DNA of 64,000 bases. Source: an uncultured Granulosicoccaceae bacterium. GTDB taxonomy: Bacteria > Pseudomonadota > Gammaproteobacteria > Granulosicoccales > Granulosicoccaceae. Location: NCBI GenBank assembly GCA_937998875.1, contig CALLBO010000030.1, positions 1-64,000 of the forward strand, read 5' to 3'. Positions 1 through 64,000 of this stretch are shown in pieces. The first letter of the stretch is position 1. The number at the start of each line of letters is the position of its first letter. The notes under the pieces are model-generated. The model was not told where the DNA came from. It saw nothing but the letters and a program-made list of their open reading frames with translations, and did not search any database. Both the position numbers and the translations under genes were made by a program.

Positions 1-994
<994 letters not shown>

Positions 995-1858
995 TTAAAC
1001 GGCAGCGGCACCACCGACGATCTCAGATATTTCCTGAGTAATCGCGGCCTGACGCGCCTTGTTGTATACAAGTTGTAGTTCGTTGATGATGTCACCGGCG
1101 TTATCAGTCGCACTTTTCATGGCGACCATCCGTGCGGCCATTTCACAGGCAACATTCTCTACAGCTGCCTGGTAGATCAACGATTCTATATAGCGACGCA
1201 TTAACTTATCCAATACGTCTTCTGATGAGGGTTCATACAGATAATCCCAATGATGCCCGTACGCTTCATCGGTATTGGCCTCAGTAGGGATAAGCTGTGT
1301 CAATTTGGGTGTCTGCGTCATTGAGTTAACAAACTCGTTTTCAGCAATATAAAGCCGGTCAAGCTCACCGGCTTCGACTTTATCCAACATGACAGTCACC
1401 GCGCCCAGCAGATCGCCCATTTTAGGCTGGTCACCTAAATCGGTAACGTCAGCCACAATATTGCTATTCAGGCGTCTGAAAAAGCTGCCCGCTTTTTTAC
1501 CAACCGTACAAACATCAATCTCGACACCTTTTTCATCCCACTCGCGCATTGAAGCGACAGCGTTTTTAAAACTGTTGATGTTCAGACCGCCGCACAAACC
1601 ACGGTCTGTGGAAATACAGATGTATCCAACACGCTTAACGTTGTCGCGCGGTTGCATGTAGAGGTGTACATACTCAGTATTGGCGGCTGCCACGTGACTG
1701 ACCACTTCCCGCATTTTCTGCGCGTAGGGTCGGGTTGCCGCCATGCGATCCTGAGCTTTACGCATCTTACTTGCAGCGACCATTTCCATCGCTTTGGTGA
1801 TCTTCTGCGTATTTTGAATGCTTCGGATCTTGGTGCGTATTTCTTTGGCGCTGGCCAT
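995..1858 (-). CDS. atpG: F1F0 ATP synthase subunit gamma
   Basis: Central rotor stalk of the F1 sector, linking the c-ring to the catalytic hexamer. The 287 residues match the usual length. The N-terminal helix ([20 protein letters not shown]) and the C-terminal helix ([18 protein letters not shown]) are the conserved coiled-coil ends, and the central motif [11 protein letters not shown] is characteristic. It sits 13 bp after atpA and 24 bp before atpD, so it is surely co-transcribed. Nothing unusual is seen. Confidence 0.98.
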
Positions 1859-1871
1859 AGCTTAGCTGTCC

Positions 1872-3419
1872 TTACGCCTGGAACGCGCCGTTATCGACAA
1901 AATCTGTCACCGCGGCTTTCAAGCCATCGAGAATTTCATCGTTGTACGCACCGGTGTCATTGATCTTACCCAACAGAGCACTGTGGTTTGAACGGACGTG
2001 ATCGTGCATGGCTTCTTCAAACTCAACAACACGGGTTACGTCGATGTTATCGAGATAACCTTCGTTTGCTGCATAGAGAGAAACCGCCATCTCACCCACA
2101 GACAACGGTGAGTACTGTTTCTGCTTCATCAGCTCGGTTACACGCTGACCACGCTCAAGCTGCTTACGGGTAACATCATCAAGATCGGATGCAAACTGTG
2201 CGAAAGCCGCAAGTTCACGATACTGCGCCAGTGCCAGTCGAACACCACCACCGAGCTTACTGATGATTTTGGTTTGTGCTGCACCACCGACTCGAGATAC
2301 CGACAAACCGGCGTTAATCGCAGGACGAATACCGGCGTTGAACAAGTCAGACTCCAAAAAGATCTGCCCATCTGTAATGGAGATAACGTTGGTCGGTACG
2401 AATGCCGATACGTCACCCGCCTGTGTTTCAATGATTGGCAATGCCGTCAGTGAACCGGTTTTGCCTTTCACACGACCGTTGGTTTGCTTTTCAACATACT
2501 CGGCACTGACTCGTGCAGAGCGCTCAAGCAGACGCGAGTGGAGATAGAAAACATCACCCGGATACGCTTCACGGCCCGGTGGACGACGCAGCAGCAGTGA
2601 TACCTGACGGTAGCCCCATGCCTGCTTGGTGAGATCGTCATAAACGATCAGTGCATCTTCACCGATATCACGGAAGTACTCACCCATGGAACAACCAGAA
2701 TAGGGAGCGATAAAGTTCATCGCCGCTGATTCTGCCGCACCGGCTGCAACCACGATGGTGTTTTTCATCGCGTCGTGTTCTTCAAGTTTGGCCACCACGT
2801 TGGCAATCGTCGATTGCTTTTGACCCACTGCCACGTAGATACACTTGATACCACTGTCTTTCTGGTTGATGATCGCGTCAATCGCAACAGCCGTCTTACC
2901 GGTCTGACGGTCACCAATGATCAGTTCGCGCTGACCGCGACCGATTGGCACCATCGCATCAATCGATTTAAGACCGGTCTGCACCGGCTGATCAACTGAC
3001 TGCCGCCAGTAGACACCCGGGGCGACTTTTTCAATCGGTGAAGTTTCTGTTGTGCCCAACGGGCCCTTATCGTCGATTGGCTGACCCAGAGCGTTAACTA
3101 CGCGACCCAGTAACCCTTCACCGACAGGCACTTCGAGAATCTTGCCAGTACAGCGAACTTTATCGCCTTCCTTAATGTGACCGTAAGCGCCCAGGATAAC
3201 CGCACCGACCGAGTCGCGCTCAAGATTGAGTGCCAGGCCGAAAGTATCACCCGGGAATTCGATCATTTCACCGGACATGGCATCGTTCAAGCCATGAATT
3301 CGAACAATACCGTCAGCAACACTGACAATAGTGCCTTCGGTGCGCGCCTCGGATGACGCTTCGAAATTCCCGATACGCTCTTTAATCAGCTCACTGATTT
3401 CAGATGGATTGAGTTGCAT
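1872..3419 (-). CDS. atpA: F1F0 ATP synthase subunit alpha
   Basis: Non-catalytic nucleotide-binding subunit of the F1 hexamer. The 515 residues match the family length. The P-loop GDRQTGKT lies at residues 169-176, and the alpha signature region [17 protein letters not shown] lies near residue 365. The N-terminal [16 protein letters not shown] is the helix that contacts subunit delta. It follows atpH (57 bp gap) and precedes atpG (13 bp gap) in the operon. Confidence 0.99.
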
Positions 3420-3476
3420 GTGTCGTCCTCTAAATAAATTCTGCTGCGCGCCTGAAGGCTCTTGTGCACGTAATCA

Positions 3477-4016
3477 TTAACGAGCGCTCAGGCTGCTGCC
3501 GAGCTGTTCCAGACGTCCCTGAATCGATCCGTCTATCACCGTGTCGCCAGCGCGAATAATGGCACCGCCAATCAGGGTCTCATCGACTTCTTCAATGATC
3601 CTGACCTTCTTGTTGAACCTGCGCTCTAATGCTTCAGTCAGCTTGGAACGATAGTTATCGTCGAGTGCCATCGCGGAGACGACAGTCGCTTCGAGCAAGC
3701 CTTCTTCACTGGCGCGCAGGTCTTCGTATATTTCACCCACCTCACCGACTAGCGGCAGGCGGTTGTTCTCGGCGAGAAGACGCACCATGTTGTTGCCTTC
3801 AGGGCCGATCTTGTCGCCAACGACCTTTTCCACCAAAGCTGCACGATCCGCAGCCGTGTTGGAAGGGTCATCAAGCGCTGCAGAGACTGCAGGATCCGCG
3901 ACGACTGTTTTTAACAGCGCCATTTTTTCAGACCATGCGTCATAGTTGCCACTGCTTCGAGCTAACTCGAAAACAGCTTTTGCATAGGGTCTTGCAGCGG
4001 TTACGGTCTCTACCAT
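3477..4016 (-). CDS. atpH: F1F0 ATP synthase subunit delta
   Basis: Peripheral-stalk protein that ties the top of F1 to the b subunits. It is 179 residues long, the normal size. The start MVETVTAARPYAKAVFELAR is the delta/OSCP signature, and the C-terminal GGAIIRAGDTVIDGS is the second conserved block. It begins only 2 bp after the atpF stop, as expected for coupled translation within the operon. Confidence 0.98.
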   Translation of the reverse strand: MVETVTAARPYAKAVFELARSSGNYDAWSEKMALLKTVVADPAVSAALDDPSNTAADRAALVEKVVGDKIGPEGNNMVRLLAENNRLPLVGEVGEIYEDLRASEEGLLEATVVSAMALDDNYRSKLTEALERRFNKKVRIIEEVDETLIGGAIIRAGDTVIDGSIQGRLEQLGSSLSAR

Positions 4017-4018
4017 GA

Positions 4019-4489
4019 TCAGATCTTCGCTATCAGTTCATCAAGCACAGACGCGTGAGTCTTGGGGTCTACTTCGCGCTTTAGAATTTTCTCAGCAGCG
4101 GTCACCGCGACTGATGAAACTTCACCACGCAGACCTTCGCGCGTACTGATCACTTCCTGATCAAGCGCTGCCTGGGCAGATGCTTTGACCTTGTCGCTTT
4201 CAGTGACGGCGGTCGTCTTGGCCTCTTCGACTATCTCATTACTGCGACGTTGCGCTTGCGAGACAATTTCAGATGCTTGTGTTTTTGCATCAGTGATTAA
4301 TTGCCTGGCTTCTTTCTCAGCTTCTTCCTGCGCTTGCGCGCCCTTTTCAGCTGAAGCAAGACCTTCTGCAATTGTCGCCTGTCTTTCGCGCAGCGCACCG
4401 ATCAATGGCGGCCATACGAACTTCATGCAAAACGCCACGAACATCGCAAACGAGATCGCCTGACCAATTAATGTGAGGTTGATGTTCAT
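4019..4489 (-). CDS. atpF: F1F0 ATP synthase subunit b
   Basis: Membrane-anchored dimeric stator stalk. The 156 residues match family size. There is one N-terminal transmembrane helix (about residues 4-26, ITLIGQ-type start followed by [16 protein letters not shown]), then a long charged, Ala/Glu-rich helical region from about 35 to 130 typical of the right-handed coiled coil. It is followed immediately by atpH. Confidence 0.97.
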
Positions 4490-4554
4490 TGTTGCCTATC
4501 TCCAGATACGCTTTAACGGTTCAATCTTTCGATTGTGAAAAACCGCCAAAGGAT

Positions 4555-4836
<282 letters not shown>

Positions 4837-4866
4837 TTAGTTGATGTTGTTGGAATGGTTGAAAAA

Positions 4867-5730
<864 letters not shown>

Positions 5731-5737
5731 TTATATT

Positions 5738-6124
5738 TCAGAATTCTGTTTGTCGTCCGGCCAGCCATGGTGTTATCCAAATGACTGACTGAACCAGTAC
5801 GAAACCGCCGAACAGCGCCCCGGCGTTCAGCGGTTTCAGGTAATTAAAAATCAGCGTGAAAATTAACGCTGTGAGTAACAACTTCATTGCCTGCCCCGAG
5901 TAAAACGAATTCAGGATCAGCATCGCCGATCGGGCGCCTGAATAGCGAAACGCTCGGGAAGCAAAGTATGCATTTGGTACCAGACAAGCTATTCCGCCAG
6001 CTGCGGCTGACACTGCAGCTATTGTTCCAAACGGCAGTAACGCCAACGGGAGCAGTAAGGTAACAGCCAGCTGAGTCCGCAACAGTCTTACGACTACAAG
6101 CCTGTGTGATGATCGCGCAGTCAT
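5738..6124 (-). CDS. atpI: ATP synthase assembly protein I
   Basis: Small membrane protein that is the usual first gene of the atp operon and is thought to help assemble the c-ring. The 128 residues contain four hydrophobic segments. The central LVPNAYFASRAFRYSGARSA block, followed by a Gly/Lys-containing helix (GQAMKLLLTALIFTLIF), is typical of AtpI. The gap to atpB is 16 bp. Identification rests on position plus this motif pattern, because the family is divergent. Confidence 0.92.
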   Translation of the reverse strand: MTARSSHRLVVVRLLRTQLAVTLLLPLALLPFGTIAAVSAAAGGIACLVPNAYFASRAFRYSGARSAMLILNSFYSGQAMKLLLTALIFTLIFNYLKPLNAGALFGGFVLVQSVIWITPWLAGRQTEF

Positions 6125-6217
6125 TGTGTCGCCAAATCCGTACCTAGCACATTCCGATGATGATAGACCAAGAATGGCGTTCCGTCGCGGTGCAACTCAA
6201 GACTAAACAACGCGCGG

Positions 6218-6247
6218 AGTATAAGGTTGCAAGCGGTATATGGTCAA
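6218..6247 (-). promoter_or_regulatory. sigma70-type promoter of the atp operon
   Basis: Read on the minus strand, a -35 hexamer TTGACC (complement of 6242-6247) and a -10 hexamer TATACT (complement of 6218-6223) are separated by 18 bp. They lie 94 bp upstream of the atpI start in the 289-bp gap between parB and atpI. This is the best promoter match in the gap. I see nothing else of note between 6125 and 6413. Confidence 0.7.
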
Positions 6248-6413
6248 CTGTTTACGGGCAGGCAAATCAAATCAAAAGTGCCTGTTCGAATTGACTCGTT
6301 CACAAACGATACGATAGCTGCGGCAAAGTGGACAAAGATGCCGGCTCAAAACACGTGCAAGACGGTAATAAATCATTGCAGCGCTGCAACAAACGAAGCG
6401 ATGATTCTGACGC

Positions 6414-7391
6414 TTACTCGATGTGAGAGAGGATCCCGTCCAGTTCATCCAGCGAGTTATAGCTGACAGTAATATTGCCTTTGCCACCGCTCGAGTGATC
6501 GATCGACACTTTCGCACCCAGCTTTTCAGACAACTGAGACTCCAGCGCTGCGATATGGCTGTCTTTCTTTGGTTTTGACGTCTTGCGCGACTGACTTTTG
6601 GCTGGCATGCCGTTTCTTGCCAGCGCTTCAGTTGCGCGAACACTCAGGCCCTGCGCAAATACTTGCATCGCGATCGCGTGCTGGTCATCAGGTGGCAGCG
6701 TCAAAAGGGCACGTGCGTGCCCCATTTCTATTTTGCCGGTTGCGAGCATGTCGGAAACCCGCTCGTCCAGATCCAGTAGTCTGATCAGGTTGGAAACCGC
6801 CGCTCGGGATCTGCCAACTGCTTCAGCGACCGCAAGATCAGTCATGCGGAATTCGTTCTTCAGACGATATAACGCGCGCGCCTCTTCCAGCGGATTGAGA
6901 TCTTCGCGTTGAATATTCTCAATAAGCGTGACCGCAGCAACAGTGCTGTCATCCATTTCACGCACGATGGCGGGAATTTTTTTCAAGCCGGCCAGTTGTG
7001 CTGCACGCCAGCGTCTTTCACCGGCAATCAGTTCGTAACCACCACCACGCCTGCGCAGCAGGATCGGTTGGATCAATCCCTGGGTGGTTATTGAATCGGC
7101 CAGTTCCTGTAACGCATCCGGCTCAAAGTTAACCCGCGGCTGATAAGTGCCCCGGCTGATTGAATCGACTGGAATATCGGTAACATTGCCTTCCGGGGCA
7201 GATGCTGGCTGGACAGGATCGGAAGCTTGAACCGGGATTGATGGCGCAGAAATCTCGTTGCCACTGTGATCGGCTTGTTCACTGGATAGGCTGTCAGCTG
7301 AGACTGCATCTGAGGCAGGTTCACGAGCAACCGCCACATCGCCGAGCAACGCACCCAGACCCCGTCCTAAACCGCTTTTTCTAGTTGCCAC
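6414..7391 (-). CDS. parB: chromosome partitioning protein ParB
   Basis: CTP-dependent DNA clamp that loads at parS sites near oriC and spreads, working with ParA to segregate origins. The 325 residues show the N-terminal ParA-interacting segment (RKSGLGRGLGALLGD), then a roughly 65-residue Ser/Ala/Glu-rich linker. The ParB/Spo0J N-domain follows with the box II motif GERRWRAAQLAG near residue 125, then the helix-turn-helix (TDLAVAEAVGRSRAAVSNLIR) and a C-terminal dimerisation domain. It follows parA on the same strand after an unusually long 225-bp gap. A likely target site is the parS sequence at 27833-27848. Confidence 0.97.
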   Translation of the reverse strand: MATRKSGLGRGLGALLGDVAVAREPASDAVSADSLSSEQADHSGNEISAPSIPVQASDPVQPASAPEGNVTDIPVDSISRGTYQPRVNFEPDALQELADSITTQGLIQPILLRRRGGGYELIAGERRWRAAQLAGLKKIPAIVREMDDSTVAAVTLIENIQREDLNPLEEARALYRLKNEFRMTDLAVAEAVGRSRAAVSNLIRLLDLDERVSDMLATGKIEMGHARALLTLPPDDQHAIAMQVFAQGLSVRATEALARNGMPAKSQSRKTSKPKKDSHIAALESQLSEKLGAKVSIDHSSGGKGNITVSYNSLDELDGILSHIE

Positions 7392-7616
7392 TATGTCGTT
7401 GACCCTGATCTCAGCCAGTGCACACTAGCTCAGACTTTTCATGAAATGGCGAGCATATCGCGCAGAGATTTGTTTTCACAGTGCCTTGTCTTTAAAAATG
7501 GACATTCTTGCGCTGGATACTTTCTGTTACTGGCAATAGAAAAACCCAGTCCAGTATCTCTCAAGGTGGAATCAAAGATCATGCGGGATGCTGTCGATTT
7601 CATGAATAGTCCGGGC

Positions 7617-8477
7617 TCAGGGTGCTACCGGCAATTCGTTGTTGGTTTCCGGCTGCCGGCCAGGCTCTGCCACTGTACCCGGATCCGATGCTGCGGGTTT
7701 GCGGTTCGAGGCACCCATCTCGCGACGGATGATTTCACCTGCCAGCGCCAGATAGGCAATTGAGCCGCGCGAAGACTTATCGTAATAAACAATTGGCTGC
7801 CCAAAACTGGGGGCTTCGGCGAGTCGGACGTTGCGCGGAATTATGGTTCTGTACACACGCGACTCAAAGTGCTCGATCAGCTGATTGGAGACTTCATGAC
7901 CGAGCTTGTTTCTGCCATCAAACATCGTTCGCAATATGCCTTCAATAGACAGTCCCGGGTTCACTGATCCCTGCACTTCTTTGATGGTTTGCAGCAATGA
8001 GGACAAGCCTTCAAGCGCATAATACTCACACTGCATTGGAATCAGGACACCGTTGGATGCGACAAACGCATTCAGGGTAAGAACATTCAGTGCCGGCGGG
8101 CAATCGATATAGACGTAGTCGTATTCTGAGCTGATCTTCTGTAACGCATCAGCGAGTTTGCGTTCGCGTCCGTTGATGCTCATCAATTGCACTTCAGCAG
8201 CGGTGAGATCACCATTACTTGGCAGTACATCGAACTTGACGTGTTCGGGCCTGACAATAGCCTCTTGCGCAGTACAGTTGCCAAGCAGCACATCATAAGT
8301 GGTTAGCTCACAATTGTTTTTATCGACCCCGGTTCCAGTGGTTGCATTGCCTTGCGCGTCCAGATCAACCAGGAGCACACGACGCTGCGTTTCGCCAAGC
8401 GCCGCACACAGATTTATCGCAGTGGTGGTTTTGCCCACACCACCTTTCTGATTAGCGATTGCAATTATTTTAGCCAT
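7617..8477 (-). CDS. parA: chromosome partitioning ATPase ParA (Soj)
   Basis: ParA/MinD-family ATPase that binds DNA non-specifically and drives ParB-parS movement. The deviant Walker A motif KGGVGKTTTA lies near the N-terminus (about residues 10-19), followed by LLVDLDAQGNAT and the Walker B-like YIDCPP. I chose the ATG at 8475-8477 (286 aa) rather than one 30 bp upstream. The protein then starts MAKIIAIANQKGG like its relatives, and a GGGAG ribosome-binding site lies just upstream. The last 30 residues are a Pro/Glu-rich tail. It lies 50 bp after rsmG. Confidence 0.96.
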   Translation of the reverse strand: MAKIIAIANQKGGVGKTTTAINLCAALGETQRRVLLVDLDAQGNATTGTGVDKNNCELTTYDVLLGNCTAQEAIVRPEHVKFDVLPSNGDLTAAEVQLMSINGRERKLADALQKISSEYDYVYIDCPPALNVLTLNAFVASNGVLIPMQCEYYALEGLSSLLQTIKEVQGSVNPGLSIEGILRTMFDGRNKLGHEVSNQLIEHFESRVYRTIIPRNVRLAEAPSFGQPIVYYDKSSRGSIAYLALAGEIIRREMGASNRKPAASDPGTVAEPGRQPETNNELPVAP

Positions 8478-8527
8478 GGAACTCCCGGAGTCGGCGAAAC
8501 CATCCATCGCACAGGGTTACCCACGCT

Positions 8528-9160
8528 TTATGTTTGGTCACGCTGCAATATTACTATGTTGCGCTCGGCGGTTTCATCGGGAATCGTTAATTTAGCCGTC
8601 TTGACCAGCGAAAACCCTGAAATATTCGCGAGTAGTTCCTGCTCGGGCATCTGTCCGACCATGGCAAGCAGTCGCATACCCGGGCGCAACAGATGTAAGG
8701 TCAAAGCGGCCAGCTTCTCAGGTGCTGCAAACGCCCGCGCAATCACCACTTGTGGCTGCAGGGTGACTGACTCAACCCGACCGTGAAGGGCCAGCACATT
8801 GGTAAGCTCAAGCTCGGTGGCGGCCTGTTGAATAAAGCGGGTTTTCTTCGCCACACTGTCGATCAGTGTTACATTCATGTGAGGTTTGAGAATCGCCAGC
8901 GGAATCCCCGGTAAACCTGCTCCCGCGCCGACATCAACCAGAGAATCGCAATCGACAAATTCCTGTACAGACAGCGAGTCGAGAATATGGCGGCTTATCA
9001 TTTGTTGCGGGTCGCGGACAGCAGTCAGGTTAACGACCTTGTTCCATTTCACCAGCAATTGCACATAGGCGAGCAATGCGTGACATTGTTCGTCGGTGAC
9101 TTCAATCTGCATTCGATCGAGACCATGCACAAGCGTTTGACGTAATTCAGAGACAGGCAA
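8528..9160 (-). CDS. rsmG: 16S rRNA (guanine527-N7)-methyltransferase RsmG
   Basis: S-adenosylmethionine-dependent enzyme that methylates G527 of 16S rRNA (GidB family). The 210 residues match the family. The SAM-binding loop DVGAGAGLPGIPLAI lies at about 76-90, and the flanking YVQLLVKWNKVVNLTAVRDP is a family signature. The start codon is TTG at 9158-9160. It normally sits between mnmG and parA; here about 3.5 kb of accessory DNA separates it from mnmG. Confidence 0.96.
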   Translation of the reverse strand: MPVSELRQTLVHGLDRMQIEVTDEQCHALLAYVQLLVKWNKVVNLTAVRDPQQMISRHILDSLSVQEFVDCDSLVDVGAGAGLPGIPLAILKPHMNVTLIDSVAKKTRFIQQAATELELTNVLALHGRVESVTLQPQVVIARAFAAPEKLAALTLHLLRPGMRLLAMVGQMPEQELLANISGFSLVKTAKLTIPDETAERNIVILQRDQT

Positions 9161-9181
9161 TTGCTATTTCACTGATCAACG

Positions 9182-9210
9182 GGTTAAAGCTGTATTCTAT
9201 AACTTTAACC
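9182..9210. other. inverted repeat downstream of the PL14-like gene
   Basis: GGTTAAAG (9182-9189) and CTTTAACC (9203-9210) form a perfect 8-bp inverted repeat with a 13-nt loop, in the 93-bp gap between the lyase-like gene and rsmG. There is no T-tract, so it could be a weak terminator or a protein-binding site near the rsmG start. Confidence 0.35.
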
Positions 9211-9253
9211 GTAGCGAAATTGCGCTGCTAACGCTCACAAGAAGGTTAACTGC

Positions 9254-10852
9254 TTAGCACCGGCCTAATACTCTTCTGCCCAAGCCTGCTAACAACAGCA
9301 GCAATACCGTTAGAAGCGTCGCACCACCTCCGCCACTATCTGAGGTTTCAGCATCACTCAATTCATCGTTAAACAACAGAGATTTACCGTTACCCGATTC
9401 TTCAGCATCTGTCGCGATGCGGAAGTTATCGAAATAGGCATACTGATCCGATGAGGGAGCCCAGGAGGAATCATTGCCTCCATAGAACGTACTGAAGTAA
9501 AACAAATTTATACCAATATTGGCGGTTTTGCGGAACATAAACCTGTTATCGCTGAAGACTTTTTTCCCATCCAGCCAGGCTTCAAGAATACCGTCGGCAA
9601 CCCCGGGTGTATTCAACACGACTCTGTGCTGAACTCTGTGCCAGGTACCCGCCCGAGCTCTAACACCCCAGAATTCGTCATCACCATAAAAGTTTGATTG
9701 ATCGGCATGGTATACGTAGTTCTCCAGCCTTCCACCTTCCCGCCACATACCGCGGGCACTCCATCCATCAAATCCATCTGGAAATCCACCGCCGGTGTTA
9801 CAACCGCTGGTTGGTGACAGAGTGTTATCGTAACCACACAATCCAGGTAGCTTTCCCCCTCTAACGAAGTCAAAACCTTTTGAAAACTTCATATCATAGG
9901 CAAGGTAGAGCTCTTCATAACTTTTGGGCAACGTAACACCGAACCCTACATCGGAGAGAAAAGCAGCTGCGCCTGTAGCACCATACTTATTTGCCGGGTA
10001 AGTCACCCGCAGGGCTCTGCCGCGGTCTGAGTCAGCGACAATATTCACTCTTCCTTGCGCAAATCCCAAATGCCAAAACGGTGTTTGCCAGTCGATATTC
10101 AACTGTCTGGACCCATATGAACCCACGGGCGCTGTTTCAAAATCCTGTTCGAACACCACCCCTTTAAATTCTTTTTGAGCTACGTATTCACAAATCTGAT
10201 TGTTTTGAAACCCCCAACCATCACCGTCGGTATCTTTTACGCCGTTGAAACACACGGGATATTTTGATGCGGCAGTTATCCTGCAGGACTTTTCCTTTTC
10301 ATAACCCCAGCCATCCGCATTATCATCTGAAGCCCGGTATTCACAGGCCGGATGATTTGTATTCGCCACACTGGAGGTAGATGTTGCTGCTACCTTACAG
10401 GACGCGTCGTTTTCCCATCCCCAGCCATCTCCATCGCTGTCTGACGCACTGAATTTGCACACCCGTGTGTCTTTGCTAATCACTACTGCCATACGACAGG
10501 ACGCGCCATTCTCCCATCCCCAACCATCTCCGTCTCTATCCGTGTATGTTTTCTTACAAACGGGATGCCCGGCAACAATTGCTACCTTACAACTCGCGCC
10601 GTTCTCCCAGCCCCAGCCGTCTCCATCGCTGTCATAGTCGGCACTGGAGCAGGTCGGTCTTTGCCTGGCTGCGTGCGCTGTAGTTGCATCATCCGCAAAC
10701 AACGGTATATCCGCAGACTGGCACACTTTACCCTCGGGTTGTGGCCACTCCTCATTACTGTCGTACGCACAAGGAACTTCAACAGCGCCTAATGATCCGG
10801 AAGCGAGAAACACCAGCGCTATAAAACTCAACCAGAAGCTTTTCTTTTTCAT
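9254..10852 (-). CDS. secreted polysaccharide lyase 14-like protein with CBM10-like repeats and GlyGly-CTERM tail
   Basis: 532-residue exported protein. Residues 1-22 are a signal peptide (MKKKSFWLSFIALVFLASGS). Residues 68-221 hold five repeats, each with two Cys exactly 20 residues apart (68/88, 99/119, 132/152, 170/190, 201/221). Most read D-x-DGDGWGWENxxSC, like carbohydrate-binding module family 10 with a DxDGDG acidic loop added. Residues about 233-482 resemble polysaccharide lyase family 14: GGKLPGL, RGMWREGG, WHRVQHRVVLNTPG, ADGILEAWLDGK and FSTFYGGNDSSW. The C-terminus (about 505-532) is Ser-Asp, a GGGG run, a hydrophobic helix and an Arg-rich end, matching GlyGly-CTERM sorting tails. 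I infer an extracellular lyase, possibly on alginate or related uronans. The substrate is not proven, and similarity was judged by eye. Confidence 0.8.
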   Translation of the reverse strand: MKKKSFWLSFIALVFLASGSLGAVEVPCAYDSNEEWPQPEGKVCQSADIPLFADDATTAHAARQRPTCSSADYDSDGDGWGWENGASCKVAIVAGHPVCKKTYTDRDGDGWGWENGASCRMAVVISKDTRVCKFSASDSDGDGWGWENDASCKVAATSTSSVANTNHPACEYRASDDNADGWGYEKEKSCRITAASKYPVCFNGVKDTDGDGWGFQNNQICEYVAQKEFKGVVFEQDFETAPVGSYGSRQLNIDWQTPFWHLGFAQGRVNIVADSDRGRALRVTYPANKYGATGAAAFLSDVGFGVTLPKSYEELYLAYDMKFSKGFDFVRGGKLPGLCGYDNTLSPTSGCNTGGGFPDGFDGWSARGMWREGGRLENYVYHADQSNFYGDDEFWGVRARAGTWHRVQHRVVLNTPGVADGILEAWLDGKKVFSDNRFMFRKTANIGINLFYFSTFYGGNDSSWAPSSDQYAYFDNFRIATDAEESGNGKSLLFNDELSDAETSDSGGGGATLLTVLLLLLAGLGRRVLGRC

Positions 10853-11072
10853 CGCGTAATTCCAGAGGGACCGAAAATTCCTCCATCAACCAGAAGCTGG
10901 GGGAAGTAAATCTCCGGTCATTCAAGACCTTAGCGGTAGGGCGTACGCCGAATTGACGTTCAAACTCAGAAATCGGTCAAAAATATAACAGCGCTATAGG
11001 ATCTGGTTATGCTTCACAGCAAGAAAGAACTCTATTGGCCAGGAAATGTGCTGTACCAATCATGGCAAGGGC

Positions 11073-11970
11073 TCAAATAGCGTTCTCCCGGTCCTTTTCG
11101 ACCTCTGCAGTGAAAGCCGTTCTAATCAAACGCGCCAGCTCCTGAATCACATTATCGTTGCCGGCACCAGCGCGTTCGCTAACGCGTAAGTTAACAAAAT
11201 AGGTCGGTAACTTTGGCAGCTGATGCTCTGCGTCATTGATTTCGGCCATACCGGGTGCCTTGAAACCGCGAAGGTCCGCTCTGACTCCAAGATCTGCCGT
11301 ACAGGCAATTGCTGCCGCGTAAGCGTTGTTTCCCGAATCCACAGCATTCGTCCATGGCAACCCTGCCGCATCAAGCGCCGCAATAGCGGGTTTTTTAAAG
11401 GCACATATACGCGTAAATGCTAACGGCAGCGGGTCTTGTCGATAGGCGCGGCCATGATTTGCCCCGGTCCAAACCAGATCCCGCTGCAACAGGTTCTCAC
11501 AACCCTCTTCGCAGTTGTGCTCGGTCGTAATAATGAACGTCAAGCTTACCGGCGTTGAAACGTTCCAGCAGATTGGCCGAGTGTTTACAGAAAAGACGCA
11601 CCGACGCGTGCGGGTAGGTCTGTACAAACTGTTTCAGAATACCCGGTATATGTGGCTCGACGATGTCCTGCGGTACACCAAACCTGATCTCACCTCCTTC
11701 CTCGTGCTGCAACAATCGGGTAACAGTCTCATCATTCAGGCTGACGAGCTTTCTGGCATAGCTTAGTAACTGCTCACCTTCCGCAGTCGCATACATCCCA
11801 CTGGCATTACGCTTCACAAGCGATGCACCAAAAACATCTTCCAACCGCTTTAGCTGCATGCTGACAGCAGACTGCGTCAGGTGCAGCTTGTTAGCGGTAC
11901 GCGTAACACCCGCCGTTTCAACCACGGTAATAAAGGTTCGTAACGTTGCAATATCGAGGTTTCTAAGCAC
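11073..11970 (-). pseudogene. LysR-family transcriptional regulator, frameshifted
   Basis: Two overlapping reading frames together make a normal-sized LysR regulator of about 299 codons. The first (11497-11970) starts MLRNLDIATLRTFITVVET and holds the winged helix-turn-helix (TANKLHLTQSAVSMQLKRLE). The second continues the effector domain (NCEEGCENLLQRDLVWTGANH and onward) to 11073. The break lies at about 11535-11550, after GKLDV, where a 1-nt insertion or 2-nt deletion would rejoin the frames. It could be a real pseudogene or a sequencing error. It is divergent from the DUF1127 gene at 12253, and its original target is unknown. Confidence 0.85.
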
Positions 11971-12252
11971 AGCTATCCCCTGCTACTTCGAATTAGTTTC
12001 ACGTATCCGCCGTCCTGTTGCAGAAATGGGCTGCAGTAATGTGACCTGGCAATCCAGGTCAACAATCCAGCTGCACATTCTGACGCGCGCACTCATCTGG
12101 CAAGCAACATAACAGTGAACTCGAAAAGCAGCCAACGTTGCAAATCACATTGATTGATCATGACTATCAAAAACTTTCGTTGGGGTTTATTGATAAGCTG
12201 ACCGACACTCTCTCTACGTGCCACAAGCGCGTATTCAAAAGGGAGAATAGCG

Positions 12253-12588
12253 ATGAAACCATTGTCGCCACAAAGTGCCTGCCACGAGCAGAATCAACAC
12301 GACTACGCAGCTAGCGTTAAACGGCATCCGATGCGTTCCATCGGAAGACGCTTGATGACTGCTATTAGGTCTGGTCTAAAATCCGGCCCGACATCACTGG
12401 TGAAACGTCGACCGGACCATAACCATTCGCTGAGCCATCTCAATGAACATCAACTGCAGGATATCGGCTTTACACGTGACTCCGTTCAGTCGAAAATTCC
12501 AACCGACATCGGTTTGCTGCAAAGCGGATTGCACGAGCACAAACGCAGTCAAATTTATCCCTTGCACAAAGACGGAGATGAGCCATAA
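12253..12588 (+). CDS. DUF1127 (YjiS-like) small protein
   Basis: 111-residue basic protein whose C-terminal half carries a DUF1127 motif, LSHLNEHQLQDIGFTRDSV at about residues 60-78. The N-terminal half is polar and Arg/His-rich with no known domain. A good ribosome-binding site (AGGGAG) precedes the ATG. DUF1127 proteins are small and often induced by stress, and some are linked to RNA-related or phosphate/carbon regulation in other bacteria. Nothing here fixes the function. It is transcribed away from the broken LysR gene across a 282-bp gap, a common pairing for regulator and target. Confidence 0.75.
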   Translation: MKPLSPQSACHEQNQHDYAASVKRHPMRSIGRRLMTAIRSGLKSGPTSLVKRRPDHNHSLSHLNEHQLQDIGFTRDSVQSKIPTDIGLLQSGLHEHKRSQIYPLHKDGDEP

Positions 12589-12629
12589 GCGTTAGTTCCT
12601 GAAATACCGCAGAACATAGCTAGAAACGC

Positions 12630-12651
12630 GTCGCTCCGTTTACGGAGCGAC
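12630..12651. terminator. strong hairpin between convergent DUF1127 gene and mnmG
   Basis: GTCGCTCCG (12630-12638) pairs perfectly with CGGAGCGAC (12643-12651) around a 4-nt loop. It lies between the stop of the DUF1127 gene (+) and the stop of mnmG (-). No clear U-tract follows on either strand, so it may serve both genes as a terminator or as a 3'-end-protecting hairpin. Confidence 0.55.
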
Positions 12652-12688
12652 AGTCATCTACTCAAGTATCACTGTACGACAAGGTATC

Positions 12689-14602
12689 TCAGGCAATTTG
12701 CCCTACGCGACCGAGCAGTTGTTGCTTTTTTAAACTCACCAGCAGCAGCGACACAGCAGCCGGGGTCACACCCGGGATACGCGATGCCTGACCTACGGTA
12801 TCAGGTCGCTGTTCGGTGAACTTCTGCCGTACTTCTGACGACAAACCGGACACGTTGGTGTAGTCAAACGACTGTGGAATTTGAGTTTCTGCATACCGCG
12901 ACTGTCTTTCTATTTCATCCTGCTGCCGGTCGATATAACCCTGATAGCGAATCTGGGTTTCAAGCTGCACCAGTGCAGCCGTGTCATTCACCGGAAAACG
13001 CTCCGGGAAAATCTTCTGCAAACCAGTGCAGTCAATTTCAGGACGACGTAACAGATCCAGCACCTGCTGATCTTTTTGCACCTTTACTGCAAATGCTTTT
13101 TCAATCTTACGCGCATCATCAGATGACGCATGAACAAACCATTTACCAATGGATTCCCGATTGCGCTCTATCGCTTCGACTTTGTGATTGAAGTGTTGCC
13201 AACGTGTATCGCCAACCAGCCCAAGTTCGCGACCGGTTTCAGTTAGTCTTAAATCTGCATTGTCTTCACGCAGCATCAACCGATACTCTGCCCGGCTGGT
13301 GAACATGCGATACGGCTCTAACGTGCCGCGGGTAATCAGATCATCGATCAATACACCGATATACGCTTCATCACGTCGCGGCAACCAGGCATCTAATCCC
13401 CTGGTTGCACGTGCCGCATTCAATCCGGCCACCAAACCCTGAGCCCCGGCTTCTTCATAACCTGTGGTTCCATTGATCTGACCGGCGAAATACAGCCCGT
13501 TTATGAATTTGGTTTCAAGCGACGCGTGCAAATCACGCGGATCGAAAAAGTCATACTCAATGGCATAACCCGCACGTGTGATGTGCGCGTTCTCAAAACC
13601 TTTGATGCTGTGTACATAGTCGAGCTGTACCGAGAACGGCAGACTGGTAGAGATACCATTCGGATAAACCTCATGGGTATTCAGGCCTTCCGGCTCAATA
13701 AATATCTGATGTGAGGTTTTATCTGCAAAGCGCACCACCTTATCTTCGATGGATGGACAATAGCGCGGGCCCACACCTTCAATATTGCCGGAATACATGG
13801 CCGACTTTTCAAGATTGGCATTGATAATTTCATGCGTTTTCTCATTGGTATGAGTGATGTGACAATGCACCTGCGCAGGATGATCAGCCTCACTCCCCAA
13901 ATAAGAAAACACCGGTCGTGGTGTATCCCCCGGTTGCGCTTCCAGCTGTGAATAGTCAATGGTCTTGCCATCGATGCGTGGCGGTGTACCGGTTTTTAAC
14001 CGGGCAACCCGAAACGGCAGCGATCTTAATCGTAGCGCCAACGCAGTGGACGGTGCATCCCCGGCTCTGCCACCAGCCTGCTGCACATCACCGATATGAA
14101 TTTTCCCACCGAGAAAGGTACCGACAGTTAAAACCACACTGGTCGCTTTAAACTGCAGGCCTGATTCAGTCACCACACCACAGCATCTGTTACTTCCCTG
14201 ATCCACAATCAAATCATCAACAGACTGTTGGAAGATGTGTAACCCGGACTGGTTTTCGACAGCGCTTCGGATAGCTGCACGGTAAAGTGCGCGGTCCGCC
14301 TGCGCACGGGTCGCCCGAACTGCAGGGCCCTTACGTGCGTTGAGTGTGCGGATGTGTATACCAGCGTGGTCCGCAGCTTTGGCCATGATGCCACCGAGTG
14401 CATCAATTTCCTTAACCAGATGCCCTTTGCCGATACCACCGATAGCAGGGTTACAACTCATCTGACCAATAGTTTCAATATTGTGCGTAAGCAGCAACGT
14501 ACGCGCACCAGTGCGACTTGAGGCGAGTGCCGCCTCAGTACCTGCATGGCCACCGCCGACGACGATGACGTCATATGTAAATTGATCTTTTGCCATGAGC
14601 AT
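12689..14602 (-). CDS. mnmG: tRNA uridine-5-carboxymethylaminomethyl modification enzyme MnmG
   Basis: FAD-dependent partner of MnmE. The complex installs the carboxymethylaminomethyl group on U34 of certain tRNAs. The N-terminus has the FAD-binding motif [20 protein letters not shown] (about 15-34), then [17 protein letters not shown]. Later come the family blocks [17 protein letters not shown] (about 372) and [17 protein letters not shown]. The 637 residues match the family. An ATG six bases inside (MAKDQF start) is an equally likely start. In most relatives mnmE and rsmG are direct neighbours; here both sides are separated by accessory genes. Confidence 0.97.
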
Positions 14603-15152
14603 GTGTAAGCCGACAACCAGTGTGGTGAATTATAGACTTGTACGACACCTGCAATCGCAACTAATTTGCGCTACGATTTCGCGAAATCACTTAATTGTCT
14701 GTAGCGAGCCTTGTTTGGAAGCCGAAAGGCAACAACAGAAAGCACAAATACCGACCAAGCCTCAACAGCTGATTTGCATACAGGCTGTACTGAACTTGCT
14801 TTTTGCCAGGTGGCTGTCGTGGGGCTCTACATTTCCTACTGTCTTCGGCCTACACCGGCTTTGTCACGCTTTAAACGCTCAAAACGCCGCTGGATGAGGG
14901 CTCATTACCCACCAGCGGCGTGTACGATATTTGTTGCCTTGCCAAAAAGTGAAAGTCGATGAAAGTTCTGTATCTGACGAGCAAGTCTGAATAATCAGCC
15001 GTAATAGCTGCCTCGAAATCAGTTCAATAGTTGCGTATTGAGCGCCAAATTATTGGTTTTTCCGCTGAAATAATGAGTTTTACGAACTAGACTCAAGTGA
15101 TGTTACAGATCCACTAAGGATTTTGATGGACCAAAACCGGGAGTAACATCGC
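14603..15152. other. 550-bp gap without a convincing gene
   Basis: Region between the divergent mnmG and GGDEF genes. Short open frames on the plus strand (14595-14897 and 14711-14962) have no recognisable motif and look spurious. The only structured element I see is the hairpin at 14884-14921. Promoters for both flanking genes should lie here, but no clear pair of hexamers stood out. Confidence 0.6.
14884..14921. repeat. 10-bp inverted repeat hairpin in intergenic DNA
   Basis: ACGCCGCTGG (14884-14893) and CCAGCGGCGT (14912-14921) form a perfect 10-bp stem. The 18-nt loop itself contains GGG and CCC that can pair. No U-tract follows. It may be an intergenic REP-like element, a terminator of a short transcript, or part of a small RNA. 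I did not see a second copy in this window. Confidence 0.5.
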
Positions 15153-16109
15153 TTGAGCACAGAATGCGTGGCAACGCTGACTACGATTGACGCCCGTAGT
15201 ACACCCAGGGTGATCGAAACGATTTCGGATCACACCTCGGCCTTTGGTAATGACAGCAATTTTGAAAAATTGCTCTATCAGCATTTGGATATTGAAGCGC
15301 TGGTGCACGAGTTTGCGCAATGCCTTTATCGCCGCTTTTCTATCTGCAGAATGGAGTTCAGTCTGCCAGAACTGGAAATAGAAGTAGACCTGCGAAGGCA
15401 CAACGAAGATCAGAACCCGTATCCAAATCGCAATTCAGAAGCCAATCCGCAATCAGAAGACTATCTCGGAAAACTACAGTACAACATGGACCATAGCCGC
15501 AAGCCGCTCGGCAAGCTGACCATACTGCGCTCTTCAGCATTCTCGGTATTTGAAAAATACCTTATCGAAGGCACTGTAGCAGATCTATGCGGTCCGCTTT
15601 ACAACTCCCTGCGCTATGCACATGCCTGTCGTTCGGCATACCGTGATGCACTGACGGGACTGTACAACCGGGCAGCACTTGAAGCTTTGTTATTTGATGG
15701 ATCAGTAGATAAAAATCGCAGCACTTCGACAGTAATGGTATGTGACATGGATCGATTCAAATGGATAAACGATCACTATGGACATACCGTCGGCGATCAG
15801 GCACTCACGCGGTTCGCAACTTCTCTCAGCACAATTGTCAACCACGTTGGTAGCGTATTTCGCTATGGTGGAGATGAGTTTGTCGTTGCACTTGACTCAG
15901 TCGCTCAACGCAGAAGTGTTCAACTCGCAGAAGCTATACGAAGCACAGCCGAGAGCTGTTTACTGGATGACGGCACTCCACTCACTACAACCATTGGCGC
16001 TACTAAAGTGCTGGGCGGTGAATGCCTGAGAGATGCTTTCTCAAGAGCAGACACGGCGTTGCTTGCGGGAAAAAGCAGTGGAAGTAACACAGTAGTGTGG
16101 TACGAATAA
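15153..16109 (+). CDS. GGDEF-domain protein (probable diguanylate cyclase)
   Basis: 318 residues. The C-terminal half (about 160-316) is a GGDEF domain with the intact active site RYGGDEF (GGDEF at 239-243) and the substrate motif DALTGLYNR at about 166-174, so it probably makes cyclic di-GMP. The inhibitory RxxD site is lost: NHVG stands where it is expected. The N-terminal 150 residues are not a domain I recognise, and there is no signal peptide or membrane helix, so it is cytoplasmic. The start is TTG at 15153 after a GGGAG; an upstream ATG at 15126 is closed by a stop within seven codons. Confidence 0.88.
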   Translation: MSTECVATLTTIDARSTPRVIETISDHTSAFGNDSNFEKLLYQHLDIEALVHEFAQCLYRRFSICRMEFSLPELEIEVDLRRHNEDQNPYPNRNSEANPQSEDYLGKLQYNMDHSRKPLGKLTILRSSAFSVFEKYLIEGTVADLCGPLYNSLRYAHACRSAYRDALTGLYNRAALEALLFDGSVDKNRSTSTVMVCDMDRFKWINDHYGHTVGDQALTRFATSLSTIVNHVGSVFRYGGDEFVVALDSVAQRRSVQLAEAIRSTAESCLLDDGTPLTTTIGATKVLGGECLRDAFSRADTALLAGKSSGSNTVVWYE

Positions 16110-16235
16110 ACAACACTTGTACACGGTTGCTGCTATCGAACTTGCAAAACCCTACATAGATCAGTTCATTTTGCGGATGCCACACGGGTTTGTCTGTGTA
16201 ATCATCAATTTTATTTCAAAATTACAAGACGAAAC

Positions 16236-17504
16236 ATGAACAAGAGTGAAGTCGCACGTGCTCTTAAGGAAATGGCAAACCTGCTGGAAATACTGGAGGC
16301 CAGTCGTTTTGAATTTTCTGCCTTCCGCAATGCAGCCAGCGCCGTGGAAGACTTGTCCGACGACCTGGATCAAACCGTTAACAACGGAAATATCACCGAC
16401 ATTCCAGGAATTGGGAAAGGCACAGGTCAATTCATCACCGAAATGGTTCTCAACGGCAGCGCTGCTGACCTCGATAATATTCGCCAGCAGGTGCCGGCAG
16501 GTATTCCAACCCTTCTTCGTTTCCGAGGTCTCGGGCCAAAGAAAGTAAAGCTACTCTGGCAGCAACTCGGTATAACAGCAATAGACGATCTCGAAAAAGC
16601 GATTGACGAGGGTGAAGTCGCAAAATTAAAAGGCTTTGGGCCGACATCAATAGAAAGCCTCAAAAGCAGTGTCGACTATTTTAGAGCTGAGTCTCCGGAT
16701 AAGTCTCAGCATAAAAGCTTAACGGGTCAGGCCTCTGCTGCTTCAACAGGCGAAACCGCAACTGAGTCACAACCAACAAAAGAGGTCATAAAATCCACCG
16801 GGAAAATTCTGGCTGGCACATCCGGTTACAGCTATCCGAAGTGGAAAGGCAGTTTTTACCCTGATAACGCCAAAACTGCAGAACTTCTAAAACACTACGC
16901 TACCGACCTTCACACGGTTGAAATCAACAATACTTTTTACCGCTTTCCCTCGGAAAAAGTAGTAGCACAATGGAAAGCACAGACTTCAGCCGGGTTTCAA
17001 TTTTCACTCAAAGCGCATCGCAGAATAACCCATCAGATGCGCTTAAACGAAAACTCAATGATACGGGTGCAGGAATTTGTCGAACGTTGCAGCATTCTTG
17101 GCAACCGGCTTGGTTGCATACTTTTTCAGTTACCACCGGATTTTGCCCAGGATGATTCACGCTTGCAGAATCTTCTCAGTTCACTGCCACAAGGTCCGCG
17201 CTTTGCGGTCGAGTTCAGGCATGCTAGCTGGCATACGGATGAGATTTACGATCAACTCGCGCTACACAATATTGCCTGCGTCTGTGGTGATTCCGAGACA
17301 AACAAGCCGAAAGAAATCGCAACCGCTGACTTTATTTATGCAAGGCTCCGAAAAACCGGGTACACGAAAAGCGAACTAAAAAAATGGAATCTGTTTTTTG
17401 CCAAACAACAAAAACAGGAAAAAGATGTACTGGTTTATTTGAAGCACGATGACACAGGTGACGCGCCAAATACGATTAAAGAACTCTGGCGAGCCAGCAC
17501 CTGA
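16236..17504 (+). CDS. fusion of PolX-like helix-hairpin-helix domain with DUF72 (YecE-like) domain
   Basis: 422 residues with two parts. Residues 1-150 look like the N-terminal helix-hairpin-helix region of bacterial/archaeal family X DNA polymerases. They include FSAFRNAASAVEDL, then three HhH motifs at about 55-61 (IPGIGKG), 97-103 (RGLGPKK) and 131-136 (LKGFGP). A 35-residue Ser/Thr/Gln-rich linker follows. Residues 190-422 are a complete DUF72 domain: LAGTSGYSYPKWKGSFYP, VEINNTFYRFP, FSLKAHRRITH, LFQLPP and VEFRHASW. DUF72 has a TIM-barrel fold of unknown activity. No polymerase or PHP domain is present. I infer a DNA- or RNA-binding DUF72 protein; the activity is unknown. It lies 126 bp after the GGDEF gene. 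Confidence 0.85.
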   Translation: MNKSEVARALKEMANLLEILEASRFEFSAFRNAASAVEDLSDDLDQTVNNGNITDIPGIGKGTGQFITEMVLNGSAADLDNIRQQVPAGIPTLLRFRGLGPKKVKLLWQQLGITAIDDLEKAIDEGEVAKLKGFGPTSIESLKSSVDYFRAESPDKSQHKSLTGQASAASTGETATESQPTKEVIKSTGKILAGTSGYSYPKWKGSFYPDNAKTAELLKHYATDLHTVEINNTFYRFPSEKVVAQWKAQTSAGFQFSLKAHRRITHQMRLNENSMIRVQEFVERCSILGNRLGCILFQLPPDFAQDDSRLQNLLSSLPQGPRFAVEFRHASWHTDEIYDQLALHNIACVCGDSETNKPKEIATADFIYARLRKTGYTKSELKKWNLFFAKQQKQEKDVLVYLKHDDTGDAPNTIKELWRAST

Positions 17505-17527
17505 ACTGCAACCGACTTAGCGCCGCT

Positions 17528-18199
17528 TTAAAATCGATAACCAACGCCCAGAGACATTGTCAGGGATTGATAATCGACTTCAGTCACCGCACCATTGCCA
17601 GTTTCCTCACTCAATTCCAGACCGTGCTGTGTTGAATAACGTATTTCTCCAGTCAGATAAAACTGCTCTGACAGATCGTAGTCAGCGCCGGCCATCAGCT
17701 GATAGCCTATTGATCCGGAATCGGAAAAAGATCGCTCCCCAGATGTGTTTTCGCTATCCAGATCGACTTCCTGCGTCCAAAGCAGTCCAACGCCTAACCA
17801 GGGTGTGATTGGCTGTGATTCAACCAGGCGGTAACGACCATTCAGGTAAAAGATATTGCTCGCGTAGTTACCACCAGGGAGCCGGGAACCATCCTCGGCG
17901 GTGATCGTTGCATCATTTGATCGATACTCCCAACCAAACTCCGATATCCAACGCGAATCGTCGTAATGAACCCTGGCCGACAGGCCGGCAACGAATCCAC
18001 CTTCCAGCGATAGATCAGCATCGCCACCCAACCCTCCTCCAAGACCAACAAGATTCAGTGATTGATCTTGCATAAGGCTTAACCCGGTATACGGCACAAT
18101 AGACCAGTCGTTGGCTTTCGCTACAGTGGTTGTAGCAGCGGTTAACAGGATCGCGCAACAAGAGAGATATTGAGGTTTCACAATTTGTACCTTTGCCAA
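17528..18199 (-). CDS. outer-membrane beta-barrel protein
   Basis: 223 residues. An N-terminal signal peptide ends at about residue 29 (TAATTTVAKA then NDWSIVPYTG). The rest is alternating polar/hydrophobic strands rich in Gly, Tyr and Trp, ending in GVGYRF, the terminal Phe typical of barrels folded by BAM. Its size fits an eight-stranded OmpA/OmpW-like barrel. The ligand or role is unknown. It converges with the HhH-DUF72 gene and diverges from the LytTR regulator 131 bp away. Confidence 0.82.
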   Translation of the reverse strand: MAKVQIVKPQYLSCCAILLTAATTTVAKANDWSIVPYTGLSLMQDQSLNLVGLGGGLGGDADLSLEGGFVAGLSARVHYDDSRWISEFGWEYRSNDATITAEDGSRLPGGNYASNIFYLNGRYRLVESQPITPWLGVGLLWTQEVDLDSENTSGERSFSDSGSIGYQLMAGADYDLSEQFYLTGEIRYSTQHGLELSEETGNGAVTEVDYQSLTMSLGVGYRF

Positions 18200-18330
18200 G
18201 AGTGAGTGTTATTTCATCGAACAGTTACTCTGGCTGTTGAGTACCAAAGATTCCAGCACAAATACACCAGCGGTAAGACTGATACACCAATGGTTCTCCT
18301 GGTGCGTTCACAAGTTCTTCATGCCCGTTT

Positions 18331-19305
18331 ATGCAACCTTCCCGGAGGTACACAATCGGCAGACAGATGCTCGACGCTCGATGCCACGGCAGCTTACGAT
18401 CCAATAGAACCATTCTCGATGTTATTTCTGTGTTGCAGCTGATTGGCATCATCGGCACCCTGCTGGTGGTTTTTTTTACCGTAATAAAGCCCGAGGCCAG
18501 CAATGGCCTTACACTATTTTCGAGGCTCACTTTCTGGGCGCTTCATGTAGGCCTGGGACTCCTGGCTCTGTTGCTCGCCAGTACATGGTTTAAATACGGA
18601 ACATGGCTTCCGGACACTAAGCTCGCCTCGATAACGATTACCGGATGCGCAGCGGCAATCGTGTCAACGCCGGGATACATCGCACTCGATTCTGTATTTG
18701 CGTCGAGCATCATTGATCTGGATCCAGACACTCCTGCAGACAATCCGGCGATTGCTGTGATAGCGGAATTTTTCGAGCTGTTACCGTTGTTTCTGATCAC
18801 CTGGCTGCTCATCAATCTTCCGCTTTTCACAGGCAATTCCAAAACTGATAACGCGGCCGCTGATTCTGGTAGCAAGAAAGCATTAGATGCCCCCGAACAC
18901 AAACCCGATTGTGACCAGTTAGTCCGGCGTCCAGAACGACAGTCTGGCCAGCCGTTCACTGAAAAAACCGGTTTCCTTAACAGTCTTCCCGGTTTTATCG
19001 GCACAGAGATAATCGCTGTTTCGAGCGACCTTCACTACCTTAACGTTTGGACTGAACAGGGGCGTGCAACAGTACTCGGAAATCTGCGTGATGCTGTAAG
19101 TGAACTTGGTGACACGGGTATGCAAATTCACCGATCCCACTGGGTAGCCAGTAAACATGTCACAAGAGTGGTAGGCAACTCAAACAAGGGCGCTTGCCTG
19201 CTCTCCAACGATCTCCGCATCCCGATTAGCCGTCGACGATGGAAAAAAGTCCAGCAATACTATGGTCGAGGAGTACTTGGCGGGTCAGCCCATTCAGGCA
19301 CCTGA
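18331..19305 (+). CDS. membrane-anchored LytTR-family transcriptional regulator
   Basis: 324 residues. About four transmembrane helices lie between residues 30 and 165 (for example VISVLQLIGIIGTLLVVFF and FFELLPLFLITWLLINLPLF). A polar linker of about 55 residues follows, then a C-terminal LytTR DNA-binding domain (about 225-316). Visible motifs in that domain are IIAVSSDLHYLNVWTEQG, QIHRSHWVASKHV and LLSNDLRIPISRRRWKKVQQ. It has no receiver domain, so it may sense through the membrane part directly (inference). The start is uncertain, because an ATG at 18367 would also give the full membrane region. Its divergent position suggests it may control the barrel gene at 17528-18199. Confidence 0.85.
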   Translation: MQPSRRYTIGRQMLDARCHGSLRSNRTILDVISVLQLIGIIGTLLVVFFTVIKPEASNGLTLFSRLTFWALHVGLGLLALLLASTWFKYGTWLPDTKLASITITGCAAAIVSTPGYIALDSVFASSIIDLDPDTPADNPAIAVIAEFFELLPLFLITWLLINLPLFTGNSKTDNAAADSGSKKALDAPEHKPDCDQLVRRPERQSGQPFTEKTGFLNSLPGFIGTEIIAVSSDLHYLNVWTEQGRATVLGNLRDAVSELGDTGMQIHRSHWVASKHVTRVVGNSNKGACLLSNDLRIPISRRRWKKVQQYYGRGVLGGSAHSGT

Positions 19306-19351
19306 AAAACCGCTTATTGATCTCCTACTTCGCAAGCAGTTACAACTGATA

Positions 19352-20680
19352 TCACTTACCAATACAAAACCTTGAAAAAATCTCACCCAGTAAATCATCA
19401 CTGGTGAACTCTCCAGTAATCTGGTTGAGCTGCTCCTGTGCCAGTCTCAGCTCTTCTGCTGATAACTCCCCTGCTGCCGTTTCAAGCAGATGTTGATGTG
19501 CAATCTTTATATGTGATTGTGCTCGGGTCAACGCGTCGATATGTCTTCGGCGTGCCATCAACGCCCCTTCGGCCGTTTTTTCAAAGCCGGCGCATTGCTT
19601 TATATGGTTGCGCAGTTGGTCAAACCCTTCACCAGTACTGGCGGAGACCAGAATACCTTCCCGATTCCCAATTACCTCGGGATGTAAATCAGACTTATTG
19701 AACACCAGGCTCATTGGGATATTTGCCGGTAGCTCGTTTAGCAGTGATGGTTCCGGTTGCCTTCCCGCCTCTACCACAAAAAGTATTCGGTCGGCCTGAC
19801 TCAGCTGATCATGAGCACGTCTGACGCCCTCCTGCTCTATCGGATCATCACTTTGCCTTAACCCCGCGGTATCAATAATGTGGATCGGCAACCCGTCTAT
19901 ATTGATTTCCTCTTTCAGCACATCGCGTGTTGTACCTGCAATGTCGGTAACAATGGCGGTGTCCTGCCCGGTCAGGCGATTCAACAGGCTGGATTTGCCA
20001 ACATTTGGCAAGCCGGCAATGACCATGCTAATGCCATCCCTGAGGAGGGCTCCTTCGTGACTTCTTTGCAGCAGATGTGACACGAGATCATTCAGTGCTG
20101 TGAATCTGTTAGCGAGCTCTGAGTCTTTCAGAAAGTCAATTTCCTCTTCGGCAAAATCCAGTGCCGACTCCATATACACCCGGCAATTCACCAACTCCTC
20201 GAGTATTACTGCAATTTGTGCTGAAAACTCACCCTGCAATGAACGCACTGCCGCACTGGCAGCCTCTTGGGTACTCGCCTGAATAAGATCACTAACCGCT
20301 TCTGCCTGCGCCAGATCCATCTTGTCATTCAGAAACGCACGTTCAGTAAATTCACCCGGCCTCGCAATTCTCGCCCCTGCATCGGTGGCCACTTTGAGCA
20401 GCTGATCGAGCAGCACATGATTCCCATGCGACTGCAGTTCCAGCACATCTTCACCAGTGTAGGAGTCAGGACCGCTAAAATAGAGTGCGATGCCATGATC
20501 AATCACGACGTCCGCACTATCAAAGAATGGTGTATAGCGAGCTTGCCGGGGCTTTAACAATTGCCTGGTAACAAGCGAGGCAATCTCAAGCGATCGGGCA
20601 CCACTGATTTTTACAATACCAATGGCGCCCTTGCCGGACGCAGTGGCAATGGCCGCTATGGTGTCCGTTGTGTCGGACAC
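19352..20680 (-). CDS. mnmE: tRNA modification GTPase MnmE
   Basis: GTPase partner of MnmG in U34 tRNA modification. The 442 residues match the family. The N-terminal TrmE domain begins TIAAIATASGKGAIGIVKIS. The G domain, inserted in helical sequence, shows G1 GLPNVGKS (223-230), G2 TDIAGTTRD, G3 DTAG and G4 NKSD. The C-terminus ends FCIGK, the conserved catalytic-Cys motif of MnmE. It lies 10 bp after yidC on the same strand. Confidence 0.98.
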   Translation of the reverse strand: MSDTTDTIAAIATASGKGAIGIVKISGARSLEIASLVTRQLLKPRQARYTPFFDSADVVIDHGIALYFSGPDSYTGEDVLELQSHGNHVLLDQLLKVATDAGARIARPGEFTERAFLNDKMDLAQAEAVSDLIQASTQEAASAAVRSLQGEFSAQIAVILEELVNCRVYMESALDFAEEEIDFLKDSELANRFTALNDLVSHLLQRSHEGALLRDGISMVIAGLPNVGKSSLLNRLTGQDTAIVTDIAGTTRDVLKEEINIDGLPIHIIDTAGLRQSDDPIEQEGVRRAHDQLSQADRILFVVEAGRQPEPSLLNELPANIPMSLVFNKSDLHPEVIGNREGILVSASTGEGFDQLRNHIKQCAGFEKTAEGALMARRRHIDALTRAQSHIKIAHQHLLETAAGELSAEELRLAQEQLNQITGEFTSDDLLGEIFSRFCIGK

Positions 20681-20690
20681 TATAAAATCG

Positions 20691-22376
20691 CTATTTTTCC
20701 GCCAGCACGTGACGGGTGATGTAGTACTGCTGCGCTATAGACAGTGTGTTGTTCACCACCCAGTAAAGCACCAGGCCTGCCGGGAAAAACGCAAAAAAGA
20801 TGGTAAACACAAACGGCATTGCCATAAATACTTTGGCTTGAATCGGGTCAACCGGTGCAGGATTCAGCTTTTGCTGGATGAACATAGTGATGCCCATAAT
20901 CAACGGCAACACATAGAACTTGTCTTTCAAAGACAAATCCTGGATCCACAGAATCCAAGGCGCCTGGCGCAGTTCAACACTTTCAAGCAGTACCCAGTAC
21001 AGTGAAATAAATACCGGTATCTGCACCATGATCGGCAGACACCCGCCAAGTGGATTAACCTTTTCTTTCTTGTACAGATCCATCGTCGCCTGACCCATCT
21101 TGGCGCGATCATCTCCGTGACGCTCTTTCAATGAAGCGAGTTGCGGTTGTAGCTTGCGCATACGGGCCATCGAACGATAGCTCGCTTCGGATAGCTTGTA
21201 GAAAATCAACTTGATGCACATTGTTACGCCAACAATGGCCCAACCCCAGTTGCCAACAATTGAGTGTATTTTGTTTAGCAGCCAGAAAATCGGTTTTGCA
21301 ATAACAGACAAAAAGCCATAGTCGACAGTCAGATCAAGTTTGGGTGCTACGGCTTTCATCCGATCCTGTATCTTCGGACCGACAAAAAAACCAGATTGCA
21401 GACTACCGGTACCACCGGCTGGAACCTGAATTGCCTCTGACTGCAGACCGATAATGTAGCGCTGATCACGACTCATTGTGTAGATACTATTCGTCTCTTC
21501 CTGCCCTGGAATCCAGGCTCCGAGAAAATAATGCTCGATAATCGCTGCCCAGCCACCTTTGGTTGAAGTCTGGTTGCCGGCATCATCAAAGTCGTCGAAA
21601 TCTATTTTCTGATACGGGTCCTGATCTGTGCTGACAACACCCCCGATGTAGGTATAGATAAAACTCTGGGTCTCATCATCAGTTATCGGCTTACGACGAA
21701 GCTGGCGGTACTGGTTGAAACTAAGGGCCGCGCCGGTATTGTTCTGAATATCGTATTCAACATTTATAAGATAACGATCGCGCTGAAACACAAACGTCTT
21801 AATTACGGTAACACCGTTTTCTGCCTGCCAGACCATCGGCACTCGCAATTCATCCTGATCACCCAGGTTGTACTGTGTTTTTTCGACCTGATAGATCGCA
21901 TGATGGTTGGGTGCATCACCACCAACACTCTGCAGGCCTGACTGAGCCACAAAGTATTCAGCGTTGGAATTACTCATGAGTACAAACGGATCGTCCGGTG
22001 TCTCAAGGGAGGTGGGATACTGCAGTAGCTTAACAACGTTGATATCACCACCCCTGGTGCTCAATGTCACTTCAAAGGTGTCTGTCGTGACGACAACATT
22101 CTCGCCGGCAGGAGAACCGTCATCTACCTGAGCCACCGCCTGCTCGCCATTGGCGACCGGTGTTGGAAGATCATTATTAGAAGCGGTCGCTGCCTGATTA
22201 ATACCACTCTGATCTATTGATGGGGCGGTAACACCGGGCTGCCCTTGTTGCTGATTTGGCTGATTCTCGGTTACCACAGGCTCGGGCCTCGGACCATAGT
22301 CAATCCGCCACGATGTCCACACCTGTAACAACAGGAAGCCCAGTGCCGCCCACAAAAGTATGCGCTGGTTATCCAT
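20691..22376 (-). CDS. yidC: membrane protein insertase YidC
   Basis: Inserts and folds inner-membrane proteins, with or without SecYEG, and substrates include ATP synthase subunit c. It is 561 residues long. The first transmembrane segment (ILLWAALGFLLLQVWTSW) is followed by a Gln/Asn/Pro-rich low-complexity stretch, then the large periplasmic beta domain (about 95-345). The conserved C-terminal 60KD_IMP core of about five helices follows (GNWGWAIVGVTMCIKLIFY, NPLGGCLPIMVQIPVFISLY). It is in the rnpA-yidD-yidC-mnmE cluster. Confidence 0.97.
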   Translation of the reverse strand: MDNQRILLWAALGFLLLQVWTSWRIDYGPRPEPVVTENQPNQQQGQPGVTAPSIDQSGINQAATASNNDLPTPVANGEQAVAQVDDGSPAGENVVVTTDTFEVTLSTRGGDINVVKLLQYPTSLETPDDPFVLMSNSNAEYFVAQSGLQSVGGDAPNHHAIYQVEKTQYNLGDQDELRVPMVWQAENGVTVIKTFVFQRDRYLINVEYDIQNNTGAALSFNQYRQLRRKPITDDETQSFIYTYIGGVVSTDQDPYQKIDFDDFDDAGNQTSTKGGWAAIIEHYFLGAWIPGQEETNSIYTMSRDQRYIIGLQSEAIQVPAGGTGSLQSGFFVGPKIQDRMKAVAPKLDLTVDYGFLSVIAKPIFWLLNKIHSIVGNWGWAIVGVTMCIKLIFYKLSEASYRSMARMRKLQPQLASLKERHGDDRAKMGQATMDLYKKEKVNPLGGCLPIMVQIPVFISLYWVLLESVELRQAPWILWIQDLSLKDKFYVLPLIMGITMFIQQKLNPAPVDPIQAKVFMAMPFVFTIFFAFFPAGLVLYWVVNNTLSIAQQYYITRHVLAEK

Positions 22377-22469
22377 GGACAGGCTGCCCCGGCAAAACCT
22401 TGATTATTGAGATCCGGCTAATCGCAACCTGGCTGATCTTTGGTCTGCAAAATATGGGTAACTGATTTT

Positions 22470-22724
22470 CTACTGACATTTTCTTGGTTGTTTGTTAGCG
22501 GTATCTGAAACAGTGTCCGGCACTGGATCATACCCGTGAGATCCAAAAGGGTTACAACGGATAATACGTTTTACGCTCAACCACAGACCTTTCACCGCAC
22601 CGTGCTTCTGAATTGCTTCAGTCGCGTATTCAGAACAGCTTGGTGTATACCTGCAATGTGGCGGCAACATCGGGCTTATAAAGCGTCGATACAGACCGAT
22701 TAAAAAACACAGCGCACTACGCAT
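22470..22724 (-). CDS. yidD: membrane protein insertion efficiency factor YidD
   Basis: Small membrane-associated protein that helps YidC-dependent insertion. I take the ATG at 22722-22724 (84 aa), because the protein then begins [20 protein letters not shown] like its relatives. A longer open frame extends into rnpA but looks spurious. The signature [19 protein letters not shown] and [12 protein letters not shown] are present. It overlaps the 3' end of rnpA by 8 bp, suggesting translational coupling. Confidence 0.95.
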
Positions 22725-23100
22725 TCTTTGCAACCCGTGACCAGTGCTTCTCCAGACTCTGGAAAAGTTCCTGGTTGCTGGCATTGACACTGGCGTGGCG
22801 AGCGAGCAGTACGATATCAAACCCTGCCAGTGAATGCTTGTGTTGTCTGAAGGATTCCCGCGCTAATCTTTTAAGCCGGTTGCGGTCAACCGCCCTTTTC
22901 GCGACTTTCTTTGCCACTGCCATGCCCAGCCGTGCCGGTGCAACCTGATTATTAATCTGATCCTGGTCCTGACTCTCGCGGCTAAGAATGGTAAAGAATC
23001 GGTCTGCAGAACGTGAGTTTGAATTGAACACCCGGGTGTACTGAGGGGCGTTGGTCAGTCTCGAGTCTCTGGAGAATCGTGTGTCGTCCGATTGCGACAT
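22717..23100 (-). CDS. rnpA: ribonuclease P protein component
   Basis: Protein subunit of RNase P, which trims the 5' leaders of pre-tRNAs. With the ATG at 23098-23100 (127 aa), preceded by GGAGAG at 5-bp spacing, the protein begins [18 protein letters not shown]. The open frame could extend 20 codons upstream, but the extension has no support. The RNA-binding signature [18 protein letters not shown] lies in the C-terminal half. The segment [17 protein letters not shown] is a small insertion compared with short homologues. Confidence 0.95.
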
Positions 23101-23285
23101 TAGCTCTCCGGAGTTGCTCGGCATGTTTTTGGGAATTGGGGCTCTAGACGCCGTTACCACTACAGGTTGTGGCTAATGATGTTGTCGTCTGCCACATACG
23201 CTACAGCGGGTGATGCCGGCAAAATCAGCAGTGGTTAAAATTTAACCAATCCTCAGATCTGGCCGGTCACTCCGGTGACGCGGAG

Positions 23286-23420
23286 TTACGCAGAAAGTCG
23301 CTTGCGACCCTTGGCTCTTCTGGAGCGAATAACGGCTCTGCCGCCACGAGTTGCCATACGCGCTCGGAAGCCGTGAGTACGCTTACGTCGCAGATTGCTT
23401 GGCTGAAAAGTCTGTTTCAT
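23286..23420 (-). CDS. rpmH: 50S ribosomal protein L34
   Basis: The gene is below the usual length cut-off, so I translated it by hand. It encodes 44 residues, beginning [20 protein letters not shown] and ending [11 protein letters not shown], a near-standard L34. The start is ATG at 23418-23420 and the stop is TAA at 23286-23288. It lies 185 bp before rnpA and faces the dnaA upstream region, the standard arrangement next to the origin. Confidence 0.98.
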
Positions 23421-23496
23421 TTTGAATCACCGGATGCTGCACAGCGTGAGTTATAAGCTGAACAGATTAAATAGGTAACGGGAAGTTAGCTCTCTG

Positions 23497-23525
23497 ATTA
23501 TCGCTACTAAATCGTCTCACGTCAA
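23497..23525 (-). promoter_or_regulatory. sigma70-type promoter of rpmH-rnpA
   Basis: On the minus strand TTGACG (complement of 23520-23525) and GATAAT (complement of 23497-23502) are separated by exactly 17 bp. They lie about 80 bp upstream of the rpmH start. This is close to consensus and fits a strongly expressed ribosomal-protein transcript. Confidence 0.75.
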
Positions 23526-23557
23526 TGATTACACTTCGCGTTGCAAACCAAATCAAC

Positions 23558-23566
23558 TGTGGATAA
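23558..23566 (-). promoter_or_regulatory. DnaA box upstream of dnaA
   Basis: TGTGGATAA is the exact complement of the consensus DnaA box TTATCCACA. It lies about 310 bp upstream of the dnaA start and could serve origin function, dnaA autoregulation or both. Confidence 0.75.
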
Positions 23567-23872
23567 CTTTCACAAACAGTAATAGACTATTTTTCGTCGT
23601 TGTGAAGCGGCGGTTTATGTATAGATCAACAACCGCCGTGCTCCAGTAATACGCAGATCAGTTCAATACGCGCTTATTTACCGTGCTGCCCACTCAGGCA
23701 CGCGCGGGACTTACAGCTTAAAGTTCGCTGCTAATCTGGGCTGTCAGGTTACATCCGTGGTGTTAAACACGGACCGTCTGATCTGCGATCGCTGCATTAC
23801 CGCTGTTTTACCGCATAAATATAATTATTTTTTCTTTTGGGCCGTTTTGGCCTTCACCGGGGAGATGTCTCA

Positions 23873-25258
23873 TTGTCGGTCTGGAATCGTTGTCTTTCGC
23901 ACTTATCAAATGAACTGTCAGTCCAGGAGATGACCACATGGGTTTTATGTCTGCAAGCCAATGAAACAGATCAAGGTATAAAGTTGCTCGCGCCCAATGA
24001 ATACGTGCGTGAAAAAGTAGCCACCAGCTACGCAGACCGGATCAAAGAAATAGCAGTTAAGCTCGCGCAAAGCGAGGAGTTCAATGTCTTGCTTGATGTT
24101 GGCAATGGAATTCCTGCAAAGCCGGTTGCCGACGACAATGACACCAGTAATGCCCCTCAGACAGATCGACAGTCAATTCAAAACCCGGCAACACAATCCC
24201 AAAGCAGCTCCGGGCACAACGGCAAGCCCCGCAAGGAGTTTGTCACCGCACTCAATACCGATTTCAACTTTGATACTTATATCGAAGGAAAATCCAACCA
24301 GTTCGGTCGCGCTGCGGCACTGCAAATTGGTGAAAATCCTGGAGGTTCCTACAACCCGCTTTTTATCTACGGCGGTGTTGGCCTCGGTAAAACGCATTTG
24401 ATGCAAGCGGTTGGCAACCTGATGGTTGAACGTGGCGCACGCAAAGTTCAGTACCTGCACTCAGAGAAATTTGTTCGTGAGATGGTGCAGTCTTTGCGCA
24501 ACGGCACTCAGGACCAATTTAAAAAACACTACCGAAGCCTCGATGCACTGCTGGTTGATGACATCCAGTTCTTCGCTAATAAAACCCAAACGCAGGAAGA
24601 ATTTTTCCACACGTTTAATGCGCTTCTGGAAAACGGTCAGCAGATCATCATGACCTGCGATCGTTATCCGCAGGAAATAGATGGTGTTGAAGAAAGACTT
24701 AAATCACGATTCGGCTGGGGTTTGACGGTCGCTATTGAGCCACCGGAACTTGAAACGCGGGTGGCAATTCTTAACGCCAAAGCTGAACAGTACGGTTATG
24801 AGCTTTCTGAAGAAGTTAGCTTCTTTATAGCCAGCCGCATCGCCTCTAATGTTCGGGAGCTTGAAGGTGCGCTGCGACGCGTTGCTGCAAACTCACAGTT
24901 TACCGGAAAGCCTATCACTATAGACTTTGTTAAAGATGCGCTGAAAGACCTGCTTGCTGTCAGAGACAGACTGGTCACCGTACAGAATATTCAAAAGACG
25001 GTGTGTGATTACTACCAGGTACGCAACTCCGATTTACTGTCTAAAAAACGTAACCGTTCTATTGCACGTCCGAGACAAGTGGCAATGTTTTTGTCGAAGA
25101 AATTAACCCGTCACAGCCTGCCTGAAATCGGTGAGGCGTTTGGCGGGCGTGATCACACCACTGTACTGCATGCATTTAGAAAGATCACCGAGCTATCGCA
25201 GACAGACAGTCGCATCGAGGAAGATATTAAACACCTGACCAGAACCTTGTCGCAGTAG
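23873..25258 (+). CDS. dnaA: chromosomal replication initiator protein DnaA
   Basis: AAA+ protein that binds DnaA boxes at oriC and melts the origin. I choose the TTG at 23873 (461 aa), because the protein then starts MSVWNRCLSHLSNELS like other DnaA proteins and GGGGAG sits 8 bp upstream. An in-frame TTG at 23837 has no such support. Domain I is about 1-75 and a Gln/Ser/Asn-rich linker about 85-120. The P-loop GGVGLGKT lies at 167-174, and Walker B is in LLVDDIQFF. The C-terminal DnaA-box-binding signature is GEAFGGRDHTTVLHAF. It leads the dnaA-dnaN-recF-gyrB series. Confidence 0.98.
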   Translation: MSVWNRCLSHLSNELSVQEMTTWVLCLQANETDQGIKLLAPNEYVREKVATSYADRIKEIAVKLAQSEEFNVLLDVGNGIPAKPVADDNDTSNAPQTDRQSIQNPATQSQSSSGHNGKPRKEFVTALNTDFNFDTYIEGKSNQFGRAAALQIGENPGGSYNPLFIYGGVGLGKTHLMQAVGNLMVERGARKVQYLHSEKFVREMVQSLRNGTQDQFKKHYRSLDALLVDDIQFFANKTQTQEEFFHTFNALLENGQQIIMTCDRYPQEIDGVEERLKSRFGWGLTVAIEPPELETRVAILNAKAEQYGYELSEEVSFFIASRIASNVRELEGALRRVAANSQFTGKPITIDFVKDALKDLLAVRDRLVTVQNIQKTVCDYYQVRNSDLLSKKRNRSIARPRQVAMFLSKKLTRHSLPEIGEAFGGRDHTTVLHAFRKITELSQTDSRIEEDIKHLTRTLSQ

Positions 25259-25576
25259 TCTGCTATTTTGCGAGAGGTGTTTATTGAGTCAGGAATCACT
25301 GGCAAACCAGGCGTATTTGACCCGCCCGGCCCTGTGTCTGGTATGGTCAAATACCTGTTGATAAGTTGTGAGATGTTTTGTGGTAAAAGTCAGGCGTGTT
25401 TTTTATCAAATATTGGTCTCAGGTTATCCACAGGTAGAGGAGCCTGTTTTCCTTTGGTGAAAAATAAATTAAACTATTGATTTTATTGAATAATATTTAG
25501 TTATGTACAGACTTATTCTGGCTAATAAACAGAACAATAACTAATTAAATAAAAACCTTTATATAACTTGGCAAAC
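25259..25576. other. dnaA-dnaN intergenic region, candidate oriC with AT-rich unwinding tract
   Basis: About 318 bp contain a perfect DnaA box (TTATCCACA, 25424-25432) and two one-mismatch boxes (TGTTGATAA on the minus strand, 25356-25364; TTATGTACA, 25501-25509). From about 25450 to 25567 the DNA is strikingly AT-rich and would melt easily. Such a box cluster beside an AT-rich tract is the classic origin layout, so this is my preferred oriC site. The dnaN promoter may lie here too. Confidence 0.55.
25424..25432 (+). promoter_or_regulatory. DnaA box between dnaA and dnaN
   Basis: Exact TTATCCACA consensus box immediately before the AT-rich tract that leads into dnaN. Near-matches flank it at 25356-25364 and 25501-25509. 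Confidence 0.75.
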
Positions 25577-26677
25577 ATGAAATTCGCGATTTCCAAACTT
25601 GAGCTATTCACCCCCTTGCAACAAGTGGTTGGTGTAGTCGAACGTAAACAGACTCATGAGGTGATGAACAATCTGTTGTTTGTGGCCACAGACGACAGTC
25701 TGGAAATTACCGGTACTGACAATGAAGTTGAGCTGGTCACAAAGATTCCTTTGATTGTCTCTGAACCCGGGCGCTCTACCATTCCTGCGCGCAAGTTGTT
25801 TGATATATGCCGTTCCCTCGATGACAACGCCAGGCTCGATTTTGAAGTCGATAATGAAAAAGCAAAAATAAAAACCGGCAAAAGTCGTTTTACCCTGGCC
25901 ACCCTGCCCGTTGATGAATTTCCATTGGTCGATGCTTTGACTGATGCCACGGCAATTTCACTTCCGCAAAAGCATCTGGATCGAGCGATTAAACGCACCG
26001 CATTTGCGATGGCTCAGCAGGATGTTCGCTACTACCTGAATGGATTGTTGTTACAGATTGCTGAAAACGAACTCTGCTGTGTAAGCACCGATGGACACAG
26101 ACTCGCATTGCATAAAACAGCGGTGGATATTGAAGGCAGTGAGGGAGTTTCAGCGATTATCCCCCGTAAGGCCATTAATGAATTATCACGATTGATGGAT
26201 GACACAGATACGGACATCACGCTGAATTTCACCAGCAACCACCTGCAAGTAAAGCTTGGGGCGTTGCAGCTGACCACCAAATTGATTGATGGCAAATTCC
26301 CGGATTACGACAAAGTGATCCCCCTGGCCAGCGATAACATTGCGATCGTTGATCGCGATCTGTTGAAGCAGGCCTTAAGTCGTAGTGCGATTCTTGCCAA
26401 TGAAACTTATAAAGGCGTGCGGGTCACTCTAGATAAAGACCAGCTGGGAATCCAAACCAATAATCCAAAGCACGAAGAGGCAGAGGATGAATTGCAGATT
26501 GACTATAGTGGACAACCTATAGAAATAGGCTTTAACGTGGTTTATCTGCTGGACGTGTTAAACGCAATCGACTCGGAGTCTGCCGAACTGAATGTTAGTG
26601 ATAACGTCAGTAGCATGGTGATACACCCGGCTGACGATAAACAAAGCACCTACGTTGTTATGCCAATGCGTTTGTAG
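25577..26677 (+). CDS. dnaN: DNA polymerase III beta sliding clamp
   Basis: Ring-shaped processivity clamp for DNA polymerase III. I choose the ATG at 25577 (366 aa, the same length as in E. coli) over a TTG nine bases earlier. The protein then begins MKFAISKLELFTPLQQVVGVV. Three clamp-fold domains are expected; conserved stretches include ISTDGHRLALHK-like VSTDGHRLALHK near residue 170 and the C-terminus YVVMPMRL. Spacing to recF is 116 bp and includes a small inverted repeat (CCGGTG/CACCGG, 26711-26728). Confidence 0.98.
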   Translation: MKFAISKLELFTPLQQVVGVVERKQTHEVMNNLLFVATDDSLEITGTDNEVELVTKIPLIVSEPGRSTIPARKLFDICRSLDDNARLDFEVDNEKAKIKTGKSRFTLATLPVDEFPLVDALTDATAISLPQKHLDRAIKRTAFAMAQQDVRYYLNGLLLQIAENELCCVSTDGHRLALHKTAVDIEGSEGVSAIIPRKAINELSRLMDDTDTDITLNFTSNHLQVKLGALQLTTKLIDGKFPDYDKVIPLASDNIAIVDRDLLKQALSRSAILANETYKGVRVTLDKDQLGIQTNNPKHEEAEDELQIDYSGQPIEIGFNVVYLLDVLNAIDSESAELNVSDNVSSMVIHPADDKQSTYVVMPMRL

Positions 26678-26793
26678 TGCTAATTTATAACCTGTGTACT
26701 CCCCGTTCAACCGGTGTAATCTCACCGGATGTTAGTTGCACCCTGCTTTGCTGAAAACTCCAATACACCGGTTATTCTGGTAACAGGTCTTAC

Positions 26794-27873
26794 ATGCATT
26801 TGACGACACTGGACGTGGTTGGTGTTAGAAATCTCGCCCGTGTTCAGATCCAACCCGGTAGTGGCATCAATTACTTTTATGGGGATAATGGCGCGGGTAA
26901 AACCAGTTTGCTTGAAGCAATCTCCCTGCTCTCCGTCGGCCGTAGTTTTCGGGCCGGGAAAACCTCTACGATCATTTCAGGCCAATCGACAGAGCTAATA
27001 GTCAGTGGTCAGGTACATGATATAAATCTTGGCTCCAGTCAGCGCGTCGGGATAAGTAAAACGCGCGATTCAACCATTGCCCGCATTGATGGCCAAAATG
27101 TAGACCGTCTCTCTGCTCTGGCCCTGGCCGTGCCCAGTGTGGTGATATCTACCCGCAATCATGAGCTGATTGAAGGCGGTCCCGGCGAGAGGCGTAAATA
27201 TATTGACTGGATACTGTTTCACGTGGAGCCCACATTCGTACAGTTATCGAAACGGTATAAGGTTGCATTGTCCCAAAGAAACGCTGCGTTACGACGTGGA
27301 GCCTCGAATGAGCTGGTCTCTGTTTGGGACAGCGAACTCGCTGAGGCCGGCGAGGCCATTGCTCAGCTACGCTTGAACTTCACTGAGAAAGTACAGGAAC
27401 GATTAACCGAATTTTCAGCTCATCTGGGCAATGCCGAAATCCTGCCTGACCTTCAGTATCGACGTGGCTGGAGTGCAGAGCAATCTTTGATTGAGAATTT
27501 ACGCGGCTGTATAGATAACTGCAGACGCCTTGGATCCACATCCACAGGCCCGCATCGTGCCGATATAAAACTGAAAGTCCACGGTGACGAAGCGCGTTAC
27601 TTGCATTCTCGCGGACAGCAAAAGCTATTGGCAATACTGATGAAGCTGGTGCAGGTAGATTTATATTCGAGCCACCATGGACAGGCACCGATATTATTGT
27701 TTGACGATATGCCATCAGAACTCGACGGCGACGCCAGGGATTTCGTGCTTTCCTATCTAAATTCGTGTTCCGTACAGGTGTTTTTAACCGGCGTAGAGGA
27801 TATTTCAGAATCGATACAAGATGTAAACAATTTGTTCCACGTGAAACGCGGCGAAATTCAAAACGTGGTATAG
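26794..27873 (+). CDS. recF: DNA replication and repair protein RecF
   Basis: SMC-like ATPase that helps load RecA at single-strand gaps. It is 359 residues long. The P-loop GDNGAGKT lies at 30-37, the ABC-type signature region and Walker B (ILLFDDMPSELD) are in the C-terminal third, and LHSRGQQKLLAI is characteristic. A near-perfect parS site lies within its last ten codons. It is 27 bp upstream of gyrB. Confidence 0.97.
   Translation: MHLTTLDVVGVRNLARVQIQPGSGINYFYGDNGAGKTSLLEAISLLSVGRSFRAGKTSTIISGQSTELIVSGQVHDINLGSSQRVGISKTRDSTIARIDGQNVDRLSALALAVPSVVISTRNHELIEGGPGERRKYIDWILFHVEPTFVQLSKRYKVALSQRNAALRRGASNELVSVWDSELAEAGEAIAQLRLNFTEKVQERLTEFSAHLGNAEILPDLQYRRGWSAEQSLIENLRGCIDNCRRLGSTSTGPHRADIKLKVHGDEARYLHSRGQQKLLAILMKLVQVDLYSSHHGQAPILLFDDMPSELDGDARDFVLSYLNSCSVQVFLTGVEDISESIQDVNNLFHVKRGEIQNVV
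27215..27230. promoter_or_regulatory. degenerate parS-like site in recF
   Basis: TGTTTCACGTGGAGCC keeps the central CACGTG and the left half of the parS consensus TGTTNCACGTGAAACA but has three mismatches on the right. It lies inside recF, 618 bp from the better site. It may be a weak ParB site or chance. Confidence 0.3.
27833..27848. promoter_or_regulatory. parS site (ParB-binding centromere) at the 3' end of recF
   Basis: TGTTCCACGTGAAACG matches the consensus TGTTNCACGTGAAACA at every specified base except the last. It lies within coding sequence about 4 kb from the putative origin. Known parS sites cluster near oriC in chromosomes with parAB, so it fits the parAB genes at 6414-8477. Confidence 0.75.
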
Positions 27874-27876
27874 TAG

Positions 27877-30354
<2,478 letters not shown>

Positions 30355-30592
30355 CTCTGTAGCTGTAAATTCGTATTGATACCTGCTTTTCGCTTAGCCG
30401 GTTCATTCGTTTAGCCAGTCATTCGTTTCTGGCCATTCGTTCAACTAGTTAGAATAGGCAGGTGGGGAGCTGTCTGTCAGCGCGCAACAGCACCCATTTA
30501 GCATAACCAATAGCAACTTCCCTATCTGCTTATGTATGTGTGACGTCATTTTGCCGATATAAGAGATAGTTCAACCCGACGAGTGAACCGTG

Positions 30593-32632
30593 ATGCAAGG
30601 ATATCTGGACCTGCCTGAGTTTTCTAAGATCGACCTGACTCAGGTCGAGTCAAAGCTTGTGGAACTGTTGGCAGAAGCAGACAAAAAAATAGCCGCGTTG
30701 GAAGCAGTTACCAACCCTGACTGGGACAATTTTCTCTATGAACTTGATGAGACGGTTGACGAGATTCAGCGTTTCTATTCGCCGGTCAGGCATATGAATG
30801 CAGTAGTGAACAGCGAAGAGATTCGTGAAGTACACAATGCCTGTCTGCCGAAGCTCACTGCCTGGTATACAGAGCTGGGTCAGAATCATGCGCTGTACAA
30901 GCACACTCAGACTATTGCAGACAGTGAGGCATTTAAATCTTTTAGTCAGGGGCAACGCAAGAGCGTTGAAGATCAGCTTTTAAATTTCAGACTCGGCGGG
31001 GTCGCACTTGAAGGCGAAGCGCGGGAGCGCTACAAGGAAATTGCCGCTGAACTCAGCAGGCTGAGTACGAAGTTTAACGAAAACGTACTCGACTCCGGCA
31101 ATGACTTCAGACTCAATTTTAAAGAAGCCGGTGCACTGGATGGTTTTCCACAGAACTCGCTCGATCTGGCGCAACAGGCGGCAACAGAGAAGGGCGAAGA
31201 AGGCTATAGCCTGACGCTCGATTTCCCGAACTACTATGCGGTGATGACGTTTGCCAATGACCGGAATCTTCGCAAACAGATGTACTCAGCATGGAACACA
31301 CGTGCCACGGGTGACCGCAATGAAAAGTGGAACAACGCCCCTATTATTGAACAGACGATTCAGTTACGTACTGAAAAAGCAGCACTGCTGGGTTTTGACA
31401 GCTATGCCGATTATTCCATCGCCAACAAGATGGTTGACAGTCCACAGCAGGTCATTGATTTTTTAAATGATCTGGCAGGCCGTGCCAAACCGTCTGCCAT
31501 TGAGGACTACAAAGCGCTTGAAGCTTTTGCCACCGATGAAGCAGAGATCAAAGTCGATAAGCTTGAACCCTGGGATGTTTCCTACTACTCCAATCAACTC
31601 AAACAGAAGTTATACGATTTTTCAGAACAGGATTTAAAACCATATTTTCCAGCGAATATCTGTGTGCCGGGTATGTTCGAGGTGACCGGCAGATTGTTCG
31701 GTATAGAAATTACTGAGGTCAAGGACGCAGATGTCTGGCATGAAGATGTAACGCTCTATCATATTACTGATAAGTCCAGTGGATCTTCTGCCGGTGAGTT
31801 GCGCGGCGCGTTCTACATGGATAACTATGCGCGCAGCGGTAAACGTGCTGGTGCATGGATGGATGTTTGTGTTGGCAGAATGAAAAAGAAAGAGGGTGTG
31901 CAGTTACCGGTGGCCTACCTCACCTGCAACCTGACCCCGCCTGTCGGTGATCAACCGGCACTGCTTACGCACAACGAACTGACCACACTGTTTCATGAGT
32001 TCGGTCATGGTCTTCATCACATGCTCACCCGTGTTGACTACAGTGCGGTTGCCGGCATCAGCGGCGTTGAATGGGATGCAGTGGAATTGCCGAGCCAGTT
32101 TCTTGAGAATTGGTGCTGGGAGCGTGAATCCATTGATTTGGTCAGCGGCCATTTTGAAACTGGTGCCAAGCTGCCACAAGAGCTGCTTGAAAAAGCCCGA
32201 GCTGCAAAGAACTATCAATCCGGTTTAACCACCGTCCGGCAGCTCGAGTTTGGATTGTTCGATATGGTTACCCATTTGCGCACCGACAATCCCGATGCTG
32301 ATGCGGTACAGAAAATTCTGGATGATGTACGCCGTGAAGTTGCGGCATATGAAGTGCCTGCAGAAGTAAAATTTCAGAACGCTTTTTCTCACATCTTTGC
32401 CGGTGGTTATGCCGCTGGATACTTCAGTTACAAGTGGGCTGAAGTATTATCATCAGATGCGTACGCAAAGTTTGAAGAAGACGGGATCTTTAACGAACAA
32501 ACCGGTCGTCACTTCATGCAGTCTATCCTTGAGAAGGGTGGTACGCAGAAAGCGCTGGAGTTGTTTGTTGATTTTCGTGGCCGCAAGCCTGAGATAGATG
32601 CCTTGTTGCGGCATACCGGTCTTGCCGCTTAG
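30593..32632 (+). CDS. prlC: oligopeptidase A (M3 zinc metallopeptidase)
   Basis: Cytoplasmic zinc endopeptidase that degrades short peptides, including cleaved signal peptides. About 679 residues. The zinc-binding motif HEFGHGLHH lies at about residue 467, followed downstream by GISGVEWDAVELPSQFLENW with the third ligand Glu, as in the M3 family. An ATG at 30593 directly follows an in-frame GTG at 30590; either may start translation. It stands alone between gyrB and ubiD. Confidence 0.95.
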   Translation: MQGYLDLPEFSKIDLTQVESKLVELLAEADKKIAALEAVTNPDWDNFLYELDETVDEIQRFYSPVRHMNAVVNSEEIREVHNACLPKLTAWYTELGQNHALYKHTQTIADSEAFKSFSQGQRKSVEDQLLNFRLGGVALEGEARERYKEIAAELSRLSTKFNENVLDSGNDFRLNFKEAGALDGFPQNSLDLAQQAATEKGEEGYSLTLDFPNYYAVMTFANDRNLRKQMYSAWNTRATGDRNEKWNNAPIIEQTIQLRTEKAALLGFDSYADYSIANKMVDSPQQVIDFLNDLAGRAKPSAIEDYKALEAFATDEAEIKVDKLEPWDVSYYSNQLKQKLYDFSEQDLKPYFPANICVPGMFEVTGRLFGIEITEVKDADVWHEDVTLYHITDKSSGSSAGELRGAFYMDNYARSGKRAGAWMDVCVGRMKKKEGVQLPVAYLTCNLTPPVGDQPALLTHNELTTLFHEFGHGLHHMLTRVDYSAVAGISGVEWDAVELPSQFLENWCWERESIDLVSGHFETGAKLPQELLEKARAAKNYQSGLTTVRQLEFGLFDMVTHLRTDNPDADAVQKILDDVRREVAAYEVPAEVKFQNAFSHIFAGGYAAGYFSYKWAEVLSSDAYAKFEEDGIFNEQTGRHFMQSILEKGGTQKALELFVDFRGRKPEIDALLRHTGLAA

Positions 32633-32670
32633 CGATAGAAATACCGGATACATCGGGAAACTAACAAGCA

Positions 32671-34134
32671 TTGAAATATCGTGATCTGAGGGAGTTTATA
32701 GCAAGCCTGGAACAACGCGGTGAGCTTAAGAGAATTAAACAATCTATTGATCCGTATCTGGAGATGACCGAGATCAGTGACCGGGTTCTGCGTGCGGAAG
32801 GCCCGGCATTGTTGTTTGAAAATCCTGTTGGCAGCTCGATACCTGCACTATGTAACCTCTTCGGCACACCATCCCGGGTGGCCTATGGCATGGGGGAAGA
32901 AGATGTTGAGGCATTGCGGGAAGTTGGCAAACTGTTGGCATTTTTAAAAGAACCTGATCCCCCTAAGGGTTTAAAAGATGCCTGGAGCACCCTGCCAATC
33001 TTTAAAAAGGTGCTCGATATGGCACCAAAAACTATCCGTAACGCACCTTGTCAGCAAAATATATTGCAGGGTGGTGAGGTCGATTTATCGCGCTATCCGA
33101 TCCAGCATTGCTGGCCGGGTGATGTGGGACCGTTAATCACCTGGGGGCTGGTAGTTACCAAAGGGCCGAACAAAAAACGTCAGAACATGGGTATCTATCG
33201 TCAGCAGGTGATAGATAGCAACCGGGTGATCATGAGATGGTTGTCGCACCGGGGCGGAGCGCTTGATTTACTCGAATGGCAGCAGGCTCATCCTGACGAA
33301 CCGTTTCCGGTATCAGTGGTACTCGGATGTGATCCTGCAACAATATTAGCCGCAGTTACCCCGATACCGGATACGCTTTCAGAGCATGCCTTTGCAGGCT
33401 TGTTACGCGGCAGCCGCACTGAACTTGTGAAGTGTAAGACCAACGATTTGCTGGTACCTGCCAGTGCAGAGATCGTTCTGGAAGGTACAATAGCGCCTGA
33501 CGATATGGCAGAAGAGGGTCCCTTTGGTGATCACACCGGGTATTACAACGAGGTCGACAGCTTCCCGGTATTTACTATCGACACAATCACTGAGCGCGAT
33601 GACCCGATCTATCATACGACTTATACCGGCAGACCACCGGATGAACCGGCGGTGCTGGGTGTGGCGTTAAACGAAGTATTTGTTCCGATTCTGCAAAAGC
33701 AGTTCCCGGAGATTATTGATTTTTACCTGCCACCTGAAGGCTGTTCCTACCGGGTTGCGGTAGTGACGATGAAAAAACAATACCCGGGTCATGCCAAACG
33801 AGTGATGATGGGCGTGTGGTCTTTTCTGCGTCAGTTTATGTATACCAAAATGGTGATTGTTACAGACGACGATATCGATGCACGTAATTGGCAGGATGTG
33901 ATCTGGGCAATGACCACACGTATGGATCCGGCGCGTGATTGTACGATTATCGAAAACACACCGATCGACTATCTGGATTTTGCGTCCCCGGTATCAGGGC
34001 TCGGTTCTAAAATTGGTTTTGATGCAACCAACAAGTGGCCGGGTGAAACCGACCGGGAGTGGGGCGAGCCTATTGTAATGGCTGAAGACACCAGGAAGCG
34101 TATCGACGAGGTCTGGGATTCGCTGGGTATTTAA
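32671..34134 (+). CDS. ubiD: 3-octaprenyl-4-hydroxybenzoate decarboxylase UbiD
   Basis: Prenylated-FMN-dependent decarboxylase of ubiquinone biosynthesis. It is 487 residues long. The N-terminus is [20 protein letters not shown]. Later motifs are [38 protein letters not shown] (carrying active-site acids) and [20 protein letters not shown]. It starts with TTG at 32671, 38 bp after prlC. The prenyl-FMN partner UbiX is not in the window. Confidence 0.97.
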
Positions 34135-34171
34135 CTGCTTTCAACCTGAATCCGACATAAGCAACAGCCCA

Positions 34172-34762
34172 CTAGTCATCAGATCGTTCGTAGAAGTATT
34201 CCAGTGGTACTGTGTCAGGTCGTGTTTCCACTGCTGCGTTGATATGCAATCGATCACTGTCAGTAACGATGAATAGTCCCAGTAGTTTGTTTAATTCGAT
34301 ACCAAGTTGCGCAAGTTGTTCATCGGACTGTACGACATCATCAATTGAAACTGCCACAACCTGTAAATCCAGATGATACGCTTCGCCCAAGTCGGTCAGG
34401 GTTTTACCCGTCTGGTGTTCGACTGTCATCTGTTGTGTCTGTTTGCGTAAAAAGAACGTCTCGTCATCATTGGCAACCTGATCAGCGGTAACGTGCAATG
34501 TACAGTTGGCGTCCTGAAAGTATTCGAATGTCTGTGTAACGCTGAGTGAACTGAACTCCAGTGTTTCCCGAACATAGCCGATTGGAGCTTCGGGGTCTGT
34601 TCGAGGGTTCTCCAGGCACCCGGCATCCCACTTATCATTTAGCAAGGTGGTGACTTTTACGAATTCGTCTGGAATCGGGGAACTGCCACAGGCGGACAGC
34701 ACCAGTGCCGAAAACGCCAAAGCCGCACAACCGGGGAAAGTTGAATTCTCAGTTATTTTCAT
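34172..34762 (-). CDS. putative lipoprotein of unknown function
   Basis: 196 residues. It has an N-terminal signal sequence with a lipobox, LSAC, at about residues 22-25, so it is probably lipid-anchored in the envelope. The remainder is acidic and contains a few Cys (GCLENP, NCTLHV) but no domain I recognise. It converges with ubiD and lies upstream of no obvious partner. Confidence 0.7.
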   Translation of the reverse strand: MKITENSTFPGCAALAFSALVLSACGSSPIPDEFVKVTTLLNDKWDAGCLENPRTDPEAPIGYVRETLEFSSLSVTQTFEYFQDANCTLHVTADQVANDDETFFLRKQTQQMTVEHQTGKTLTDLGEAYHLDLQVVAVSIDDVVQSDEQLAQLGIELNKLLGLFIVTDSDRLHINAAVETRPDTVPLEYFYERSDD

Positions 34763-34826
34763 GTCTGCCCTGTATTTTTGTCCTGTTATTTTTATTTGAT
34801 GCTGAGCGGAAGTCTGGATTTACAGG

Positions 34827-34853
34827 TAAAAAAAAACCCGGACATGCCGGGTT
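34827..34853 (-). terminator. rho-independent terminator of the OmpA-like gene
   Basis: On the minus strand an AACCCGG...CCGGGTT stem with a short ATG-like loop is followed by a run of nine T residues (complement of 34828-34836). It sits 21 bp after the stop of the 34875-36269 gene. The opposite strand also ends in a short T-rich stretch, so it may work both ways. Confidence 0.85.
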
Positions 34854-34874
34854 CTTTTTATTTACCGTAGAAGT

Positions 34875-36269
34875 TTAGAAACCTTCAACGTTTGGAAAAA
34901 CAACTTCCACTCGCCGATTTTGCAATCTGCCCAGTGAGGTGTCGTTGGTGGCTTTCGGTGCAGAGTCACCAAACCCCGTGGTGTTAATTCTTCTGCCGTT
35001 TACGCCACGCAGCACCAGGGCCGATTTGATCGCAATTGCGCGGTCTTTGGTCAGATTGTTTCTGTGCTCTTTAGTACCCTGATTGTCGGTATGCGCTTCA
35101 ACATCAATAACAAGCCCGGGGTTTTCGACCATGACGGCGGCGATATTGTCCAGATGGCGTGCTGCACGACCGTTCCACAATCTTGCCGAACCTGCTTCAA
35201 AGTATCTTTCACCCAGTGTCAATGCCATACCGCGGCTGGTTGGTCGGGCATTCATCGAACGTAATTCACCACGCAATCTTGAGTCTGCTTCTACCGCCGG
35301 TGCTTCGGCTGAAGGCAGAGCCTCCTCGTAAGGATTGTTGTTGTCCGGTGCAGGCAATGCCGCGGCCATTACCGGCTCAGCGCTATCTGGCTCAATGCTG
35401 AGAACATTGTTTGGTTCAGGAGTGACGGGCTCCATGCGCGTCTCTATCTTGTCGATTGAAACAACAGCTGCAACAGACGGTGCCGCAGGTGACAGGTCTA
35501 GTTGAGTGGTTGCATCGAGCTGTGCAGATTCATCGGACAGCAGCTCATAAGATGACTGAGTCTCAGACTGCTGGAATTCAGGCTGCTGAAATTCAGGCTG
35601 CAGAAAATCCGGCTGACTGAAAGGTCCGACGCTGTACATTTGTTTTGTTTGCAGCTGTGCAATCTGATCGGTAAGTGCTGCGAGCTGACTCGCTATTTTC
35701 TGCAGTTCTGTCTGCTGTGTTTCCGCAGAACCGAGTGTGGTGGAATCGTCGGAAACTGCATTGTTGTTCTGTAGCGAAAACTGCATTGAATCTGAAACTG
35801 CAGCAGGCTGCGTTTCCTCTAACTGCATTGATTGGTTCGCTTCTGGTGCCGCCGCGGCCATAACCGGTTGCAGCGATTCAAACGGTTGAATAGTTCCCGG
35901 CACGGTCTGTGGCAAAGCCTGTGGAAGCGGTGTTCCTGCCTGTGCGAGTTTCAGGCTTTGTTTGGCTTGCAGTGCACGCGCTGTCTGTTCTGCTTCCAGC
36001 GCCTTGAGCTGTGCAAGCGTTGCCTCGTGAGCGATTGTTTCACGACCTTTGAAGTAGTCGGCTGCGGCTTCTGCGGCTTGTAGTTGTTTCTGAGCCTGAT
36101 CCAGTTCAGTGATGGCCAGAGAGGTGACCAGTGGATTGCCGGAGGCTCTTTGATAAGCCTCACGGGCTTGTTCGAGCTCCGGGCTCCATGCTTGTTTAGG
36201 GGCACAACCTGACACTGCAATAGCGCTGAGTACCAGCGCAATACTTGTAAGGTGGAACGTGTTTTTCAT
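34875..36269 (-). CDS. DUF4398/OmpA-family peptidoglycan-associated lipoprotein
   Basis: 464 residues. A signal sequence with lipobox VSGC (about 19-22) leads into a DUF4398-like helical region (about 25-110) rich in Ala, Gln, Glu and Leu. A long low-complexity Gln/Pro/Glu stretch follows, including the short repeats FLQPEF, FQQPEF and FQQSE. Residues about 345-460 are an OmpA C-terminal domain with IDVEAHTDNQGTKEHRNNLT and the conserved Arg in LGRLQNRRVEVVF. I infer an outer-membrane lipoprotein that binds peptidoglycan. It lies 52 bp after the small DUF4398 lipoprotein gene, likely one operon. Confidence 0.87.
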   Translation of the reverse strand: MKNTFHLTSIALVLSAIAVSGCAPKQAWSPELEQAREAYQRASGNPLVTSLAITELDQAQKQLQAAEAAADYFKGRETIAHEATLAQLKALEAEQTARALQAKQSLKLAQAGTPLPQALPQTVPGTIQPFESLQPVMAAAAPEANQSMQLEETQPAAVSDSMQFSLQNNNAVSDDSTTLGSAETQQTELQKIASQLAALTDQIAQLQTKQMYSVGPFSQPDFLQPEFQQPEFQQSETQSSYELLSDESAQLDATTQLDLSPAAPSVAAVVSIDKIETRMEPVTPEPNNVLSIEPDSAEPVMAAALPAPDNNNPYEEALPSAEAPAVEADSRLRGELRSMNARPTSRGMALTLGERYFEAGSARLWNGRAARHLDNIAAVMVENPGLVIDVEAHTDNQGTKEHRNNLTKDRAIAIKSALVLRGVNGRRINTTGFGDSAPKATNDTSLGRLQNRRVEVVFPNVEGF

Positions 36270-36321
36270 TGGTATTCCGTATTAATAACTTGCATGCCTA
36301 CTTTGCGGCCTGCCTGGCAGC

Positions 36322-36669
36322 TCAGCGAGTTGAGTCCGTGTACAGGTACCCAAGTGACGCTTCAGCCTCTGAGGCATCGCTTATAGCTTTGGCCAGACTT
36401 GCCTGGGCCGAAGCAAGCTCTAGCAATTTTTGTGCGCGCTCTGTTCGACGATGCTGTTGCATCGCTTGCGCCTTGCGATAGATTTCGTTTGCCTTTCGGT
36501 ACTCATCGGGTGCGTGCTCAAGGGCACCGGCGGTCTGTGCTGCCCGGATCGCTTTTGAAGTGCTGTCAAACATCGGACCTTGCTGTGGGGTTGCACAGCC
36601 TATAAGCAGTGTTGCCAACGCCATAGATACGACACTGGCCTTCAGTGTACTAGCTGAGATGATTTTCAT
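36322..36669 (-). CDS. DUF4398 lipoprotein
   Basis: 115 residues with a lipobox (LIGC at about 22-25) and a helical, Ala/Glu/Gln-rich body typical of DUF4398 (EYRKANEIYRKAQAMQQHRR, KLLELASAQASLAKAI). It resembles the N-terminal part of the following OmpA-family lipoprotein, so the two may be related by duplication or interact in the envelope (inference). The function is unknown. Confidence 0.8.
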   Translation of the reverse strand: MKIISASTLKASVVSMALATLLIGCATPQQGPMFDSTSKAIRAAQTAGALEHAPDEYRKANEIYRKAQAMQQHRRTERAQKLLELASAQASLAKAISDASEAEASLGYLYTDSTR

Positions 36670-36889
36670 AGTGTTTCCTGCAGAAATCAGTGCTGTGTTA
36701 ATGGTTTACGCGGAATCGGGATGCGCGCCTTTAACATTCGTCGGCATTTAATGTGCAAGAATTGAGAGCCACAGCAAGTAACGTGTGTATTTGTGAACCG
36801 GTTACTATTTCAGTTCTGGTGCTAACCGGTTACAGACACAAACCCCGGGGGGAGTTACCTTCGCAGTTCAGCGCTTATAAATGGGAGTG

Positions 36890-37651
36890 TCAGCGTAGCG
36901 AGAGTATTCGTGACAGCTGTGATTCGGTCTCTGCTGGATTGGCCACCAGTATTTCTGCGTTAAAACCCTTATCTCTCGCAAGCTGTGCACATCGCTCGCT
37001 GTTTACGATCACGGGTCTGGATAGTAGCTTTTGAGTTAAGCCAGAGGGGACAATCGCCAGCAGGTTGATGAGGCCCAGGTCACTGGTGACTGAAATTATA
37101 TCTGGCACACCGTCTTTAAAAACCAGTTCGAGCTGTACTGGTGAATACTCTGGAAGCGCTCTTTTGTAAACGGTTTGGTATCGGGGCTTTGCGTTTTGCG
37201 CTGATAATGTGGTGAATAATTTATCGCGACCTGAGTCACCGCGTACAATTGTGACAACCAGATTTGTGACATCCCCAATTGCAACAGACAGGGCATCGAG
37301 CAAAGCCTCGGTGCTTGCTGCTGTGCGCGGTACGATATCCACCGGACAATTTAAGCGATTAAGCGCTTCTGCGGTAGCTTTGCCTATGGCAGCTGTTTTT
37401 GCTTCAGTATTCCATGGAAACTTCAGACTGTTGTGTGCACCGGTGACTGCGTTGGCACTGGTAAAAATGATCAGATCGCTTCTTAGTGTTTCGCTCAGAT
37501 CAGTTGCCGCGAATTCTATTTCTATAGTTGGCAGCAGAACAACGCTAAAACCTTCTTCTTCAAGTTGTGTAATGAAAGGTGCTGACTGGTGTCTCGGCCG
37601 GGTAACCAGCACGCTAGTTGGATTGCGCTCTTTGGAAGTCAATTCCGGCAC
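36890..37651 (-). CDS. hemD: uroporphyrinogen-III synthase
   Basis: Closes and inverts ring D of hydroxymethylbilane in tetrapyrrole synthesis. It is 253 residues long. The family is poorly conserved. It shows SVLVTRPRHQSAPFITQLEE at the start, FTSANAV in the first lobe and the SVTSDLGLINLL block in the second. Its place 6 bp after hemC makes the call firm. The hemX and hemY genes that often follow are absent. Confidence 0.93.
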   Translation of the reverse strand: MPELTSKERNPTSVLVTRPRHQSAPFITQLEEEGFSVVLLPTIEIEFAATDLSETLRSDLIIFTSANAVTGAHNSLKFPWNTEAKTAAIGKATAEALNRLNCPVDIVPRTAASTEALLDALSVAIGDVTNLVVTIVRGDSGRDKLFTTLSAQNAKPRYQTVYKRALPEYSPVQLELVFKDGVPDIISVTSDLGLINLLAIVPSGLTQKLLSRPVIVNSERCAQLARDKGFNAEILVANPAETESQLSRILSLR

Positions 37652-37657
37652 TGTATC

Positions 37658-38581
37658 TCAGGTATCCAGCGCGAGGTCATCAATGATTTTCTGCGCCCCG
37701 TCTGCTAACAACTGCTGACCCACACGTTCTCCAAGTGCCACTGCGTTGCTGCGGCTGTCCTGATCTTCTGCGATTAACAGCAGTTTTCCGTCGGGTGTGC
37801 CGACCCGGGCACGCAGATGCAGAGTATCGTCTTTTAACTCGGCATACGCTGCAATCGGGGTTTGGCAGCTACCCCCAAGGGTGGCGTTTAAACTGCGTTC
37901 GCAATGAATCCTTGCTGCAGTTTCCGCATCGTGCAAAGTTTCTAGTAGTTTATTGGTCTCAATGTCATCGGTTTTGCACTCCACACCCACAGCACCCTGT
38001 GCGCAGGCAGGCAGCATGATGTCCATATCGATTTCGCTTCTAATTCTGTCCTTCAGCTGCAGCCTGATCAGGCCGGCACTGGCCAGAATAATCGCATCGA
38101 ACTCACCAGCGTCGAGTTTAGCCAATCGCGTATTCACATTGCCGCGCAAGTCTGCGATCTTTAAATGCGGATACTTTGCCAGTAGCTGACATCGACGCCG
38201 CAGACTACAGGTACCAACAACAGCCCCATCAGGCAGTGCCCCTAGATTGTCATATTTATTAGAGACGAAAGCATCGGTCGGATTCTCCCGACTCATGATT
38301 GCACCGAGGTGCAGGCCGTCCGGAAACACAGACGGCAGATCTTTCATTGAGTGTGCAGCGATATCTGCTTCACCTGCGAGCATGCCGCGTTCGAGCTCTT
38401 TGATAAACAGGCCTTTGCCACCAATCTTTGCCAACGGCTGATCGAGTATTTCGTCTCCACGAGTGGACATTCTGACCAGCTCGCTGTCAGCGCCTGCAGT
38501 CTTAAGATGTCGTTGCACCTCTTCTGCCTGCCAGATAGCCAGCGGGCTCTTACGTGTAGCGATTCTTAAAATATCCGGCAT
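37658..38581 (-). CDS. hemC: porphobilinogen deaminase (hydroxymethylbilane synthase)
   Basis: Joins four porphobilinogens into hydroxymethylbilane. It is 307 residues long. The dipyrromethane cofactor attaches to Cys239 in LGGSCQTPIAA. GTCSLRRRCQLLAKYP, DLRGNVNTRLAKLD and the N-terminal RIATRKSPLAIWQAEEV are typical. It is the first gene of hemCD and diverges from argH across 126 bp, as in Pseudomonas. Confidence 0.98.
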   Translation of the reverse strand: MPDILRIATRKSPLAIWQAEEVQRHLKTAGADSELVRMSTRGDEILDQPLAKIGGKGLFIKELERGMLAGEADIAAHSMKDLPSVFPDGLHLGAIMSRENPTDAFVSNKYDNLGALPDGAVVGTCSLRRRCQLLAKYPHLKIADLRGNVNTRLAKLDAGEFDAIILASAGLIRLQLKDRIRSEIDMDIMLPACAQGAVGVECKTDDIETNKLLETLHDAETAARIHCERSLNATLGGSCQTPIAAYAELKDDTLHLRARVGTPDGKLLLIAEDQDSRSNAVALGERVGQQLLADGAQKIIDDLALDT

Positions 38582-38707
38582 TGGAAAAGTTGATTCCGTG
38601 ACTGGTTAAATGTTTATAGCCCGAATTACAGGCGCGAGGTGATAGTATTGATGTAATTATCCCTGATCTGCCCGACGGTTGTAAGCATCAATCGCACGCT
38701 TGAAATC

Positions 38708-40111
38708 ATGACAAAAGAAAAAAGCCCAAAAAATACCAACCAACTCTGGGGTGGTCGTTTTAGCGAGACCACCGATGAGTTTGTGCAGGCCTTTACTGCC
38801 TCTGTGAGCTTTGATCAGCGTATTGCGCCGCAGGATATCAACTGTTCGCGTGCCCATGCACGGATGCTAGGTCACACCGGTGTCCTGTCAATAGAGGATG
38901 TTGAGAAGATATTGCAGGGGCTTGATGAAATAAGCCGGGAGATTGAGGCAGGTGATTTTCCCTGGTCGGTCGAGCTTGAAGATGTACATATGAATATTGA
39001 GGCTCGACTTACAGACCGGATCGGTGATGCCGGTAAGAGATTGCACACAGGCCGATCCCGTAATGATCAGATAGCAACAGATATCCGTTTGTATCTGCGT
39101 GAAGCCATTGACGTATTAATGGCCGAAGCCAGGCGACTACAGCTCGGTATGTTGTCTCTTGCGGAGGCCAACGTCGATGTGATTCTGCCCGGCTTTACTC
39201 ACCTACAGACGGCTCAGCCAGTTACATTTGGCCACCATGTGATGGCATGGTTTGAAATGATCTCACGCGACATTGAAAGGCTTGCTGATTGTCGTAAAAG
39301 AGTTAACGTGATGCCGTTGGGTGCGGCGGCACTCGCGGGCACGACTTATCCAATAGACCGACAATACAGTTGTGAATTACTTGGTTTTGACAGTGTTGCT
39401 GCCAACTCACTGGATGCGGTCAGTGATCGTGATTTTGCAATCGAGTTTTGTGCAGCAGCAAGTATTGCGATGACGCATCTGTCGCGAATATCTGAAGAAC
39501 TGGTGTTGTGGTCTTCTGCACAGTTTGATTTTATTGACCTGCCGGATCGATTCTGCACCGGCTCAAGTATTATGCCGCAGAAGAAAAACCCGGATGTACC
39601 GGAACTGGTCCGTGGCAAGACCGGACGGGTCAACGGTCATCTGATAAGTTTGCTCACACTGATGAAGTCGCAACCGCTTGCTTATAACAAAGACAATCAG
39701 GAAGACAAGGAACCGTTGTTTGATGCGGTAGATACGTTAATGGGTTGTCTGCGTGCGTTTGCCGATATGATTCCCGCGATAAAGCCCCGGCAACAAAACA
39801 TGCGTGACGCAGCTCTTAAAGGTTTTGCGACAGCCACAGATCTTGCAGACTATCTGGTTAAAAAGGGCATGCCGTTTCGTGACAGCCATGAGGTTGTTGG
39901 CAAGGCAGTGGCTTATGGTATTGAACAGGGCAGGGACTTAAGCGAAATGTCGCTGCCGGAGTTACAATCGTTCAGCAGCGATATCGGTGAAGATGTTTTT
40001 GCGGTGTTAACGCTCGAAGGTTCGGTTGCCGCACGTAATCATATTGGTGGCACCGCACCTGATCAGGTACGTCAAGCAATTAAAGCTGCTCGCCAAAAGC
40101 TTGAAGAGTAA
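38708..40111 (+). CDS. argH: argininosuccinate lyase
   Basis: Last step of arginine synthesis: argininosuccinate to arginine plus fumarate. It is 467 residues long. The signature [20 protein letters not shown] begins at about residue 282, with the catalytic Ser in its loop. The N-terminal [20 protein letters not shown] and [19 protein letters not shown] are also diagnostic. It is convergent with benE, whose stop lies only 27 bp away. Confidence 0.98.
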
Positions 40112-40116
40112 GCATT

Positions 40117-40140
40117 AAGAGTAATATGCGAAGTACTCTT
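40117..40140. other. inverted repeat at argH-benE convergent junction
   Basis: AAGAGTA (40117-40123) and TACTCTT (40134-40140) form a perfect 7-bp stem with a 10-nt loop between the two convergent stop codons. It has no T-run and is a possible weak terminator. Confidence 0.35.
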
Positions 40141-41365
40141 ACCGTCGACGTGCAGCAAACCGGTTCACTATAAGTAACGCGAAACTCCCAAAGACCAGAC
40201 CCCAGAAAGCGGAACCGATGCCAAACAGACTAATGCCAGAAGCGGTCATTAAAAACGCTATTAATGCAGGCTCCCGCTGTTGTTCGGCAGCCAGTGCTGT
40301 AGTGAGACTGTTTGCAATTGTTGAAAACAGCGCCAGACCCGCGATGGTCATGACTAACTCTTTCGGTACCGCCAGCAGGAATGTGCCGACGGTCGCTCCG
40401 AAAATTCCCAGTATGAGATAAAACACCCCTGCAGCAACCGCTGCTGTATAGCGGTGTTCCGGTTTGTCTCCTGCATTCTCTCCCATGCAGATCGCGGCAG
40501 TGATCGCTGCCATGTTTATAGCGAAGCACCCGAATGGGGCGAGTACTAAAGTAATCGCGCCGGTCACTGTGATAACCGGTGAAACAGGAGTCTGGTATCC
40601 GGCTGCGCGCAATGTGGCAATACCGGGTATGTTCTGCGCTGTCATGGTGACCACAAACAATGGAATGCCGATACCAAGAAGTGTTGGCAGATCAAAGTGT
40701 GGAGTCGTGAAAACCGGTTCGGTTATTGATAGTCTGATGTTATCGAATTTAAGACCCGTCAACCAGGCAACTGCCAGGCCGCATAGCAGTGCACCAATAA
40801 CGGCGTAGTGCGGTGACCTTTGTTTAATTATCAGATAAGAACTAAACATGACCATGCATAGAATGAGTTCTGTTTGCATAGAGACAAACACTTTCAAACC
40901 GAACTGAAAAAGAATGCCTGCGAGCATCGCCGATGCCAATGATATTGGAATGCGATCAATAATTTTTTCAAACCATCCCGTCACACCGGAAATGATTATT
41001 AAAGCTGCTGAAAAAATAAACGCGGCAATCAGCTGCGACATACTGGCAGAGGCAGAGCTGGTTGCGAGCAACGCTGCACCCGGTGTAGACCAGGCAGTTA
41101 AAACCGGCGCTTTGTAATAGAGGGACAAACCAATGGTGCTAACCCCCATGGCAATTCCGAGCGCACCAATCCAGGAGTTGACCTGAGCACTGCTTGCACC
41201 GGCAACTGCTGCTGCCTCAAAGATAATGGCGACGGAGCTGGTATAGCCAACGATGACTGCGATAAAACCTGCGGTGATTGCCGGTAGCGAGAGGTCTTTT
41301 AAAAAATCACCAGCCGTTTGTATAGCCTTGTGCATAACGATTTGCATGGAATAGTCCGCAGACAC
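40139..41365 (-). CDS. benE: BenE-family benzoate/H+ symporter-like membrane protein
   Basis: 408 residues with about eleven to twelve hydrophobic segments. It shows the BenE pattern: ITAGFIAVIVGYTSSVAIIF, PGAALLATS, MTAQNIPGIATLRAAGYQ and CFAINMAAITAAICMG. The family imports benzoate or similar aromatic or nucleobase-like compounds with protons. No aromatic-degradation genes are nearby, so the natural substrate is uncertain. Confidence 0.88.
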   Translation of the reverse strand: MSADYSMQIVMHKAIQTAGDFLKDLSLPAITAGFIAVIVGYTSSVAIIFEAAAVAGASSAQVNSWIGALGIAMGVSTIGLSLYYKAPVLTAWSTPGAALLATSSASASMSQLIAAFIFSAALIIISGVTGWFEKIIDRIPISLASAMLAGILFQFGLKVFVSMQTELILCMVMFSSYLIIKQRSPHYAVIGALLCGLAVAWLTGLKFDNIRLSITEPVFTTPHFDLPTLLGIGIPLFVVTMTAQNIPGIATLRAAGYQTPVSPVITVTGAITLVLAPFGCFAINMAAITAAICMGENAGDKPEHRYTAAVAAGVFYLILGIFGATVGTFLLAVPKELVMTIAGLALFSTIANSLTTALAAEQQREPALIAFLMTASGISLFGIGSAFWGLVFGSFALLIVNRFAARRR

Positions 41366-41415
41366 AAGCCCTTTTAGATTGCCTATTCAGAATTCATCAG
41401 GTCTATGTATCGGGT

Positions 41416-42873
41416 CTATGCATCGGGTGCTTTCGATTCAGATGCGTCCTTGTCGATATACTCAAAATTATCCTGCCATTGAATTCTATTGAGTCCGTTG
41501 AGCGCTGCGACTCGATAGGCTTCAGCCATCGTCGGGTAGTTAAATGTATTTTCAGTGAAGTAGCTGACACGATTGCCACCCCCAGGTTGACGCATGATGG
41601 CCTGACCAATATGGATAATCTCTGATGACTGATAACCAAAACAGTGAATTCCAAGTATTTCCAGCGTTTGTGTATTGAAGAGAATCTTCAACATACCGGT
41701 GGTTTGACCGGTAATTTGCGCCCGAGCGATAGAGCGGAATAAAGATCGACCGACTTCGTAAGGCACTTTTTGTTCGGTCAGTTCTGTCTCGGTTAAACCG
41801 ATAGAGCTAATTTCAGGGTCGGTGTAGATGCCGGTAGGGATATCGCTGATGAGTTTGGTGTCGCAATGACCTTCACCGATATGGGTACCGGCAAAGCGAC
41901 CCTGATCGTAGCCGGCACTGGCGAGCCCCGGTGCGCCCACTACGTCTCCAACGGCATAAATATGCGGTACTGATGAACGATAGAACTCATCGACTTCTAT
42001 CTGCTTGCGTTTATTTGCAGTCAGCCCGGCATTGGAAAGATTGAGCTTGTCTGTTGCACCGGATCGACCGTTGGCCCACAACAGTACGTCAGCCTTAAAA
42101 CGTTTACCGCTCTCGACGTTCAGTACAACAGAATCACCATCTGTCTCTACCGAACTGTAGGTTTCGTTGTTTCTGACAGTGACACCAATCTCACGGAAGT
42201 GGTAACCGAGTGCATCTGCGATTTCGCCATCGAGAAAAGAAAGCAGGCGGTCTCTGGTATTCACCAGATCAACTTTCACGCCGAGATTGCCAAAGATAGA
42301 CGCATATTCACAACCGATAACGCCAGCGCCGTAGATCACGATGGAGCGTGGCACAAAATCGATAGCGAGAATCGTGTCGCTGTCGCAGATCCTCGGATCA
42401 TCAAAGTTAATATCGTCCGGTCGATAGGGAATCGAGCCGGTTGCAATAACAATATTGTCGGCTTTGCATATCTCTTCGCCACCGTTTTTAAGCGCCACAT
42501 TGACAGTATGCGCATCGATAAAACTTGCACTGCCGCGATGCAGATCAACACGGTTTCTGAAATAAAAACTTTCACGCATGCTGACTTGTTTCTCAATGAC
42601 CGACTGGGCCGACTTCACCAGTTCCTGCCAGGTGACATCTACCTGGCCTGCAACGCGTCGAAATACCGGATCCTGTCTGAAGCGGCTGACCATTTGCACT
42701 GAGTGACGCAATGCCTTACTCGGGATGGTCCCCCAGTGTGTGCAACCGCCACCGACATCGCGATAGTGCTCTATCATCGCGACACGCTGGCCGCATTTGG
42801 CGAGCTTCATTGAAGCACCTTCACCGGCAGGGCCGGAGCCGATCACAATTGAGTCGTATTCTTTTATTGTCAT
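41416..42873 (-). CDS. sthA: soluble pyridine nucleotide transhydrogenase SthA
   Basis: FAD flavoprotein that interconverts NADPH and NADH. It is 485 residues long. The FAD fingerprint [20 protein letters not shown] lies near the N-terminus. [20 protein letters not shown] replaces the CxxxxC disulfide of other members with a single Cys, as in SthA. The second nucleotide site is [20 protein letters not shown], followed by the dimerisation domain. A polar tail of about 15 residues ([12 protein letters not shown]) extends beyond E. coli SthA. Confidence 0.96.
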
Positions 42874-43041
42874 AGTAGGAGCGTAGTCCAGAGCACCGCA
42901 GGCTGCGGTTGCCTGGCCAAAGAAAAGCCGTGCTGGTATCTGTGAATTGAATGCAGGGTATTGTAGTCGTGCCTGTGTAGCACAACACTTACCATCAGGC
43001 GAAATGCCACTGGATTGCTGAATCCGCGCTAAAATAGCGTC

Positions 43042-44982
43042 ATGAACTACTCAGATTACGGCTTCATCCGCCTCGCCGCCATTGCTCCGCCGGTTGCGAT
43101 CGGCAATCCAAAGCGCAACGCTGAGCACATTGTGCAGGCGATGCAGCAAAATGAGTATGCCGATGTTTCGCTAATGCTGTTTCCGGAACTCAGTGTCTCC
43201 GGCTACACCTGCGAAGATCTGTTTTTTAACCAATCCATGATTAGTCAATGTGAGCAGGCGTTGTCTCAGATTGCCCGCGCGACGGATGAAAGAATCGTTG
43301 TGGTTGGTGCGCCCTGGAGACTGTCCGATGGCCGATTAATCAATGCCGGGTTTGTCTGTCAAAACGGATTGATCCTCGGCGCCGTACCGAAAACTTCTCA
43401 TCCCAATTACGGTGAATTCTACGACAAGCGCTGGTTTGTATCCGGGCTTGATATTGATCACTGTGTAGATCATCCCCAACTCGGTCAGTTTGTGATCGCC
43501 ACTGATCAGTTATTTCTGATTGGTGAATCCCGGTTTGCGGTGGAGATCTGTGAAGACCTGTGGCATCCGTCACCCCCGTCGATGCGGCATGTCAGAGCCG
43601 GGGCTGAGCTGATCGTTAATTTGTCTGCCAGTAACGAGCTGGTTTCCAAGGCCAATTACCGACGTGATCTGATAAATATGGCCAGTGCCCAGGGTGTCTG
43701 TGCTTACCTGTATGCGTCCAGCGGCCCGACTGAATCAACTAAAGATATAGTGTTTGGTGGTCACCACCTGTTTGCAGAAAACGGCGTGCTGCTAGCGCAG
43801 TCGGAGCGATTTTTACTTGATGGTAGCAGCATCGTTTGCGAGTTTGACTGGCAGAAACTGCGGCATGATCGTACCCGCAACAGTACTTTTGCCAACAGTG
43901 AACGGCCGGATGGGTATCGCCAATATGGTAAGCATCAAAGACCGTCCCTCGATGCACTGCGCAGAACCTTTGACCCGAAGCCTTTCGTACCGGGTAATGA
44001 AGAGGAGTTTGGCGAGCGCGCAAGTGAGATTTTAAGCATCCAGAGTACCGGTCTTGCCCGGCGTATGATGGCGGCTTATTCAAAGTCACTGGTGCTTGGG
44101 GTTTCCGGCGGGCTCGATTCAACGCTCGCATTTCTGGTGTGTCTTGACGCACTGGCGCTGTTGAAAAAAGACCGTAGTGATCTGTGCGCCATTACACTGC
44201 CAGGCCCCGCGACCAGTGATCACACGCTTGCCAGTGCAAGAATGCTCGCGTCGTCTGCCGGCGCGAACCTTAAAGAAGTACGTATAGATGCCTCTGTAGA
44301 ACAGCATTTGAAAGACTTATCCCACAGTGGTGAGCACGATGTGGTATTCGAAAATGCCCAGGCGCGTGAGCGTACCCAAATTCTGTTTGATCTTGCCAAT
44401 CAGATGAACGGCATCGTGGTTGGCACCGGAGACTTGTCTGAGCTGGCGCTCGGCTGGTGTACCTACAACGCTGATCAGATGTCGAGCTATAACGTAAATG
44501 CCAGCGTACCGAAAACACTGGTGATCTATCTGGTGCGCTGGTATGCCTTGCATCGTGCAGATAAGGACTTGTCACAAGCGTTGCTTCGAATACTCGATAC
44601 ACCGATTTCCCCTGAACTTGTACCGGCAAAGGCCAACGCTGGTGATGGGGACAGTGATGATGTGGCGCAGCATACTGAATCGATAATCGGCCCCTACGAG
44701 TTACATGACTTTTTTATCTATCATTATCTGCGTAACGGATTTGATGCTGAAAAAATATACGCACTGGCACAACTCGCGTTTGCCGGAAAGTACGATACTG
44801 CGACGATAAAGCGATGGTTGAAGCTGTTCTTTAAGCGTTTCTATATGCATCAGTTCAAGCGCACCACTCTGCCATCAGGCCCCAAGGTGGGTAGTGTCAG
44901 TCTTTCTCCAAGAGGAGACTGGAGAATGCCTGATGAAGCGGATGTCAGTGCCATACTGGAACAGATAGATTCCTTAAATTAA
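43042..44982 (+). CDS. nadE: glutamine-dependent NAD+ synthetase
   Basis: Converts deamido-NAD+ to NAD+ using glutamine amide nitrogen. It is 646 residues long. The N-terminal nitrilase-type glutaminase domain has the triad Glu49 ([16 protein letters not shown]), Lys117 ([10 protein letters not shown]) and Cys170 ([10 protein letters not shown]). The C-terminal synthetase domain has the ATP-binding loop [15 protein letters not shown] at about 352-366. It is divergent from sthA, 168 bp away, both in pyridine-nucleotide metabolism. Confidence 0.97.
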
Positions 44983-45023
44983 TGAGCCTGAGTTAATAGG
45001 CCGTAATCAATGAGTACGAATTG

Positions 45024-46163
45024 ATGGGTGTTGGCAATCCTGTTGTGATTAGCAGTGGTTTTGATGGCGGCAATATTAAGTGTATCTCGTGTGATAGTCC
45101 TGAAAACATAAGACTCAATATTGTCCACGACGCCGGTAGTGAGTTTCACCAGTGGTTTTACTTTCGTCTTACCGGTACTCGCGGTCAGAAATATAACTTA
45201 CACATAGAGAACGCCGGTGAATCTTCTTATCCCGAAGGCTGGAAGGAGTATCGCGTGGTGGCTTCGAACGACCAGTCTGACTGGTATCGTATCAGTACGG
45301 ATTATCAGAATGGTGTTTTATCTTTTTCTGTTACTGCGGAATCTGATGTCACCTGGTTCGCATACTTCGAGCCTTATACACTGCATCAACATAATGCGTT
45401 GATTTCCTGTTGTGCCGCAGACGATCGTGTATCTGCTGAAGTAGTTGGCCACTCACTCGATGGCAGAGATATAGATCTGCTTCAAATAGGTGATGCGAGT
45501 AAGCCTCTTAAAATCTGGGCTATCGCAAGACAGCATCCAGGTGAATCAATGGCTGAATGGTGGATGGAAGGGTACCTAAGCCGCCTGCTGGATAAAGATG
45601 ATGCGGTTTCAAAAGCGTTGTTGAATAAGGCGGTGTTTTATGTCGTGCCGAATATGAACCCCGACGGTACTTATCGCGGTCATTTAAGAACCAATGCAAA
45701 TGGTATTAATCTCAATCGGGAATGGGATAGGGCCACGCCGGAAAACTCACCGGAAGTTTTCTACGTACTTCAAAAAATGCGTGAGACAGGTATCAGCCTT
45801 AGCCTTGATGTACATGGTGATGAAGCGCTGCCCTATAACTTTATCGCCGGCACTGAAGGCATTCGCTCATGGAGTAGAGAAAGAAAGGCGCTACAGGAAT
45901 TGTTTAAAAGTAACTTAATGGCGGTTAATCCGGATTTTCAAACTACTATCGGTTACCCGATCTGTGCACCGGACTCAGCCAACTATGGTATCTGCAGTAG
46001 TTTCATCGCTGAAAATTTTAGCTGCCCTGCGATGACGCTGGAAATGCCGTTTAAAGATACCGCGGAGTCACCCGATCAACGCCATGGCTGGTCTGGCGAA
46101 CGCTCTGCTCGACTCGGCTCATCGTGTGTTGACGCAATATACAGCGTGCTGGAACAATTGTAG
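45024..46163 (+). CDS. M14-family carboxypeptidase, cytosolic-carboxypeptidase-like
   Basis: 379 residues. The N-terminal beta-sandwich-like domain (about 1-130; FHQWFYFRLTGTRGQKYNL) resembles that of eukaryotic Nna1/CCP enzymes and their bacterial relatives. The zinc ligands are His and Glu in RQHPGES (about 170) and His in LDVHGDE (about 262). The catalytic Glu is in TLEMPF (about 341), and NPDGTYRGHLRTNANGINLN is the substrate Asn/Arg region. It has no signal peptide. The substrate in bacteria is not established. The start is an ATG directly after an in-frame TTG. Confidence 0.9.
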   Translation: MGVGNPVVISSGFDGGNIKCISCDSPENIRLNIVHDAGSEFHQWFYFRLTGTRGQKYNLHIENAGESSYPEGWKEYRVVASNDQSDWYRISTDYQNGVLSFSVTAESDVTWFAYFEPYTLHQHNALISCCAADDRVSAEVVGHSLDGRDIDLLQIGDASKPLKIWAIARQHPGESMAEWWMEGYLSRLLDKDDAVSKALLNKAVFYVVPNMNPDGTYRGHLRTNANGINLNREWDRATPENSPEVFYVLQKMRETGISLSLDVHGDEALPYNFIAGTEGIRSWSRERKALQELFKSNLMAVNPDFQTTIGYPICAPDSANYGICSSFIAENFSCPAMTLEMPFKDTAESPDQRHGWSGERSARLGSSCVDAIYSVLEQL

Positions 46164-46183
46164 ATAAAAAATTATGATCCAAA

Positions 46184-46657
46184 CTATCTGCTGATATCTG
46201 CCATAGATGCAGCGGTAACGTTGATGAGATCGTCCGGTTTCAATTCCAGCTGCAAGCCGCGTTTACCACCAGAGACGAAAATCGTATTAAAACCCCGCGC
46301 CTTTTCATCAAGGCAAATTTGTAAACGCTGTTTTTGCGCGATTGGGCTGATGCCACCAACAATGTAACCGGTAGCTCTTTCTGCCACTGCCGGGTCTGCC
46401 ATCTTTGCTTTGCGACCCTTGAAATGACTGGCGACTTTTTTAAAATCAAGTTGATTTGCTACCGGGATTACCGCCACAACCGGCTTGCGTTCGTCGCCAT
46501 CAACGATTGCAAGCAGCGTTTTAAACACCTGTGTGGGGTCTTGCCCGAGCGCGTCAACTGCCTGCAAGCCATACCCTGCCGACTCATCACCAGTTGAGTA
46601 TTCCTGTTGTTGAAACTCTATTTTCTGCTTTTGCAGTAGTTTGATGGCGGGCGTCAT
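46184..46657 (-). CDS. ybaK: Cys-tRNA(Pro) deacylase YbaK/EbsC
   Basis: Trans-editing factor that hydrolyses Cys mischarged on tRNA-Pro. It is 157 residues long. The motifs DPTQVFKTLLAIVDG, VAVIPVANQLDFKKVA (with the key Lys) and GYIVGGISPIAQKQRL are those of YbaK rather than ProX-like members. It converges with the M14 gene. A typical stand-alone gene. Confidence 0.93.
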   Translation of the reverse strand: MTPAIKLLQKQKIEFQQQEYSTGDESAGYGLQAVDALGQDPTQVFKTLLAIVDGDERKPVVAVIPVANQLDFKKVASHFKGRKAKMADPAVAERATGYIVGGISPIAQKQRLQICLDEKARGFNTIFVSGGKRGLQLELKPDDLINVTAASMADISR

Positions 46658-46833
46658 GAGTGCGGGTATGTTCGATGTTTATTTCTTGGGCAGGCAGTGA
46701 GAACTGCTTCACGTGGTTTAAATAGTCTTAATCTGTTGTGCGGCAATGGTTCACGACATCTCCGCTTTTTGCGGGCACACTCAGTAATATTACTGATAAA
46801 AGAATAACTGAGCTGTGCTGGATGTTTTGGATC

Positions 46834-48402
46834 ATGAACATGTTTGATTATTTCGCACAGCGGAGCCGATGTGTAGCAACAGTGTTAATAATGCTGGGTA
46901 TATTACTCCCTGTCGATTCTGTTTTCTCTGGCCAACGTGATGCAAAAATTATTCTTAATGAACTGTCTGCTATGGGAGATCAATCCCATAGCGAATCAGA
47001 ACTGACTGCGAACGAAGTTGCCATTGTAAACGGCAGCCCTCTGCCGAATGACTATTTTCCTGCACTGACCGCGTTGCTAACCGGACGCAGTGCATCGATA
47101 ACGCTAAATCAACAGTTGCAGGTTAACGGTTTTTACTTCGGTCACGGATTACGATCCGCGTTTCAGGCTGAAGTGATCGATTGCGGCTCTGCCACATCAA
47201 GTTGTATCGGTGCAGAAAACAAAATCTGCTTTATCAATTCGCAATTAAATACAGATGAAGTCATGTCACCTGCAGCGCAACTTACCAACTGTGCTCTCGG
47301 TGGCGGTATCGGGGCGCTTTATTGGTCGGCGGGAAACTCACTGGTGCGCACCGATATGTTCGATGGATTGCCATCAATACCTGCAGTGTTTATTAATGAA
47401 CTGCAGTCGATCAGGGTAGTTAATGATGCAATGAGCGCCGGTTCGCTGTATCTGGAGGTGCAATCTCAAGTGGCACAGAAAATACTGTGCGGCGCGACTT
47501 ACCTTGGCGGCAAGTGGGTGGTGACAGCGGCGCATTGTGTTATAGAACTTACACCGGACGGACTACGCAAAATACAGCCATGGGAAATCACAGCCAGTGT
47601 TGGTGCTTATGATCTCAAGCAGGATACACATCTCGCACAATCGATAAAGTCGATTCATCTTCTCGACGACGCTGCTTTTATGTTTGATTTTCCGGGCGAT
47701 GTGGCTTTACTGGAGCTCACAGATGAACCTGTCTCAATTACCACAGCAGGTTTATCCAAGGGTGAAGGCACGCTAGCGGTTACTAACATTGCCAATGCTG
47801 CGTCTGTGAATTTTCAAATTCAAAATTCTTCTGACAAAGCAATCGTACTAGGCTGGGGTAGTACGCGGATTCGGGAGCCCGGTGAAGTACCATACGCCAA
47901 TCTCGCCACAAGTACGGTGCCGCTTTCCGCACCGGTCTCGCTGATAACCCCGCAGCAGTGTAGGGAAAAATGGTCAGACTACCTCGGTGATAGTCAGTTT
48001 CTATTGGATGTTGCAGGCATTGGTGACAAGCTGTTGTGCGCTTATGACCCTGTAACGCAACACGACACTTGTCTCGGCGATAGCGGGGGTCCGTTGCTGA
48101 TAGAAGTGCAAGGCCGCCTCGAACTTGCCGGGCTTACCAGCTTCGGGGTTGGATGTGGAGGCACTGGTGAGGTACCTGCGGTCTACACCAGGATCGGTGA
48201 ATACACCGATTGGATTGAGCACACTACCGGACTCGTGCTGATGGAGCATACCGATTCTGCACCACCGGTCGCTAGCGCACCGGTAGTCACAGTAAGCTCA
48301 ATGATGGCGAGTAGCGGTGGCGGAAGTTTCGGATTACCAATTATTTTTTTGATCTTTGCCGGATTGTTTTTCTTTGCAATGGCCGGAAACCGCCCTTTTT
48401 AG
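46834..48402 (+). CDS. secreted trypsin-like serine protease with inserted domain and GlyGly-CTERM tail
   Basis: 522 residues from the ATG at 46834, where an N-terminal signal sequence begins (MNMFDYFAQRSRCVATVL). The open frame extends 32 codons further upstream, but that part lacks support. The mature-type VNG lies at about residue 65. The catalytic triad is His234 (VVTAAHC), Asp289 (GDVALLEL) and Ser417 (CLGDSGGPLL). About 120 residues separate VNG from the CGATYLGGKWVVTAAHC block, where ordinary trypsins have about 30; this insert includes GALYWSAGN and IPAVFIN, resembling a PA (protease-associated) domain. The C-terminal region has SSGGGSFG, a hydrophobic helix and a basic end, a GlyGly-CTERM-like tail. 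Confidence 0.86.
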   Translation: MNMFDYFAQRSRCVATVLIMLGILLPVDSVFSGQRDAKIILNELSAMGDQSHSESELTANEVAIVNGSPLPNDYFPALTALLTGRSASITLNQQLQVNGFYFGHGLRSAFQAEVIDCGSATSSCIGAENKICFINSQLNTDEVMSPAAQLTNCALGGGIGALYWSAGNSLVRTDMFDGLPSIPAVFINELQSIRVVNDAMSAGSLYLEVQSQVAQKILCGATYLGGKWVVTAAHCVIELTPDGLRKIQPWEITASVGAYDLKQDTHLAQSIKSIHLLDDAAFMFDFPGDVALLELTDEPVSITTAGLSKGEGTLAVTNIANAASVNFQIQNSSDKAIVLGWGSTRIREPGEVPYANLATSTVPLSAPVSLITPQQCREKWSDYLGDSQFLLDVAGIGDKLLCAYDPVTQHDTCLGDSGGPLLIEVQGRLELAGLTSFGVGCGGTGEVPAVYTRIGEYTDWIEHTTGLVLMEHTDSAPPVASAPVVTVSSMMASSGGGSFGLPIIFLIFAGLFFFAMAGNRPF

Positions 48403-48557
48403 CGTGATTTTTTTTCGCTGATATCATTTCTAGTTCGACAGGTAGGGATTAGTTGCTCACTTGATTTCTCAATTTTACGTAGAGTATCGAGTTGATTACC
48501 CGGAGCACCTGATGTGGGTAACCCTAATAAAACCGGTTCTATAAAGAGGTGAATGAA

Positions 48558-48968
48558 ATGAACAAACAAACTTTGTACATCGTTAGCTTAATTGCCGCCG
48601 GTTCGGTGTTGGGTCTGAGCGGGTGTGGATTCAAGTCTGACTTGTCTCTTCCTGAATCCAAGAACCGTACTCCGTTGTTTGAACCTGATATGCTGCCGGA
48701 CTCGAAAACTCAGGAAATACCTCCTTTCCTGCCTTCGTCTGCCGATGATGCATCAGCGACTGGTGCCGCCGCCGGTATTCCTGTTGAAATTGCCACAACA
48801 GTTGCCACCGAAGGACAGATACTGGTGAGCCCCGGTGATGAGGAAAACGAAGAAAACAAAGGAAACGAAGCAGCCGATGGTGTGCCGGTCGATTTGAGCG
48901 AACTTTCCAGTGATATTAATCTTACTGATTTAACCCGTGATCCAGAGAGAGAAAGTAATACGCAATGA
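48558..48968 (+). CDS. lptM: LptM-like outer-membrane lipoprotein
   Basis: 136 residues from the ATG at 48558, preceded by a GAGGTG ribosome-binding site; a GTG nine bases upstream is less likely. The signal sequence ends in lipobox LSGC (about residues 20-23), followed by GFKSDLSLP, the LptM/YifL pattern CGxKGPLxLP. E. coli LptM is under 70 residues, so the long acidic C-terminal half (DEENEENKGNEAADG) is an extension. Position immediately upstream of lysA-dapF is the usual one. LptM helps LptD mature in LPS export. Overlap with lysA is 4 bp. Confidence 0.82.
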   Translation: MNKQTLYIVSLIAAGSVLGLSGCGFKSDLSLPESKNRTPLFEPDMLPDSKTQEIPPFLPSSADDASATGAAAGIPVEIATTVATEGQILVSPGDEENEENKGNEAADGVPVDLSELSSDINLTDLTRDPERESNTQ

Positions 48969-50212
48969 CCTTAAGTCGAACATCTGATGGTGAGTTAAAA
49001 GTTGAAGACATTAGCTGTTCGGAACTTGCATCTGTTTACGGTACACCTCTATATGTCTATTCTCGTGCAGCAATTGAAAGCGCGTGGCACGCATTTGACA
49101 GTGCCCTGTCGCGCAGGCCGCATCTGGTTTGTTATGCGCTAAAGGCCAACTCTAATCTGGCTGTGTTAAATCTGCTTGGCAGACTCGGCTCCGGCTTTGA
49201 CATCGTTTCTGTCGGCGAGCTCGCCAGAGTCAAAGCCGCCGGTTGTGATCTTTCCAAAGTTGTTTTTTCGGGTGTTGGTAAATCTCCCGATGAAATGGCG
49301 ATAGCCCTTGCAGAGGGAATCAAGTGTTTTAATGTTGAGTCTGCGGCCGAGATTGATGTTTTGGCAGAAGTTGCAGCCGCCCATGGTAGCGTCGCACCTG
49401 TGTCGGTCAGAATTAATCCGGACGTTGATGCGGGTACACACCCCTACATTTCTACCGGCTTAAAAGAAAACAAGTTTGGCATCGATACAGTTTCTGCGCT
49501 TAATGCCTATCGCAGAATTTCAGATAGTCCGCATCTTGAAGTCACCGGCATGGATTGTCATATCGGCTCACAACTGACGGACATAGCACCGTACCGTGAT
49601 GCCCTGCAGCGACTATTAATGCTGTGTGACTCTTTGCAGGAGCAAGGTATTAGCATCAGGCATCTCGATCTTGGTGGCGGGCAGGGCATTCGTTATCGGG
49701 ATGAACAACCCATAGACCTTAACTCATGGGCACAGGCCATGGATGAAGTCCTCGGTGATCGCGATGTTGAGATTATTGTTGAACCCGGCCGTAGTATTGT
49801 TGGTAACGCGGGTCTGTTGCTGACGTCAGTGCGCTATTTAAAACACTCAGATGACAAGAATTTTGCCATTGTCGATGCTGCGATGAATGATCTTATCCGT
49901 CCTGCACTCTACAGTGCCTGGCAGGATATTGTACCGGTTAAAGAAGTCGCCGGACGGGAGACGGCAAGCTACGATATCGTCGGTCCGGTTTGTGAGTCGG
50001 CGGACTTTCTCGGTAAAGACAGACAGCTTGGATTGCAACAGGACGATTTATTAGCGGTGTTGTCCGCCGGTGCCTACTGCTTTGTGATGAGCTCCAACTA
50101 CAACTCAAGACCGCGCGCGGCAGAAGTGATGGTGGATGGTAGTCAATCGCATATTGTTCGCAAGCGCGAAACCATTGAAGAGCTGTTTTCGGGTGAGAGT
50201 TTGTTGCCTTGA
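48965..50212 (+). CDS. lysA: diaminopimelate decarboxylase
   Basis: PLP enzyme that makes lysine from meso-diaminopimelate. It is 415 residues long. The PLP-binding Lys60 is in CYALKANSN. GSGFDIVSVGEL, the HIGSQ motif, GGGQGIRY and CESADFLGKDR are characteristic. The start ATG overlaps the lptM stop by 4 bp. The next gene dapF is 335 bp downstream. Confidence 0.97.
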   Translation: MTLSRTSDGELKVEDISCSELASVYGTPLYVYSRAAIESAWHAFDSALSRRPHLVCYALKANSNLAVLNLLGRLGSGFDIVSVGELARVKAAGCDLSKVVFSGVGKSPDEMAIALAEGIKCFNVESAAEIDVLAEVAAAHGSVAPVSVRINPDVDAGTHPYISTGLKENKFGIDTVSALNAYRRISDSPHLEVTGMDCHIGSQLTDIAPYRDALQRLLMLCDSLQEQGISIRHLDLGGGQGIRYRDEQPIDLNSWAQAMDEVLGDRDVEIIVEPGRSIVGNAGLLLTSVRYLKHSDDKNFAIVDAAMNDLIRPALYSAWQDIVPVKEVAGRETASYDIVGPVCESADFLGKDRQLGLQQDDLLAVLSAGAYCFVMSSNYNSRPRAAEVMVDGSQSHIVRKRETIEELFSGESLLP

Positions 50213-50547
50213 TGGTTTAAAAACTGACCGTCGACATCATCCTACCGGCGTCCAAACGCCTGGTGGCACGTCAGAACGGTTTTGAACACTGAGTAATCGG
50301 CAGGCTAGCCAAAAAACCCGACTTCAGAAAAACGTCAATATACCGACGTCTTTTCAACCTACTCCGTCAAAAGTTCGAATCATCGTCTATATAAATAGAT
50401 GGGGCGGTGTTGTTCCGACCCAAATACTTTTGTTGGATTCTTACAAAAAGTATAAAAAACAATAATCTAATCGGCATAGGTGATTTTTTACTTTAACATC
50501 TGGCCCTGATTTTACTTCAATGTCGCTCACTGGAACCATGCTCTCCA
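50213..50547. other. 335-bp lysA-dapF gap
   Basis: I see no gene here. A weak hairpin (ACGTC 50332-50336 with GACGT 50345-50349, followed by CTTTT) could be a terminator for lysA. The stretch from 50390 to 50520 is AT-rich and could contain the dapF promoter. The gap separates two genes that are usually adjacent. Confidence 0.5.
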
Positions 50548-51390
50548 ATGTCTTTTGAATTCACCAAAATGCATGGGTTGGGTAATGATTTTGTCGTTTT
50601 TAATGCTCTGGATAAGGCGTTCGAACTCAGCAGTAAAGATATTTCGCGGTTGGCGCATCGCCGTACGGGTGTTGGATTTGACCAACTGCTGGTCGTCGAA
50701 CCACCGGATGGCACCGGCGCTGATTTTACCTATCGGATATTCAATGCCGATGGGGGGGAAGTTGAGAATTGCGGTAATGGTGCGCGTTGTTTCGCGCGCT
50801 ATGTGACAGACAGAGGACTGACAGACAAGAAAGACATCACCGTATCGACTGCCTGCGGGTTAATGACACTGACGCTCATGGATGACGATCAGGTGCTGGT
50901 GCGTATGGATGTACCCGTGTTTGAACCGGACAAGGTGCCATTTATTGCAGATGAACTGGCATCGCACTACGACTTATCGCTTGATGATGGCTCGTCGGTA
51001 AAGGAGGTACTGGAAATAGGAGTGGTTTCTATTGGCAATCCGCATGCGGTAACGGTGGTGACAGATGTACAACGCACTGAAGTGCAACGGCTTGGACCTG
51101 CAGTAGAAAACCATAAGCGTTTTCCTCAGCGCGTTAACGCCGGGTTTATGCAGGTTGATAGTCGTACTGAAATCACGTTGCGCGTGTTTGAACGTGGTGT
51201 CGGTGAGACGTTGGCGTGTGGTACAGGGGCATGTGCGGCGGTGGCGGTAGGCATCACCCAGGGCTTGCTCGACAGACAGGTAACTGTCCACCTTGCCGGA
51301 GGGGATCTGAAGATCCGGTGGATGGATAACAATGCTCAGATCGAAATGATCGGGCCGGGTACAACGGTTTTTGAAGGCAGGCTGGAATAA
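50548..51390 (+). CDS. dapF: diaminopimelate epimerase
   Basis: Interconverts LL- and meso-diaminopimelate for lysine and peptidoglycan. It is 280 residues long. The catalytic Cys pair is Cys75 in NADGGEVENCGNGARCFARY and a second Cys at about residue 222 in ETLACGTGAC. The N-terminus SFEFTKMHGLGNDFVVFNAL is standard. The stop codon overlaps the start of the DUF484 gene. Confidence 0.98.
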   Translation: MSFEFTKMHGLGNDFVVFNALDKAFELSSKDISRLAHRRTGVGFDQLLVVEPPDGTGADFTYRIFNADGGEVENCGNGARCFARYVTDRGLTDKKDITVSTACGLMTLTLMDDDQVLVRMDVPVFEPDKVPFIADELASHYDLSLDDGSSVKEVLEIGVVSIGNPHAVTVVTDVQRTEVQRLGPAVENHKRFPQRVNAGFMQVDSRTEITLRVFERGVGETLACGTGACAAVAVGITQGLLDRQVTVHLAGGDLKIRWMDNNAQIEMIGPGTTVFEGRLE

Positions 51391-52169
51391 TGATAACAAA
51401 TACCAAAAGCGCCTCTGTTGCAGGGGAACAGGCCTTCGATGCCGATACCTACGTTGCGGAATTTTTGCGTCAGTCACCGGATTTTTTTTCCCGCAACCCG
51501 CAACTGTTAATGGATATAGAAGTACCTCACCATCAGCGGGGAGCCGTATCGCTGGTTGAGCGTCAGGTACAGGTTCAACGTGAGCAGTTCAATGATCTGC
51601 AACAACGGTTGAACGAAATTGTTGATGTTGCACATCAGAACGACAGCTTATCCGAGCTGTTGCACGACTATTCCGTCGGTCTGATGTCAGCCGGCTCACT
51701 GGATGAGGTCTTCAACTTTACCAGAACCATTATGCAAAAGCGGCTTAAGTGCGAGATGAGCAGTGCCATCATCCGACGTAATGATGTGGTTGAAGCCTGC
51801 CTTGAAGGATTGACCGACTACGTAACGCTTGCTGATGATCAACTGTGTCAGTCGATGGCCGATCTACACACCAGGCGTGCGGTCTATTGCGGTTATCCGG
51901 TGAGCAACCGGGTGGAACAGTTTTTTCCCGACAGTGGTAATGCAGTAAAATCAATAGCGATAATAAGACTGGCAGACGCGAGCTCGGTGCAGCCATTCAA
52001 GAGCGACTACCGTCATGCCGCCACCGGCAAAACGTTCGAGCAGAACCAGGAGTTTGGTTATCTGGCAATGGCCAGCACCGACCGTGAACGGTTTGCACCG
52101 CACATGGGTACCGATTTTCTGAGTCGATTCGGTTCATTGCTAAGCGCTCGCCTGGCTGTGTTTTACTAG
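51390..52169 (+). CDS. DUF484 (GAF-like) family protein
   Basis: 259 residues matching the family found between dapF and xerC in Gammaproteobacteria. The N-terminus has VAEFLRQSPDFFSRNPQLLM followed by RGAVSLVERQVQVQREQF. The C-terminal half, ending RFGSLLSARLAVFY, is a GAF-like fold. It probably works in a pathway linked to XerC or cell division, but the role is unknown. The start codon overlaps the dapF stop by one base. Confidence 0.9.
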   Translation: MITNTKSASVAGEQAFDADTYVAEFLRQSPDFFSRNPQLLMDIEVPHHQRGAVSLVERQVQVQREQFNDLQQRLNEIVDVAHQNDSLSELLHDYSVGLMSAGSLDEVFNFTRTIMQKRLKCEMSSAIIRRNDVVEACLEGLTDYVTLADDQLCQSMADLHTRRAVYCGYPVSNRVEQFFPDSGNAVKSIAIIRLADASSVQPFKSDYRHAATGKTFEQNQEFGYLAMASTDRERFAPHMGTDFLSRFGSLLSARLAVFY

Positions 52170-52197
52170 GTCGTCTGTTAAACGAGCGTTCCTAAAC

Positions 52198-53175
52198 ATG
52201 GCGTCTCAAGTTGCTACTGGGGCTGCTGCAAAGGCCGATGGCAATCCGAATCCCGTAGACTTTACTGTCGCTGTTGATGTGTTCTGCAAGTATTTGACAG
52301 TCGAAAAAAGATACTCATCTCATACGGTTTCAAACTATCGCCGCGACCTGACAGAGGTAGCGGCGGAACTCGATAAAATGCAGGTCGTCGACTGGTCCGG
52401 CGCCAATGCCTTTAATATGCGGACTGTGATCTCGCGTCAGCATGGTGCGGGACTGTCCGGCAGGAGTCTGGCTCGCCGGTTGTCTGCCGTCAGATCATTG
52501 TTTACCTACCTGATACGACACCGGCATATAGAAGTAAACCCGGTGGCCGATGTACCAGCACCGAAGGATCAGCAGAAACTCCCTGAAACCCTGCAGATTG
52601 AGGATATCCAGCGGCTGTTCGCGCTTAAAGGGGATGATGTATTGCTGCTACGGGATCGTGCCTTGTTTGAGCTCGTTTATTCATGCGGTCTGCGTCTGGC
52701 GGAAGTACTACAACTTGATATAGATAGTATTGATATGCAGGCCGGTATGGTTCGCGTTACAGGTAAAGGCAACAAGACCCGCGATCTTCCAGTAGGTAGT
52801 GAAGCACTTGAAGCAGTACAGCAATGGCAGTTGAGAAGGTCTGAACTGCAAAGAGGCAACGCAACGGAAAATGCGCTTTTTATCAGTAATCGCGGTGCAA
52901 GATTGTCATCTCGCAGTGTGCAGCAAAGGCTTAAAACACTGGCGCAGAAAACCGGTATTTCACATAATGTTTATCCACATCTTTTACGGCATTCGTTTGC
53001 CAGTCACATGCTTGAATCCAGTGGTGATTTACGAGCTGTGCAAGAGCTGTTGGGTCATGCAGACATAAGCACAACTCAGGTATACACACACCTGGATTTT
53101 CAACACCTCGCGCGGGTTTATGAAAAAGCCCACCCGAGAGCGACAAGTAAACGCGCCGCGCGCCGCAAAGACTAG
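52198..53175 (+). CDS. xerC: site-specific tyrosine recombinase XerC
   Basis: Resolves chromosome dimers at dif together with XerD. It is 325 residues long. The catalytic residues are visible: Arg166 (CGLRLAEVL), Lys190 (GKGNKTRDLP), His261 and Arg264 (HLLRHSFASH), His287 (LGHADIS) and the nucleophile Tyr296 (TTQVYTHLD). The N-terminal core-binding domain contains SHTVSNYRRDLT. The first 20 residues are an Ala/Gly/Asn-rich tail. Position after DUF484 supports XerC over XerD. Confidence 0.96.
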   Translation: MASQVATGAAAKADGNPNPVDFTVAVDVFCKYLTVEKRYSSHTVSNYRRDLTEVAAELDKMQVVDWSGANAFNMRTVISRQHGAGLSGRSLARRLSAVRSLFTYLIRHRHIEVNPVADVPAPKDQQKLPETLQIEDIQRLFALKGDDVLLLRDRALFELVYSCGLRLAEVLQLDIDSIDMQAGMVRVTGKGNKTRDLPVGSEALEAVQQWQLRRSELQRGNATENALFISNRGARLSSRSVQQRLKTLAQKTGISHNVYPHLLRHSFASHMLESSGDLRAVQELLGHADISTTQVYTHLDFQHLARVYEKAHPRATSKRAARRKD

Positions 53176-53216
53176 TGTGCTGTTTGTGTTTGGCACCGAA
53201 CGTTCCGCTCAGCCGA

Positions 53217-55046
53217 TCAGACCGCTACCGGATAGAAATCAGATCCGCACAACCCGGTTTGTAGTCCGGCTTCTATATCACGGGATGCTGTCTGCGCTAT
53301 TTCTGTGGTGGCAAAACACTGATAGCCGCCGGAAATTTCTACGCGCTCCATCAGCCGGACTGTGTGCCGTCTGTTGTTATCGTTGAACGTGACCTGCTCT
53401 CCGGCTTTATAGTTATGCTGTGGCAGAATCAACATGTTTGCTTTGCAGTCTATCGGTTGGTAGTTAATCAACAACCCATCGGTGGATTGTGGGTTTTGCG
53501 ATGATTTGACGAAGCGTTCAACCGTTATTGCCCTGGTATGATGGCTGACAGATTCATCCCCCAGGCGCAAGGTGCCATCATCGTCACTACGCAACCATCT
53601 TACAATACCGAGATGCCAGCTTATCTCAACACTGTTGTCATGCTTTTCCCGGTTGCCACTTCTATAGCAATGGGCGAGTAATTCACCCACCTGTACTTTG
53701 CAAGATCCTTCACCCGTCCATTTAAGTCCGAGTCCGCAGGGGCTTTCATTTTCAACCTCAAAAGACGTGCTGCAGAGTGGACTGTCCGTTTGGTCAAGCA
53801 AAATTGTTGCGTTGGATTGATTTTCGGATTGGTGTTTTAAAGAATCGCTGCCGGTGTTGCTTAGCAGCTGTTCCAACTCAGTGAATTGTGATTCACTGTT
53901 TTCCACCGGCGGTGTTATTGAAATTCGCGTATGGATATTCTGCAAACCGGTTTCGGCGCTGATAGATATAGATCTTTGCGACCGGGTTTGTTGACGCTTT
54001 GTGCGTTGGTAGTGCGTATGAGATGAACCGGTAGCATTTTCCGCGTGCAGTGTTTTAAGCAACGTATCAAGGTTGAAGTAGCGTTGCGTCGGGTCTGGTT
54101 GTGTGAGCGTTGTCTTATCCAGTGACGGTGGATTATCTTCACCTACGCGGTAAATATCTGCTGCCTGATCATCAAATGCAAGCAGGTCTGCTGTCTGATA
54201 AAACGTCACCAGCGCCGCATGCTCGGTTATTTTCACAAACAATGATCGTAACTGCTCTGCAGTGTGTTGATTTTGATCCAGAACTGATAGGGCACAAAGA
54301 CTTGCGAATTGCTGCTCGATACTGAGATGGCCGTGGCCCGGCAGACCATGGCCGCTTAGACCTTGCCCGGTAATATTATTAGTACGATCATGAATTGCAA
54401 TTGCAATCAGACCGTTGAGATCTTGCCAGAACCCTTCAGGCCACTCGCGATGGATCTGCGAATGACGCATCGCCAGCTGGCTCAGATGTGTGATCGCAAG
54501 GGCAATCGCATCGCGTCTTGTGTTTTTGAGTGGCTTTTTATCACTAAACAATGACAGCTTGTTTTCAGATTCAGACACAAGTGTGTTGGCGATAGCAATC
54601 TTGTACCCGCTAACCATTTCTGCGCACAGCGTTACCGCAAGCTGAAAAAACGTTCCGGTATAGGGCTGCAACGGAAAGTCCAGATACAGATACCGCGAGT
54701 CGAGACCTTGCAGTGCGCGGGCAAACGGCTTTTCAAGTGCCGCCATGATTTCCAGGCGCGCAGTCGGTGTGCAGGTTGTACGGTTGCAGTGCAGCAGTGC
54801 CTGCAATAGTGTGGTTGCTCCGGCCAGGTCATTTGCCCGGCTGGCGGCACTGTTTGCCGCATTGCGGGCAACAATCCACTCACTGATACCGGATGCATCA
54901 GATGGGATTGTCGAATCGCGCTGTTCCGGTTGCTGTTCCCGTGGCGTGGGCACGCGCAACCGGTCGGCCAGCGCCACCCGGGTTCTCGAGGTGGTGGGTC
55001 TTGAAGTGATGCGCACATTTGCCAGCGCTTCTTGAACTTTGCCCAT
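53217..55046 (-). CDS. large protein with PilZ-like C-terminal domain
   Basis: 609 residues from the ATG at 55044-55046; a GTG 30 bp upstream is possible. Residues about 40-300 are helical and hydrophobic/polar mixed (for example AAL EKPFARALQGLDSRYLY-type segments) with no family I recognise. In the C-terminal part, about 433-438, NESPCG fits the PilZ motif [DN]xSxxG, with SFEVENESPCGLGLKWTGEG around it. The expected RxxxR is not clear, so c-di-GMP binding is unproven. It converges with xerC. Confidence 0.6.
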   Translation of the reverse strand: MGKVQEALANVRITSRPTTSRTRVALADRLRVPTPREQQPEQRDSTIPSDASGISEWIVARNAANSAASRANDLAGATTLLQALLHCNRTTCTPTARLEIMAALEKPFARALQGLDSRYLYLDFPLQPYTGTFFQLAVTLCAEMVSGYKIAIANTLVSESENKLSLFSDKKPLKNTRRDAIALAITHLSQLAMRHSQIHREWPEGFWQDLNGLIAIAIHDRTNNITGQGLSGHGLPGHGHLSIEQQFASLCALSVLDQNQHTAEQLRSLFVKITEHAALVTFYQTADLLAFDDQAADIYRVGEDNPPSLDKTTLTQPDPTQRYFNLDTLLKTLHAENATGSSHTHYQRTKRQQTRSQRSISISAETGLQNIHTRISITPPVENSESQFTELEQLLSNTGSDSLKHQSENQSNATILLDQTDSPLCSTSFEVENESPCGLGLKWTGEGSCKVQVGELLAHCYRSGNREKHDNSVEISWHLGIVRWLRSDDDGTLRLGDESVSHHTRAITVERFVKSSQNPQSTDGLLINYQPIDCKANMLILPQHNYKAGEQVTFNDNNRRHTVRLMERVEISGGYQCFATTEIAQTASRDIEAGLQTGLCGSDFYPVAV

Positions 55047-55228
55047 GGTATTCCCACATTGCGTGTCTGGTCGCACCGATTGTGTTGATCACACTGCTGT
55101 GGGTGCGGCATGTCGTGAACTGCCGATTAACTTTAAAAGCATCGACCACGTACAATTGAGTGTAGTGCAAGCTGGCTGTTTGACGAGTTCATGTTGACCA
55201 GTTCGGGTTATAAGTTCAGGAGAGTGTT

Positions 55229-55774
55229 TTGGAACAATATCGGGGTACCACCATCGTGTCTGTCCGGCGCGGGTCGGAAGTGGTCATTGGTGGCGACGGT
55301 CAGGTCACGCTGGGCAATGCCATCATGAAAGGCAATGCCCGCAAAGTGAGAAGGCTTTACAAAGACCGGGTACTGGCAGGCTTTGCCGGCGGCACTGCCG
55401 ATGCGTTTACCTTGTTTGAACGCTTTGAGGGCAAGCTTGAGGAATTCGGCGGCAACCTGACCCGGGCAGCAGTTGAAATGGCCAAGGACTGGCGTACAGA
55501 TCGTATGCTGCGCCGACTGGAGGCGCTACTGGCGGTTGCCGACAGCAAATCCTCGCTGGTGATTTCCGGCAATGGCGACGTAATTGAGCCCGAACACGGA
55601 CTGATTGCGATTGGTTCCGGTGGCGACTTTGCAAAATCATCTGCTCGTGCTTTGCTTGATAACACTGAACTCGGAGCCCGCGAGATTGTAGAGAAAAGCC
55701 TCGGTATCGCAGCGGATATCTGCATATACACCAACGGCAATCTGACTATTGAAACGCTTGAGAGTGAAGTCTGA
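55229..55774 (+). CDS. hslV: ATP-dependent protease subunit HslV (ClpQ)
   Basis: Proteolytic threonine peptidase of the HslUV complex. It is 181 residues long. The start is TTG at 55229 with AGGAGAG upstream, giving MEQYRG before TTIVSVRRG. The active-site Thr of other HslV proteins is the first Thr here, so a six-residue leader must be removed. [22 protein letters not shown] and [15 protein letters not shown] are also diagnostic. hslU starts 54 bp later. Confidence 0.96.
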
Positions 55775-55828
55775 GTTCAGACGCATTCGTCCAAAGCATA
55801 TATAAGAAGCACACATAAGGCCCCAACC

Positions 55829-57154
55829 ATGTCTACCATGACCCCGCGCGAGATCGTTCAGGAACTCGACAAACACATTGTCGGGCAGAGCGATGCCAAA
55901 CGTGCTGTTGCGATCGCACTTCGCAATCGCTGGCGACGCCAACAGGTAACAGAAGATTTGCGTAACGAAATTACGCCAAAAAACATCTTGATGATCGGCC
56001 CTACGGGTGTAGGCAAAACAGAGATCTCAAGACGTTTGGCTAAACTTGCCAACGCGCCTTTTATAAAAGTCGAAGCGACCAAATTTACCGAAGTCGGTTA
56101 TGTCGGACGTGATGTTGAATCAATCGTTCGTGATCTGGTGGATGCGGCAATTAAACAAACCCGTGAACATGAAAAAGAAAAAGTTCGTCACCGTGCTGAA
56201 GATGCTGCAGAAGAAAAAATACTCGATATTCTGCTGCCACCCGCGCGCAGTGACAGTGCTGAAGATAAAGAATCTGACACACGGCAGAAGTTTCGCAAGA
56301 AACTGCGGGAAGGCGGTCTCAATGAGACGGAGATAGAAATTGAGCTGAATGCACCGGGAGTTGGCGTAGAAATCATGACGCCGCCGGGAATGGAGGACAT
56401 GACACAACAGTTACAGGGCATGTTTGAGAATCTGGGTCGCGATAAAAAGCAAACCCGAAAGCTTAAAATTGCAGAGGCGATGCAACTTCTGATAGATGAA
56501 GAAGCTGCAAGCCTGGTAAATGAAGATGAACTGAAGCAGCTGGCAGTAGAAAATGTTGAACAAAACGGCATTGTGTTCATTGACGAGATAGACAAAGTTT
56601 CCAGACGTTCCGATGCCGGTAGCAGCGGTGGCGATGTTTCACGCGAAGGGGTGCAGCGTGATCTGTTGCCACTGATTGAAGGGTGTACTGTCAGTACAAA
56701 GTACGGCATGGTAAAAACCGATCACATTCTGTTTATTGCATCCGGTGCGTTTCATCTGACCAAGCCTTCAGATCTGATTCCGGAATTGCAGGGCCGCCTG
56801 CCTATTCGAGTCGAATTACGCGCTCTGACAGTGGAGGACTTTGAACGTATTCTGACCGAACCTAATGCTTCCCTTGCCGAGCAGTACAAGGCACTGCTCA
56901 ATACAGAGGAGGTAAAACTAACCTTCACGGAAGACGGTATTAAGCAGATAGCGGAGGTGGCGTGGCGGGTGAATGAAACTACCGAGAATATCGGTGCCCG
57001 ACGATTACACACAGTGCTTGAAAGATTGCTTGATGAAGCCTCTTTTGATGCATCAGATAAAGGCGGCTCTGAAGTCATTGTCGATACAGACTATGTGAAT
57101 AAATACCTTGGTGAGCTTGCGCAAGATGAAGACCTGAGTCGCTACATCCTGTAG
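55829..57154 (+). CDS. hslU: ATP-dependent protease ATPase subunit HslU (ClpY)
   Basis: AAA+ unfoldase that feeds HslV. It is 441 residues long. The P-loop GPTGVGKT lies at 57-64, and Walker B is [10 protein letters not shown]. The intermediate (I) domain spans about 110-240 and includes [18 protein letters not shown]. The C-terminus ends LSRYIL, the tail that docks into HslV. It is in an operon with hslV and DUF971. Confidence 0.98.
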
Positions 57155-57164
57155 GCTCTGAACC

Positions 57165-57578
57165 ATGAGTGATTCAAAAGTAACACCCGGCGCTTCACCC
57201 GGGGCATCAAAGGCCAGACCGACTGAAATCAAACTTCACCAGCGCAGCCGAGTGTTGGAGCTGCACTTTGATGACGGCTTTGAATGTAACCTGACGTGCG
57301 AATACCTGCGGGTCTATTCCCCGTCGGCGGAAGTACGTGGTCATGGCCCGGGCCAGGAAGTGCTGCAGACCGGCAAGGAAGATGTCGGTATTGATCAGCT
57401 GACCCCATCCGGCAACTACGCCTTAAAAATTGCTTTTGATGATGGTCACGATTCCGGCATCTTCACCTGGGTGTACCTGCATGAATTGGGTGTAAACTAT
57501 GAAGCGTACTGGCAGGATTACCTGGATCGGCTGGCCGCTGCAGGGCACCAGCGAAAGGTTCCAAAATCGCGTGACTGA
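57165..57578 (+). CDS. DUF971 family protein
   Basis: 137 residues. The DUF971 core reads LHQRSRVLELHFDDGF, LTCEYLRVYSPSAEVRGHGP, GNYALKIAFDDGHDSGIFTW and YLHELG. It commonly follows hslU in Gammaproteobacteria. DUF971-type domains occur in eukaryotic gamma-butyrobetaine dioxygenases and in Fe-S-related proteins, but the function of the stand-alone bacterial form is not known. It starts 10 bp after hslU. Confidence 0.92.
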   Translation: MSDSKVTPGASPGASKARPTEIKLHQRSRVLELHFDDGFECNLTCEYLRVYSPSAEVRGHGPGQEVLQTGKEDVGIDQLTPSGNYALKIAFDDGHDSGIFTWVYLHELGVNYEAYWQDYLDRLAAAGHQRKVPKSRD

Positions 57579-57665
57579 TTGCCGCCAGTACAGACACCAC
57601 TAAACTGGCGTCTGCCAAAAGATGCCCCGCTCGATTCATTGTCCGCTTAAAAATAGAGCTATTCC

Positions 57666-58409
57666 GTGGAAGATAAAACCCATTTTGGTTTTCAGACTGT
57701 TGAGACCGGTAAAAAGAAAGAGCTGGTCGGTGAGGTGTTTGACTCGGTAGCTGATCGCTATGACATCATGAACGATCTGATGTCGTTCGGCGTTCACAGA
57801 CTCTGGAAGCGTTTTACGATAAGCCAGACCGGTGTCAGAGCCGGGCAATGTGTACTTGATTTGGCCGGTGGTACTGGTGATCTCGCGTCAAAGCTTCATC
57901 AAAGAGTGGGGTCCAAAGGCACGGTTGTACTATCGGATATTAATCAATCGATGCTTGCCAATGGTCGTGATCGCATGATTAATGACGGTATTGTTGGCAA
58001 TATGCAGTATGCGCTGGCAGATGCTGAACAACTGCCGTTTGCAGAAAGTTCGTTTCATTGTGTCACCATGGCTTTCGGACTGCGCAATGTAACCAATAAG
58101 CAGCGGGCAATCGAATCTATTTACGCGACACTAAAACCAGGTGGCAGGCTGCTGATACTGGAGTTTTCCAAACCGGTATTGCCGCTGCTAAGTAAAGCCT
58201 ATGATGCTTATTCATTTTCGGCACTACCTGCCATGGGCAAGCTGGTCGCAAACGATGCAGACAGCTACCGCTACCTTGCAGAGTCTATTCGGAAACATCC
58301 CGATCAGGACACGTTGCTTGGCATGATGGAACAGGCAGGCTTTGAGCGTTGTTCGTATCACAATATGACTGGCGGTATCGTAGCGTTACATAAAGGCTTC
58401 AAGCTCTAG
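57666..58409 (+). CDS. ubiE: ubiquinone/menaquinone biosynthesis C-methyltransferase UbiE
   Basis: SAM-dependent C-methylation step of ubiquinone synthesis. It is 247 residues long, starting with GTG at 57666. [19 protein letters not shown], the SAM loop [37 protein letters not shown] and [12 protein letters not shown] are typical. The TAG stop at 58407-58409 overlaps the left terminal repeat of the MITE-like element. Removing the element would leave the stop and bring ubiJ within 11 bp. Confidence 0.97.
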
Positions 58410-58701
58410 TGCACTGCAACTTTCAAACACTACAAATGAGTCGATCGATCAAAGCGCTTCATTTTATTAGAGAATTCGTACAGATGATTACCTCCAATTA
58501 TTTATCAGCTCTCTCATGCACTTTAATCGTCGCCCCTTCGGGAACTCGCCATTCGGCCCACAGCTGCGTTGCAGCTCTTGAAAAGGGCCTTATGGATAAA
58601 CTATGGGCCATTACCTGCGAGCTGCGCCTTGCTGCCATTGTTGATTGGACCCGGCAAATGACAAGCTCTCATTCGCAGCGTTTGAAGGTTGCAGTACACT
58701 A
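58407..58701. mobile_element. MITE-like element with 35-bp terminal inverted repeats in the ubiE-ubiJ gap
   Basis: The sequence from 58406 (CTAGTGCACTGC...) matches the reverse complement of the sequence ending at 58702 (...GCAGTACACTAG) over 35 bp with five mismatches. TA flanks both ends (58407-58408 and 58700-58701), as for TA-targeting IS630/Tc1-mariner families. The element is about 291 bp long. It carries no transposase; an open frame across it (58409-58702) has no recognised domain. An inner perfect hairpin AGCTGC/GCAGCT lies at 58562-58576. If one TA copy and the element are removed, ubiE ends TAG, 11 bp lie before the ubiJ GTG, and both genes stay intact. This strongly implies insertion into a tight operon. 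Confidence 0.8.
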
Positions 58702-58713
58702 GTAGGTTATTGA

Positions 58714-59322
58714 GTGAAGCTTCCCCCGCCACTAGCTGTTGCATTGCAGACTGCGTTTAATCGTTATGTTGAGCTCGACCCTGATTCAGCATCAAGTTTG
58801 CAGAGATTGCAGGGCAAGGTAATCTGTATTGAAGTGGAAGGTCCCGGCTTGCCGATCTGGTTTATCTTCAACGAACAGAGTGTTGAAATAGCCGAGGACT
58901 TCGGCGATACGGCAGATGCTGTCATTTCCGGCGGGCCATTTTACCTTATTGCGTTAGCCACCGGTAGACGATCAATACATGATGGTGACGTGAAAATATC
59001 CGGTGAAACGGATGCTGCTCAAAAGTTCTCCAGGTGTTTGAATAACATTGATATTGATTGGGAAGAACATCTCTCCCGGCTCACCGGTGACGCTGTGGCA
59101 CATCAGATCGGTCGCTTCTCTCGCGGCTTCAAACAATGGGTTGCCGAGCGAACAGATGCGTTGCAGGAGAATACTGCAGACTATCTTCGCGATGAGAGCG
59201 ACAACGTACCTCACAGCTGGGAGCTTGAAGAGTTCGTGGACCAGGTGGATGAGCTTCGCGACCGGGTGGATCAGCTTGAATTGCGAATTGCAGCCGGCAA
59301 GATCGATGGAAACACGAAATAG
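58714..59322 (+). CDS. ubiJ: ubiquinone biosynthesis accessory factor UbiJ
   Basis: Lipid-carrying SCP2-domain scaffold of the aerobic ubiquinone complex. It is 202 residues long, starting with GTG at 58714. The SCP2-like domain (about 20-115) includes [20 protein letters not shown] and [16 protein letters not shown]. The C-terminal helix [20 protein letters not shown] is a coiled coil. The stop overlaps the ubiB start by one base. The right end of the MITE-like element is 12 bp upstream, so the element must be read through in the operon transcript. Confidence 0.93.
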
Positions 59323-61001
59323 TGTTCGCAAGACTCTCAAGGTTGTACACCATTCAAAAGGTGTTTTTAACCTACGGCATCGATCAATTACTGCTTGAAC
59401 TTAAGCCGTCACTGCCACTGAAAGTAATAACGTCACTTTCTCCGGATCGCTGGCGCCACAAACAGTCCCGCAGTTTGCCAAGAGCAGAGCGGTTACGACG
59501 GTCTTTGGAAGAACTTGGCCCGGTATTCGTCAAGTTTGGCCAGATGTTATCTACCAGACGGGATCTTTTGGCAGACGATATCGCGGCCGAACTGGCATTG
59601 CTGCAGGATAGGGTTCCCCCGTTTTCATCTGAGACGGCGGTGCAAACAATAGAAGAGTCTCTTGACGGTTCTGTTGATGAGTTATTTGCCGACTTTGAAA
59701 TTGAAGCGCTTGCATCTGCATCTATTGCACAGGTGCACGCCGCGGTATTGCACAGCGGTGAGCAGGTGATTGTTAAAGTCCTGCGGCCGGGTATCAAAAC
59801 AACAATCGATCGCGATCTGTCTTTGATGTTTATGCTGGCCGATCTGGCGGCGTCGTTCTGGTCGGAAAGTAAACGCCTCAAACCTCGCGAAGTTGTCAGT
59901 GAATATGAGAAAACAATTTACGATGAACTTGATATGCAGCGCGAGGCGGCGAATGCGGCTCAGCTGAGAAGAAACTTTGAAGATTCCAATGAGCTCTACA
60001 TTCCTGAAATCTACTGGGACTACACGCGTGACAATGTGCTTGTTATGGAACGTATCAAGGGGATACCCATATCCCACATTGATAAGTTAAAAGCCGCTGG
60101 AGTTGATCTTGAAAAACTGGCCGAACGCGGCGTAAATATATTTTTCACCCAGGTGTTCAGAGATAATTTTTTTCACGCTGACATGCATCCCGGAAACATA
60201 TTTGTTTCTGAAGAGAACCCCTCTGATCCGTCTTACATAGCGGTAGATTTTGGTATTGTTGGTAGCTTAACAGATGAAGATCGTCATTATCTCTCACAAA
60301 ATTTGCTCGCCTTTTTTGAACAGGACTACTACAAAGTCGCACGCTTGCATGTAGACAGTGGCTGGGTACCGGCCGATACCCGCATAGAAGAATTCGAGTC
60401 GTCAATACGCACTGTCTGTGAGCCGATCTTTGAGAAACCGTTGGAGGAAATTTCTTTCGGGCAGGTGTTGTTGCGCTTATTTCAAACTGCACGGCGATTT
60501 CAAATGGAAGTGCAGCCGCAGCTGGTATTACTGCAAAAAACACTGTTGAATATTGAAGGCCTGGGTCGGCAACTCTACCCACAACTCGATCTGTGGAAAA
60601 CCGCAAGACCGGTTTTAAAAGGTTTTATGGTTGAGCAGAACAGCCCGTTAACTGTACTGCGGGACATCCAGCGCAATGTGCCGGAGTGGGGCCGAATGTT
60701 GCCGGAAATGCCGGGTCTGGTGCACCAGTTTCTTGCCGCCGGTGCAGGTACCGGTGGCTTTAATAGGGCTGCAATCCGGCCGCACACGAACAAACAGCAC
60801 CCATCATTTAACGATGATACAAACACCACGGGTGTGATTTACGCCATCTGTGCTGCGGGATTTTTTATCTGTGCGACCCTGGTGACGTTGTTGGGCAGCG
60901 CTGAGCTCTTCAGATTGTTTGGAGTACCCTTGTGGGCGTGGCTTATATTTATAGTGGCTGTCTGGTGTTTACGCCGCGCGTTCAGATCGAACCGGGGTTG
61001 A
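59322..61001 (+). CDS. ubiB: ubiquinone biosynthesis kinase-like protein UbiB
   Basis: Atypical protein-kinase-like ATPase needed for ubiquinone synthesis. It is 559 residues long, starting with GTG. The ABC1/ADCK motifs are visible: [15 protein letters not shown] (KxGQ), the Ala-rich loop [11 protein letters not shown], the lysine in [19 protein letters not shown] and AVDFGIVG. Two hydrophobic segments at the C-terminus (about 505-550; [18 protein letters not shown]) anchor it in the membrane. It is the last gene of ubiE-J-B; tatABC does not follow. Confidence 0.97.
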
Positions 61002-61037
61002 GTTTCAACACCGCCGGATACATTGACCAGATACTGT

Positions 61038-61715
61038 TTAGCTATCGGGATGTTTTTCACTCGACTCTTCATTAAGCTTCTGTAGCAGCTGTGAAAGTTC
61101 TGATTCCTGTCGAAAGTGAATGTGTAGGGGCTCTTCGCGAAACTCCAGTTCCTGATCCAGCTCAAGTCGAAAACGATAAAGCTGGCAGTTGAGCTTATAC
61201 AGCCCGGTTTCAAACCTTGCCGGTTCTCCTGAATGAGGTGTTGTTGCTGGAGCCGGGAATAACGCCTCAGCAGCCTGTGTGTCATCAACAGACTCATTGC
61301 CATAATCCTGGCTGGCTTTTTCGACGTTGTCTTTTTCAACGTTTTCGGGCTCAGGATCACAGCAGGCTGGACTGTTTAAATCGACCGGCGACTCCGGTTT
61401 TGAAACAACTGCAGGTAATTGGCTGAACAGTGGAGTAACGTTCGCAGATCTTATTTCCAGCGTCCGGTTTTTTGTTGATGAATCTTTGTCGTCTTCGTTA
61501 TTGGCCGCATCATTGGCAGCTTTTGTTGACGGCGCAGATATTAGTGCCTTAAAGCGCGCCAGCAAGTCGCTGAGTTCGCCTAACTTCTGATCGAAATCTA
61601 TCCGCAGACCTTTATTCAACTCTTCTATGTCACGAGACAAAGCCTGAGACTTCAGCCTGTTATGTGAATCCGGATTGTTGCTAAAATCAGGCTGTTGTTT
61701 TTCAGAATGTGCCAT
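61038..61715 (-). CDS. hypothetical protein, unrecognised
   Basis: 225 residues, acidic, no signal peptide or membrane helix. Residues about 20-60 are helical (SRDIEELNKGLRIDFDQKLG followed by LSDLLARFKALI). A long disordered middle is rich in Asp, Glu, Asn and Pro. The C-terminal 55 residues again look structured (GLYKLNCQLYRFRLELDQEL, LHIHFRQESELSQLLQKL). I recognise no family. It converges with ubiB, and its start has a GGGAA ribosome-binding site. Confidence 0.6.
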   Translation of the reverse strand: MAHSEKQQPDFSNNPDSHNRLKSQALSRDIEELNKGLRIDFDQKLGELSDLLARFKALISAPSTKAANDAANNEDDKDSSTKNRTLEIRSANVTPLFSQLPAVVSKPESPVDLNSPACCDPEPENVEKDNVEKASQDYGNESVDDTQAAEALFPAPATTPHSGEPARFETGLYKLNCQLYRFRLELDQELEFREEPLHIHFRQESELSQLLQKLNEESSEKHPDS

Positions 61716-62026
61716 TTAATTCCCGAAGCGTATCGCCGCGTGGATTTGAACTCTCCACGCCCTCAGAAGGCTATCGGCAACAATTGGTGACAGTTCACTG
61801 GCAAGGTCATTCATCATTGTGATCAGCCCTGCAAGTTCTGCTCTAAAAGGCAGGTAAACACAGGGTTTCAGTCTGATGAGCATCGTCAATAAAAAGGCAG
61901 AATGGTTTGGCAGGTTGTCGATTGAGTCACTCTATCCGCCTTCGCCGTGGGAAATGAATCGACCGATACCCGCTACTAAATCTGGCCATAAAATCCGGCT
62001 GTGGAATCAGCTGATAACACTGTCTT
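61716..62026. other. 311-bp gap upstream of the fbpB-like gene
   Basis: This lies between the divergent hypothetical gene and the permease. A plus-strand open frame (61876-62103) overlaps the permease start in another frame and has no motifs, so I reject it. I could not see a clear Fur box or promoter pair, though iron regulation of the permease would be expected. Confidence 0.5.
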
Positions 62027-63712
62027 ATGATGGTTCCCTTGCGCATAATAGACGGCAGTTTTCTGATCAAGGCTTTTGCGCAATTGAAATCAACCTGGAC
62101 TGACCGGTTGTTAAGATGGGGTGCGATTGCAGCCGCAGCACTTTGTCTGTTGCCGATGGTTGCTGTGGTACTGGCAGCGCTGCTGGGTACAACCGATACA
62201 TTGCAGCACCTCGCAGACACTGTTCTGGTGCGCTACACCCTTACAACGCTGACGCTGATCGTTATTGTTGTGTTTGGTACCCTGGTGGTGGGCACCGGTG
62301 CTGCCTGGCTGGTGACGATGACCCGGTTTCCCGGTCGCGGAGTGCTGGAAGTAATGCTTGCATTGCCCTTTGCGTTTCCAGCTTATGTCATGGGCTATGC
62401 GTACACCGACTTTCTGGATCACCCGGGAGCAGTGCAAACGTTCTTGCGGTCAGTAACCGGTTGGGGGCCAAAAGACTACTGGTTTCCTGAAATACGCAGC
62501 ATCGGCGGCGCTGGTTTAATGTTTGTGCTGGTGCTCTACCCTTATGTATATCTGCTGGCCCGCTCGGCTTTCCTACGCGAATCTGCCACGGCCAACCTGG
62601 CAGCCCGCAGCCTGGGTCGCAGTGCCACCGGTGCGTTCTGGTTTGTATCTTTACCGATTGCGCGCCCGGCTATTGCCGGTGGTGTGCTGCTTGCATTGAT
62701 GGAAACCATTGCCGACTTCGGGACTGTTAGTTACTTCGGGATTCAGACGTTTGCCACTGGTATTTATACCAGCTGGTTTTCTTTTGCAGATCGAGGCGGT
62801 GCCGCACAACTCGCCTTCTGCCTACTGATCTTTGCATTGTTCCTGGCGGTACTTGAGCAGATGCAACGTGGCGCCGCGCGTAACCATGCTGCCGGGCAGC
62901 ATGACAAGCGCCCAAAACGGGCACAGTTGAAAGGCTGGCGTGCAGTAGGGGCTTTTGTCTTTTGTGCGTTGCCAGTTTTCTTTGGTTTTATTTTGCCGAT
63001 CATCCTGCTTGCGATGATGGGTCTCGACTCTGAACAGAATCTGTTCAGTGAGCGCTACCTGATCTTTATTAAGAATTCTGTACTGCTTGCTTCAATCGCA
63101 TCCCTGGCAACCGTACTACTGGCAGTGTTACTGGCGAGCTATAAGCGTTTTCACCCAAGCCGACTGGCGCGAGCATCAGCAAACATCGCGCGGGTAGGGT
63201 ATGCAGTCCCTGGTGGCGTTATTGCGGTAGGACTGCTTGTACCGTTCGCAGCGATGGATAATCGAATAGATGCGTTTGCGGAAACTTATTTTAACGTTTC
63301 TACCGGTTTAATTTTTACCGGCACTATCACTGTGCTGGTTATGGCCTATATGGTTCGCTTTATGGCAGCCGCTTTAAATACCTATGAGGGTGGTTTAGCC
63401 ACCCTGAATACCAAACTTGAATCTGTGTCGCGCAGTCTGGGGACAAACTCCACCGGTATACTGTTCAGAGTTCATCTGCCGGTTTTAAAAACCAGTGTGT
63501 TCACTGCGTTGTTGATTGTGTTTGTCGATGTAATGAAAGAGCTACCGGCAACGCTGATTATGCGACCGTTTAATTTTGATACGCTTGCGGTACAAGCTCA
63601 CCGGCTGGCATCGGATGAAAGGCTCGCAGGGGCTGCTGTGCCATCACTGGTTATTGTATTGATTGGTTTGTTGCCGGTGATTTTACTTTGTCGAAGATTG
63701 TCTAAAGATTAG
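62027..63712 (+). CDS. fbpB: ABC transporter permease, FbpB-type (probable ferric iron)
   Basis: 561 residues with about 12 hydrophobic segments in two homologous halves. Each half carries an EAA-type motif for contact with the ATPase: AARSLGRSATGAFWFVSLPI (about 192-211) and SRSLGTNSTGILFRVHLPVL in the second half. The N-terminal half has LPFAFPAYVMGYAYTDFL, and METIADFGTVSYFGIQTFAT is typical of the Fbp/Sfu group. Iron is the likely substrate by family. The next gene, on the other strand, is fbpA-like. Start is ATG at 62027 or 62030. Confidence 0.9.
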   Translation: MMVPLRIIDGSFLIKAFAQLKSTWTDRLLRWGAIAAAALCLLPMVAVVLAALLGTTDTLQHLADTVLVRYTLTTLTLIVIVVFGTLVVGTGAAWLVTMTRFPGRGVLEVMLALPFAFPAYVMGYAYTDFLDHPGAVQTFLRSVTGWGPKDYWFPEIRSIGGAGLMFVLVLYPYVYLLARSAFLRESATANLAARSLGRSATGAFWFVSLPIARPAIAGGVLLALMETIADFGTVSYFGIQTFATGIYTSWFSFADRGGAAQLAFCLLIFALFLAVLEQMQRGAARNHAAGQHDKRPKRAQLKGWRAVGAFVFCALPVFFGFILPIILLAMMGLDSEQNLFSERYLIFIKNSVLLASIASLATVLLAVLLASYKRFHPSRLARASANIARVGYAVPGGVIAVGLLVPFAAMDNRIDAFAETYFNVSTGLIFTGTITVLVMAYMVRFMAAALNTYEGGLATLNTKLESVSRSLGTNSTGILFRVHLPVLKTSVFTALLIVFVDVMKELPATLIMRPFNFDTLAVQAHRLASDERLAGAAVPSLVIVLIGLLPVILLCRRLSKD

Positions 63713-63826
63713 TTGGATCTGTTCGAATAAATAACCATCGTATGGATATTCTATTCGGGAAGGTTGTCGCTAAAACTACTGCCAATCCAAACAAAATTCC
63801 AACACACATACATAGAGCGACAAAAC

Positions 63827-63846
63827 CCCTCCCGTGAGCGGGAGGG
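63827..63846 (-). terminator. terminator between fbpB-like and fbpA-like genes
   Basis: CCCTCCCG (63827-63834) pairs with CGGGAGGG (63839-63846) around a TGAG loop. On the minus strand it is followed by a TTTT, so it fits as the terminator of the fbpA-like gene; it may also limit read-through from fbpB. Confidence 0.8.
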
Positions 63847-63904
63847 TAACTGCGAGGAGACTTTTTCAGCAGTATTTTTTGGGTTTTGCGGGTCTCTAAA
63901 TACC

Positions 63905-64000
63905 CTATTTCCAACCAGCCTCATTCAAAAGCTTCTGCGCCGCCGCAACATTTGCGGCAATTTCAGAAGCGGCAAGATCGTCAGGTTTAAAGAAACCCAG
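63905..64000 (-). CDS. fbpA: FbpA-like iron ABC transporter substrate-binding protein, C-terminal end
   Basis: Only the last 31 residues and stop are inside the window: LGFFKPDDLAASEIAANVA then AAQKLLNEAGWK. This ending is characteristic of periplasmic ferric-binding proteins (FbpA/FutA type), whose C-terminus typically ends in a Gly-Trp-Lys or Gly-Trp-Arg. It converges with the fbpB-like permease. The gene is cut by the window edge, so length, signal peptide and iron ligands cannot be seen. Confidence 0.75.
   Translation of the reverse strand: MGFFKPDDLAASEIAANVAAAQKLLNEAGWK

Follow-up and report, generated by a model that had tools for sequence, protein, structure and literature searches.

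What might a protein do that carries the helix-hairpin-helix (HhH) region of a family X DNA polymerase (PolX) in front of a DUF72 domain, in one chain? DUF72/YecE proteins are found across bacteria and archaea, and their structures have been solved since 2004; no demonstrated activity was found for them in the literature. The gene that raises the question lies in a stretch of 64,000 nucleotides from an uncultured Granulosicoccaceae bacterium, here called the window, and has the following parts:

16236..17504, + strand: HhH-DUF72 fusion gene, open from the ATG at 16236 to the stop at 17504, 422 aa
16236..16457, + strand: HHH_8 / 8-kDa-like PolX part, residues 1-74, with the first HhH, IPGIGKG, at residues 56-62 (Pfam; PDB 2w9m, 3b0x, Pol beta)
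16509..16664, + strand: HHH_5, residues 92-143, with the second HhH, FRGLGPKK, and the third hairpin, LKGFGP (Pfam; helices in the AlphaFold2 model)
16701..16799, + strand: flexible linker, about residues 156-188, rich in Ser, Thr and Gln (low pLDDT over residues 151-180; alignment gaps)
16803..17489, + strand: DUF72 TIM barrel, residues 190-418 (Pfam; AlphaFold2 of the domain alone; Foldseek to 1vpq)

Architecture, recurrence and setting of the fusion gene

The initial annotation of this gene had assigned residues 1-150 to a PolX-type HhH region, and both profile and structure searches bear this out: Pfam places HHH_8 on residues 1-74 (E=5.9e-14; 52.6 bits, cut-off 30) and HHH_5 on residues 92-143 (E=8.8e-8; 33 bits, cut-off 27), the NCBIfam PolX model PRK08609 covers no more than residues 1-151 (E=1.3e-29, under its full-length cut-off), and residues 2-152 align in the PDB with 2w9m (E 1e-21) and 3b0x (E 3e-19), which are PolX from Deinococcus radiodurans and from Thermus thermophilus, the solved relatives of the front half. 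The full barrel that it had read in the C-terminal half is likewise present, DUF72 being matched on residues 208-418 over profile positions 1-215 of 217 (E=4.5e-59; 200.6 bits against a gathering cut-off of 25.3), with TM1631 (1vpq) aligning to residues 191-372 (E 7e-19); the Pfam check that it had proposed for each half is significant for both. Polymerase palm/thumb and PHP domains, which it had called absent, give zero Pfam match in the 422-residue protein. AlphaFold2 models the chain as two confident domains, a helical HhH module and a barrel, joined by a disordered linker (pLDDT below 50 over residues 156-175); in this full-protein model the HhH half rests on few alignment rows, and the DUF72 half was re-predicted alone.

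A second HhH-DUF72 fusion, of 406 residues (P0002), occurs in the Granulosicoccaceae MAG G006 (CALISD010000019.1; loci L002/L048). It aligns with the first over the whole length at 59-60% identity, with a shorter linker and with both halves significant in Pfam, and it occupies a different locus, between a glutamine-amidotransferase-like gene and a gene that by eye is Sir2-like. In nucleotides the two copies diverge chiefly at third codon positions (0.66 and 0.64 in the two halves; 0.21-0.31 at positions 1-2), which shows purifying selection on both halves. That the fusion is an assembly artefact, or a chance joining devoid of function, could be argued from its having only two known carriers; against this stand two independent MAGs, two loci, an alignment that runs through the linker and selection on both halves, which rule out the artefact and leave the reading as a whole with a negligible probability. 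The fusion is a real gene, as had been argued from its continuous frame and its Ser/Thr/Gln-rich linker.

The architecture is rare. It is carried by two of the 48 genomes of the order, both species of one genus, and was not found in the other 12 species of the genus searched or in the rest of the order; the recurrence in related genomes that had been anticipated is thus borne out narrowly, by one sister species. No further fusion was found in scans of the class, the phylum and a second order (about a thousand other Pseudomonadota genomes), one contig scan being queried with two HhH peptides, which distant fusions could escape, nor in the plasmids, phages and viral contigs searched. A Streptomyces plasmid match that seemed to span both halves (H24) proved to be noise around a frame-broken DUF72.

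The fusion gene lies in the spacer between mnmG and mnmE, with these neighbours:

14603..19351, no strand: mnmG-mnmE spacer, variable cargo site holding the fusion (comparison of relatives)
15153..16109, + strand: GGDEF protein, upstream neighbour, ending about 126 bp before the fusion (Pfam GGDEF, E=2.4e-31)
17528..18199, - strand: convergent outer-membrane beta-barrel protein (Pfam OMP_b-brl)
18331..19305, + strand: LytTR DNA-binding protein (Pfam LytTR)

This spacer is a variable cargo site in the genus (window and L186-L191) and holds different cargo, or none, in the relatives G004, G005, G006, G007, G010 and G012, so the fusion is an accessory gene and its neighbours carry little information; an operon of the fusion with the window neighbours was rejected on the same ground, the cargo differing in each relative. 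The upstream GGDEF gene, which is also present in G004 without the fusion, is probably unrelated to it; in G004 this gene shows up as two separate frames. No repair gene stands beside either fusion gene, the neighbours in the window being the GGDEF, outer-membrane and LytTR genes, mnmG and mnmE. SOS control was rejected, there being zero LexA-type boxes upstream of the fusion, and so was a role in anti-phage defence, with zero PADLOC matches. Elsewhere in the window, 9254-10852 on the - strand encodes a secreted-looking protein with repeated Cys-x-DxDGDGWGWENxxSC units, and similar repeats occur in L060:1187-2713.

The host genome (G000; 5.2 Mb in 121 contigs, 92% complete) and 13 other genomes of the genus gave no Ku and no PolX thumb domain (DNA_pol_B_thumb) in family-level searches. 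In its own organism, then, the fusion does not serve a Ku-LigD system, and it may work by itself alongside the usual repair proteins. Despite lacking Ku, this genome encodes two ATP-dependent DNA ligase domains (G000:C24:70471-70935 and G000:C108:2099-2617).

The HhH half and the DUF72 pocket

Like bacterial PolX (HhH/8-kDa, polymerase and PHP), the fusion begins with a tandem HhH of about 150 residues, and it retains both HhH hairpins and the third, C-terminal one; Foldseek matches this half to PolX and Pol beta. Unlike PolX, it has DUF72 in place of the polymerase and PHP domains and has lost the equivalent of the dRP-lyase lysine:

16431..16433, + strand: codon of F66, aligned with Lys72 of Pol beta, the dRP-lyase lysine (alignment)

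The alignment column, which we equate with Pol beta Lys72 by motif and from knowledge of Pol beta, holds K in all six PolX rows, F66 in the 422-residue fusion and L in the second fusion, and K is also missing from the HhH-only proteins. With this lysine lost, only DNA binding, and not the 8-kDa lyase chemistry, should transfer from Pol beta. PolX-type HhH regions bind the DNA backbone, and holding gapped, nicked or ended DNA is their established behaviour; the HhH half of the fusion would therefore be expected to bind DNA.

The same combination of HHH_8 and HHH_5 is found in stand-alone HhH proteins that have no DUF72 in the chain (L054, of 159 residues; L056-L061; L063/L099). A small tree places the fused HhH with L054, from genome G237 (support 94/98), apart from PolX and from the HhH proteins of 176 residues in its own family. 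Genome G237 also encodes L055, a DUF72 of the clade sister to the fusion's, and thus has both components in unfused form. The HhH proteins of Granulosicoccaceae relatives (L056-L061) measure 166-179 residues, and this kind was undetected in both fusion-carrying genomes. Larger ones, of 305-307 residues (L099:6704-7621 and L063:1609-2532, both on the - strand), share a conserved C-terminal part some 120 residues long, for which Pfam gave no match in L099, the protein tested. PolX-like HhH proteins with PHP and no polymerase have been described mainly from Actinobacteria (PMC12926913); they resemble the fusion in joining a PolX HhH to one barrel enzyme, and differ in that the barrel of the fusion is DUF72, which lacks the PHP metal motif.

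The DUF72 domain, predicted alone with AlphaFold2 (pLDDT 95.7, pTM 0.92), has the TIM-barrel fold of the solved members TM1631 (1vpq) and EF0366 (1vpy/1ztv) of PF01904, with a TM-score of 0.84 to 1vpq in Foldseek. It is complete and shares their predicted pocket; the solved members are single-domain proteins, whereas the fusion adds the HhH in front and is of a subfamily in which R372 and H404 replace His and Asn. Two groups of positions in the domain bear on its function:

codons within 16821..17345, + strand: pocket residues S196, E229, N231, K259, Q298, E326, F327, R328 and R370 (alignment to 1vpq; site list of PMC3828134; conservation)
17349..17447, + strand: subfamily-diagnostic residues R372, K403 and H404 (alignment of DUF72 rows)

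Konc and colleagues predicted a DNA/phosphate site in Tm1631 formed by Ser7, Glu42, Leu43, Asn44, Lys72, Gln114, Glu143, Phe144, Arg145, Leu176, Arg191, Trp199, Glu205, Arg207 and Asn239 (PMC3828134). Ten of these 15 positions were mapped in a phmmer alignment to 1vpq, whose chain number is the paper's number plus 12: S196, E229, N231, K259, Q298, E326, F327, R328 and R370 correspond to Ser7, Glu42, Asn44, Lys72, Gln114, Glu143, Phe144, Arg145 and Arg191 and are all identical, and Leu43 is replaced by I230. E229, K259, Q298, E326, R328 and R370 are moreover invariant in 53 DUF72 sequences of the short type (defined below). By this conservation the DUF72 half looks catalytically intact.

Its structural neighbours outside DUF72 are generic TIM barrels (aldolase, epimerase, synthase); AP endonuclease family 2 (3ngf) appears only at rank 41 (TM 0.57), UVDE is absent from the 50 matches listed, and the His-rich metal site of endonuclease IV or PHP is missing. 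The lack of a canonical metal site, together with the absence of metals from 1vpq, 1vpy and 1ztv according to PMC3828134, would also suit an inert scaffold or a DNA-lesion sensor, with which the protein would shield or bridge ends and cut nothing; this is quite improbable, since conservation of nine pocket residues, mostly polar or charged, across distant members is typical of catalysis. With an invariant Lys, two Glu and two Arg, and no endonuclease IV-like metal site in the barrel, the pocket would suit a lyase or phosphodiester reaction at a blocked or abasic end. A role in DNA repair has been proposed before for this family: DNA binding and candidacy for repair were predicted for Tm1631 from its structure (PMC3828134, PMC4939058), and simulations by one group propose Mg2+-dependent phosphodiester cleavage (PMC4939058), a computational proposal.

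Repair genes around short-type DUF72 genes

A careful tree of DUF72 makes the two fusions sister to 26 stand-alone DUF72s, in a clade of 28 rows with support 100/99. R372 and H404 are present in all 26 of these and replaced by H and N in all 25 other short-type rows; K403, also common to the fusions and the sister clade, is mostly Asp elsewhere. Seventeen of the 26 adjoin Ku and/or LigD, several of the remainder being on short contigs or near contig ends; the rows are not independent, 11 of the 26 coming from one family, and the linkage is seen in six of the ten families. A wider search in another order added 19 DUF72s that are close to the fused one, 14 of them beside Ku and/or LigD, which together with L055, L064 and L066 makes 17. 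The common gene order, on one strand, is DUF72, a MerR/TPR protein, Ku and LigD (L066:4954-10429, by Pfam); the neighbourhood recurs in L055, L064 and L234-L243, and most of L234-L242 have the same spacing. Lying between DUF72 and Ku, the MerR/TPR gene (checked with Pfam in L066, by eye in L055) seems to be a dedicated component of such NHEJ loci. The nearest DUF72 relatives of the fusion are thus embedded in Ku-LigD loci, and its own DUF72 is sister to theirs, whereas the fusion gene itself lies outside such a locus, in a genome that lacks Ku.

Linkage to repair genes extends to other DUF72s of the short type, which align over the whole domain of the fusion; it does not extend to the long type, which aligns over part of it and which the tree separates almost cleanly. 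The surroundings of 71 short-type and 39 long-type genes were screened for the markers PolX, Ku, LigD, Fpg and RtcB. In six loci, each of a different family (L051, L052, L053, L100, L106 and L193), PolX lies less than 500 bp from a short-type DUF72, on the same strand in five of the six and in several with overlapping frames; L051 is a PolX-Fpg cluster. L051-L053 were first chosen for a noticed adjacency, yet all fall within the score range used. In L099, an HhH-only gene overlaps the short-type DUF72 gene that follows it. The survey placed Ku/LigD near short-type genes in L055, L064, L066, L116 and L120, whereas none of the 39 long-type genes adjoins any marker (PolX, HhH, Ku, LigD, Fpg or RtcB). 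Since 32 of the 39 long-type genomes encode Ku, the missing linkage is not due to missing Ku and the control is fair. The two types differ with a Fisher p of 0.008 for PolX, HhH, Ku and LigD, and of 0.0005 with RtcB added, in tests that ignore kinship. In 20 genomes with both a short-type DUF72 and PolX (each at E<=1e-20), three pairs lie within 2 kb, against 0.03 expected. Many short-type DUF72s have no repair neighbour. The DUF72s on rhizobial plasmids have mostly unrelated neighbours, and one of them sits two genes from an ATP-dependent DNA ligase.

These neighbourhoods bear on two further readings. DUF72 could be a metabolic TIM-barrel enzyme for a sugar or nucleotide phosphate, its repair neighbours and the fusion reflecting stress regulons and not a shared substrate; the aldolase, epimerase and synthase barrels found by Foldseek agree with this, and the invariant Lys and Arg would also suit a phosphorylated small molecule. 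Such an enzyme is rather unlikely, given that DUF72 is linked specifically, repeatedly and independently to Ku, LigD, PolX and an HhH protein, that the long type lacks this linkage, and that there is a physical fusion. Alternatively, DUF72 could act on RNA, or on RNA and DNA, for example in RNA-end processing with the RtcB ligase, the HhH bringing it to RNA or RNA-DNA hybrids. RtcB in fact adjoins six short-type loci (L053, L095, L100, L111, L194 and L210); in L100 the order is RtcB-DUF72-PolX, with the genes touching, and L053 also holds a putative archease gene. The clade closest to the fusion adjoins Ku/LigD, however, and not RtcB, and an HhH of the PolX kind is by established knowledge a binder of the DNA backbone, so that an RNA substrate is unlikely.

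In the published record, DUF72 has been noted near polB2 (PMC11791011) and PolX next to LigD (PMC9226535); no mention of a DUF72-Ku-LigD operon, a DUF72-PolX operon or an HhH-DUF72 protein was found in the literature searched, chiefly openly accessible papers.

A candidate factor for broken or gapped DNA

The fusion itself, its recurrence, the selection on it, the conservation of the pocket, the membership in a DUF72 clade and the linkage of that domain to repair genes were computed here. Taken with them, the fusion is probably, though with moderate confidence, a DNA-repair factor for broken or gapped DNA, in which the HhH provides targeting and DUF72 catalysis. The initial annotation had suggested recognition of DNA ends or gaps coupled to an enzyme step, and this role is partly supported: it gains independent support from the Ku-LigD neighbourhoods of the nearest DUF72s and from the other short-type DUF72s beside PolX, whereas the lyase chemistry of Pol beta should not be carried over, the HhH half having no Lys72 equivalent. 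The weakest link of the reading is that the genome and its genus have neither Ku nor a PolX thumb domain; the fusion genes' lack of repair neighbours and of a LexA-type box also weighs against it, as do the missing metal site and generic barrel matches of DUF72, the many short-type DUF72s away from repair genes, the RtcB loci and the share of one family in the sister clade.

In such a factor the N-terminal tandem HhH, descended from the 8-kDa/HhH region of PolX and closest to HhH-only proteins, would grip the backbone at a nick, gap or end, and the flexible linker would let the C-terminal barrel reach the nearby strand. In the pocket, Lys259, which is invariant and sits where a barrel strand ends, would be joined by Glu229, Glu326 and Gln298, and Arg328 and Arg370 would act as phosphate binders. 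DUF72 would process the end as a nuclease, phosphodiesterase or lyase, clearing abasic residues or damaged termini so that filling and ligation can follow. The exact chemistry is speculative, and so is a Schiff base on Lys259 (AP/dRP lyase), the activity for which the HhH half no longer has the usual lysine. A more tentative extension, possible but doubtful, is that DUF72 serves bacterial end joining and gap repair as an unrecognised metal-independent enzyme that cleans DNA ends through Lys259 (as an AP/dRP lyase or phosphodiesterase). Ku-LigD or PolX would recruit it in trans and the fused PolX HhH in cis; the fusion would then represent minimal end processing in bacteria that have neither Ku nor PolX.

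Together, the HhH fusion and the subfamily-specific operons with Ku, LigD and PolX narrow the substrate of DUF72 to DNA ends or gaps. They offer concrete proteins, residues and substrates with which the function of a widespread domain becomes directly testable and, if confirmed, would give bacterial end joining and base excision repair one more enzyme.
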